A stretch of 48,150 nucleotides of DNA. It comes from Nitrospirota bacterium (GTDB lineage: Bacteria > Nitrospirota > Leptospirillia > Leptospirillales > Leptospirillaceae). Below the pieces are notes generated by a model. It saw only the letters and a program-made list of their open reading frames with translations, searched no databases and was not told where the DNA came from. This document shows, piece after piece, positions 1 through 48,150 of the stretch. Positions within the stretch are counted from its first letter, which is position 1, and every line of letters begins with the position of its first letter. Made by a program: the position numbers and the translations under genes. The stretch spans positions 1 to 48,150 of the forward strand of contig JAJZCZ010000005.1 of the NCBI GenBank assembly GCA_021828805.1, read 5' to 3'.

Positions 1-2
1 TC

Positions 3-785
3 ATCGGAGGGGCAGAGATTGGCGTTGTGCGTATTTCTGGAGTGATTCTTTCCTCACGAAAGCCGATCCGCCAGATACGTGCGCTCGCCCGCGATCCCAA
101 TGTGAAGGCCATTCTTCTCCGGATCAACAGTCCGGGGGGTGCCGTTGTTCCCTCTCAGGACATCTATGAAGAGGTGATGAAGGTACGAAAGAAGGGAAAG
201 CCTGTCATTGCATCCATCGGAACGGTGGGAGCTTCCGGGGCCTATTATATTGCCTCCGCCTGCAACCGCATCATTGCGTCTCCGGGATCCCTGACGGGAA
301 GCATTGGGGTTATCATGGAGTTGGCCGAGTTTGAAGATCTTCTGAAAAAAATAGGTGTGCAAAGCGAAGTCATGAAGAGTGGGGCTCTCAAGGATGCTGG
401 TTCTCCCTTTCGTGCCATGACTTCTGAGGAGAAGGCCTACCTTCAGTCTGTTCTTGATGAAATGCACCAACAGTTTATCCGGGATGTTGCAAAAGGTCGC
501 CAGCTTCAGGTGGCAGCGATTGAGCCACTTGCGGATGGACGGGTCTTTACTGGGTCGTCAGCGATCGGGAACCATCTCGTTGATGCATTAGGTGATTATG
601 AGGATGCGGTAGATGTGGCGGCCAAAATGGCCCATATTTCAGGAAAGCCGGTAATCCGGAATTTCCCGGAAAAGAGCTTTCTGGACAAGATGGTGTCGTC
701 CCAGGTGGGGCACCTTTGGGAGACACTTGGGAAGGAATCATTCGGATTTTGGTCTGTTGTTCCGGAGTTTACCGGACTTCGGTAA
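3..785 (+). CDS. sppA: Signal peptide peptidase SppA-like S49 serine protease (5' end cut by window edge)
   Basis: Frame is open to the window edge (IGGAEIGVVRISGVI...); motifs NSPGGAV, GASGAYYIA and SLTGSIGV are typical of SppA. Confidence 0.9.
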   Translation: MGGAEIGVVRISGVILSSRKPIRQIRALARDPNVKAILLRINSPGGAVVPSQDIYEEVMKVRKKGKPVIASIGTVGASGAYYIASACNRIIASPGSLTGSIGVIMELAEFEDLLKKIGVQSEVMKSGALKDAGSPFRAMTSEEKAYLQSVLDEMHQQFIRDVAKGRQLQVAAIEPLADGRVFTGSSAIGNHLVDALGDYEDAVDVAAKMAHISGKPVIRNFPEKSFLDKMVSSQVGHLWETLGKESFGFWSVVPEFTGLR

Positions 786-827
786 TCTATAGCCATTCAA
801 GTTGCAAGGAAGGAGCGTTGAGGATCA

Positions 828-1118
828 ATGACAAAGGGTGAGCTTGTGCAAAAACTGGCCAGACAGTTTCCCGGAATTCGCCGGGAGGATGCACGCATCA
901 TGATTGACCTCTTTCTTGAATCGATGAAGGAAGGTTTACGCGAAGGGGATACGGTTGAGCTTCGCGACTTCGGTGTTCTTAGAGTGAGAATGCGTTCTGA
1001 GCGCAAGGCCCGAAATCCCAGAACGGGGACCTCCGTGCTCGTCGGTTCTAAAAAAGTTCCTTACTTCAAGCAAAGCCGTATTTTGAAGGCAATGCTCAAA
1101 TCCAAACCCGCCGAGTAA
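828..1118 (+). CDS. HU/IHF-family DNA-binding protein
   Basis: MTKGELVQKLARQFPGIRREDARIMIDLFLESMKEGLREGDTVELRDFGVLRVRMRSERKARNPRTG, the HU/IHF signature. Confidence 0.92.
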   Translation: MTKGELVQKLARQFPGIRREDARIMIDLFLESMKEGLREGDTVELRDFGVLRVRMRSERKARNPRTGTSVLVGSKKVPYFKQSRILKAMLKSKPAE

Positions 1119-1124
1119 CGCCTC

Positions 1125-2459
1125 ATGTTTGAAAGTCTGACAGGCCGTCTTGAAGGCATCTTCAAGAAGCTGACTGGCCGGGGCGGTCTCACGGAGCAGC
1201 TTGTCGGGGAAACGCTCGAAGAAATTCGTGTCGCACTCCTTGAAGCTGATGTGAGCCTCGAGGTTGTTAAATCTTTTGTTGACGGACTTTCTGCAAGGCT
1301 TGTGGGAAAAGCCCAGCAATCCGGGCTGACCGGTTCCCAGCAGGTCATTGCGGAGGTCTACCAGGAGATGGTTCACATCCTGGGAGATCACCGGGCCACT
1401 GTGGCCCTTTCTTCGAAGCCTCCCACCGTTATCTTTATGATGGGGCTTCAGGGGGCGGGAAAGACGACCACCGCGGCAAAGCTGGCCTTGCACTTCAAAA
1501 GCCAGAACCGTCGTGTTCTTCTTGTGGCAAGCGATCTGGCCCGTTTGGCTGCTATTGATCAGCTCAAGGTTCTTGGAGAGCAGATCGGCGTTCCGGTCCT
1601 CCTGCCCCCCGACGGGGTGACCCGCCCTGCCGAGATCCATCCTCTCGTCAAACGCCGGGTCATCGAGGGAATGTATGAGATCGTCATCGTCGATACTGCG
1701 GGGAGACTGACGGTCGATTCGGGATTGATGGAGGAGCTGAAAGAGCTTCGACGCCTGTACGCCCCCAAGGAATGCCTTCTGGTCGTGGATGCCATGCAGG
1801 GGCAGGAAGCCGTGGGTGTGGCCAAAACCTTCGATGCGGAGGTCGGGGTCGATGGCGTTGTCTTCACCAAGCTCGACGGCGATACCCGGGGCGGGGCCGT
1901 TCTTTCGATCCGTCAAGCCCTTAAAAAGCCGATCAAATTCGTCGGTATGGGAGAAAAGCTCGACCGCCTCGAGGCTTTTTTCCCTGATCGTATGGCCTCC
2001 CGGATCATCGGGATGGGCGATATTCAGACCCTCATCGAGAAGGCGAAGAATATCGTCTCCCAGGATGAGGCGGAGGCGCTTGCCCGTAAGATGGGCAAGA
2101 ACAAGATGGATCTTGATGACTTCCTTCAGCAGATCCAGGGAATGAAAAAGATCGGCTCCATTGATGACCTCATGGGGATGATCCCCGGGGCGGCCTCGCT
2201 GAAGGCAAAAATTGATATGGGTATGATGGAGACCGAGCTCAAGAGAGTTGAGGCGATGATCTTTTCGATGACGAAGAAGGAACGCTCCAATCCTGATCTC
2301 ATCGATGGGAGCCGCCGGAAAAGAATTGCGCAAGGCTCGGGAACAAGCGTGCAGCAGGTCAATCAGCTTCTGCGCCAGTTCGACCAGGCCCGTCGAATGA
2401 TGAAGACGGCCCTTAAGACAAAAGGAACCCGATCATTGAGGTCGATGTTTCCGTTTTGA
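1125..2459 (+). CDS. ffh: Signal recognition particle protein Ffh (GTPase + M domain)
   Basis: GLQGAGKTTTAAKLA, DTAGRL, TKLDGDTRGGA and Met-rich M domain. Confidence 0.97.
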   Translation: MFESLTGRLEGIFKKLTGRGGLTEQLVGETLEEIRVALLEADVSLEVVKSFVDGLSARLVGKAQQSGLTGSQQVIAEVYQEMVHILGDHRATVALSSKPPTVIFMMGLQGAGKTTTAAKLALHFKSQNRRVLLVASDLARLAAIDQLKVLGEQIGVPVLLPPDGVTRPAEIHPLVKRRVIEGMYEIVIVDTAGRLTVDSGLMEELKELRRLYAPKECLLVVDAMQGQEAVGVAKTFDAEVGVDGVVFTKLDGDTRGGAVLSIRQALKKPIKFVGMGEKLDRLEAFFPDRMASRIIGMGDIQTLIEKAKNIVSQDEAEALARKMGKNKMDLDDFLQQIQGMKKIGSIDDLMGMIPGAASLKAKIDMGMMETELKRVEAMIFSMTKKERSNPDLIDGSRRKRIAQGSGTSVQQVNQLLRQFDQARRMMKTALKTKGTRSLRSMFPF

Positions 2460-2509
2460 TAATCACTCAGACTTCCGGATCGGCTCCGGGAGCAATGTAA
2501 GGAGAAATA

Positions 2510-2755
2510 ATGGCTGTTCATATCAGACTTGCCCGGCACGGACGTAGAAAAATGCCGGTTTACCGGATTGTCGTGGCTGATTCCCGGATGCCCCGGGATG
2601 GCCGCTTTATCGAGGTTGTTGGAACCTACGCCCCGCAGCAGGCCGAGGGCGAGCTTCGCATCAACAAAGAGAAGATCGACAACTGGGTTTCCAAGGGCGC
2701 TGTTCCCACGGATACCGTGGCCCGTCTGATCAAGAAAGCTGCATCCCAGTCCTGA
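2510..2755 (+). CDS. rpsP: 30S ribosomal protein S16
   Basis: MAVHIRLARHGRRKMPVYRIVVADSRMPRDGRFIEVVGTY. Confidence 0.97.
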   Translation: MAVHIRLARHGRRKMPVYRIVVADSRMPRDGRFIEVVGTYAPQQAEGELRINKEKIDNWVSKGAVPTDTVARLIKKAASQS

Positions 2756-2805
2756 CGGAGAGCAAGACGCTGGCAGAGGGTGAAACCGGGGGAGCCCCCC
2801 TTCTT

Positions 2806-3330
2806 GTGGGCCGTATGGGACGTCCCTTCGGGGTTCTCGGGTACGGACGCGTTCATCTTCTCTCGGACAACCCGGATCGTTTCTATGGCGATATCGGTCA
2901 GGCCTTTCTCCTGAAGGCGTCCTCCCGTGGCGGAGGAAAGGGAGGTCGGCGCTCTCTGATTCTTGAAGATGCCATGGACAAGTCCGGTTCCCTTCTGGTC
3001 AAATGGAAAGGTTTCGACTCTCCTGAGTCTCTCCGGGAGATCTCCGGATGGGAGATTTTCTGGGAGGGTACGGATGACTGGGTTCCCGAAGAATCGGGGT
3101 CGGAAAGAATTGACGACCTCATCGGCTTTGATGTTCGCGATGTTGAAACATCCGAGACGGTCGGACAAGTTGTCGGCTACTACGACAGGCCCGGACAGGA
3201 TCTTTTGTCGATTGAGGCGAAGAGCGGACAGGAGATTCTTTGCCCCTTTGTTCTGGCACTTGTTCCGAAGATAGACAGGGGGAAAAGGGAGGTCTTCGTC
3301 CTTTGGAGCATTGTCGGCACATCGGGGTGA
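2806..3330 (+). CDS. rimM: Ribosome maturation factor RimM
   Basis: VGRMGRPFGVLGYGRVHLLSDNPDRF N-terminal motif; position between rpsP and trmD; GTG start (start uncertain). Confidence 0.88.
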   Translation: MGRMGRPFGVLGYGRVHLLSDNPDRFYGDIGQAFLLKASSRGGGKGGRRSLILEDAMDKSGSLLVKWKGFDSPESLREISGWEIFWEGTDDWVPEESGSERIDDLIGFDVRDVETSETVGQVVGYYDRPGQDLLSIEAKSGQEILCPFVLALVPKIDRGKREVFVLWSIVGTSG

Positions 3331-4031
3331 TTACCCTTTTTCCCGAAATGCTGCGAAGTGTGCTCGGGACGAGTATCCCTGACAGGGCGCGCCAGAAAGG
3401 CCTTGTTGAATACCATGTCTGGGACCTCCGGGCCTTCGGAATCGGTTCCTACCACTCTGTGGATGACTATCCTTTTGGCGGTGGCGGAGGGATGGTCTTA
3501 AAGCCGGAACCTGTTTCGGAAGCGCTGGATGTGGCGATCCCGGAAATGGAGAGGCTGTCGGGAGGAGAGAGCCCCCGACTTATCTATCCCTCTCCCCAGG
3601 GACAGGTTTTTCTCCAGCGGGTCGCAAAATCCTGGTCGGAAGAGTCCCGCCCGATGATTTTCCTTTGCGGCCATTATGAGGGCATTGACCAGCGCATCCT
3701 TGATGGCTATCCCTTTGAGGAGTGGTCATGTGGCGACTATGTCCTCTCCGGAGGGGAGTTGCCGGTCGCACTGATGGTTGATGCCGTTGTAAGGCTCATT
3801 CCGGGGGTCCTGTCAAATTCGGAGTCCCCGGAGAACGAGACATTTTCAAACGGATCGTTCGATTTTCCGCAATATACCCGTCCCCGGGTCTTTCGGGGGA
3901 GGGAGGTTCCTCCCGTTCTCCTTTCGGGGAATCATGAGGCGATCAAGGCATTCCGGGAGGAGCAGGCCCGGAAAAAGCAACAGGAAGTACGTCCCGACCT
4001 TGGAGCGTCCCGGTCGGGGATGTCCGTTTAA
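3327..4031 (+). CDS. trmD: tRNA (guanine-N1)-methyltransferase TrmD
   Basis: ITLFPEML, DYPFGGGGGMVLKPEP, CGHYEGIDQRI, DYVLSGGELP; likely GTG start overlapping the rimM stop (GTGA). Confidence 0.95.
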   Translation: MITLFPEMLRSVLGTSIPDRARQKGLVEYHVWDLRAFGIGSYHSVDDYPFGGGGGMVLKPEPVSEALDVAIPEMERLSGGESPRLIYPSPQGQVFLQRVAKSWSEESRPMIFLCGHYEGIDQRILDGYPFEEWSCGDYVLSGGELPVALMVDAVVRLIPGVLSNSESPENETFSNGSFDFPQYTRPRVFRGREVPPVLLSGNHEAIKAFREEQARKKQQEVRPDLGASRSGMSV

Positions 4032-4067
4032 CCACGTCACTTTTGGATGACGCAAGCGAGGTGCATA

Positions 4068-4418
4068 ATGCAGGTTCTTGATCAGGTTGAGCAATTGTTC
4101 ATGAAGGAAGCCACTCCCGAGATCAGTGTTGGGGATACGGTCAAAGTCCACAGCAAGGTTGTCGAGGGAGAAAAAGAACGGGTTCAGGTTTTTGAGGGCG
4201 TGGTGATCGGCCTTCGTGGAGGAGGAACACGCTCCATGATGACGGTTCGTAAAATTTCCTTCGGTGTCGGTGTGGAGAGAACCTTTCCCCTGCACTCCCC
4301 TCAGGTGATCAAGGTTGACCGTGTCCGTTCGGGACGTGTGCGTCGGGCCAAGCTCTACTTCCTTCGGGACAAGAAGGGGAAGGCGGCCCGTCTCAAAGAG
4401 GTCAAGAACGAAGAATAG
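4068..4418 (+). CDS. rplS: 50S ribosomal protein L19
   Basis: [49 protein letters not shown]. Confidence 0.95.
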
Positions 4419-5085
4419 TTCTCCCCCGTCCCCTGCGCTTCCCGATGGAGCATGGGAGGAATCCCTTTTCCTCTCCGGGGGGCATCCGGCTCTTGTGGCC
4501 GGCGTTGATGAGGTGGGGAGAGGCGCGCTTGCCGGTCCGGTTGTAGCCGCCTGCGTGATCTTCGATCCTCCTGTTTCCCGCTTTTCTCAACTGGGGATTG
4601 CCGATTCAAAGAGCCTCTCTCCGGACAGGCGGGCCTTTCTTTCCCGTCTGATCCACCAGGAGGCCGCTCATGTCTCCCTGGGGTGGGCGACAGTTGATGA
4701 GGTCAACGAGAAAAATGTGCGCCGGGCAACCTTTTTGGCCATGACCCGGGCATTTCTTCTTCTCCCCGCTTCTCTGCGGAAGGACTCTCGTCTCTGCATC
4801 ACGGTTGACGGACGTGACAGGATTCCGGATCTGAATGTCCATCAGATCACCGTTGTGGGAGGTGACCGGACGGTTCTGTCTGTTGCTGCGGCCTCTGTTG
4901 TGGCCAAGGTTGCCCGCGATGGCTATATGGAAACGCTTGACGAGCTCTCTCCTGGGTATGGCTTTACAAAACATAAAGGGTACGGTACGGAGGAACATCG
5001 GATGGCGATTCTCCGTCTTGGACTCTCTCCGCATCACCGGCCTCTGTTCTGCCGGAAGGTACTCACGCAGGCCAACCCCCTATGA
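4399..5085 (+). CDS. rnhB: Ribonuclease HII (exact start uncertain)
   Basis: [58 protein letters not shown]. Confidence 0.92.
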
Positions 5086-6095
5086 GTTCTGATTCATCAC
5101 AATCTTTCTCCGACTTCAATGGGGCCGCCGACTCCTCCCCGTCCGGTGACCCTGGCCCGTCGTCCGGCCCGACTCCACTGAGATCGTGGCTCTTTATCAT
5201 TGTCCACCTCCTTGCATCCTCCTTCTTCCTCCTTTTTGTCTTCTGGACCCTGGTGACCTATGGCTCTCTGGAAGCCATGCGTTCGCGTGAAGCCGCATCG
5301 GCGCACCTTCTGATCGTGTTTGACCAGCCTCCTCCCCAGAAAGAGATCGCCGGCCTTCAGTCGACGCTCGAGAAAATTGTGGGGGCGGGCAATGTTTCTC
5401 CGATGCCGGTTCAGTCGGGGCAGGGGCCAACGGAGCGGAGAACGCGACATCGGGTCCTCTCCGTCTTGCTCACTCCGGGAAAAGATCCTCAGGGGAGACC
5501 CGTCCTTCTCTCGGATATGATTCGATCCATCTCCCAGGTTGTCCAAAATGATGCGCGGATCCAGGATGTTGTTTACAGTCCGGACTGGATTGCTCGCGTT
5601 GACTCTTTGATGTTCCTGTCGTTGCATCTCCGGAAGGGGCTGGTTCTGGTCGGCTCTCTTGCGGCGCTCTCCCTGTCTCTCTATTGGGGCCTCATGGGCC
5701 CGCCGCTTTTTGTTCGCCTCAAGCGGCTTTCCCGGTCTGGGGAGGCGGTAGAGCCCCGTCCCCGTACCACGCAGTTTCGTTCGGACGATAATCACCCGGA
5801 GATCCTCCCGCTCCAGGAAGAGCCTCCGTCTCCCCCGGTTCTGAAGAGTGCGTTCTCCGCCGCTTTCCTGGGTGGAGTGTCGGCCCTGATTGTCCTCCTT
5901 TTCGCCTGGTCTCTGAAGAGCCTTCTCTTTCCGCCAGCGCTCTCCGACTTTTTCTCGCTTTCCTCCGCTCCTCCCCGGGAAGGACGTTTCTTGCTCTTTT
6001 TTGTCCTGGGAGCCCTCGCCGCCGGCTTCTTCGGTGGCCTGACAACCTCTCTTTTTTCCCGGCGGGACAGACACGCTGGAGCCTCTCTCCTGTGA
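5082..6095 (+). CDS. ftsX: FtsX-like cell-division permease homolog (divergent)
   Basis: TM1, extracytoplasmic domain with FtsX-like 'IQDVVYSPDWIARVDSL', then 3 further TM segments; adjacent to envC-like and ctpA genes. Confidence 0.7.
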   Translation: MSSDSSQSFSDFNGAADSSPSGDPGPSSGPTPLRSWLFIIVHLLASSFFLLFVFWTLVTYGSLEAMRSREAASAHLLIVFDQPPPQKEIAGLQSTLEKIVGAGNVSPMPVQSGQGPTERRTRHRVLSVLLTPGKDPQGRPVLLSDMIRSISQVVQNDARIQDVVYSPDWIARVDSLMFLSLHLRKGLVLVGSLAALSLSLYWGLMGPPLFVRLKRLSRSGEAVEPRPRTTQFRSDDNHPEILPLQEEPPSPPVLKSAFSAAFLGGVSALIVLLFAWSLKSLLFPPALSDFFSLSSAPPREGRFLLFFVLGALAAGFFGGLTTSLFSRRDRHAGASLL

Positions 6096-7303
6096 TCTTG
6101 CGGTCTTCTGCGGGGGGGGAGTCCTGTCCCCGTCAGCGGTTGGCTGCACGTCGCTTTGTCCGGGCTGTCTTCCTGATCCTGTTTCTCCTTTTCAGCGTGG
6201 CGACTGCTCTTCCTCCGGCCATTGCCGGTGACACCTCAGTGGACCGTCAGCTGGAAAAACGGCAAAAGGAGATGGAAGCCCTTAAAAAGCGACTTCTTGA
6301 TAACAAGCGTCGTATTGTTCAGGTCCGGGGGCGTCGCCACAAGCTCAGGAAAAAAATTCTCTCGCTCAGGGTTCGGGCCGAAGAGTTTCATCTGGAGATT
6401 GAACGTCTCCAGATTCGTGAAATTCGTGACAGGCAGCAGATTCGACGGGTTCAGCGCGCGATCGATCATCTCGGGACCATTGTCGATGCGGACCTTCGGG
6501 AGAAGGGATCTGTTGAGAGTGTCCTTCTTTCCCGGAAGGCGGAACAGGCCCTTTCCCATATGGACGGAGTGGATATTCTTCCGGAAAGCATCGTTCATTC
6601 TTATGTGTTATCCGATCAGGCTCATCATCTTGATTCCCTTGTTCATGGATATCGCCATAAAGAGCACCATCTCGAAGGAAGCCAAAGCCAGCTGAAAAGC
6701 CTTGAAAAAAAAGAGGTCTCAGCGCTCAGGAGGCAGCAGGGGGAGGAGTCGCGGCTTTCTTCCAAGATGGAACATATCAAGCGTGAGATTGCCCGCCTGA
6801 AGAAGCAGGAAGGGTCAATCCACGCTGACAACAGGTCGATCCTTCGTCGTCGTCAAAAGCTGATGGCCCTTATCTCCCGTCTCGAAAAAAAGCGAAGAAG
6901 CTCGGGGCGCGAGGAAGTCTACCGCCATCCGCCCGTTCTTGGGCGAAGCCGCTTCCTCTGGCCCTTGCGAGGGAAAATTATTGAGCCATTTGGAACCTTT
7001 CACGACGGGATCGATATCGCCGCCTCAATCGGGGAGAAGGTGAAGGCCGCCTGGTCAGGAAAGGTTCTCTTTGCCCGCGATTACACAGGATACGGAAGGC
7101 TCATTATTCTCTCTCACGGGAATCATCTGTATACCCTGTATGGGCACCTCGACAGGATCTTTGCCCGGGAAGGGCAGCGTGTGAGTGCCGGCCGGGTTCT
7201 CGGGACGGTCGGCCGGGGGGGGACCAAAGGAAAGTCGACACTTTTTTTCGGCGTAACCCGTCGCGGCCACCCGATGAGCCCCATGCGCTTCCTCAACCGG
7301 TAA
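6092..7303 (+). CDS. envC: EnvC-like murein hydrolase activator (coiled coil + LytM/M23 domain)
   Basis: N-terminal signal/TM, long coiled coil, C-terminal PLRGKIIEPFGTFHDGIDIAASIGEKVKAAWSGKVLFA...YGHLDR. Confidence 0.85.
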   Translation: MILRSSAGGESCPRQRLAARRFVRAVFLILFLLFSVATALPPAIAGDTSVDRQLEKRQKEMEALKKRLLDNKRRIVQVRGRRHKLRKKILSLRVRAEEFHLEIERLQIREIRDRQQIRRVQRAIDHLGTIVDADLREKGSVESVLLSRKAEQALSHMDGVDILPESIVHSYVLSDQAHHLDSLVHGYRHKEHHLEGSQSQLKSLEKKEVSALRRQQGEESRLSSKMEHIKREIARLKKQEGSIHADNRSILRRRQKLMALISRLEKKRRSSGREEVYRHPPVLGRSRFLWPLRGKIIEPFGTFHDGIDIAASIGEKVKAAWSGKVLFARDYTGYGRLIILSHGNHLYTLYGHLDRIFAREGQRVSAGRVLGTVGRGGTKGKSTLFFGVTRRGHPMSPMRFLNR

Positions 7304-7503
7304 GGTTGCGGGAGACCCATAAAAAAACTTTGTGAAGCCTGAAGGCCTGTCTTTTTTCAATGCTGGTATAGGATTTTTCTTGGATCTTCGCTTGTAATAT
7401 GCAGAAATCAATGCTAACCTTTATTCTTGGGGCACGCGTTTGAGGAAAAGTGTCGGAGGCTGGAACTTGTCCGGGGATGCCGGGATTGGATTGAGGACTA
7501 TTG

Positions 7504-8826
7504 ATGCGTCTTTTTGAGTTTATGAAGGGTCCAAAACGCAATGGCTGGAAGATTGTGATGAAGACAGGAAATGTCATACTCCTCCTTTTTGTGGGGATTC
7601 TTGTGGGTGGTGTCGGCCACGCCGTTCTCGCGGACGGGGGAACAGACAAGAGCCTCAAGATCTTTTCCATGGTCTACGCATTGATCCAGAACGACTATGT
7701 GGATCGTATTCCGGCCCACCCCGTCCTCGACAGCGCGATCCGGGGAATGGTCGCCTCCCTTGACCCTCACTCTGAATACATGACACCCCAGGAGTATCAT
7801 GATCTGGAGATCAACACCCAGGGCCGCTTTGGCGGGGTGGGGATCAAGATCACAACCTCGGGGAATCATATTCTTGTTCAGGCCCCTATCAATGGCTCGC
7901 CGGCATTCAATGCCGGGATCAAGAGCGGTGACGAGATCATCCGGGTCAATGGCGTCGGAACGGCAACGCTTGGTCTGGCGAAGGCTGTTCGCAAGATGCG
8001 GGGCAAGCCGGGAACGCATGTTGTCCTGACGATCTACCGCAAGGGAGCTTTTCGGGCGAAAAACTATGACCTTGTCCGGGAAATCATCAAGATTCATACG
8101 GTAAAGTTCCGGATGATGTCTGACCACATCGGCTATGTCCTTATTCGGGAGTTTTCGGAGAATACAGGACGGGATCTCGATGCCGCTCTCAAACACCTTG
8201 ACCGTCGTGGAATGCGCGGACTGGTGATCGACCTCAGGAATAATCCGGGAGGTCTTCTGACAAGTGCCGTGGATGTCTCCTCCCTCTTTATTCCCGACGG
8301 AAAGACCGTCGTGTCAATGAAGGGCCGCCGTCAGTCGCGGGCCTTCCGCTCCCACGGGGGCAACGGATTCCCGCAGGTACCCATTGTGATTCTTGTGAAC
8401 ACTGAAACGGCCTCCGCAGCGGAAATTGTCTCCGGTGCCCTGCAGGACTATCACCGGGCGACCATCCTCGGAACGCAGACCTTTGGCAAGGGATCCGTCC
8501 AGACCATTCTCCCCTTGTTTGACGGCTCAGCCCTCAGGCTGACAACGGCCCGATACTTTACCCCCTCCGGGCGTTCCATTCAGGATTACGGGATCACTCC
8601 CGACCTGATCGTCAAGGAGTTCATCCCCAAGGGAGCCCGGTCGATCGAGGTGCCCCGGGAAGTCGATCTCAAGCACCACTTTTTAAACCCCGACGGGAAG
8701 GAGCAAGGTATCGTGATTCCCCGGGGGAACATCCAGAAACATCTTCTTTACCCGATTCCCGCAAAGAAAAAAGACACCCAGCTTGTGGCGGCTGTCTCTC
8801 TCTTGAAAAAGCGTATCGAGCACTGA
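7504..8826 (+). CDS. ctpA: Carboxy-terminal processing S41 protease (PDZ + peptidase)
   Basis: SLDPHSEYMTPQEYHDLEINTQGRFGGVGI; PDZ; LVNTETASAAEIVSGAL...TFGKGSVQTI catalytic Ser/Lys. Confidence 0.93.
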   Translation: MRLFEFMKGPKRNGWKIVMKTGNVILLLFVGILVGGVGHAVLADGGTDKSLKIFSMVYALIQNDYVDRIPAHPVLDSAIRGMVASLDPHSEYMTPQEYHDLEINTQGRFGGVGIKITTSGNHILVQAPINGSPAFNAGIKSGDEIIRVNGVGTATLGLAKAVRKMRGKPGTHVVLTIYRKGAFRAKNYDLVREIIKIHTVKFRMMSDHIGYVLIREFSENTGRDLDAALKHLDRRGMRGLVIDLRNNPGGLLTSAVDVSSLFIPDGKTVVSMKGRRQSRAFRSHGGNGFPQVPIVILVNTETASAAEIVSGALQDYHRATILGTQTFGKGSVQTILPLFDGSALRLTTARYFTPSGRSIQDYGITPDLIVKEFIPKGARSIEVPREVDLKHHFLNPDGKEQGIVIPRGNIQKHLLYPIPAKKKDTQLVAAVSLLKKRIEH

Positions 8827-8844
8827 CCCCGCGTCTTTTGAATG

Positions 8845-8880
8845 ATTCGGGCCGATATTATCGGCCCGAATTTCTTTCTC
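8845..8880 (+). terminator. Rho-independent terminator after ctpA
   Basis: Perfect 12-bp stem ATTCGGGCCGAT-att-ATCGGCCCGAAT followed by TTCTTTCTC. Confidence 0.8.
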
Positions 8881-8934
8881 CCCCAAAGAGATATCACGCT
8901 TTTCCCCATTTTATCTGGCACTCTCGTCAGGGGC

Positions 8935-8963
8935 TTGCCAATATGGTTTCCCTCTGGTATGCT
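8935..8963 (+). promoter_or_regulatory. Sigma70-type promoter of groESL
   Basis: -35 TTGCCA (8935-8940), 17-nt spacer, -10 TATGCT (8958-8963). Confidence 0.75.
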
Positions 8964-8964
8964 C

Positions 8965-8991
8965 TTATCACTCAGGTCGTGTGAGTGCTAA
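8965..8991 (+). promoter_or_regulatory. CIRCE element (HrcA operator)
   Basis: TTATCACTC-N9-GAGTGCTAA: one mismatch to consensus TTAGCACTC-N9-GAGTGCTAA, immediately upstream of groES. Confidence 0.93.
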
Positions 8992-9027
8992 AACTGATGA
9001 AAAACCCCAAACCCGAGGGAGGTCTGA

Positions 9028-9291
9028 ATGAAATTTAAGCCATTGAAGGATCGTGTTTTTGTCAGCTATGCCGAGGAGGTCGAAAAGACCCAGGGTGGAC
9101 TCTACATCCCCGATGCCGCCAAGGAAAAGCCCCAGAAGGGGAAGGTGGAAGAAATCGGTGATGATGTGAAGTCCCTGAAGAAGGGCGACACCATCCTTTT
9201 CGACAAGTATTCCGGCTCGAAGATCACCATGGAAGGAACCGACTATCTCATCCTTCGGGAAGAGGATATCCTCGGCGTCTTCTCCAAGTAA
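9028..9291 (+). CDS. groES: Co-chaperonin GroES
   Basis: MKFKPLKDRVFVSYAEEVEKTQGGLYIPDAAKEKPQKGKV. Confidence 0.97.
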   Translation: MKFKPLKDRVFVSYAEEVEKTQGGLYIPDAAKEKPQKGKVEEIGDDVKSLKKGDTILFDKYSGSKITMEGTDYLILREEDILGVFSK

Positions 9292-9364
9292 GCGCTGATT
9301 TCCGGAAGCTGACCGCGATAAACATAGATACGTTTTTTGACATTCCATTCAGGAGGATTGACCT

Positions 9365-10993
9365 ATGGCAAAACAGATGGTTTACAGTGATGAAGCCCGG
9401 AGTGCTGTTCTCCGTGGCGTGACGGCCCTGGCCGACGCTGTTAAGGTGACCCTTGGACCCAAGGGCCGCAATGCTGTCATCGACAAGAAGTTCGGTGCCC
9501 CCACCATCACCAAAGATGGTGTGACCGTGGCAAAAGAGGTTGAGCTCAAGGATCCCTACGAGAACATGGGAGCCCAGCTGGTGAAGGAAGTGGCATCGAA
9601 GACCAGCGACATCGCTGGAGACGGAACCACCACCGCCACCGTTCTTGCCCATGCCATCTACCGCGAGGGTGTGAAGAATGTCACGGCTGGAGCCAATTCG
9701 ATGGATATCAAGCGGGGAATCGACCTTGCCGTCTCCGCGGTCATCGAGGAGCTCAAGAAGCTCAGCAAGCCTTGCCAGGACAAGAAGGAGATTGCCCAGA
9801 TCGCCACGATTTCGGCGAATAACGATTCCGAGATCGGTCGTCTTATTGCCGATGCCATGGACAAGGTCGGGAAGGACGGAGTGATCACCGTGGAAGAGGC
9901 CAAGAGCATGTCGACCTCTCTCGATGTTGTCGAAGGAATGCAGTTCGACCGCGGTTATGTCTCTCCCTACTTCGTCACCGACCAGGAGCGGATGGAAGTC
10001 GTTCTCGACAACCCCTACATCCTGATCCACGAGAAGAAGATCAGCAACATGAAAGACCTTCTGCCGATTCTCGAGCAGATCGCCAAGATGGGCCGTCCCC
10101 TCCTCATTATTGCTGAAGAGGTTGAGGGTGAAGCGCTTGCAACCCTCGTGGTAAACAAGCTTCGTGGAACCCTGAACGTCGCGGCGGTGAAGGCTCCTGG
10201 CTTCGGTGACCGGAGAAAGGCGATGCTTGAAGATATCGCAGTCCTCACCAGCGGAACGATGATTGCCGAGGATCTCGGGCTCAAGCTCGAGAATGTGAAG
10301 CTCTCCGACCTCGGACGTGCCAAGCGCGTTTCCATCGACAAAGACAACACCACCATTGTCGAGGGTGCTGGCGAGCATGCCAAGATCCAGGCCCGGGTCA
10401 AGCAGATCAAGACCCAGATCGAAGAATCCACTTCCGACTATGATCGGGAGAAGCTTCAGGAGCGTCTTGCAAAGATCGTCGGCGGAGTTGCCGTGATCAA
10501 TGTGGGTGCCGCCACTGAAACCGAGATGAAGGAAAAGAAGGCGCGCGTCGAGGATGCCCTCCACGCCACCAAGGCGGCTGTCGAGGAAGGAATCGTTCCC
10601 GGCGGCGGCGTGGCCCTTCTCCGCTCTTCGGCTGTCCTTGATCATCTCAAGGCCGAAGGCGATCAGAAGATCGGTGTGAACATCATCAAGCGGGCGCTCG
10701 AAGAGCCGCTCCGTCAGATCTCCCACAATGCGGGCCTTGAAGGCTCGGTGGTTCTCCAGAAGGTTCGCTCGGAGAAGGGCTCCATGGGCTTTGATGCCGC
10801 CACCGAGACCTACGTGGATATGATTCAGGCTGGTATCATCGACCCGACCAAGGTCACCCGGAGCGCGCTTCAGAATGCGGCCTCCGTGTCCGGTCTGCTT
10901 CTGACCACCGAAGTCATGATCTGCGATATTCCCGAGAAAGAAGCCAAGGGTCCGGCAATGCCCGGTGCCGGCGGCATGGGCGACATGTACTAA
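9365..10993 (+). CDS. groEL: Chaperonin GroEL
   Basis: [54 protein letters not shown]-terminus. Confidence 0.98.
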
Positions 10994-11013
10994 GATCGTC
11001 CTCAGCACGGATG

Positions 11014-11042
11014 AGGGGGGCTTAGGCCCCCCTTTTTTTTTA
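11014..11042 (+). terminator. Rho-independent terminator of groESL
   Basis: AGGGGGGC-ttag-GCCCCCCT stem followed by a run of T. Confidence 0.92.
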
Positions 11043-11229
11043 TTGGTTTTTCCGTTTGCACCGGCGAAAAGGAGAGGTGTGTCTGGGGTGTATGCCTTCC
11101 CCTTGGGCTCCCGGATCGTGTAGAATAAAAAGATACAAGAACCCGAGGGATGCCGGTCGGTTGACGCTCTGTGAAGTTCTCTGACAGGGATTCGTTTGGC
11201 TCTTCAACCTTAAACGAAGGAGTTTGTGA

Positions 11230-11562
11230 ATGAGTGCAAATGTTTCGGAAATCACTACTGCAGAATGGGATAAGAAGGTTATCGAGTCGAAAGGCCTTAT
11301 CATGGTCGATTTCTGGGCTCCCTGGTGCGGTCCTTGCCGCATGGTGGCTCCCGTGGTCGATGAGCTGGCCGAAGAGTACAAAGGTCGCGTCTCCTTCCTG
11401 AAGCTCAACACCGATGACAACCAGGAAATTGCCGTGCGCTACCAGGTGATGGGGATCCCCACCCTGATTTTCTTCAAGGACGGCAAGATCGTCAGCAAGC
11501 TTGTGGGGGCACAGAGCAAGAAGACCTTCAAGGATAAGATCGAAGAGATCCTGGCGGCCTGA
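11230..11562 (+). CDS. trxA: Thioredoxin
   Basis: [40 protein letters not shown]. Confidence 0.97.
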
Positions 11563-11566
11563 CCGC

Positions 11567-13219
11567 GTGCTCTTACATCTTCGCGTGGTCTCTTTTGCCA
11601 CGATTCATGAGATTTCACTGTCCTTCGACAAGGGGCTGACCGTCATCACCGGAGAAACCGGGGCCGGGAAGTCCCTTCTTGTCGATGCTCTCTCCCTCAT
11701 TTCCGGCCAAAAGCCCCGCAATCTTTCAGTTCGCCCCGGAAGCGCCGAGGCGGTTGTCGAAGCCTCGTTTGCCCCGCTGACCTCGCCTGTTCCAGAGACC
11801 CTTTCTGAAATTCTCACCCCGGATGATGATATCGTGATCCGTCGTATCATTGCTCCCAACGGCCGGCTGCGTCAGACAGTGAACGGGCAGACCGTTTCAA
11901 CCACCCAGCTTTCAACCCTTGTGTTGCACCTGTTCGACCTTGTCGGACAAGGAGAGAGCCTGAGAATGAGTGGCGGGGAGAACCACCGTCAGTTTCTCGA
12001 TGAGTATGCCGGAACTTCCGCCCTTGCCTCCGACTACGAGCGGCTGCGCCGGGAGATTCTGGCAAAGAGGCGGGAGCGTCTTGAGATCCTCGAGAGAAAG
12101 GCCCAGCGGGACCGTTCCCTTTCCGAGATCAGGGAGCGGCAGGAAGATGCCCGGCTGCTTTCCGGGAGGCCGGGAGAGTTTGACGAGCTCTCTGCGACGC
12201 TGTCGGCCCAGCTGAACCTTCAGACCATTCTCCAGTCCTCGGGCCGGGCCTATCAGATGCTGAGCGAGGACGAGGAGAGTGTCCTGGTCCATATCGCTCG
12301 GGTTGCCAACGAAATCGATCATATCCTGGGGTTTGACCCTGCGGTCCAGCCCTTTCAGGACCGGCTGAGTGAGGCGCGTGAGATCTTAAAGGATCTTACG
12401 GGAGAGCTTCGCCATTACCAGGAGGGGCTTGAGCTCGATCCCGGGCAGCTGGAGCTTCTGGAGAGCCGTTTTTCTCTTTACCGGAGGCTTGCGCAAAAAT
12501 ATCAGGTGCGCCCTGAGGATCTGGTGGCCTTTCTTGAGGAGTCGGGGGAGGGGGATCCGGAAGGGATTGACCGGGAGCTTGAGGCCTTTGACCGGGAGCT
12601 TGAGGCTCTTCTGGCACAGCTGGTGAGCCTTGGTCAGGATCTCTCCTCAAGACGGAAGGCCGTGGCCGGGAGCTTTGCTGAAAAGGTGAAAGAGGCGTTG
12701 CGCCGTCTCAGGATCGACCATCCGGCCTTTACCGTCTCCATGGCTCCCTTTGACGGGGATCTGGGGGGGGCCTTTGGTCCCGAGCAGGTGGAGTTTCTTT
12801 TTTCTGCCAATCCGGGAATGGCGGAAAAGCCTCTGGGCCAGGTGGCCTCCGGAGGAGAGACCTCCCGGGTTCTCCTGGCCATCACCCGGGCCCTGGCCGA
12901 CAAGGACCCCGTCCCCACGCTGATCTTTGATGAAATTGACTCCGGGATTGGCGGAGAGGTGGGCGAGGTCCTGGGAGACCTTCTTCGGGAGATCGGGCAG
13001 ACCCGACAGGTCATTTCCATTACCCATCTGCACCAGGTGGCCCGCAAGGGCTCCCGGCATGTTCTTGTCGAGAAGGTCACGGAGACGGATGCGACGACAT
13101 CCCGGGCCTTTTTTGTGGAGGGAGAGGACCGGGTCCGGGAGATCGCCCGGATGCTGGGAGGGGAAAAGATTTCTCCCTCCGCCCTTTCGATCGCCAGAGA
13201 TCTTCTGTCCCACCCCTAA
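11567..13219 (+). CDS. recN: DNA repair protein RecN
   Basis: LLHLRVVSFATIHEISLSFDKGLTVITGETGAGKSLLVDALSLISG; ASGGETSRVLLAI; DEIDSGIGGEV; GTG start. Confidence 0.93.
   Translation: MLLHLRVVSFATIHEISLSFDKGLTVITGETGAGKSLLVDALSLISGQKPRNLSVRPGSAEAVVEASFAPLTSPVPETLSEILTPDDDIVIRRIIAPNGRLRQTVNGQTVSTTQLSTLVLHLFDLVGQGESLRMSGGENHRQFLDEYAGTSALASDYERLRREILAKRRERLEILERKAQRDRSLSEIRERQEDARLLSGRPGEFDELSATLSAQLNLQTILQSSGRAYQMLSEDEESVLVHIARVANEIDHILGFDPAVQPFQDRLSEAREILKDLTGELRHYQEGLELDPGQLELLESRFSLYRRLAQKYQVRPEDLVAFLEESGEGDPEGIDRELEAFDRELEALLAQLVSLGQDLSSRRKAVAGSFAEKVKEALRRLRIDHPAFTVSMAPFDGDLGGAFGPEQVEFLFSANPGMAEKPLGQVASGGETSRVLLAITRALADKDPVPTLIFDEIDSGIGGEVGEVLGDLLREIGQTRQVISITHLHQVARKGSRHVLVEKVTETDATTSRAFFVEGEDRVREIARMLGGEKISPSALSIARDLLSHP
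12569..12606 (+). repeat. 21-bp-period tandem duplication inside recN
   Basis: GACCGGGAGCTTGAGGC at 12569-12585 and 12590-12606; encodes DRELEAFDRELEA. Confidence 0.9.
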
Positions 13220-13288
13220 TATCTTTCTTTTGTCTCTTCCTTCCTTACCTTTGCACTGACGTGCACGCTCGTTTTTTTCCCCGCACAA

Positions 13289-16030
13289 TCATGGTTTCTC
13301 AAGGGCCTTCAGGATTTTCTGCACCCGATCACCGAATACGGAGAGATCGCCTTTTTTCATGGCCTCCTCGGCCTCCCTTCCCAGCCGTCTTAAGCGAGGC
13401 AGTCCCGTCTGAGAGGGGCGGGCGGGCGTCGAGACACCGGTTCTTTCCAGTGCGGCCGGAGGGGCTCCTGAAAAGAGGGCCTCAAGAGCCATCGCCAGAT
13501 TCTTTTTCATGACGACCCTGTCTCCCATCGAGACAATGACCCTCCGAAGCTCCGGGAGGGAGCCCGGGTTGGTGGCCGCAAGATAGAGGGGCTCCACATA
13601 AAGCAGTGACTGGGCGACGGGAATAATGAGCAGGGTGCCTCTGACCACGTGGGAGCCCTGCTGGTTCCAGAGGGTCAGCTGCTTCGATATCGGCCCCTGC
13701 TGATCGATCCGTGCCTCAATCTGGTTGGGGCCGTAGACGAGCCGTTCCTTGGGGGAGCGGTAGATGCGAAGCTCTCCCATGTGCCCCCGGTCCTGGCGAC
13801 CGACAAGCCAGGCGGAAAGATTGTCCCGGTGCGCGGGGGTGTAGGGGAGCATCATGACATACTCCTCCTGGGCTTCCCCGGGGAGCCGGAGAACCATGTA
13901 GTAGGGGGCGAGAGGGCGGTCGTCCCGGGTTGCCAGGGACCAGAGGTCTTCCCGGTTAAAGAAGACCTGAGGGTCTGTCATGTGGTAGGCCGCAAGGGTG
14001 CTGGCCTGGAGGGAGAAGAGGGTCGGAGGAAATCTGAGATGGGGCGTAATCTCCTTCGGCAGGTCGGAGAGCGGATGAAAGAGGGAGGGGAAGCTCTTTT
14101 GGTAGGCCGCAAGGATGGGGTCGGAGGGATCGGTGACATAAAAATGGGCCATGCCGGTTTTGGGGTCGATCAGGATCTTGACCGGATTTCTGATGTAGTT
14201 GATCTCTCCCTTCCAGGACCTGAGCGCCAGCCGGTGCCCTCCCTGAAAAATCCGCCGCAGGTGGAAGAAGCCCTTTGAGACGGGAATGGAGGTGGCGTTC
14301 GGGTAGTGGCGAGAGGTCGTGTAGGCGTCCATCATCCAGAGAAGGCGGCCTTCGGGGCCGATAATAGGAACCACATCGGGGTCCAGCGAGAGAAAGGGCG
14401 CCAGTCTGTGAACGATGTCAAAGATATTCCGGTGGACAAGAATCCGGCTCTCCGGTGTGATGGCGCTCGAGAGAAAGATCTTCAGCGTCCCGTATTCGTA
14501 GGAGTAAAGGAGGCGCCGGAGAGGGTCTGAGAGCCGGACGCCTCCTTTTGCATCGTAGTGGTTGGAGATGTTCTGTCGGCCCTTGGGGTAGTCGAACTCC
14601 GGGATCCGCGTGTTGACAATGGCGTAGGGAGAGGGCTGGTCGCCATAGTAAATCCGGGAATGAAGGAGGGAGAGCGGCACGGAGGAGCGGGGAGGAATAT
14701 CCTGGAGCCAGAACTCGGGAAGCCCTTCATTGGTGACACGATTGACGGGGGACATGATGAGTCCGTGGCCATGGGTATAGGTCAGGTGAACATTGATCCA
14801 GTTCGGACTCGGAAGGTTGGGGTAGGAGATCTCCCGGGGCGCCACCAGCACCTGCCGGAGTTCGCCGTCCAGGCTATAGCGGTCGGGGGCCAGGATGGGG
14901 AATGTGTAGTACGTCCGGATCTGCTGGAGCTGGCGGACGGTCGTCAGCATCGGGCGGTGGTCCCAGAGCCGGATGTTCCGGATCGTGGCCATGTTGCGGG
15001 TCATATCCTCCGGGGAGAGGTCCGAGAGGCTTGCGATGCGCTCGGACTGACCCCGGTCGATGCCAAAGGCCTGGCGCGTGGCCTCGATATTGTTGGCGAT
15101 ATAGGGCTTTTCCTGGTTGAACTGATTCGGGAGAACCACAAATCGCGAGAGACCCCAGGGGAGGAGAACCAGCCCGGTCACCCAGAGAGTTCCCGCTGTC
15201 ATGGCCAGGGATTTTGAGAAGGTCTTCTTTTCCCGGAAGCTTTCGGCGAGGAGTGCCAGAGCCAGGAGGGCGAGGGTCCCGGCGAGAAGTGTCGACACGG
15301 GAATCCGGGCATGGAGATCGGTATAGGAGGCCCCGGAAAATCCCTGATGGCTGGAGAGAAGGGTCCGCGTCCTGGACAGGAGGGTCTCGATGGAAAGAGC
15401 GGCGGAAAGCCCCGCCAGAGACTGAAGGAGGGGGCGAAGAAGGATCGGGTCAACCCGGATCTGTCCCGCCCCCATAAAGACCCGCCGGGAGAGAAGTCCC
15501 ACAAGGCCTGCCAGGAGGGCTGCGATGAGGAAGGCTTCAAGGATCAGGGAGACAATTTCGTCATAGAGGGGCAGGTGAAAGAGGTAAAACGAGAGGGGCA
15601 GGTGGAGAATCGGGTCCTGCGCCGCTGTGACGGGGGCATTGATGGCTGCGAGAAGACGCAGGGCATTGCCGGATCCCGAATAGGGGAGGGCCAGAAAAAG
15701 AGAGAGCGCGAGGAGAACGAGCCCGGATGCCCGGCGGATGGCGGAGCCATCGAGTGTCAGGGGCGGGGGACCTCCCGGAATCCTGTTCCCGAGAGAGACT
15801 CCCGGGAGGCCTCGAAGAAGCGGTCTCAGGATCGTTGTGAACACCAGGAAAAACAGAAGGAAGGCCCCGACAAGAATCTCTCCCCGGACTTCTAGAATCT
15901 TCAGATAGACGGCCGACTGGTGGTTCGAGGAAAACCAGAGGAGCCGCGCCCAGAGATCAAGAAGCGACTGGCTTCCGAAGTAGAGGACGGTAACGAGGGC
16001 AAGGGCTGCGAGCGGCCACTTCTGGCGCAT
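13289..16030 (-). CDS. UPF0182 family large membrane protein
   Basis: 913 aa; multi-TM N-terminus followed by a large extracytoplasmic domain (IANNIEATRQAFGID, YTHGHGLIMSPVN, IYYGD...Y.IVNTR.PEFDYP) typical of UPF0182/COG1615. Confidence 0.88.
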   Translation of the reverse strand: MRQKWPLAALALVTVLYFGSQSLLDLWARLLWFSSNHQSAVYLKILEVRGEILVGAFLLFFLVFTTILRPLLRGLPGVSLGNRIPGGPPPLTLDGSAIRRASGLVLLALSLFLALPYSGSGNALRLLAAINAPVTAAQDPILHLPLSFYLFHLPLYDEIVSLILEAFLIAALLAGLVGLLSRRVFMGAGQIRVDPILLRPLLQSLAGLSAALSIETLLSRTRTLLSSHQGFSGASYTDLHARIPVSTLLAGTLALLALALLAESFREKKTFSKSLAMTAGTLWVTGLVLLPWGLSRFVVLPNQFNQEKPYIANNIEATRQAFGIDRGQSERIASLSDLSPEDMTRNMATIRNIRLWDHRPMLTTVRQLQQIRTYYTFPILAPDRYSLDGELRQVLVAPREISYPNLPSPNWINVHLTYTHGHGLIMSPVNRVTNEGLPEFWLQDIPPRSSVPLSLLHSRIYYGDQPSPYAIVNTRIPEFDYPKGRQNISNHYDAKGGVRLSDPLRRLLYSYEYGTLKIFLSSAITPESRILVHRNIFDIVHRLAPFLSLDPDVVPIIGPEGRLLWMMDAYTTSRHYPNATSIPVSKGFFHLRRIFQGGHRLALRSWKGEINYIRNPVKILIDPKTGMAHFYVTDPSDPILAAYQKSFPSLFHPLSDLPKEITPHLRFPPTLFSLQASTLAAYHMTDPQVFFNREDLWSLATRDDRPLAPYYMVLRLPGEAQEEYVMMLPYTPAHRDNLSAWLVGRQDRGHMGELRIYRSPKERLVYGPNQIEARIDQQGPISKQLTLWNQQGSHVVRGTLLIIPVAQSLLYVEPLYLAATNPGSLPELRRVIVSMGDRVVMKKNLAMALEALFSGAPPAALERTGVSTPARPSQTGLPRLRRLGREAEEAMKKGDLSVFGDRVQKILKALEKP

Positions 16031-16119
16031 AGAGGACTCCTGGAGACAGGGGAAAGGGTTCTCTCTCCATTCTCCTCGCCTTTCGTATTCTCTTCAATGG
16101 GGAGAAGGGAGGGGAAGAG

Positions 16120-17577
16120 TCAGCTTTTGACGACGGTGATCAGACGATTGGTCATATCGAGACCGTCCATGGTGGCTCCTGAATCCCGGAAGCGGCACAG
16201 GGTTTCGATCACCGTGGGGGTGATTTCCTCTCCGGGGAGAAGGAGAGGAACTCCGGGGGGGTAGACGGTGACAATGTCGGCGGCCGTCCGGCCGGAGGAC
16301 TCTTCGAGGGGGAGCGTCTCGTGGGGAGCAAAAAAGGCTTCCCGGGGTGACATCCGGAGAAGGTTGTCGAAGAAAACCATCGAGGGAACCGGAGGGCGCT
16401 GGGACTGGGGCCGGTTTTCGGTAGCAAGAGTGCGGAGGGCGGAGACAAGCCGCTCGAGGTCCCCGCGGTGGTCTCCGATGCTGACGATGACGAGAACATG
16501 GTCGATGTCGGCCATTTCCACCTGGATGCCGAACTCAAGATTCAGTCGCTGGGAGATCTGGTAGCCGGTCACGCCCCATCCCCGGACATCGATCGTAAGC
16601 TTGGTCTCGTCGAGGTCGTTCTCTCCGGCCGAGAGCGCCTGGATTTCGCTTCGGTTTGCGCACTTGAGGCCGGGGATTTCCCGGATCTTTATTCGGGCCC
16701 ACCGCGCCAGTTCGAGGGCGCGTCCAAGAAGCTTGGTGCCTTCTGTCGCCATCTGCATCCGGGCCAGATCGAGGGAGGCCATCAGGATGTAGGAGGGGCT
16801 GGTGGTTTGGAGGTAGCGGAGAACGCTCGACAAGCGGGGAATATCGATGCGCTCGGCCCGGGCATGGAGCATGGAGGCCTGGGTCATGCCGCCGATAATC
16901 TTGTGGGTGGACTGGACGGCCAGGTCGATGCCCGCCGCCATGCCTGAGGGGGGAAGCTCCGGATGGAAGTGAAGGTGGGGGCCGTGGGCTTCGTCGAGGA
17001 GAATGCGCACTCCCCTGGCGTGGGCCGCCTTTGCCACCTTGACCAGGTCAACCGTCACCCCGTAGTAGTTGGGGGAGGTGATGTAGAGGGTGCGGATCTC
17101 GGGGTGGGCATCCAGACTTTCGAGAATGTCGACCGTTCCGTAATTGAGGGGAAACGAGGCATTGTGGCCGGTGCGGAAGGGGATAAAGACCGGCCGGCAG
17201 CCGGTCATCACCATGCCTGATATGACGGACTTGTGGACATTCCTGGTGACAAGGACGGGCTCATCGGGGGAGAGTGTGGCCACAATCATCGCCTGGTTGC
17301 CCCCCGACGTCCCGTTGACGAGGAAGTACGACTGGTCCGCTCCATAAATGGCGGCGGCCAGCTCCTGGGACTCCTTGATGACCCCTCGCGGCTTCTGGAG
17401 GGAGTCGACCTCGTCGAGGCAGGTCAGATCAATGGAAAAAACCCGGGGCCCGACAAACTTGCGAAAGCGGGTGGAGATCCCCTTGCCGCTCTTGTGTCCC
17501 GGAGTATGGAAGGAAACCTTTCGGCTTTCGGCGAGAGAGACCATCGCGTCGAAAAGAGGTGTTTTGCTTTGGTCCAT
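16120..17577 (-). CDS. Orn/Lys/Arg decarboxylase family PLP enzyme (substrate not determinable; arginine or lysine decarboxylase likely)
   Basis: HTPGHKSGKG, NGTSGGNQAMI, LLDEAHGPHLHFHPELP, QSTHKIIGGMTQASML (PLP lysine). Confidence 0.9.
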   Translation of the reverse strand: MDQSKTPLFDAMVSLAESRKVSFHTPGHKSGKGISTRFRKFVGPRVFSIDLTCLDEVDSLQKPRGVIKESQELAAAIYGADQSYFLVNGTSGGNQAMIVATLSPDEPVLVTRNVHKSVISGMVMTGCRPVFIPFRTGHNASFPLNYGTVDILESLDAHPEIRTLYITSPNYYGVTVDLVKVAKAAHARGVRILLDEAHGPHLHFHPELPPSGMAAGIDLAVQSTHKIIGGMTQASMLHARAERIDIPRLSSVLRYLQTTSPSYILMASLDLARMQMATEGTKLLGRALELARWARIKIREIPGLKCANRSEIQALSAGENDLDETKLTIDVRGWGVTGYQISQRLNLEFGIQVEMADIDHVLVIVSIGDHRGDLERLVSALRTLATENRPQSQRPPVPSMVFFDNLLRMSPREAFFAPHETLPLEESSGRTAADIVTVYPPGVPLLLPGEEITPTVIETLCRFRDSGATMDGLDMTNRLITVVKS

Positions 17578-17592
17578 GGAGGGTCGGATCGC

Positions 17593-18513
17593 CTAGTGGT
17601 AGGTAAAGATGGGGTGATTGTCCTCGATGATGAGATTGGCGCTGTCGAGCCCGGCACGGATATGGCGGGGGAGGCCAAAAATTCCCTGATGGGCGAGTCC
17701 GTCGTAGAACCGAAGGCTTGAGAGGCCGCGCTCGGTGAGGACCCTGTCGACAACTTCCCGGCTCATGGAAAGAGGATCAACGCCTTTCGATGCCAGGGTA
17801 AAGCCCCAGGGCAGACCAAAGGAGGGGATGTTTACCGAAAATCCCCGGACCGTGGGGAAGGCGGTCCGCATGGTCTGGTACACGGAGGAGAATGCAAGAA
17901 GAAAAGGGTGGGCGGCAGAGCCGGCCTGGACGGAGATCGTTCCTCCGGGGGAGAGGTGTTCGCTGGCGATCTTGTAAAACTCGCGGGTATAGAGAAGGTA
18001 GGCCGGACCTTCTTCCACCGGTTCGGAGAGGTCGGTAATGATGACATCAAAGATCTCTTTTGTCTCTTCGAGATACTTCCGGGCGTCGGTGGAAATGACC
18101 TCCGCCCGGGGGTCGTCGAAGGCTCCCTGGTGCCATTCAGGAAGATGTTCCCGGGAGAGAGCGATGACCTGATCATCGATGTCGACCATGACCGCCCGTT
18201 CAACCGTGGGATGACGGAGGGCTTCCCGGAGGGTGGCGCCTTCACCTCCGCCTACGATAAAGACGGACCGTGGCGCAGGGTGGGCAATCATTGCCGGATG
18301 GACAAGGGCCTCGTGGTAGATGAACTCGTCCTCCTGGGTCGACTGCATCTTTTCGTCGAGGGCCAGGGCTTTTCCATAGACATTCGTCTTGAGAATGTCG
18401 ACCTTCTGGAACTGGGTCTGGCGGGAGGCAATGATGCCGTCGATCCCGTGCATGTGACCCAGGGACGGAGCAGCGTACTCAATATACCACTTGGAGGCTC
18501 TCGCTTGGCTCAT
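17593..18513 (-). CDS. speE: Spermidine synthase (polyamine aminopropyltransferase)
   Basis: MSQARASKWYIEYAAP...; QSTQEDEFIYHEALVHPAMIAHPAPRSVFIVGGGEGATLREAL; start refined to 18513. Confidence 0.93.
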   Translation of the reverse strand: MSQARASKWYIEYAAPSLGHMHGIDGIIASRQTQFQKVDILKTNVYGKALALDEKMQSTQEDEFIYHEALVHPAMIAHPAPRSVFIVGGGEGATLREALRHPTVERAVMVDIDDQVIALSREHLPEWHQGAFDDPRAEVISTDARKYLEETKEIFDVIITDLSEPVEEGPAYLLYTREFYKIASEHLSPGGTISVQAGSAAHPFLLAFSSVYQTMRTAFPTVRGFSVNIPSFGLPWGFTLASKGVDPLSMSREVVDRVLTERGLSSLRFYDGLAHQGIFGLPRHIRAGLDSANLIIEDNHPIFTYH

Positions 18514-18958
18514 CCGATTCGATTCCTTTCTCCTGATTGTCGGAGCGATTTCCGGAGAGAGAGGCATCCGTCTCTCCTTCAATCTTGTGGGCGATCTTTT
18601 CGTTGTTAATCCCGATGATTCCACGCTTGATCTCGTGGATGCTGGGATTGTGGGATTGAAAGGCCCGGGCAAGGTGGATCGCCGCTACTTCGGGCTGGAG
18701 GGTGTCGCCGCAAGTGAAGACGTCGACAGCCGCATAGCGATATTCGGGCCAGGTGTGGATGGCAAGATGGGATTCAGCGATAACGACGACGCCACTGACT
18801 CCGAAGGGGCTGAAGTGGTGAAATTTGTCGTCGACGATGGTGGCCTTGGCTGCCATCGCAGCTTCAATCATGGCATTTCGGACGAATTCGGGATCGGAAA
18901 GGGAGTCGGACTGACAGTCTTTCAGTTCGACGAGAAGCTGTGTTCCCACAGCGTGCAC
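18479..18958 (-). CDS. speD: S-adenosylmethionine decarboxylase proenzyme
   Basis: VVIAESHLAIHTWPEYRYAAVDVFTCGD autoprocessing region; GTG start with SD-like AGGGGGT. Confidence 0.95.
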   Translation of the reverse strand: MHAVGTQLLVELKDCQSDSLSDPEFVRNAMIEAAMAAKATIVDDKFHHFSPFGVSGVVVIAESHLAIHTWPEYRYAAVDVFTCGDTLQPEVAAIHLARAFQSHNPSIHEIKRGIIGINNEKIAHKIEGETDASLSGNRSDNQEKGIESDEPSESLQVVY

Positions 18959-18982
18959 TCGGCACCCCCTGTCGTGAGGTCG

Positions 18983-19114
18983 TTAGGTCAACCCGAAACC
19001 CTTTGGCCAGACATGCCAAAGGCCGGGATCGGTCGCAGTCAGATGATGTTCCACTCTCCACGGGCGGACGGTTAAAATCTCCCCTCCGGTCGTGAGAGTT
19101 CCTGGGGAAGTCAC
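18983..19114 (-). CDS. Candidate 43-aa leader ORF upstream of speD
   Basis: GTG start 7 nt after AAAGGAGC; VTSPGTLTTGGEILTVRPWRVEHHLTATDPGLWHVWPKGFGLT*; ends 24 nt before speD. Confidence 0.4.
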   Translation of the reverse strand: MTSPGTLTTGGEILTVRPWRVEHHLTATDPGLWHVWPKGFGLT

Positions 19115-19266
19115 GACAAAGCTCCTTTGTTGCAGGGAAAGCCGACGGGATACGACGATGGGACACGGTCTTTCTCGGAACGTACCAGTCGGTTTTGCAG
19201 GACCGTCATTACTGCCATGGATTTCATTGTCGGGGCAGAGCCGGTTCCCGGTCAACAATCGGTCAG

Positions 19267-19294
19267 AATATACACGATTTTTTAGGGATTGCAA
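19267..19294 (-). promoter_or_regulatory. Sigma70-type promoter for the speD leader, with A/T-rich UP-like upstream tract
   Basis: Minus strand: AAAAAAATAAAAATATTAC-TTGCAA-16 nt-TATATT. Confidence 0.6.
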
Positions 19295-19377
19295 GTAATA
19301 TTTTTATTTTTTTATATCAATTACTTAAGGGTGTTCCGGGGAGGGCTGTCTCCCCGGAGTGGGCGGGGGGTCCCGAA

Positions 19378-20034
19378 TTACGGACGCTTGACGGCCCACG
19401 AGACGACCGGCTGGGTATTGATCTGACGGGTGAAGTCGTTGATGAAGTCGGTAAAGGGAAGGATGGCCACTTTATGTGTTTTGCGAACCACGACCTTCAC
19501 ATAGAAAGATTTGTCTCCGGGAACATAATGGCCGACACCGTCAAAGCGCACATAGTTTCCTTTGAAGAGACTGTTCGATAACAGGGTGACGAAGACACCG
19601 CGGTCAAAGGCTCCATGCTTGACCAGGTGTCCGTCCTTGTCATAGGCCTTCACGACAATGGCATCAAGGAGGTTGGGCTCATTCCTCGGGTGCCAGAAGC
19701 GGAGAGTAATTTCGTTGATGCCGCGGAAGGTTTTTGTGTCGGGAACAACGATCTTGCGTCCTTTGGCATCGACATAGGGCTTTGTCCGGGTAATGTCCAT
19801 CCAGAACTTGTTGTAGTGAAGGCGTCGCGAGGGGGCAAAGTCCAGCGAGAGGGTCTTTTCCGTCGAGCCCTTCTGGGTGACGAACAGCACTTTCTGTCGC
19901 GTGGTTTTTGCCAGAGCCGTCCCGGCTTCATGCCCGGAGAAAAAGAGTGTCGCGCCCACTAAAAGTGCGATGGCAAGCGGGCGGGATCGAACGTCTCGAT
20001 CGGGCAGGGAGGTGGAACGGAAACAATCTGTCAT
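19378..20034 (-). CDS. Hypothetical exported protein
   Basis: N-terminal hydrophobic signal (RPLAIALLVGATLFFSGHEAGTALA) followed by ~190 aa of beta-rich sequence; no family recognised. Confidence 0.7.
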   Translation of the reverse strand: MTDCFRSTSLPDRDVRSRPLAIALLVGATLFFSGHEAGTALAKTTRQKVLFVTQKGSTEKTLSLDFAPSRRLHYNKFWMDITRTKPYVDAKGRKIVVPDTKTFRGINEITLRFWHPRNEPNLLDAIVVKAYDKDGHLVKHGAFDRGVFVTLLSNSLFKGNYVRFDGVGHYVPGDKSFYVKVVVRKTHKVAILPFTDFINDFTRQINTQPVVSWAVKRP

Positions 20035-20165
20035 GCGATCCTCCTTCGGAGCGTTTCTGTCGTATTGATCCGCAAGGGATGATCTTTCCGAGCTGATTCT
20101 TCGCAATCTTTCCGCAAGGCGCGTTCGGGCGGGGAGATCGTCGCTTTACGGATCATGTCAAAGGA

Positions 20166-20193
20166 ATTATACTGAAAGACGGGATTTTTTCAA
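20166..20193 (-). promoter_or_regulatory. Sigma70-type promoter for the exported protein gene
   Basis: Minus strand TTGAAA-16 nt-TATAAT. Confidence 0.6.
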
Positions 20194-20406
20194 GGATCCG
20201 GATCGGAGAGGTTCTTTTGTTTTATTGATTGTTGAAAGATAGTTATGTGGTTTGTTGCCTGTGCGCTAGCCGGTGCCTTTCACGCTCTCACCGATCTTTG
20301 GTCTGCTTTCTTTTCTTATTAATCTTAAGGACACATATTTCCCTATCGGCCGTGTCAGACTTTGCGAGGCCTCCGGGGACGTGTGAGGTCCCAAGCCGGA
20401 GCCCTG

Positions 20407-21120
20407 ATGTCGACGACCGCCTTTGTTCCCTTTCCCGGAATGCGCCCCAATTACGCAGAAATTTCAGGAGTTCTTGTCGATCCGAAATTCTGGACGACCA
20501 CCTATACCTGTGATGTGGTCCTTCAAAACTGTCATTCAACCTGCTGTTATCGCTCGAACATCCTGGCTCCCGGCGAGCGTGCCCGGATCGAGGGGCACAT
20601 AGAGGGGATTCTGCCCTTTATGGATCCTGAGAGGCGCAAGCTTTACGAGACGCGTGGAGGTTTTGAGGCGGTCTGTACCGAACAGTGTCCGGACGGATGC
20701 GAGCTCGATGTCGACGAGGTGGCGGCCATGGCCCGGATGTTCCCTCTTGAGGAGGATTATCGCTGCAACCACATCGTTCGGGGAGAAGACCACGATTCCT
20801 GCATCTTTCTGGCGAAGAGCCCCGAAGGTCTTGAACATTGCTCCATTCATGCCTACGCCCTGGCGAACGACCTCTCCTGGATGGCGTTAAAGCCTGTGGA
20901 TTGCGTTCAGTATCCCCTGGCTATTTATGAGGAGGGCGGACGGAAGATCCTGGGTGTCCAGACGACCCCCTTCCTCTCTCACCTGCCGTGCCATGAAAGC
21001 GGTCTTGGCCCCCTTTTCTACCAGTCGATGGAAGGAACGATAAAGTTTTTCATGGGAGACGATTTCTACGAGGCGCTCGACCGCCATGTCCGCTCTCTGG
21101 GTGCGCAATCCCGGTCATGA
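20407..21120 (+). CDS. Cysteine-rich YkgJ/DUF3109-like protein
   Basis: Clusters YTCDVVLQNCHSTCCYRSNILAPGE, CTEQCPDGCELD, CNHIVRGEDHDSCIFL, HCSIHAYAL, DCVQYPLAI. Confidence 0.65.
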   Translation: MSTTAFVPFPGMRPNYAEISGVLVDPKFWTTTYTCDVVLQNCHSTCCYRSNILAPGERARIEGHIEGILPFMDPERRKLYETRGGFEAVCTEQCPDGCELDVDEVAAMARMFPLEEDYRCNHIVRGEDHDSCIFLAKSPEGLEHCSIHAYALANDLSWMALKPVDCVQYPLAIYEEGGRKILGVQTTPFLSHLPCHESGLGPLFYQSMEGTIKFFMGDDFYEALDRHVRSLGAQSRS

Positions 21121-21123
21121 TTC

Positions 21124-21606
21124 TTGGCTAGAACCCCTCGCCATTCGCCCTGGTTCTGGATCTATTCCACAGGGGGGATCGGAGGCTCTCCCTGGGCTCC
21201 GGGAACCATGGCCAGCGGAACCTGCGCCCTTCTCTGGAGGATCACCCCTCCCGCGGACCGGATCTTTTATCTGATCCTCCTGCTGGCTGTTGCCGTCGTC
21301 GGAGTGATGGCGTCGGATCACGCGATCCGGGAGACGGGTCTCAAGGACCCCTCCGTCGTGGTGATCGATGAATGGCTGGGGCAGGGGGTGGCCCTTCTGG
21401 CGGCTCCGCATTCGTGGCTGGGAGCGGGACTTGCCTTTGTGTTTTTTCGCGTCTTTGATATCCTGAAGCCCCCCCCGGTCTCCCTTCTCGAGCGGGCTCC
21501 CGGAGGGATTGGAATCATGCTTGATGACGTGGGCGCGGGGCTTCTGGCCGCCCTGTGTCTTCATTTCCTCTTCCTCTTCCTTCCCTTTCCGGGAGGGGGA
21601 CGATAA
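21124..21606 (+). CDS. pgpA: Phosphatidylglycerophosphatase A
   Basis: YSTGGIGGSPWAPGTMASG; DHAIRETGLKDPSVVVIDEWLGQGVAL; FRVFDILKPPPVSLLER; TTG start. Confidence 0.9.
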   Translation: MARTPRHSPWFWIYSTGGIGGSPWAPGTMASGTCALLWRITPPADRIFYLILLLAVAVVGVMASDHAIRETGLKDPSVVVIDEWLGQGVALLAAPHSWLGAGLAFVFFRVFDILKPPPVSLLERAPGGIGIMLDDVGAGLLAALCLHFLFLFLPFPGGGR

Positions 21607-21685
21607 TCGAACTCTGTAATCGGAGCGCTTGCGCCTCTGACAACAATCATCATAGTGGCTCAAGGGGCGTGAGTCCCGGAGGCCA

Positions 21686-22771
21686 GTGGGAGGTCCGTTG
21701 ACGGAAAAGGATTCCAACAAGCAGAGGTCGCTTGATCTCGCCCTGTCCCAGATCGAAAAGCAGTTTGGCAAGGGGGCGATCATGAGAATGGGGAAGGATG
21801 CCCCGATCATTGAGACCCCGGTCGTCTCTTCCGGCTCCCTGGCCCTGGACATCGCCTTGGGGATCGGAGGCTATCCCAAGGGACGCATCATCGAAATCTA
21901 TGGTCCCGAATCGTCAGGAAAGACGACGCTGGCCCTTCACGCGATTGCCGAAGTCCACAAAAAAAATGGCATGGCCGCCTTCATCGATGCCGAACATGCC
22001 CTTGACCTCTCCTATGCCCGCAAGCTTGGCGTCAAGACCGAAGACCTTCTTATCGCCCAGCCGGACTCCGGAGAGCAGGCGCTCGAAATTGCCGAGACCC
22101 TGGTCCGCTCGGGCAGCCTCGATCTGATTGTTGTGGATTCCGTGGCGGCGCTTGTTCCGAAGGCAGAGCTTGAAGGGGAGATGGGGGATTCCCATATGGG
22201 TCTTCAGGCGAGACTGATGAGCCAGGCCCTTCGGAAACTTACCTCGTCCATCTCAAAAAGCTCCACCGTGGTGATCTTCATCAATCAGATCCGGATGAAG
22301 ATCGGCGTGATGTTCGGTAACCCCGAGACCACTACCGGTGGAAATGCCCTCAAGTTCTATGCCTCCCAGCGCCTCGACATCCGCCGGATCGAGTCCATCA
22401 AGGAGGGAGACCACGTTCTGGGTAACCGGGTGCGGGTAAAGGTCGTCAAAAACAAGATGGCGCCTCCCTTCAGGCAGGCAGAGTTCGACATCTCTTTCAA
22501 TGAAGGGGTCTCCTCTGTCGGAGAGATTATCGATCTGGGTGTTGATAACGGCCTTCTCGAAAAGAGCGGATCGTGGTATTCCTACGGCACGGAAAAGATC
22601 GGTCAGGGAAAAGAGGCGGTCAAGGCGTATCTGAAGGCCCATCCTGATCTGTCCAAGAGCCTTGACCGGGCGATCCGGGAAAAAGCGGGTCTTCCGGTTT
22701 CCGCCGCCTCAACCGCGCAGCCAGAGACGCCGCCGCCTTCCAAGGGTGCGCGGCGTGGCGGGGGCGAATAG
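21686..22771 (+). CDS. recA: Recombinase A
   Basis: [63 protein letters not shown]. Confidence 0.98.
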
Positions 22772-22775
22772 GGGT

Positions 22776-25430
22776 ATGGACTCCCTCAGCATCCGCCGCA
22801 GCTTTCATGAATTTTTTGAGGGGAGGGGACACCGTCGCGTTCCCTCCTCTTCCCTGATTCCTCCGGGAGACCCGACCCTTCTGTTCACAAATGCCGGGAT
22901 GGTGCCCTTCAAGGACGCCTTCCTCGGCGCGGAACCCCCTCCGGCGTCGCGGTGCGTCTCGATTCAGCGGTGCGTGAGGGCCGGCGGGAAGCACAACGAT
23001 CTCGATCGCGTGGGATTTACCCGCCGCCATCACACCTTTTTCGAGATGATGGGGAACTTCTCTTTCGGAGATTACTTCAAGAAAGATGCCATTGCCTTTG
23101 CCTGGGAGTATCTGACAAAGACGCTGGGACTCTCTCCCTCGGTCCTGTGGGTGACCGTCTATTCCGATGATGATGAGGCCGCCGCACTCTGGCAGAGCGT
23201 GGCTGGCGTCGACTCCTCCCGGATTGTCCGACTGGGAGAGAAGGACAACTTCTGGCAGATGGGGAACACCGGACCGTGCGGTCCGTGCTCGGAGATCTTA
23301 GTCGACCAGGGGCCGGCCTTCTCCTGCGGGCGCCCGACCTGTGCGGTGGGGTGTGACTGCGACCGCTATCTTGAGATCTGGAACCTTGTCTTCATGCAGT
23401 ATGACCGGAGTGAGTCCGGTGTCCTGACCCCTCTGCCCCGCCCCTCCATTGATACGGGAATGGGACTTGAGCGGCTGGCCTCGGTCCTTCAGGGAGCCCA
23501 GAGCAACTTTGAGACGGATCTCTTCCTTCCCCTGATGGAGGCCATCGGGAAGAAGACCCGGATCCCCTATGGACGGGGACAGGGGGAAAAGGATTTTGCC
23601 TACCGCGTGATCGCCGATCATGTGCGCGCCAGCACCTTTCTCGTCTGGGAGGGGCTTGTTCCCTCCAACGAAGGACGGGGCTATGTTCTGAGACGTTTCA
23701 TTCGCCGTGCGATGCAGTTTTCGCTCGACCTGGGGCTTCCCACGCCGTTTCTCCCGGATCTTTCCCGCCGCTTTGCCGAGCTGATGGCCAAGCCCTACCC
23801 GGAACTTGCCGAGGGAATGGATCGGGTGGTCACCCTGCTCGCCTCCGAAGAAGACCGTTTCATGAAAACTCTTGAGACGGGATTGCCTCTTGTCCAGGAG
23901 CTGGTCCGGTCGGCCCGGGAGCGGGGAGATACGGTTCTGACCGGAGAGGAGCTGTTCTGGCTCTACGATACCCACGGGTTGCCCGTCGATGTCGTGGAAG
24001 ACTGGGCCGCCCCCCTGGGAGTGACGCTCGACACCGAGGGATTTACCGCCCGCATGGGCGAACAGAAGGAGCAGGGGCGGCGCTCCTGGGCAGGGGGACG
24101 GGCGGCTTTTCCTCTTCCAGCCTCGCGTCTGACAACCCCGACCCGCTTCGAAGGATACGAGAGGCTCGAAGGTTCTTCCCGCCTTCTCCTGCTGGCCTCC
24201 GGCGACTCGGAGGTGACGAGCGCGAAGGAAGGGGAAGAGGTCTGGGCGGTGACCGATGCCTCCCCTTTCTACCCGGAAGGGGGCGGACAGGTGGGGGATC
24301 AGGGTCGTCTTGTGTCTCCGGGCGGCATCGTGGCGATCTCCGGGGCCTACCGTCCGTATCCCGGATGGATTGCGCTCCGCGGTAAGGTTCTCTCCGGTGT
24401 CGTAGCCAGCGGGGAGACCGTCCGGCTTGAAGTTGACCGCTCCCTTCGTCTTGGTGCCCGGGTTCATCATACGGCGACACACCTTCTGCATTCAGCCCTC
24501 CGGAAGGTCCTGGGAGACCATGTCCGGCAGGCGGGCTCCCTCGTCCTGCCGGACCGGCTTCGTTTTGACTTCTCGCATGGGGCCCCGGTGACGGCCGCTC
24601 AGCTTGCGGAGATTGAGGGGATGGTCAATCGCTGGATCAGCGAAGGCGCTCCTGTGGAGATTTCCGAGAAGAACAAGGCCGATGCCCTGGCTTCCGGAGC
24701 CATGGCCTTCTTCGATGAAAAGTATGGTGACCGGGTCCGGGTTGTGGAGATCCCGGGAATGTCGGTGGAGCTTTGCGGGGGGACCCATGCCCTCTCCACC
24801 TCAGAAATCGGCTCATTCTTTATTCTGTCGGAGGCCGGCGTGGCGGCCGGGACCCGTCGGATCGAAGCCGTGGCAGGGTCATCAGCCACGCATGCCGCCG
24901 GGGCATGGCGGGAAGAGCTCCTCCGGATCCGGGAGGAGATCAAGGCTCCCGCCGGATCGATTCTCGATCGTCTCATCCAGGGCCGCAAGGACTGGGAGGA
25001 GCTGGAAAAGGAGCTTCTCCGGACCCGTTCCCGGCTTTTCGAGCTTGAAACAGAAGGCCTTTTCTCCCAGATTTTTACCGTGGGAGAGAAGCAGATCCTG
25101 GTGGCGGCGGTGGAAAGCCGCGACCTGGCCGATCTCAGGCTTCGTATGGATGTCCTCAAGGCCAAGATCTCTTCCGGTGCGGTCATTCTGGCCGGCAAGT
25201 CCGGAGGGGACCGGGTCCTCCTTCTGGGCTGGGCAACCCCCGACCTTGAAAAGACCTTTCCGGTGAATACCTGGGTGCGCTCCATGGCCCAGACCCTGGG
25301 CGGACGGGGCGGAGGGCGGCCTCTCTGGGCCGAGGGAGGCGGCAGTCCTCCTCCCTCCTGGACAGACTTCCTGGCTCAGGTACGGACAACGATGCGGGCG
25401 GCGGCAGAAAAAGCCTTGGGCGGATCCTAG
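22776..25430 (+). CDS. alaS: Alanyl-tRNA synthetase
   Basis: RRSFHEFFEGRGHRRVPSSSLIPPGDPTLLFTNAGMVPFKDAFLG; HHTATHLLHSALR; ELCGGTHA. Confidence 0.97.
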   Translation: MDSLSIRRSFHEFFEGRGHRRVPSSSLIPPGDPTLLFTNAGMVPFKDAFLGAEPPPASRCVSIQRCVRAGGKHNDLDRVGFTRRHHTFFEMMGNFSFGDYFKKDAIAFAWEYLTKTLGLSPSVLWVTVYSDDDEAAALWQSVAGVDSSRIVRLGEKDNFWQMGNTGPCGPCSEILVDQGPAFSCGRPTCAVGCDCDRYLEIWNLVFMQYDRSESGVLTPLPRPSIDTGMGLERLASVLQGAQSNFETDLFLPLMEAIGKKTRIPYGRGQGEKDFAYRVIADHVRASTFLVWEGLVPSNEGRGYVLRRFIRRAMQFSLDLGLPTPFLPDLSRRFAELMAKPYPELAEGMDRVVTLLASEEDRFMKTLETGLPLVQELVRSARERGDTVLTGEELFWLYDTHGLPVDVVEDWAAPLGVTLDTEGFTARMGEQKEQGRRSWAGGRAAFPLPASRLTTPTRFEGYERLEGSSRLLLLASGDSEVTSAKEGEEVWAVTDASPFYPEGGGQVGDQGRLVSPGGIVAISGAYRPYPGWIALRGKVLSGVVASGETVRLEVDRSLRLGARVHHTATHLLHSALRKVLGDHVRQAGSLVLPDRLRFDFSHGAPVTAAQLAEIEGMVNRWISEGAPVEISEKNKADALASGAMAFFDEKYGDRVRVVEIPGMSVELCGGTHALSTSEIGSFFILSEAGVAAGTRRIEAVAGSSATHAAGAWREELLRIREEIKAPAGSILDRLIQGRKDWEELEKELLRTRSRLFELETEGLFSQIFTVGEKQILVAAVESRDLADLRLRMDVLKAKISSGAVILAGKSGGDRVLLLGWATPDLEKTFPVNTWVRSMAQTLGGRGGGRPLWAEGGGSPPPSWTDFLAQVRTTMRAAAEKALGGS

Positions 25431-25434
25431 TCGG

Positions 25435-25941
25435 ATGGGGGCTGCGGACCGCTTCCCGGGGGCTCTCATGGGGGTCGACTGGGGAGGGCGCCGTGTGGGG
25501 GTGGCCGTCTCGGACCCCTCCCGGACACTGGCCCGACCTCTGACGGTTCTTGTCCGCGAAGGTCCCGGAACGATCCCCCTTCAAAAGGGAGAAAAGCTTA
25601 TCGCGTCTCTTCAGAAGATCGCCGCTGATCAGGGGGTAACAGGCGTTGTCTTCGGGGTTCCCTATTACCACCTCTCCGGAGACTCCAACCCTCACGCTCC
25701 GCTCTTTCTCGCCGTCGCCCGGGAGCTTGCCCGGGAACTGGGTCTTCCGCTCTTCCTGTTTGATGAAGGACAAAGCACCGCTACCGCGCGGGAGGTCAGC
25801 CAGGCAGGAAAGAGACGACGGGCCTCCCGAAGCGTTGACCATGTGGCGGCAGCGGCCCTCCTTCAAGGATTTCTGGACTCCCGCTCTCTGCCCGTAGTGC
25901 TCGTTGATGCTGATTCCGCGGCGACTGGGGGGCTGTCATGA
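25435..25941 (+). CDS. ruvX: YqgF/RuvX family Holliday junction resolvase-like protein
   Basis: MGVDWGGRRVGVAVSDPSRTLARPL; FDEGQSTATA. Confidence 0.85.
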   Translation: MGAADRFPGALMGVDWGGRRVGVAVSDPSRTLARPLTVLVREGPGTIPLQKGEKLIASLQKIAADQGVTGVVFGVPYYHLSGDSNPHAPLFLAVARELARELGLPLFLFDEGQSTATAREVSQAGKRRRASRSVDHVAAAALLQGFLDSRSLPVVLVDADSAATGGLS

Positions 25942-26975
25942 GTCTCTCTTCCCGTCTGGACAAAGTCCGGAAACTGGCTCTTGTCCTTCTTGCTGTCTTT
26001 GTTCTTTTCCTCCTCTGGTCGGCGGATGCCTTTTTCGGAGAAAGCCAGTTCAACGGGTCTCCCTTTTTTCTGAGCGTCTCCCACGGAACGCCCTTTCGGT
26101 CAGTGGTCAAGTCTCTCGCCCGGCGGGGGGTGATCACAAAGCCTGAAACAGTGATTCTCTGGGGGGATCTTCTGGGGCTTTCCCGGGCGATTCGGGAAGG
26201 TGATTATGAAATCTCGGGAGAGGATCGTCCCTTCAAGGTTATCTGGAATCTTGTTGCGGGCCAGCGCTACTATCGCAAGCTGACCGTTCCCGAGGGGTTT
26301 ACCGGATCCCAGGTGGCGGCCCGGATGGCCCGGATGGGGATCGGAACGCTTGACCAGGATCTGGCACTCCTGTCCGATCCGGGATTTGTGCAGCAGCTTC
26401 ATGTTCCTTCTTCATCCCTTGAAGGATATCTCTTTCCCAATACCTATTACTTTTCCCGGGGGACGTCACCACGGGAGGTCCTGTCAATGATGGTCTCCCG
26501 GTTCTGGCACGTCATGACGCCCGAGTGGAGGAGCCAGTCGGCAGTTCAGGGGTTGACGCTTCCTCAAGTGGTGACCCTGGCTTCGATTGTCCAGAAAGAG
26601 GCGGGAACGCTTGGCGACATGCCTCTGGTGGCAGGAGTCTTTCTCAATCGTCTGAGAAGCGGGATGAAGCTCCAGAGTGATCCGACGGTGCTCTATGTGC
26701 TCCCCGGCCACCACCGGCTCACGTCGACCGACCTCAAGATCGACTCCCCGTACAATACCTATCTCCAGGAGGGGCTTCCGCCCACCCCCATTGCCAACCC
26801 CGGAGCAGAGGCGCTCCATGCCGTCCTCTTTGCCGGGAAGGTTCCGTATTACTACTTTGTCTCGGCGGGTCCCGGTACTTCTTCGATTTTCTCCCGAACG
26901 CTGGCCGACCATGACCGGGCCATTGTCCGGATCATGAAGGACAAGCGCCGGGCCGCTCGAGCGACGGAGCGATAG
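25938..26975 (+). CDS. mltG: Endolytic transglycosylase MltG
   Basis: LEGYLFPNTYYFSRGTS; TLASIVQKEAGTLGDMPLVAGVFLNRLRSGMKLQSDPTVLYVL; SPYNTYLQEGLPPTPIANPG. Confidence 0.95.
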   Translation: MSLSSRLDKVRKLALVLLAVFVLFLLWSADAFFGESQFNGSPFFLSVSHGTPFRSVVKSLARRGVITKPETVILWGDLLGLSRAIREGDYEISGEDRPFKVIWNLVAGQRYYRKLTVPEGFTGSQVAARMARMGIGTLDQDLALLSDPGFVQQLHVPSSSLEGYLFPNTYYFSRGTSPREVLSMMVSRFWHVMTPEWRSQSAVQGLTLPQVVTLASIVQKEAGTLGDMPLVAGVFLNRLRSGMKLQSDPTVLYVLPGHHRLTSTDLKIDSPYNTYLQEGLPPTPIANPGAEALHAVLFAGKVPYYYFVSAGPGTSSIFSRTLADHDRAIVRIMKDKRRAARATER

Positions 26976-27007
26976 ACAAAAATAATTCTGAGGAATGGAT
27001 ACGAATC

Positions 27008-29674
27008 ATGGACGATTTTCAGAACGATGAGGCCCCGACAGCGGACGAGGGCGGCGATTTTCCCACACGCTTCGATTCGACCCGCGTCGAGGCCGCGATC
27101 CTCGCAAACGGGGCCATGCCCTCTTCCACGAAGGGCGGGGCACCATTTTCGATGGTGGTACCTCCTCCCAACATTACCGGTCGCCTTCACATGGGACACG
27201 CCCTCAACCTGACGATTCAGGATGTGATGGCCCGCTACCACCGGATGGCGGGAGACGACGTTCTGTGGGTTCCCGGTGTCGACCATGCGGGGATTGCGGC
27301 CCAGAATGTCGTCGAGAAAAAGCTGCGGGCGGAAGGGGTCGATTTCAAGACCCTGGGTCGTGAGGAGTTTGTCGCGCGTGTCTGGGAGTGGAAGTCGTCG
27401 ATCGGCTCGGGTATCGGAGAGCAGATCCGGAGGCTTGGGGCCTCCCTCGCCTGGGATCACGAGCGCTTTACCATGGATCCGGGATTTTCCCGGGCCGTCC
27501 GCGATGTCTTTGTCCGCCTCTATGAGGACGGGGCTCTCTACCGGGCCGAGCGCATGATTCACTGGTGTCCGCGGTGTCTCACCGCTCTGTCGGATGTGGA
27601 GGTGACCCACCAGGATCGTGTGGGAGAGCTGGTCTATGTGGAGTATCTCCTGGAAGAGGGGGAGGAGGCGCCTCTTGTGGTGGCCACCACCCGCCCCGAG
27701 ACGATCGTTGCCGATCTGGCGCTGGCCGTTCATCCGGATGACGGGCGATATCGCCGCTATGTGGGCAAAAAGGTCCGGGTTCCCCTTTCTGACCGGGTCA
27801 TTCCGGTGATCGCCGATGCGGCGGTCGACCCCCAGTTCGGGACGGGAGTCCTGAAAATTACGCCGAGCCATTCGATGGTGGACTTTGACATTGGAAGCCG
27901 CCATGGTCTGGGAACCCTGTCGGTGATCGATGCCGACGGAACAATGAACCCCCAGGCGGGTCCTCTTTCAGGGCTTCCCCGGGACAAGGCCCGGGCGCGG
28001 GCGCTCGAAATCCTCGAGTCTGACGAGCATCTTGACCGCCGGGAGCCCTACCCTCACGCGGTGGGTGTCTGCTACCGCTGCCAGACAGAGGTTGAACCCC
28101 GCCTTTCCCTCCAGTGGTTTGTCCGGATGGCCCCCCTTGCGGCCAGGGCCCGGGAGGCGGTCTCCTCAGGGCAGATCCGCTTCTTCCCTCCCACCTGGGT
28201 CAAGACCTATTACGAATGGATCGATAACATCCGCGACTGGTGCGTCTCCCGTCAGATCTGGTGGGGCCACCGCATTCCCGCATGGAGCTGCTCCGCGTGC
28301 GGCCACCTGGCGGTACTCCGGGAGGACCCCACGGTCTGTCCCGCCTGCCAGAGCCCGAAGATTTCGCAGGATCCCGATGTTCTCGATACATGGTTCTCCT
28401 CCGCCCTCTGGCCCTTTGCCACCCTGGGATGGCCCGAAGAGACGCCCGATCTGGCGCGATTCTACCCCACCTCCCTTCTTGTGACGGGATTTGACATTCT
28501 TTTCTTCTGGGTGGCCCGGATGATCATGATGGGCCTCTATCTTACCGGCAGGGTTCCCTTCCGGGATGTTTATATCCATGCTCTCGTCAGGGACGAGTTC
28601 GGCCAGAAGATGACCAAGAGCCGGGGGAATGTGGTGGATCCTCTGGAGCTCATGGATCGCTTCGGGACGGATGCCTTCCGTCTCTCCCTGGCCCTTCTCG
28701 CCTCTCCCGGGCGTGACATTCGCCTCTCGGTCGAGCGTGTGGAGGCTGCCCGGAACTTTGTCTCGAAGCTCTGGAATGCCTTCCGCTTTCTCTCCCGGGT
28801 CGTTCCCCGGGAGACGCCCGCACTTTCCGATCCCGGTGCGGTTCGGGGCATCGCCAACCGCTGGATTCTCTCGGAGCTTGTCCGCACCGAAAGGGAATAC
28901 CGGGAGGCCCTCGAGAATTACCGGGTGGACGAAGCCGCTCTTCTGGTCTACCGCTTTACCTGGAGCCTCTTCTGCGACTGGTATCTTGAGGCGTCCAAGG
29001 TCGATGTCGACCGGGACAGCCAGGATCCCTTGCGTCTGGAAACGCTCTCCACCCTCCGGACGGTGGGGGAGGCTCTTCTCGACCTCGCCCATCCCTTCCT
29101 GCCCTTTGTGACAGAGGAGCTGTCCAGGATCTTTGGATTCTCCAATGCTTCCGTAGGCTCCACGCCTTCGCTGTTAGGCCTCTCCGAGCTTCCGGGGGCG
29201 CCTCCCGACGACTTTGAGCGGATCCGGTCGATGGTCAGCTCGGTGCGGCAGATCCGGACCGTCATGAAAATCCCGCCGACTCAGGAGATCCCGGCCGCCC
29301 TTTTTCTGGGACTTCCGGGGGAAGATCCGGCTCTCTTCTGGCCCTTCCTCCGCCGGCTTGCCCGGGTTGTTCCCTCCTCCTCCCCGAATGTGCGGGGGCT
29401 CCGGGCGCCCTTCCGGGACGGCCATCTCCTCCTGGAGCTGGGGGACCTGGTGGACTTCTCCCAGGAGGCCGCCCGTCTCGACCGGGAGGTGGCCCGGGTT
29501 GAGGCGCGCCTGGCCGAGGTGACAGGACGTCTGTCCCGGGAGGACTTTCTCCAGAAGGCGCCTCCCGAAGTGGTGGAGAAGGACCGGGCACAGGTTTTGT
29601 CGTTGGCCGAAGAGAAAGAGGGGCTTCTGGCCGCCCGGGAGCAGGTTCGGGAGTTTCTCGGAGAGGGTCGATGA
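27008..29674 (+). CDS. valS: Valyl-tRNA synthetase
   Basis: VVPPPNITGRLHMGHALNLTIQDVMARYHRM; HALVRDEFGQKMTKSRGNVVDP (KMTKS). Confidence 0.97.
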   Translation: MDDFQNDEAPTADEGGDFPTRFDSTRVEAAILANGAMPSSTKGGAPFSMVVPPPNITGRLHMGHALNLTIQDVMARYHRMAGDDVLWVPGVDHAGIAAQNVVEKKLRAEGVDFKTLGREEFVARVWEWKSSIGSGIGEQIRRLGASLAWDHERFTMDPGFSRAVRDVFVRLYEDGALYRAERMIHWCPRCLTALSDVEVTHQDRVGELVYVEYLLEEGEEAPLVVATTRPETIVADLALAVHPDDGRYRRYVGKKVRVPLSDRVIPVIADAAVDPQFGTGVLKITPSHSMVDFDIGSRHGLGTLSVIDADGTMNPQAGPLSGLPRDKARARALEILESDEHLDRREPYPHAVGVCYRCQTEVEPRLSLQWFVRMAPLAARAREAVSSGQIRFFPPTWVKTYYEWIDNIRDWCVSRQIWWGHRIPAWSCSACGHLAVLREDPTVCPACQSPKISQDPDVLDTWFSSALWPFATLGWPEETPDLARFYPTSLLVTGFDILFFWVARMIMMGLYLTGRVPFRDVYIHALVRDEFGQKMTKSRGNVVDPLELMDRFGTDAFRLSLALLASPGRDIRLSVERVEAARNFVSKLWNAFRFLSRVVPRETPALSDPGAVRGIANRWILSELVRTEREYREALENYRVDEAALLVYRFTWSLFCDWYLEASKVDVDRDSQDPLRLETLSTLRTVGEALLDLAHPFLPFVTEELSRIFGFSNASVGSTPSLLGLSELPGAPPDDFERIRSMVSSVRQIRTVMKIPPTQEIPAALFLGLPGEDPALFWPFLRRLARVVPSSSPNVRGLRAPFRDGHLLLELGDLVDFSQEAARLDREVARVEARLAEVTGRLSREDFLQKAPPEVVEKDRAQVLSLAEEKEGLLAAREQVREFLGEGR

Positions 29675-30552
29675 TCGAAGGGCTTCTTCCGGCCACGGTC
29701 GACCGGATCCTGTCGGGTTTTCTCGAGGAGGATCTTCCGGAGGGGGATCTCACCAGCCGGCTCTTTTTTGGCACTTCCGCCTCCAACCGGAGGGTCGAGG
29801 CGGCTCTTGTGGCCGAAGAGGCAGGCGTTCTGGCGGGAACCTTTCTGGTGTCGAGAATCTATGCGCTCCTGGGCGGGGGTGTGGAGATTGCCTGGCGATG
29901 CGCCGAGGGCGAGGTTTTTTCTGCCGGCCAGACTCTGGCAACCTTGCGGGGACCGATACTTGAGACGCTGGCGGGAGAGCGTCTGTCGCTCAATCTGGTC
30001 AAACACCTCTCGGCGGTGGCCACATTGACCCGCCGCTACGTCGATCTGATCGCCCGCCATCGCCCGCCCGGGATGCGCCCTCTTCGGGTGGCTGAAACAC
30101 GCAAAACCCTTCCGGGTCTGCGGCTCTTTCAAAAACATGCCGTGCGGGTAGGGGGAGGGCACTCCCACCGCTCCTCGCTCTCTTCCGGGATCCTGATCAA
30201 GGACAACCATCTTGTGGGAACGGGAGGGGTGTCGTCGGCCCTGGCGCTGGCCCGGCGGGACGCGCCCCATCCCTACCGGATCGAGGTGGAGGCCGATACC
30301 CCGGAGCAGGCCCGGGAGGCCGTGACAGGCGGTGCCGATATCGTTCTTTTGGACAACATGCCCGCCCCGGCGATGGCCGCGCTGGTTCCCGAGCTTCGGG
30401 GACTTGGACGGGAGGTTCTTCTTGAGGCCTCCGGAGGGTTGACTCTCGACAAGGTCCGGGAGCTCGCCGCCATCGATCTCGATGTGATTTCGGTGGGAGC
30501 TCTGACCCACTCGCCCGGGGACATCTCCCTGAGGCTCGACTTCCTCTCCTGA
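29671..30552 (+). CDS. nadC: Nicotinate-nucleotide pyrophosphorylase
   Basis: EEDLPEGDLTSRLFF; RVAETRKTLPGLRLFQKHAVRVGGGHSHR; VEADTPEQAREAV. Confidence 0.95.
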   Translation: MIEGLLPATVDRILSGFLEEDLPEGDLTSRLFFGTSASNRRVEAALVAEEAGVLAGTFLVSRIYALLGGGVEIAWRCAEGEVFSAGQTLATLRGPILETLAGERLSLNLVKHLSAVATLTRRYVDLIARHRPPGMRPLRVAETRKTLPGLRLFQKHAVRVGGGHSHRSSLSSGILIKDNHLVGTGGVSSALALARRDAPHPYRIEVEADTPEQAREAVTGGADIVLLDNMPAPAMAALVPELRGLGREVLLEASGGLTLDKVRELAAIDLDVISVGALTHSPGDISLRLDFLS

Positions 30553-31394
30553 TGGAGAGCGGGGCGCGTCCCGAAAGCCTCCGGCTCCGCCAGGTCTATC
30601 GGGATCCCCCGGGATTGTTTGCCCGGGAGCTCCCCTCCACGAACGATACTCTCAAAAAACTTGTCCTGGCGGAGGAACCTGAGCCCTTCACATCGCTTCT
30701 CTGCGGTCGTCAGACCCGGGGCCGTGGACGCCCGGGAAACACCTGGTCGAGCGCTCATGGCGATCTTGCCATGAGCCTCTGGCTCCCTTCCGGAGGGGGT
30801 GAAGGCCCTCTCCCACTCTCTCTTTTTGTCGCGGGCGCCTGTCTTGAGGCCCTGTCAGATGTGCCGGGGGTCCGCTGGAAATACCCCAATGATCTTTGCC
30901 GGGAGCTGTCGAAGGTTCCGGGGGGGGATGAGGCCCCCTCCGTGGGCAAGCTTGGGGGGATTCTGGTGGAGCCCCTGCGACGGGAGGGCCTCATTCGGGG
31001 CCATGTGGCCGGGATCGGAATCAACCTGACCGCAGATCGTCCGTCCGTCTCTCTTGCCGAAGGGGCTCTTCCCATGGCGACCCTCTTTCCTTCTTCCCTG
31101 ACCCCCCTGTCGCTTTCCCGCCGGATCGTGCTCGCTCTCCGCTCTCTTCTTGCCCGGGGAGAAGGCGCTCTTCGGGAGTCCCTCGACCGCCATCTTCTCT
31201 GGCGCGGCCGCTGGGTGGCCTACACCATAGAAACGGGGGAGACGGGCTCTTCAGGACTCCTGCTGGGTCGGATTGAAGGACTTTCGGAGGCGGGACACCT
31301 TCAGGTGAGGGCTCCTGATGGGGAACTTCGCCTTCTTCCTCCCCACGTCCGCACCTTGCGCCCGGTTGAAAAATCCGGAGGTGGGGATGGTTGA
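30552..31394 (+). CDS. birA: Biotin--[acetyl-CoA-carboxylase] ligase
   Basis: LPSTNDTLKKLVLAEEPEPFTSLLCGRQTRGRGRPGNTWSSAHGDLAMSLWL; RWKYPNDL; KLGGILVEPL; GIGINL. Confidence 0.93.
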   Translation: MESGARPESLRLRQVYRDPPGLFARELPSTNDTLKKLVLAEEPEPFTSLLCGRQTRGRGRPGNTWSSAHGDLAMSLWLPSGGGEGPLPLSLFVAGACLEALSDVPGVRWKYPNDLCRELSKVPGGDEAPSVGKLGGILVEPLRREGLIRGHVAGIGINLTADRPSVSLAEGALPMATLFPSSLTPLSLSRRIVLALRSLLARGEGALRESLDRHLLWRGRWVAYTIETGETGSSGLLLGRIEGLSEAGHLQVRAPDGELRLLPPHVRTLRPVEKSGGGDG

Positions 31395-32199
31395 GCACAG
31401 CCTCTTTGCGGATCTTCTTGGGGTGACGGTCAAGGCCGGAGTTTCAAGGATCTCGGTGGCCCTTCACGGATCCCGGGGCATCGTGGCAATCCGGACGGCT
31501 CCGACGCCGGTCCGGGGGAATGGAGAGTCCCTGGAGCCTTTTCTTTCGTCTCTCTGGCCGGCCCTTTCTCTCGGGGATCTTCCCGGAACCCTTGTCTGCG
31601 TGGTTCCTGATCTCGCCCCCCTCCTTTCTGAAGGATGGAAGCGCCACTTTGGCACCACCCTTCGCCCGTTCGATCTCTCCCGGGCTCCCTTTTCTTCCGG
31701 AGACTACGCAGCCGGGGCCTTGGGGGCGGACCGGGGCGCCGTAATCTGGGGAGCTGTGGTGCGCCATGCGTCCCCATTGGGGGAGTCGTTCATGGTGGCG
31801 GATTTCGGAACCCATACGGTGACGACGGTTCTGTGCCGGGGCCGCGTTCTCGGGGGGGCGATCATGCCGGGAGTCGCCCTGACAATAGGGGCCGTAGGGG
31901 CGGGACGGGTTCTTCAGGGGCAGGACAGCAGCCGGCGGGGGCTTTTTGAGCGCTCGGAGCTTCGAGAGATTGTGGCGGTAGGCCGGGGAACGAGGCCCGG
32001 AATTCTTGCGGGGGGGGTGCTGGGAGGGGTGTCGGCGGTGGAGGGGCTTAAGAGCAGGGCGGAAAGAGAGTTGGGAGAGCCGCTGGGTCTTCTTCTGACC
32101 GGCGGCCTCTCACCCCTCCTTGCCCGGTTCTTCTCCGGAGATCCTCCGGTTGATCGTCAGTTGCTGCATTATGGGGCCAGAGGCTTTCTTCTGGCGTGA
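31387..32199 (+). CDS. coaX: Divergent type III pantothenate kinase (CoaX) homolog
   Basis: GALGADRGAVIWGA...VADFGTHTVTTVLCRGRVLGGAIMPGVALTIGA...LLTGGLSPLL match CoaX; N-terminal DxGNT motif absent. Confidence 0.72.
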   Translation: MVEHSLFADLLGVTVKAGVSRISVALHGSRGIVAIRTAPTPVRGNGESLEPFLSSLWPALSLGDLPGTLVCVVPDLAPLLSEGWKRHFGTTLRPFDLSRAPFSSGDYAAGALGADRGAVIWGAVVRHASPLGESFMVADFGTHTVTTVLCRGRVLGGAIMPGVALTIGAVGAGRVLQGQDSSRRGLFERSELREIVAVGRGTRPGILAGGVLGGVSAVEGLKSRAERELGEPLGLLLTGGLSPLLARFFSGDPPVDRQLLHYGARGFLLA

Positions 32200-32315
32200 G
32201 CCACTTCCCTGGCCACGGCATGCGAGGGCCGGATGATGAGGTAGAGAAGGGCGCTGATCATGACGAATCCCAGAGTGCTGAGAACTTCGAAGAGAAGTGG
32301 AATGATGGTGTCCAT
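32169..32315 (-). CDS. Small single-TM protein, 48 aa (below ORF-track size cutoff)
   Basis: ATG preceded by AAAGGAGGT with 5-nt spacing; MDTIIPLLFEVLSTLGFVMISALLYLIIRPSHAVAREVAHARRKPLAP*; hydrophobic helix then positively charged tail. Confidence 0.75.
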   Translation of the reverse strand: MDTIIPLLFEVLSTLGFVMISALLYLIIRPSHAVAREVAHARRKPLAP

Positions 32316-32412
32316 GGCAGACCTCCTTTCAGGGATCTCTTCGGATCCTGCGGAACAATACTTGAGACTATGATCCCGGTCAGGGTTCCGGGCGGGGGAT
32401 TCAGATAAAATA

Positions 32413-32577
32413 GCCGGCGGTCAGCGACCGGGTGTAGACTCCCGGCAGCCTTCGGTGGTAGGATGGTGTCGTTCGCTTCTCGCGAATGGCGATGGGGTTC
32501 GCCTAATCCCGATGTTTCGGGTGATGACTCCTACCATGGGTGGTCCTGGATCAGGATTCCGGCACATGTGGTGGGAG
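32413..32577 (+). promoter_or_regulatory. Extended structured leader around the fluoride aptamer (candidate expression platform)
   Basis: TGGTAGGA (32456-32463) and TGGTGGGAG (32569-32577) are each complementary to (C)TCCTACCA (32528-32536); further hairpins TTCGC/GCGAA (32472-32486) and CGGTC/GACCG (32418-32430). Confidence 0.55.
32488..32535 (+). ncRNA. Fluoride riboswitch (crcB motif) aptamer
   Basis: GGCGATGGGGTTCGCCTAATCCCGATGTTTCGGGTGATGACTCCTACC: P1 GGCGA/TCGCC, second hairpin CCCGA/TCGGG, conserved TGATGACTCCTACC tail, pseudoknot GGGGT(loop)/ACTCC; near-identical in conserved positions to crcB RNAs such as GGCGAUGGAGUUCGCC...UAAUGACUCCUACC. Confidence 0.92.
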
Positions 32578-32742
32578 AGACCGTTCCTCGTTGTATCCTT
32601 TCCCTGTCCTGCCGTTTTTCCCTTCCGAGTCTCCCCCCCCAAGATCCTGACCAAAAACGTTGAGTGGTCTGCGTGGTTGCGGACCTGCGACATTTGCCCC
32701 GATTGATCTGCTGCCGGGGATGATCCGACTTCGAGGTATGCG

Positions 32743-33687
32743 ATGGCTGACTCCGTTCCTCTTCCCTCCTGGCGCTCCCCCAGAATCCTCCTGCCTTTGC
32801 TGGGGCTTCTGGCAACTCTTCTGTGGGGGATTTTTCTTCTTGTGGACCGGGGGCGCTATGTCCGCTCAGTGGATTGTTACGTCCAGGGGAAGGTTACGCT
32901 CGTCTCCACGCCGGTCGGAGGGAGAGTGATTACGCTCGCGGTCAATGAAGGGGATCCTGTCTCGATGGGAGAGGTCATTGCCACCATCGACACAACGGGA
33001 GACCGCTACAACCGCAAGCACAACGTTTCTGCCAACCTTGCCCCCTACCGGACGCTGGCCCGGGATCTGGCCCGCAAGGTCTCGGTGGCCCGGGAGGTCA
33101 CCGATGCCCGGGACCACTACCGCCGGGGACAAAAGCTCCTCTCAAACCACTTCATTTCCGAGCAGGATCTGGAGGATCTGGAAACGACCTACCGGAAGAA
33201 AAAAGAGGCCCTGACGGAAATTGACCGGATGGTAGCGGCCGACCGGGAGATGCTCGCGTCCTCGGAGGTCCACCCCAGAAACCGAACGGTCTTTGCCCCG
33301 CGGACCGGTCAGATTGTCCAGCGCCTCGTGACACTGGGGGACTCTGTGCGCCCCTCCCAGCCCCTGGCCAGCCTGGTCGATCCACGGAGCCGGGAGGACA
33401 TCTGGCTCGATGCCTATCTGCGGGAGACCCAGGTCTGGAAGGTCCACCCGGGTCAGAAGGTCAGAATTCGCCTGGATTCCTACCCCGGCACCGTCTTTTC
33501 CGGCCACGTCCTCGAATTTATACCGGCGGCGAGCCAGGCCTTCTCCCGACTTCCCCTCCAGAATGCTGCCGGGACCTTCGTGAAGGTTGTCCAGCGGGTT
33601 CCGGTGCGGATCGTCTTCGATAGCCTGCAGGGAAAACCTCTCTACCCGGGGATGTCTGCCGAGGTGGCCATTGACCGGAAGTCCTGA
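32743..33687 (+). CDS. EmrA/HlyD-type membrane fusion protein
   Basis: Single N-terminal TM, lipoyl halves (VQGKVTLVSTPVGGRVITLAVNEGDPVSMGEVIATID ... NRTVFAPRTGQIVQRLVTLGDSVRPSQPLASLVD), AYLRETQVWKVHPGQKVRIRLDSYPG. Confidence 0.9.
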   Translation: MADSVPLPSWRSPRILLPLLGLLATLLWGIFLLVDRGRYVRSVDCYVQGKVTLVSTPVGGRVITLAVNEGDPVSMGEVIATIDTTGDRYNRKHNVSANLAPYRTLARDLARKVSVAREVTDARDHYRRGQKLLSNHFISEQDLEDLETTYRKKKEALTEIDRMVAADREMLASSEVHPRNRTVFAPRTGQIVQRLVTLGDSVRPSQPLASLVDPRSREDIWLDAYLRETQVWKVHPGQKVRIRLDSYPGTVFSGHVLEFIPAASQAFSRLPLQNAAGTFVKVVQRVPVRIVFDSLQGKPLYPGMSAEVAIDRKS

Positions 33688-33688
33688 C

Positions 33689-35074
33689 ATGCCGGCAGCG
33701 CCTTTTCGCCTCTGTCCGCTGAGCCGGAGAGGGGTCGGCACGGTGCTCCTCCGGTCGCTCTCTGTTCTCTTTTTTGCTGCGGTCCTGGGGATTGGCCCGC
33801 CCGGGGGAGAGCAGGCCTGGTCCGATCCGGCTCCGGTGGCCATCGACCAGGAGACGGCGGTCAGGACAGCCCTGGCCTCCCATCCTCTTGTCCGGATGGC
33901 CGTGGACAGAAGCCGGGCCCAGGAGGAAGGGGTGGGAACAGCTCTGGCCGATTATTATCCGCATCTCACTCTTTCCATTGACCAGCTCTTTTTGAACACG
34001 GCCTTTGTCGGAGGAGTGTTCCCCGACTACCAGCCCATCGCCCCGGAACTTTTAAATCCGACCCTCACCCAGGAGATTACTGATTTCGGCCGGCGTCACT
34101 ACCGGGTCAGTGCGGCGAGAGCGCGCCTTGAGAGTCGACGGCAGGAGCTTGCCGAGGCCCGGCTTTCGGTCGTCTATCGGGCCCGGGTTGCCTATGACCA
34201 GCTCGCGATGTTTGAACATCTTCTCGTGGCAGCACAAAAAGGAGTGGAGGATGCCGCCCTCCACTACCGGCAGGCAGGGCTGAGGCTCGCCAGCGGCTTC
34301 GGTGTGATTACCGATGTGACCATGGCCCGCTTGCTTCTGGAGAAGACCCGGCTGGCCGAAATACGGACGGAAAACGCCCTCCACAAGGCCCAGGCCGACC
34401 TGGCCTATGCGATGGGACAGGAGAGCGGTCTTTACCGGACCAAAGCCGAGGCTCCTGCGGCCTCCCCCTCTGTCTCTCTCTCCGAGTCCATGGCGTATGC
34501 GATGGCCCATCGTCCCCTTCTCCTGGCCGCCCTGGCCCGGGACCGGGAAGCCCGCAACAGGGTGGATGAGGTCCGGACGAAAAACTATCCCCACCTGTCT
34601 CTGTTTGCCCAGGGCTACCTTCTCTGGGGCGTCCCGTCGACCATCTCGGGGGCCCCGGCCGGTTCAGGACTTTTTCTTCCCACCTTCCAGAGCGGGGTGG
34701 CTCTGACGCTGCCCATCTTTGTTGGAGGGGAGATCGTTCACGAGACGGAGCGGGCACGGATGGAGTCCCGCCGGGAGAGTGAGAAGAGCCGGCTTGTCAG
34801 AATCCGGATTGCCCGGAATATCCGCAAGCTCGTTTTCGACATGAAGACCCGGGAGGAGACGCTCACCCTCGACGAACGTCGGTACGAGAATGCCCGGACC
34901 AATCTCTCTCTTGTTGAGAAGCGCTTTGCCCGGGGCCTGGTCGATGGTGTGACGGCCCTCGATGCCCAAACAGAGCTTATTGCCAGCCGGGAGCGGCTTG
35001 TGGCCGACAGGTATCGGGTCGAGATGGTCCGGGAGGCCCTCAACCGGGAGACGGGGCGCCGCGTCGGATTCTAG
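33689..35074 (+). CDS. TolC-family outer membrane efflux protein
   Basis: Signal peptide; two OEP-like repeats (ALASHPLVRMAVDRSRAQEEGVGTALADYYPHLTLS ... AMAHRPLLLAALARDREARNRVDEVRTKNYPHLSLFAQGYL). Confidence 0.9.
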   Translation: MPAAPFRLCPLSRRGVGTVLLRSLSVLFFAAVLGIGPPGGEQAWSDPAPVAIDQETAVRTALASHPLVRMAVDRSRAQEEGVGTALADYYPHLTLSIDQLFLNTAFVGGVFPDYQPIAPELLNPTLTQEITDFGRRHYRVSAARARLESRRQELAEARLSVVYRARVAYDQLAMFEHLLVAAQKGVEDAALHYRQAGLRLASGFGVITDVTMARLLLEKTRLAEIRTENALHKAQADLAYAMGQESGLYRTKAEAPAASPSVSLSESMAYAMAHRPLLLAALARDREARNRVDEVRTKNYPHLSLFAQGYLLWGVPSTISGAPAGSGLFLPTFQSGVALTLPIFVGGEIVHETERARMESRRESEKSRLVRIRIARNIRKLVFDMKTREETLTLDERRYENARTNLSLVEKRFARGLVDGVTALDAQTELIASRERLVADRYRVEMVREALNRETGRRVGF

Positions 35075-35286
35075 CCTGAGTTCATCCTTCCTCTTCTCTC
35101 ATCACTTATTTCCACTTCTTTGTACTTATTTATAAAATAACGAGGATCACGTTTTGATGGATTGAGAGTGTCCCTGATTTTTCTTTTTTTCTTCCTGTAA
35201 AATTTCTGGGAGGATGTCTCTGAGACAGAAAGATCTCCATCGTTCGTATGCTTGTTGCGTCTTGAAGGCAAGGCAGGAGGGTCGGG

Positions 35287-37164
35287 ATGAAGGCAAACAA
35301 TGATCTCGATGAGAACAGTCACCGGATTCGGGAGGCCTTGGGGACCCTGACCCGCTTCTATGGGGCCCTCACCTCTCTCAACTCGCTGGCGCGGGAGAAA
35401 AACTCCGAAGAGGACTTTCTTGCCCGAACGATCAGGATTCTTGTCGACCTGGCAGGCTTCACCGCTGCGGGTTTCTATTTTGATGAAGGGGATGTTCTCC
35501 GGCTGGGGGTCCATCATATTACCGATCCGGACCACAAGGATTGCCACCCCCTTGTCTTTTCCCTGGACCCGGAGTCCCCTGACAGCAGGACGGGAACTGT
35601 CCGGAGTTTCCGCAGCGGCGCGCCCCTTTTTATCGACGATCTTCAAAAGGCCTACCAGGATCTGGGGCTCAGCCAGCGTGCCAAGGACTATCTGAGTATC
35701 TCCTTCCGGGCGACGGGTTTGTGCCCCATCCTTCGGGGCGGCCGGACGGTCGGAGTCTTTGCGGCGGTTTCCGACCAGACCTGCTTTTTCACTCCCGAGA
35801 TTCAGGAACTCCTTATTGAAGCCTCCCGGATTATTTCCTTCACCCTCGACAATATCGACACCGAGAGCGCCCGGCGGCAGTCCGAGGAGTACTTCCAGAC
35901 CCTTGTCGGAGCGCTTCCGGATAGTGTGTGGCTCAAGGATGAGAAAGGGGCCTGGCTTTTGGCCAACCGGGCGGCGCTGGAGCTTTTTGGTCTTGGCGAC
36001 CGGACCGACTGGTTCGGAAAAACCGAAGAAGAGCTGGCCCTCATCAACCCTGCCTTTGCCAGTGCGCACCAGGGCTGTCTCATGACGGACACGCAAGCCT
36101 GGCAGAGCGGCGCTGTCACCGATGCTGTGGAGGCGGTAACGGCTCCCGACGGCTCCGCTCAGGTCATCGAGAGCCGGAAAATCCCGATCTTTGATGAGGA
36201 CGGATCGCCCCGGCGGCTGGTGGTGATCGGACGGGACATGACGGAACGGATCCGGTCTGAAGAGGAGAGAACCCTCTCCGAGAGGATCTTCGAGACAAGC
36301 CCGTTCGGCATTTTTGTCACGGACAGCACCCGGCGGATTATCCGGGTTAACCCCGCCTTTACAACGATCACCGGCTGGAAGCCGGAAGAGGTTCTGGGGA
36401 AAAATTCCCGTCTCCTGGCGGACAAATCCGTGGATGACGAGACCTCGCGAACCCTCTGGGAGCATGTGGAGAGTATGGGGAGCTGGTCGGGGGAGGCCCG
36501 ATGCCAGCGGCAGACAGGGGAGTCCTATACCGGCTGGTTCGATATCAATACCCTGAAGAAAGAGGGGGTGACGACGGGCTATTTCGGCATCTTCTCCGAT
36601 ATTACCCGGCGGAAGGAGGATGAGGAGCGGATCATTCATCAGGCCTTCCATGATCCTCTGACGGATTTGCCCAATCGCCGAAGCTTCATGATGAGGCTTG
36701 AAGAGGAAATTGCCCGGGTGAGCCGGGATCCCGCTCACCGGTTTGCCTTGGGAGTTCTCGATCTCGACGGCTTCAAGGAGGTCAATGACCGTTACGGCCA
36801 TCCGGCGGGAGATGAGCTTCTGGCCCTCGTCTCCCGCCGTCTGGAGAAGAGTCTCCGGGTTACGGATTTTCTGGCCCGTTTTGGCGGAGATGAATTCGCC
36901 ATCCTTTTTGCCAAGGTTTCGCCCACCGATCCTGTTTTTGAGAGGGTTATGAAGGCCATGCGGGTGCCGGCCGTTATCCGGGGCCATCAGATCCCTGTCT
37001 CCGGAAGCCTGGGGTTGATCCTTTGTCCTCCGGCTCCTCTCGATTCCGACATGCTTCTCTCCCATGCCGATGCCGCCCTTTATGAGGTGAAGAAGCATGG
37101 CCGGAACGGCTGGGCTTTTTACTCCCCCGGATTGGGGGGCCTTTCCTCACCGTCCCCCTTCTAA
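35287..37164 (+). CDS. GAF-PAS-PAS-GGDEF diguanylate cyclase
   Basis: N-terminal GAF-like, two PAS domains, DPLTDLPNRRSF, intact FGGDEF, RVTD I-site five residues upstream; no EAL. Confidence 0.92.
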   Translation: MKANNDLDENSHRIREALGTLTRFYGALTSLNSLAREKNSEEDFLARTIRILVDLAGFTAAGFYFDEGDVLRLGVHHITDPDHKDCHPLVFSLDPESPDSRTGTVRSFRSGAPLFIDDLQKAYQDLGLSQRAKDYLSISFRATGLCPILRGGRTVGVFAAVSDQTCFFTPEIQELLIEASRIISFTLDNIDTESARRQSEEYFQTLVGALPDSVWLKDEKGAWLLANRAALELFGLGDRTDWFGKTEEELALINPAFASAHQGCLMTDTQAWQSGAVTDAVEAVTAPDGSAQVIESRKIPIFDEDGSPRRLVVIGRDMTERIRSEEERTLSERIFETSPFGIFVTDSTRRIIRVNPAFTTITGWKPEEVLGKNSRLLADKSVDDETSRTLWEHVESMGSWSGEARCQRQTGESYTGWFDINTLKKEGVTTGYFGIFSDITRRKEDEERIIHQAFHDPLTDLPNRRSFMMRLEEEIARVSRDPAHRFALGVLDLDGFKEVNDRYGHPAGDELLALVSRRLEKSLRVTDFLARFGGDEFAILFAKVSPTDPVFERVMKAMRVPAVIRGHQIPVSGSLGLILCPPAPLDSDMLLSHADAALYEVKKHGRNGWAFYSPGLGGLSSPSPF

Positions 37165-37260
37165 AGAGACCCGACCGACTCCCACCACAACTATCCTTCC
37201 GTATTTTCCCCGACACCCTTGCAAATGCTTTGTGAAGGGTGTGAAAAACGATTGTCCGGC

Positions 37261-37289
37261 TTGCCTTTTTTTGAGCAATTTCGTATGAT
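37261..37289 (+). promoter_or_regulatory. Sigma70-type promoter of mdh
   Basis: TTGCCT-17 nt-TATGAT. Confidence 0.65.
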
Positions 37290-37377
37290 CTCTCCAATAG
37301 AGACAATCTTGGGATGACCGCTTTGTGGCTTTTTTGCCCCTCCCCGGACAATCGGCGAGGTCGCAGAAGGAGCTTGT

Positions 37378-37413
37378 GTGGCAACCGGAGAGATAATTTC
37401 GGTCGGTAATTAA
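37378..37413 (+). CDS. Candidate 11-aa leader peptide before mdh
   Basis: AAGGAG-5 nt-GTG start; VATGEIISVGN*; stop TAA lies within the mdh Shine-Dalgarno TAAGGAG. Confidence 0.3.
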   Translation: MATGEIISVGN

Positions 37414-37423
37414 GGAGATTCGT

Positions 37424-38386
37424 GTGCGGATAGTGAAGAAGAGAAGAAGGGTCAGCATCATCGGTGCCGGCAATGTCGGGGCGACCACAGCCCAGAAGAT
37501 CGTCGAAAACGGCCTGGCCGACGTCGTTCTTCTCGATATTCGCGACGGGGTGGCCCAGGGGAAGTCTCTCGATATTCTCGAGGCCGGTCCCCTGATGGGC
37601 TTCGATACCCGTATCGTTGGTACGGGCCGCTACGAAGAGATTGCCGACTCCTCTGTTGTCGTCGTGACGGCGGGCTTCTCAAGGAAACCCGGCATGTCCC
37701 GGGACGATCTTCTTCATAAGAACGGCGAGATCATCCGCGATGTCGCCCACAATATCCGGAAGTTCGCTCCCGACAGCATCGTGATTCCTGTGACCAATCC
37801 GATGGATCTCATGGCCTATGTCCTCTGGCGGGTGACGGGCTTTCCCCGGGAGCGGGTTATCGGCATGGGGGGCGCCCTGGACAGCTCACGCTTTGCCTAC
37901 TTTCTCTCGGAAGAGACCCGGACCTCCGTCTCGAATATCCAGAGCCTTGTCATGGGTGGGCATGGAGACCAGATGGTTCCCCTGCTCGACTTCTCAACCA
38001 TCGCCGGGGTTCCTGTCCGGAAAATGATCCCGGCCGAGCGGCTCGAGGCGATCGTGAACCGGACTCGCAACGGAGGGGCTGAAATCGTTCACCTGATGAA
38101 GGACTCCTCGGCCTACTTCGCCCCGGCCGCGGCCATCTACTCGATGATTGAGTCGATCCTTCATGACCGGCACCGCATTATCCCCTCTTCGGTTCTTCTC
38201 GAAGGAGAGTATGGGATCAAAGGCGCCTTTGTGGGGGTTCCCGTCCGTCTGGGGAATCAGGGTCTCGAGGAAATCGTTCAGCTCCCTCTCTCTGCGGAGG
38301 AGTCGAGCCAGCTGGCCCATTCGGCGGCGGTCATTGCCGAAGGCATTTCTGCGCTCAAGCGGCTCTTTAACGATTTTTCCGCGTAG
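37424..38386 (+). CDS. mdh: Malate dehydrogenase (LDH-like type)
   Basis: VSIIGAGNVGATTAQKI; VTAGFSRKPGMSRDDLLHKN; VTNPMDLMAYV; MGGHGDQMVPL. Confidence 0.95.
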   Translation: MRIVKKRRRVSIIGAGNVGATTAQKIVENGLADVVLLDIRDGVAQGKSLDILEAGPLMGFDTRIVGTGRYEEIADSSVVVVTAGFSRKPGMSRDDLLHKNGEIIRDVAHNIRKFAPDSIVIPVTNPMDLMAYVLWRVTGFPRERVIGMGGALDSSRFAYFLSEETRTSVSNIQSLVMGGHGDQMVPLLDFSTIAGVPVRKMIPAERLEAIVNRTRNGGAEIVHLMKDSSAYFAPAAAIYSMIESILHDRHRIIPSSVLLEGEYGIKGAFVGVPVRLGNQGLEEIVQLPLSAEESSQLAHSAAVIAEGISALKRLFNDFSA

Positions 38387-38443
38387 CCCCCTGTCCGGAG
38401 GGGAGGTTGCCTCTGTTTCCGGACCTGCGTCCGCGGAGGAAGC

Positions 38444-39022
38444 ATGCTGACGCTTCTTCGCCGAAAGTCTGTACTTGTGGGGCTCTCCCTCCTCCCCCTT
38501 CTTGGTGCCATCATTTTTTTCGGTCTTCTGGCCCGCCGGCATGTGGCGGACAGGGGAGCGGTCCCCACCGATCTTCACCCACCGGCGAAGCCCGTTATCG
38601 TTATTCGAAACTTCACCTATTCCCGGACTCTCCGCTCGCAAACCCGCTGGTTCGTCAAGGCCCGGGAGGCCCGGGTCGGTCAGGGGCAGAGCCGGACGAC
38701 CCTTTCCGACCTTTCCGCGCACATCATTCTTTCGAAGACCCTCTCCCTTGATATTCTGAGCCAGGAGGGGACGATCGACCGGGCGGGCCACCAGTTTCTC
38801 GTATCAGGGCGGACAGTTCCCGTCTCCGCGGCATTTTCGAGCGGCCTGCGGGTCGTCTCAAAGCAATTGCATTACCACGATGCCTCCGATACCATCACGA
38901 CGGGAGGAGAGGTCACGCTTGTGGGGCGGGGCATTGTCATTCACGGAGAGGGCCTCTCCTCCCGCCCCAAAACCCAGTCCTTCACCGTTGAGAGGAATGT
39001 GCATGCCGTTTTTGCCGGGTAG
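38444..39022 (+). CDS. lptC: LPS export periplasmic protein LptC-like
   Basis: Single N-terminal TM, beta-jellyroll-like sequence; directly precedes lptA-lptB. Confidence 0.75.
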   Translation: MLTLLRRKSVLVGLSLLPLLGAIIFFGLLARRHVADRGAVPTDLHPPAKPVIVIRNFTYSRTLRSQTRWFVKAREARVGQGQSRTTLSDLSAHIILSKTLSLDILSQEGTIDRAGHQFLVSGRTVPVSAAFSSGLRVVSKQLHYHDASDTITTGGEVTLVGRGIVIHGEGLSSRPKTQSFTVERNVHAVFAG

Positions 39023-39731
39023 GGGAGGACCAGGGAGTGTTGCGGAGGGAAAGATCCCTCCGCCTTCCCGCCCGTTTTGGAAGAGGGGTGTTCTTTTTGC
39101 CGGGGTTATCTCGTGTATCGGGTCGTGTATCGGGTCGTGTGTCGGGATCCTCCTGACTCCCGGGCTCTCTCCGGGAGCCTCGAGGCCCAGCGGATCCCCC
39201 GCGCCCTCTTCCGCTTCCCCCTCCAAAAGCAAGCCACCGACGGCCATGGTAATTCGCTCTGATCACATGCTGGCCCGCAATATCGAGAACGAGATTACCT
39301 TTTCGGGCCATGTCCATCTGGTCAAGGGGACCCTTCGTCTCACATCGGAGGATCTGGTTGTCTACCTCCGGAAGGCGGGCAAAGGAAAGACCCTGATGGA
39401 GGAGACGGGGCAGGGGAGCTCCACCCAGCGGGTGGAGACGATGGTGGCGACAGGGCACGTGATTATCCGCACTCCCCGACGGACCGCCTATGCGGGCCGG
39501 GCTGTTTATGTGGAGTCCGCGCATCTCTTTGTCCTGACAAAAGATCCGGTAGTGATCCAGAACGGTGACAGGATGAGCGGCTCGCGCATCACTTTTTTTA
39601 CGAGGATGAACAAGAGCGTGATTCAGGGACACAGTCTGATGCTTCTTGATTCCGGCGGATCGGGCCAGTCGGCCTCCACCCCGACCAAAAAAAGCCCGCA
39701 TTCGGGAGGGACGCCCACCGATGGCCATTGA
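39003..39731 (+). CDS. lptA: LptA/OstA-like LPS transport protein
   Basis: [40 protein letters not shown]...[19 protein letters not shown]...; upstream of lptB. Confidence 0.82.
39111..39146 (+). repeat. Three 12-bp in-frame tandem repeats in lptA signal region
   Basis: TCGTGTATCGGG TCGTGTATCGGG TCGTGTGTCGGG, encoding [12 protein letters not shown]. Confidence 0.9.
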
Positions 39732-40467
39732 GGCGATTGGTCTCATGAAGACCTATCACAAACGCCGGGTGGTTAACGGGGTCAACCTTCTCGTGAACCC
39801 CGGGGAGGTGGTGGGACTGCTGGGCCCCAACGGAGCGGGAAAGACGACCTCCTTCTATATGATTGTGGGGCTTGTGAAGCCCGATGGCGGCCGGATCCTG
39901 ATGGGAGGAGAGGATATCTCCAAGATGCCCATGCACAAGAGGGCCCGCCTGGGGATCAGCTATCTTCCCCAGGAATCATCGATCTTCCGGAAGCTGTCGG
40001 TGTCGGATAACATCATGGCCGTCCTCGAGTTCATGGACCTGACACCCGCCGAGCGCCAGCACCGTCTTGAGACGCTTCTTTCCGAACTCAATGTGGGCCA
40101 CCTCCGGACAAGCAAGGCCTATACGCTCTCCGGGGGGGAGCGCCGTCGTGTCGAGGTGGCCCGGGCCCTGGCCACCAAGCCGGAGTACATTCTTCTTGAT
40201 GAACCCTTTGCCGGAATTGATCCGATCGCGGTTATCGAGATCCAGAAGATCATCGCCCAGCTCAAATCCCGGGGGATCGGGGTCCTGATCACCGACCACA
40301 ACGTTCGGGAGACGCTTGAGATTACCGACCGGGCCTATGTCATCAACCAGGGCCAGATCCTTGAGGAGGGAACCCCCCGCCAGATTGCCTCGTCTCCGAA
40401 GGTCCGGGAATTCTATCTTGGAGAGCGCTTCCTCCTGAACCAGGACATGGTCCAGGGGGCCTCGTGA
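39721..40467 (+). CDS. lptB: LPS export ABC transporter ATP-binding protein LptB
   Basis: [77 protein letters not shown]. Confidence 0.96.
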
Positions 40468-41954
40468 AGCCGCAACTTGACCTTCGTCTGACTCAGAAGA
40501 TGGTCATGACCCCCCAGCTTCAGCAGGCCATCAACCTGCTCATGCTCAACCGTCTCGATCTGGCTCAGGAGATGCAGGAGGCGGTCCTTGAGAACCCGGT
40601 TCTTGAAATCATGGAGGGGGAGGACGAAGGCGACTGGACTCCGGGCGACGAAGGGGAGGCTCCTCCCCAGACCATGGATGACCGGATGGACCGGAATGAC
40701 CTGGAGCCCGAAGCGGACGAGGCGGGGATTGACCCGCTGTCGAACTGGGACTATACGGTCGACGAAAGCCTCGACAACGAGGCCTACCAGCGGGAGGAGA
40801 GAACGCTCCGGGAGTCGGATGCCGGAGAGTTCTCCTACGAAAAGGTCCTCTCCCAGCCGACGACGCTGGCCGACCACCTCGAATGGCAGCTCTCCTTTAC
40901 CGATCTCTCTCCGGAGGAGCGGGAGGCCGCTTCCTATCTCGTAGGGAATATCGATGAGGACGGGTATCTTGCCCTGGAGGGCGGAGACCTTCCCTCGACC
41001 CTCTTTGAAGGCTGTGACCTGGATCGTGTTCTCGAGACGATCCAGTGTCTTGATCCTCCGGGGGTCGGGGCGCGCTCGCTCAGGGAGTGCCTCCAGATCC
41101 AGACGCGTTTGCTGGGGCAGGAGTCGGCCCTTCCGGGCCGGATTCTCGACCGTGCCTTCGACGAGTTTCTCGCGATGGACCCCAAGGGGATCGGAAAGAA
41201 GACGCGCGCGACCCCGGAGGAGGTGTCGGAGGCGCTTGGTTTTCTGCGGGCACTTGAGCCTAAGCCCGGACGTCCGTATTATCGTGAGAGCCCCTCGATC
41301 ATCGTTCCCGATCTTCGCTTCTACGAGGATGACGACGGGGAGATGCGGGTGGCCATCAGTGATCAGGGACTTCCCCGGCTTCGTATCCAGCCGTCCTATC
41401 GGGCCATGCTCCGGGATGCCCCGAAGAAAGACGAGCTTCGGGACTATCTCGAGGAAAAGATGCGGGCGGCCCAGTGGTTCTTAAAGAGCATCGAACAGCG
41501 GAAGAAGACGATCCTTCGTGTGGGCGAGAGTCTTCTGGTCCACCAGGCGGACTTCTTTCGGGAGGGACCCCGGGGCCTCCGCCCCCTGGTTCTCCGGACG
41601 ATCGCCCAGGAGCTGGGACTGCACGAGTCCACGATCTCCCGGGTCACGAACCAGAAGTATGCCGAAACTCCCTTTGGCATTGTTGAACTCAAGAGCTTTT
41701 TTTCGGGAGGCGTTCCCTCGACCGGCGGGGGAAGCCATTCGGCGACGAGCGTTCGGGAGCGGATCCGGGTCATGGTGCGAAGCGAGTCAGCAGAATCGCC
41801 CCTGACCGACCAGGAAATTATGAAGAAGCTGGAGGAATCCGGGGTCGTCATTGCCCGGAGAACGATTGCCAAATACCGGGCGGAGCTTGATATCCCCCCG
41901 GTCAGCCAACGCAAGAAGGGCTTCAGGGAAACCGGGGCCCTTCCCACATCCTAA
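40464..41954 (+). CDS. rpoN: RNA polymerase sigma-54 factor
   Basis: [79 protein letters not shown] (RpoN box). Confidence 0.97.
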
Positions 41955-41964
41955 CGGAGGAACT

Positions 41965-42489
41965 ATGGACATTGTCCTGACGGGACGTCACATCGATCTG
42001 ACCGATGCTATCCGGAACCAGGTCACCGAAAAGCTTCAGCGGGTCTCCCGCCTCGTGAGCGACTCAGCCAAGGCTGAAGTTGTCCTGGCCGTGGAGAAGT
42101 ACCGGCAGAAGATCGAAATTACCCTCCACACCCATGGCAAGATGATCCATGCCGAGTCCGTCACATCGGACCTCTATGGCTCTCTCGACCTGGTGGTGGA
42201 CAAGCTTGAGAGGCAGATCCACCGCTTCAAGGACAAGTTTATCTCCAACCGGACCAACCAGCGGGCTGAGGATGTGCTTCCCCATCTCGATTCAACGCGT
42301 CCGTTTGCGCTTCCCTCTCTCGTGAAGACCAAGAAGTTCCCGGTGAAGAGCATGTCGCTTGAAGATGCTATTGTCCAGATGGAGCTTCTCGATAAGGACT
42401 TCTTTCTCTATCTCGAACCTGCAAGCTCGTCGATGCGCCTTCTTTACCGGCGGCGGGACGGCTCTCTGGGGCAGATCGAGCCGGTTTAG
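41965..42489 (+). CDS. hpf: Long-form ribosome hibernation promoting factor
   Basis: MDIVLTGRHIDLTDAIRNQVTEKLQRVSRL; C-terminal dimerisation domain KTKKFPVKSMSLEDAIVQMELLDKDFFLYL. Confidence 0.93.
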   Translation: MDIVLTGRHIDLTDAIRNQVTEKLQRVSRLVSDSAKAEVVLAVEKYRQKIEITLHTHGKMIHAESVTSDLYGSLDLVVDKLERQIHRFKDKFISNRTNQRAEDVLPHLDSTRPFALPSLVKTKKFPVKSMSLEDAIVQMELLDKDFFLYLEPASSSMRLLYRRRDGSLGQIEPV

Positions 42490-42531
42490 GCCCGCAGGCC
42501 CGGGAGGAGAAGGGCCAGAAAGGGAGGGAAC

Positions 42532-43443
42532 GTGGGACTCTCGTTTCTTTTTGTGACGGGGCTGTCGGGGGCCGGCAAGAGCCAGTCTTTGCGGGTCCTG
42601 GAGGATCTGGGGTACTTTTGTGTCGATAATCTCCCGATCCCTCTGGTCCCCTCGTTTGCCTCGCTGTCCCGGGAGCGCTCGGGAGAGGTCTCCCGGGTTG
42701 CCATCGGGGTCGATATCCGGGAGCGGGGCTTCCTCAAGGAGTTTCGGGAGGCCTTTGAGACTCTCCGGGCGGAAGGCCATGCTGTCGAACTGCTCTTTCT
42801 CGACGCCGGCGACGATGTTCTCATGCGACGCTTCTCCGAGACAAGGCGGCCGCATCCACTGTCCCTGTCGGCGGGGCTCCCCCTTCTCGAGGCCATCCGG
42901 GAAGAGCGATCCCGACTCTCTGCCCTCAGAAAAAGGGCGGACCGGGTTGTGGAGACGAGTGGACTTTCCACCGCCGAGCTTCGGATTGTTCTGGGAAAGG
43001 CTTACGGGAGCGTGGATCCGGAGGAGGGGCTGACGATCTATCTTCTCTCCTTCGGCTTCAAGTTCGGACTGCCCATGGATGCCGACCTCGTCTTCGATGT
43101 TCGTTTTCTTCCGAACCCGAACTACGAGGCGGAGCTTGCTCCCATGACGGGGCTTGATGGACCCGTCTGGGATTTTCTTCTGGCGCGGGGGGCCCCGGAG
43201 GCGCTCGAGGATTTTGGACGCTTCCTGAAAAAGCTTCTTCCCCGGTATGCCGCCGAACGCCGCTCAACGCTCACCCTGGCGATCGGGTGTACCGGCGGCC
43301 GCCACCGGTCGGTGGGGATGGCGGTTCGTCTGGCAGAGATCCTCTCCCGGGAGGGCTACATCCTCAAGGTGGCCCATCGCGACATTGCCAAGGAAGAGTC
43401 CCGCTACAAAAAAAAGCCGGAGCCGCTTTCCGGCAAACTTTGA
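42532..43443 (+). CDS. rapZ: RNase adapter protein RapZ
   Basis: FVTGLSGAGKSQSLRVLEDLGYFCVDNLP; FGFKFGLPMDADLVFDVRFLPNP; IGCTGGRHRSV. Confidence 0.95.
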   Translation: MGLSFLFVTGLSGAGKSQSLRVLEDLGYFCVDNLPIPLVPSFASLSRERSGEVSRVAIGVDIRERGFLKEFREAFETLRAEGHAVELLFLDAGDDVLMRRFSETRRPHPLSLSAGLPLLEAIREERSRLSALRKRADRVVETSGLSTAELRIVLGKAYGSVDPEEGLTIYLLSFGFKFGLPMDADLVFDVRFLPNPNYEAELAPMTGLDGPVWDFLLARGAPEALEDFGRFLKKLLPRYAAERRSTLTLAIGCTGGRHRSVGMAVRLAEILSREGYILKVAHRDIAKEESRYKKKPEPLSGKL

Positions 43444-43496
43444 CCGGAAGGGTGTCGCAGGGTCCGGGGATCTGAAAGGGAAAACAGGGATTGTTG

Positions 43497-44051
43497 ATGA
43501 TAAAATATTGTGTCCGTATTTCAGGGGGCCTCGGCCTCCTGCTGCTTGTGCCCCTCCTTCTCTCCTCGTGTGCCTCAGAGAAAAAGAAGGCTCCCAAAGT
43601 CTACTCCTACCAGCTCCCATGGTCGGGGAGCACACTGGTCCGCTCCACGATCGTTCCCCTGCCTCCGGGGAAGGCCTATGACGGGACCGCCCGCCTTGAG
43701 GCCTACCTGGCCGCCCGATCCCGGGTCCAGGCGCTTTACCTGTCGGCGGTTCGGGCCCTTCCTCTTGTTGGGCAGTCCACGGTTGGCCAGCTTCTGGATA
43801 AAAAGCCGGCGGTCAGAAAGCGCGTTGAAACCTTTCTGACCCATGCCCGGATCCGGAGGGTGGCCTATCGTCCCGGCCAGGGGCTCTATCTCGAGGAGGT
43901 CGCCTATCTTGGCTCGGACTTCCAGTCTCTCCTGGGCGTCACGCTCCACCTCGTTCCCCACAAGAAGAAAACAAAGAGAGGCGCCAATACCGCCAAGGGC
44001 GGCCAGGGTGGATCCGGAGGGGGCATGCCCATGATGCCCATGATGCCTTGA
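43497..44051 (+). CDS. Hypothetical lipoprotein
   Basis: Signal with lipobox LLSSC; no recognised family; Gly/Met/Pro-rich tail GGMPMMPMMP. Confidence 0.7.
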   Translation: MIKYCVRISGGLGLLLLVPLLLSSCASEKKKAPKVYSYQLPWSGSTLVRSTIVPLPPGKAYDGTARLEAYLAARSRVQALYLSAVRALPLVGQSTVGQLLDKKPAVRKRVETFLTHARIRRVAYRPGQGLYLEEVAYLGSDFQSLLGVTLHLVPHKKKTKRGANTAKGGQGGSGGGMPMMPMMP

Positions 44052-45253
44052 TCCGCTTTCTGACGTCGGGTGAGTCCCATGGGCCGGGGCTGACGGGGAT
44101 CATCGAAGGTCTTCCTGCAGGGCTTGAGCTTACCTCTGACGCTCTGGCCCGGGATATGGTCCGGCGCAAGATGGGGTACGGGCGCGGGGGACGCATGGCG
44201 ATTGAAACCGATGCCGTGCGCTTCGTCGCGGGAGTCCGGAAGGGCCGGACCCTGGGGGGACCGGTAACGGTCTGGATCGAGAACCGCGACTTCAAGAACT
44301 GGGAAGGCATCATGGGCGCAGAGCCCGGAACCTCCGCCGGGGAGGCCGTCCCCCAACGGGAGGTCTTTGTTCCCCGGCCCGGCCATGCCGATCTTGTTGG
44401 CGGGATCAAGTTCGGCCACCAGGACCTGCGGAATGTCCTCGAACGGGCGAGTGCCCGGGAAACGGCCACCCGCGTGGCGCTTGGGGCCATTGCCCGGGCG
44501 TATCTCGCTCTTTTTGGCGTGACTGTTCTTTCGGTGGTGCGCTCGATCGGCACGATCTCCTGGGCCGGACCGTCGGAAGACGCGTGGGCCGACCCCGAAA
44601 CCCTCCGCCAGCAGACCCTCGATTCCGAGGTCTTCTGCCCCGATGCCAAGAGTGCGGCTCTCATGGTCGAAGAGATCCGGGCCGCCAAAAAGGCGGGGGA
44701 TACCCTGGGCGGGATCTTCGAGGTCCGGGCCCTCGGGCTTCCGGTGGGTCTCGGCAGTTATGTGCAATGGGACCAGCGCTTAGACGGGAAGCTCGCTCAG
44801 GCCCTCCTTTCGGTCCAGGCGATCAAGGGGGTGGAGATCGGTCTTGGCTTTGAGGCCTCCCGGCTGCCGGGCTCGAAGGTCCACGACCCCATCCTGCCGG
44901 GGGGAGAGGGCGGCCCGCTTCGGCCGTCCAACGGCTCGGGGGGCCTGGAGGGAGGCGTGACCAATGGCCTGCCCCTGGTCGTTCGTGCGGCCATGAAGCC
45001 CATCGCCACTCTCTATACCCCCCTCCCGTCAGTCGACATTCGTACGGGAGAGACGGCCCCCGCCACGGTCGAACGCTCTGACATCTGTGCCGTTCCCGCC
45101 GCCTCGGTGGTGGGAGAGGCCATGGTCTGCCTTGTCCTGGCGCAGGCCTTTTCGGAGAAGATCGGTGGAGACTCGGTAGAGGAGGTTCTGGCGCACTTCG
45201 GGGAAAGTCGTCGCCTTGCCCGCGAGAGAACCCGCTGGGGAGGGGGACAGTGA
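44048..45253 (+). CDS. aroC: Chorismate synthase
   Basis: RFLTSGESHGPGLTGIIEGLPAGLEL; RPGHADLVGGIKFGHQDLRNVLERASARETATRVA; TTG start. Confidence 0.97.
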   Translation: MIRFLTSGESHGPGLTGIIEGLPAGLELTSDALARDMVRRKMGYGRGGRMAIETDAVRFVAGVRKGRTLGGPVTVWIENRDFKNWEGIMGAEPGTSAGEAVPQREVFVPRPGHADLVGGIKFGHQDLRNVLERASARETATRVALGAIARAYLALFGVTVLSVVRSIGTISWAGPSEDAWADPETLRQQTLDSEVFCPDAKSAALMVEEIRAAKKAGDTLGGIFEVRALGLPVGLGSYVQWDQRLDGKLAQALLSVQAIKGVEIGLGFEASRLPGSKVHDPILPGGEGGPLRPSNGSGGLEGGVTNGLPLVVRAAMKPIATLYTPLPSVDIRTGETAPATVERSDICAVPAASVVGEAMVCLVLAQAFSEKIGGDSVEEVLAHFGESRRLARERTRWGGGQ

Positions 45254-45801
45254 CCACCATGGATCGATTTCTGGTTCTGGTCGGTCCCCGGGGCTCGGGC
45301 AAGACGACCCTGGGCCACGCGCTGGGTCGTGTTCTGGATGCCCCGGTGTACGATACCGACCGGATGGTGGAGGATCTTGCCGGAGAGCCTCTCCCCCGTC
45401 TCTGGGAGAGGGAGGGGGAGGCGGCCTTCCGGGAGATTGAGTCCCGGGCGCTGGAAACTCTTCGAACTCTGAGTCCCGGGGTGGTGTCGACCGGGGGGGG
45501 GATTGTGCTTCGTCCCCAGAATCGCGACACTCTGCGGAAGATGGGATATGTCCTCTATCTCCATGTTCCAGAAGAGCAGCTGGTTGCGAGACTCTCCGGC
45601 GCCTCGGAGAGGCGTCCCCGCCTCCGGGAGGGCGTTTCCCTGGAGGAGGAGGTCCGGCAGGTGGTTTTTGAGCGAGACCCTCTCTACCGGGAGGTGGCGA
45701 ACAGTGTCCTGTCATCGGGAGGCGTTTCTATCGCCACCACCGTGGAGGAGATTCTTTCGATCCTTCGCCCGGTTATGCCCTCCCTGGGAAAGATTCCATG
45801 A
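45250..45801 (+). CDS. aroK: Shikimate kinase
   Basis: LVGPRGSGKTTLGHALGRVLDAPVYDTDRMVE; EREGEAAFREIESRAL; VVSTGGGIVLRPQNR. Confidence 0.94.
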   Translation: MTTMDRFLVLVGPRGSGKTTLGHALGRVLDAPVYDTDRMVEDLAGEPLPRLWEREGEAAFREIESRALETLRTLSPGVVSTGGGIVLRPQNRDTLRKMGYVLYLHVPEEQLVARLSGASERRPRLREGVSLEEEVRQVVFERDPLYREVANSVLSSGGVSIATTVEEILSILRPVMPSLGKIP

Positions 45802-46883
45802 GAACGGCCCTTGTGACCTCTTCCGGCGGGGAGTACTCCGTTACTGTTGGAGCCGGAGTTTCCGGGTCTCTGGGAAACAGCTTGCGCAGCCTCTTTCCCG
45901 GTCTCCGTCGTCTGGGGATCATTTCGAATCCGGTGGTCTGGTCCCTCCACGGCCCCTCCATCCTGAGCCACCTGGGGGCAGATCTGCGCACGGTTGTGGC
46001 CCTCCATCCTGACGGGGAACCGGCCAAAACCATGGCGACGATCCTGGCCCTGCTCGACCGCTTTATCGAAGAGCGGTGGGAGCGGAGGGATCCGTTTCTG
46101 GTGGCCGGCGGCGGGGTCACCGGGGACATGGGAGGGCTTGTCGCAGGGCTCCTTCTCCGGGGCGTGCCTCTGGTCCATCTTCCCACGACGGTTGTGGCTC
46201 AGGTGGACTCCGCGATCGGAGGCAAGACCGGTGTGGACCACCCTCTGGGAAAAAACCTCATCGGGCTCTTCAATCCTCCCCGGGCGGTTCTCTCCGATCC
46301 CGGGTTTTTGAGAACCCTTCCCCTTGCCCAGCGGCGTGCCGGGCTCGGGGAGGTGATCAAATATGCCTTCATCGGAGACCGGGCGCTTTTTACCCTTCTC
46401 TCGGAGAGAATCGAGGAGCTCGTTTCCGATGATTTTCATGCCGGTCTGTGGGAAGAGGTCGTCTTCCTTTCGAGCGCCGACAAGGCGGGAATTGTCTCCC
46501 GCGACGAGAGGGAGTCGGGAGAGAGAATGCTTCTGAACTTTGGCCACACCTTCGGCCATGCCCTGGAGGGAGCGATGGGCTACTCCGGGATCCTCCACGG
46601 GGAGGCCGTGGCTCTGGGGATGCTGTCGGCCGCCCGGATCTCCGGGGCGATGGGCCTCTCCACCCCCGCCACCTTCGGGGCGATCCGGGATCTCCTCAGG
46701 CGTGCGGGCCTTCCCGTGACCTGGCCGGGGGGAATTTCCTTCGAACATATTGCTCCCTATCTGGGCCGGGACAAGAAGTCCAGCCGCGGACAGGTCGCCC
46801 TTGTCCTTCCCGAGGAGCCAGGATCGGTCCGTATTGTCCGGGACTATGATCCGGCCCTCCTTTCCCAGGGAGTTTTCTCTTGA
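45798..46883 (+). CDS. aroB: 3-dehydroquinate synthase
   Basis: VAGGGVTGDMGGLVAGLLLRGVPLVHLPTTVVAQVDSAIGGKTGVDHPLGKNLIGLF; LNFGHTFGHALE. Confidence 0.97.
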   Translation: MRTALVTSSGGEYSVTVGAGVSGSLGNSLRSLFPGLRRLGIISNPVVWSLHGPSILSHLGADLRTVVALHPDGEPAKTMATILALLDRFIEERWERRDPFLVAGGGVTGDMGGLVAGLLLRGVPLVHLPTTVVAQVDSAIGGKTGVDHPLGKNLIGLFNPPRAVLSDPGFLRTLPLAQRRAGLGEVIKYAFIGDRALFTLLSERIEELVSDDFHAGLWEEVVFLSSADKAGIVSRDERESGERMLLNFGHTFGHALEGAMGYSGILHGEAVALGMLSAARISGAMGLSTPATFGAIRDLLRRAGLPVTWPGGISFEHIAPYLGRDKKSSRGQVALVLPEEPGSVRIVRDYDPALLSQGVFS

Positions 46884-48109
46884 GTCCCTTCAAAGGCACC
46901 GCCCCGGTCTCTTCGGAGACGGCCCGGGAGCTCAAGCTCCTTAAGGGCCTTCTGCGCATCACAATTTCTGTGGACACACTCTCGGTCCTCCTCGACAATG
47001 CCGTTCGCCTTCTTCTGGAAATCCTTCCGGCCGACGGAGTCTTCATCTACCTGCGGGAAGAGGGGGCCCCCGTTCTCACCCTGCGGGCCACTTCCCGCTA
47101 CCTGCCGGACCTTTTGGGGAAATTCTCGATCCGGCTCGGAGAGGGGCTCACCGGATGGGTGGCCGCAGAGGAAAGCCCCGTGATCGTTCCCGAGCGGGCC
47201 TATGAGGATCCGCGGGCAAAGATCTTCCAGATGATTCCCGAGGATCGTTACGAAGCCTTCCTCTCCCTTCCTCTCCGGGCCAGGGATACTCTGGTGGGGG
47301 TCATGAATCTTCATTTCAAGGAGTCGTTTACCCCGAAAAACAGTGACATCGAACTTCTGACCCTGCTCTCCCAGGAGATGGGGTTCATGATCCGGCATAT
47401 CCACCTGTTCGAAGAGGCTCAGAAGAAGGCCCGTCAGATCGAGGCCCTCTCCCAGGTCAGCCAGTCGATCACCTCCAGCCGCTATCTCGAGGAGATCCTG
47501 CACCTCATTGTGACGGTAACGGCCGAGATGACGAACTCCACTCTGTGTTCCATAATGATTTATGACCCCGAAAAGGGGCTGGTGGTGCGGGCGACCCAGA
47601 CGCTCTCCGACGAATACCGGAACAAGCCCCCCCTCCAGGTGGGAGAGAGCATTGCAGGGGTGGTCTTCGGGGAGCGTCGTGCCATTGCGGTGGAGAATGT
47701 GCAGAAGGATGCGCGCTATACCTCCCGGGAGCTGGCAAAGAAGGAAAATCTCGTCTCCATGCTGTCCGTTCCCATGATGATCAAGGATCGGGCCATCGGG
47801 GTGGTCAATGTTTATACGAGCCATCTCCACCACTTCACCCGGGATGAGGTCAAGGTTCTTCAGTCCGTGGCCAACCAGGCGGCCATCGCCTGGGAGAATA
47901 CCGCCCTTTTCGAGCGGACCGCGGCCATGGAGGAGGCCCTCGAAAGCCGCAAGCGGATTGACCGGGCCAAGGGAATCCTCATGAAAAAACACCGGATTGG
48001 CGAGGAGGAGGCGTACCGCCTTCTCCAGAAGAAAAGCATGAATATGAGAAAATCGATGAGGGAGATTGCCGATGCCGTTCTTCTGGCCCACGACCTTAAG
48101 GTCGACTAG
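46880..48109 (+). CDS. GAF-GAF-ANTAR protein (putative RNA-binding antiterminator)
   Basis: Two GAF-like domains; C-terminal ALESRKRIDRAKGILMKKHRIGEEEAYRLLQKKSMNMRKSMREIADAVL matches ANTAR. Confidence 0.88.
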   Translation: MSPFKGTAPVSSETARELKLLKGLLRITISVDTLSVLLDNAVRLLLEILPADGVFIYLREEGAPVLTLRATSRYLPDLLGKFSIRLGEGLTGWVAAEESPVIVPERAYEDPRAKIFQMIPEDRYEAFLSLPLRARDTLVGVMNLHFKESFTPKNSDIELLTLLSQEMGFMIRHIHLFEEAQKKARQIEALSQVSQSITSSRYLEEILHLIVTVTAEMTNSTLCSIMIYDPEKGLVVRATQTLSDEYRNKPPLQVGESIAGVVFGERRAIAVENVQKDARYTSRELAKKENLVSMLSVPMMIKDRAIGVVNVYTSHLHHFTRDEVKVLQSVANQAAIAWENTALFERTAAMEEALESRKRIDRAKGILMKKHRIGEEEAYRLLQKKSMNMRKSMREIADAVLLAHDLKVD

Positions 48110-48150
48110 CCGGCGGGGGGGCCTCCTCTCTCCTGTATGCCGGGAGTCTT

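Follow-up and report, generated by a model that had tools for sequence, protein, structure and literature searches.

Within the window, i.e., the whole 48,150-nt stretch analysed here (Nitrospirota bacterium, family Leptospirillaceae, assembly GCA_021828805.1, contig JAJZCZ010000005.1, positions 1-48,150 of the forward strand), the gene for S-adenosylmethionine decarboxylase (AdoMetDC), speD, is preceded by a small upstream open reading frame (uORF) whose C-terminus, VWPKGFGLT-stop, is identical in 18/18 speD leaders of the family, in five genera including Leptospirillum. As judged from the pattern of codon changes, selection acts at the level of the uORF peptide. We consider it probable that the uORF is a cis-acting arrest leader peptide that would lower SpeD, with a polyamine-pathway metabolite as the probable signal; the arrest, its direction and its ligand are what we infer. 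An earlier note on this DNA had proposed a bacterial uORF controlling AdoMetDC, analogous to the eukaryotic one, and peptide-level conservation strongly supports such a reading. The family sample comprised 21 genomes, 18 of which carry speD (the window's own genome counted among them), and these 18 loci form the basis of the comparisons below: 12 loci of the window's genus were aligned as congeners, and six belong to more distant relatives of the family.

The speD gene (18958-18479, minus strand, as for all operon and leader features below) starts with GTG and encodes the AdoMetDC proenzyme (TIGR03330, 143 bits), whose core aligns with the T. maritima enzyme 1tlu, with the HTWPE and FTCG regions retained. 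Its end is overlapped by speE, encoding a polyamine aminopropyltransferase (18510-17593; NF002010, 273 bits), and the third gene of the operon encodes an ancestral-form Orn/Lys/Arg decarboxylase (17577-16120; PF01276); speE adjoins speD, and the decarboxylase gene lies downstream of both, in all 18 genomes. The three genes are grouped likewise in L. ferrooxidans, where the third protein is a lysine decarboxylase (PMC8503589), and a Leptospirillum aminopropyltransferase produces spermidine and, under some conditions, spermine too (PMC11107197). A SpeD neofunctionalised as an ornithine or arginine decarboxylase (cf. PMC10407285) is unlikely given the conserved HTWPE region and the adjacent speE. 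Note that speD, speE, the decarboxylase gene and the leader motif are all missing from three genomes of the family (G002, G010 and G018), one of which is 96% complete; apparently, spermidine synthesis was lost there as a unit, or else assembly gaps account for the two less complete genomes.

The sigma-70-type promoter that the earlier note had placed ~300 nt before speD is indeed present (TTGCAA-16-TATATT, 19294-19267), with a predicted transcription start near 19260; both hexamers are invariant in 12/12 congeners, and the six more distant relatives display TTGAAA or TTGAAT with a TATTAT-like -10 element at the corresponding position. Likewise, the 43-codon uORF described there (19114-18983; GTG start, TAA stop, VTSPGTLTTGGEILTVRPWRVEHHLTATDPGLWHVWPKGFGLT) was recovered with its Shine-Dalgarno sequence (SD) AAAGGAG (19128-19122), located 7 nt before the start codon, and has counterparts of 43-50 codons in 18/18 leaders. 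At this site, CAAAGGAGC is invariant in the alignment of the genus, and GGAG occurs 5-8 nt before the uORF start in all 18 leaders; the window's genus uses GTG as the start codon, the other four genera ATG. The speD SD, AGGGGG (18970-18965), lies 12 nt after the uORF stop, and its core begins 9-15 nt past that stop in the 18 leaders. In addition, the uORF stop is separated from the speD start, which is non-ATG (GTG or TTG) in 18/18, by 21, 22, 24 or 28 nt; since such gaps shift the frame among relatives, a readthrough or frameshift fusion giving SpeD an N-terminal extension is ruled out.

Several other features of the leader were recorded. In one congener (L005), an insertion of ~44 nt with repeated ATCCGG/GTCCGG units follows the promoter, ahead of the uORF SD, and the uORF and its spacing remain intact. 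Close to the 5′ end predicted for the transcript (19259-19226), the genus keeps GACCGATTGTTGACCGG almost unchanged, and ATTGTTG can pair with a downstream CGACAAT (6-7 of 7 pairs in 11/12 congeners), possibly forming a 5′ protective hairpin or an operator. An overlapping ATG-initiated frame that ends at the uORF start (19227-19111) was set aside, as comparable frames occur in two leaders only (L001 and L003). No intrinsic terminator was found in the speD leader, and no Rfam family matched it at gathering score or credibly at a relaxed E-value, including the covariance models of SAM and spermidine riboswitch aptamers. Above gathering score, Rfam matched the window only once, at a fluoride riboswitch elsewhere (RF01734, 41.5 bits, 32479-32540 on the plus strand).

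The uORF peptide is conserved in a strongly polarised manner. The invariant C-terminal codons V-W-P-K-G-F-G-L-T-stop, which we propose as the arrest sequence, occupy 19012-18983; upstream of them, residue -12 is an invariant Leu (19021-19019), residue -11 is Trp in 15 leaders and His in three, and residue -10 is free. By parsimony on a tree built from speD, the nine C-terminal codons and the stop underwent 29 nucleotide changes and 0 amino-acid changes, an outcome with a probability of ~5e-19 under neutrality (a rough value, based on a mean synonymous fraction and ignoring transition bias). Synonymous variation was found at each C-terminal codon able to vary, with four Pro codons, four Leu codons, three Gly codons at -5 and four at -3. 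Pairwise pS reaches 0.58 in this segment vs a pN of 0.004, the small pN value arising from multi-step paths between Leu codons, and pN/pS is near 0.5 in the N-terminal part. Within a single clade (L006-L011), the N-terminal codons display 45 nucleotide and 24 amino-acid changes, whereas the C-terminal codons display 6 and 0. A fixed C-terminus behind a drifting N-terminus is what known arrest peptides show at the sequence level, and an element acting purely through RNA would not produce it. The reality of the uORF can be considered settled, since reading frame, SD, position of the stop and C-terminal peptide are all kept in 18/18 leaders.

The motif is also tightly linked to this operon. Among 396 genomes of the phylum (18 members of the family with speD, three without the operon and 375 others), the exact degenerate motif matched 18 times, once per speD-bearing family genome; it was absent from the other 378 genomes, and the reversed-motif control gave 0 matches in the 396. 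In the window's genome, the only exact match to the core pattern TGGCCNAARGGNTTYGG is the speD site, and near matches before other genes showed no excess (27 vs 41 in the reversed control). No occurrence was detected in speD leaders of other phyla or of other Nitrospirota (~80 loci), nor in viral contigs. During this comparison, a distinct 10-11 codon mini-ORF (MNGS(E)KGGP..) was observed to be conserved at speD in four Rokubacteria species (L059, L060, L061 and L065); its TGA and the TTG start of speD overlap by 4 nt, and AAAGGGGG within it doubles as the likely speD SD, suggesting possible translational coupling with speD.

By every feature testable here, the uORF belongs with the cis-acting leader peptides: it has its own SD in 18/18 leaders, a conserved C-terminus behind a variable N-terminus, and a fixed position before speD. 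The following course of events may be proposed. The speD-speE-decarboxylase mRNA would start at the predicted promoter, and the uORF would be translated from its strong SD. With the A site occupied by the uORF stop, the invariant residues would lie at most ~12 residues from the peptidyl-transferase centre, and TnaC and SpeFL block release through a stretch at about this distance (PMC8429421). The uORF stop is TAA or TAG in 18/18 leaders and TGA in 0/18, so that all are readable by RF1. A ribosome halted at a stop codon covers ~10-11 nt past it, and since the speD SD core begins just there, a new 30S subunit would be left without room on it; a ribosome stalled at the uORF stop would thus block speD initiation. 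Normal release, in turn, would allow speD to be translated through fresh initiation or reinitiation. Since AdoMetDC commits the pathway to spermidine, the most economical signal appears to be a polyamine, or a metabolite close to one, acting in feedback, with spermidine or spermine as the first candidates, followed by decarboxylated SAM, SAM or a diamine. If such a metabolite promotes the arrest, the result would be product feedback on AdoMetDC, as pathway logic and analogy suggest.

Other explanations of the leader have to be weighed against this arrest reading. The earlier note had also proposed an RNA attenuator, in which GTCGTGA (19117-19111) alternates between two TCACGAC copies (19095-19089 and 18977-18971) and the uORF and speD are under the control of hairpins. 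The segments are present in the window and perfectly complementary, but GTCGTGA pairs fully with the internal copy in only 4/12 congeners and with the speD-proximal copy in 5/12, the others retaining 2-6 of 7 pairs with no evident compensating double changes; the ORF is kept in 18/18 leaders, whereas the complementary segments fail beyond the 4-5 closest species, and their mutually exclusive pairing finds no support. The ACAAAG/CTTTGT hairpin around the uORF SD (19130-19116) exists as described, but it is intact in 2/12 congeners, which leaves a working role unsupported. The 8-bp hairpin CCTTTGGC/GCCAAAGG near the uORF end (19022-19000) fared better, with 6 or more of its 8 pairs kept in 12/12 congeners, but inspection of the alignment revealed no counterpart in other genera of the family; moreover, the invariant L-W-x-V-W-P-K codons overlap with it, and their synonymous variation costs it base pairs. 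Transcriptional attenuation through alternative hairpins is unlikely since no terminator was found, and conserved competing pairings were not observed either. RNA structure may therefore contribute locally and is not the shared principle of these leaders, and we regard the attenuator as very improbable.

The same folding predictions bear on a switch of opposite direction (erm- or SecM-type), in which arrest or translation of the uORF end would open an RNA structure hiding the speD ribosome-binding site and raise SpeD. Predicted folds leave the speD SD mostly paired (probability of being unpaired 0.00-0.39 in 16/18), and masking a stalled ribosome raises its accessibility in L014-L016 and L018; however, masking brings no gain in most congeners and lowers accessibility in L013, and we saw no pairing partner of the speD SD that was conserved among the relatives. 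Such inconsistent predictions led us to reject a conserved sequestration of the speD SD. The SD begins at or just beyond the expected edge of a stalled ribosome, and we consider this switch unlikely, while still giving it some weight. Plain translational coupling, by which the uORF would simply feed ribosomes to the weak GTG/TTG start of speD and sense no metabolite, would fit the strong uORF SD, the non-ATG speD start and the short gap, yet it needs no particular peptide, whereas nine consecutive residues are invariant; it appears improbable. Much the same low probability applies to a trans-acting micropeptide, whose C-terminus would bind SpeD, SpeE or another target after release: strong peptide-level selection and strict co-occurrence with the speD operon speak for it, but conservation is limited to the last 9-12 residues while the remainder drifts freely, and the uORF never leaves its position 21-28 nt before speD. 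Finally, when judged from the window's genome alone, the uORF is only mildly unusual, since 2.5% of dinucleotide-shuffled leaders carry a comparable SD-preceded ORF (at least 30 codons, ending at most 40 nt from the gene start); conservation in 18/18 leaders with synonymous-only change nevertheless makes it almost inconceivable that the ORF merely arose by chance in a long leader that is not translated.

To our knowledge, bacteria have few known arrest peptides that sense metabolites, and those studied in depth come from enterobacteria. Neither the motif, nor the string WPKGFG, nor a bacterial speD uORF was found in the open-access literature, the coverage of which was incomplete. If the arrest reading is true, relatives of Leptospirillum would have evolved independently the control logic that mammals use on AdoMetDC, and a nine-residue motif shared by the whole family could show how the ribosome tunnel reads a polyamine-pathway metabolite, in a system small enough for a purified translation system.

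Stalling of nascent peptides at the stops of uORFs has precedents in polyamine genes (PMC4505036, PMC13025110, PMC8429421, PMC7815308), and by its sequence the present uORF is a member of none of the MAGDIS, SpeFL or MdtU families. In mammals, the MAGDIS uORF of AMD1 confers feedback on AdoMetDC with spermidine (PMC4505036, PMC13025110). As in that case, the uORF would reside on the AdoMetDC mRNA (a placement deduced here from the promoter), the identity of the peptide matters, and arrest at the uORF stop, which is proposed here, blocks initiation at the main ORF (PMC4505036, PMC13025110). In contrast, the peptides are unrelated (6 residues there vs 43-50 here, ending in VWPKGFGLT), and the present leader involves a bacterial 70S ribosome with SD initiation, a stop located 21-28 nt from the main start and a different class of AdoMetDC; the likeness, if real, would be convergent.

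Among bacterial systems, the ornithine-sensing SpeFL of E. coli speF is also a leader peptide of similar ORF size that precedes a polyamine-synthesis gene (PMC8429421, PMC7815308), and it undergoes a termination arrest in which RF1-mediated release is inhibited, an arrest that is proposed for the present uORF. Unlike here, SpeFL acts on a different gene in a different phylum, its sequence MENNSRTMPHIRRTTHIMKFAHRNSFDFHFFNAR shows no similarity by inspection, and its stop lies 257 nt before speF, with induction through Rho and RNA structure. MdtU, which precedes the spermidine exporter mdtJI in E. coli, is likewise a bacterial uORF with a more conserved C-terminus, on a spermidine-responsive transcript, whereas its peptide MDNLFRTLFSTFTHLRTSSTILLVGEQHWRNAL shares no motif with ours and its stop is 106 nt upstream, with Rho-dependent induction (PMC7815308). 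The 21-28 nt available here differ clearly from the Rho-loading spacers of both systems (257 and 106 nt), and because the gap is so much shorter, a direct block of initiation is the simplest reading. TnaC of the tna operon also carries its key residues near the C-terminus and represents a ligand-assisted termination arrest (PMC8429421), but it uses a UGA stop read by RF2 and Rho-mediated induction, whereas the present uORFs end with TAA or TAG and have almost no spacer; no sequence relation is claimed. The spermidine riboswitch, a SAM-I variant, exerts feedback on bacterial spermidine genes including speD (PMC10853860), which makes the feedback proposed here plausible biology, although an RNA aptamer is the sensor there and the present leader shows no match to SAM-I or any other Rfam family. 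A more specific and more tentative proposal is that VWPKGFGLT-stop might sense an end product of polyamine synthesis in the ribosome tunnel, arrest translation at the stop and switch off AdoMetDC, in which case it would represent an independent, convergent bacterial counterpart of MAGDIS and a new metabolite-sensing arrest motif.
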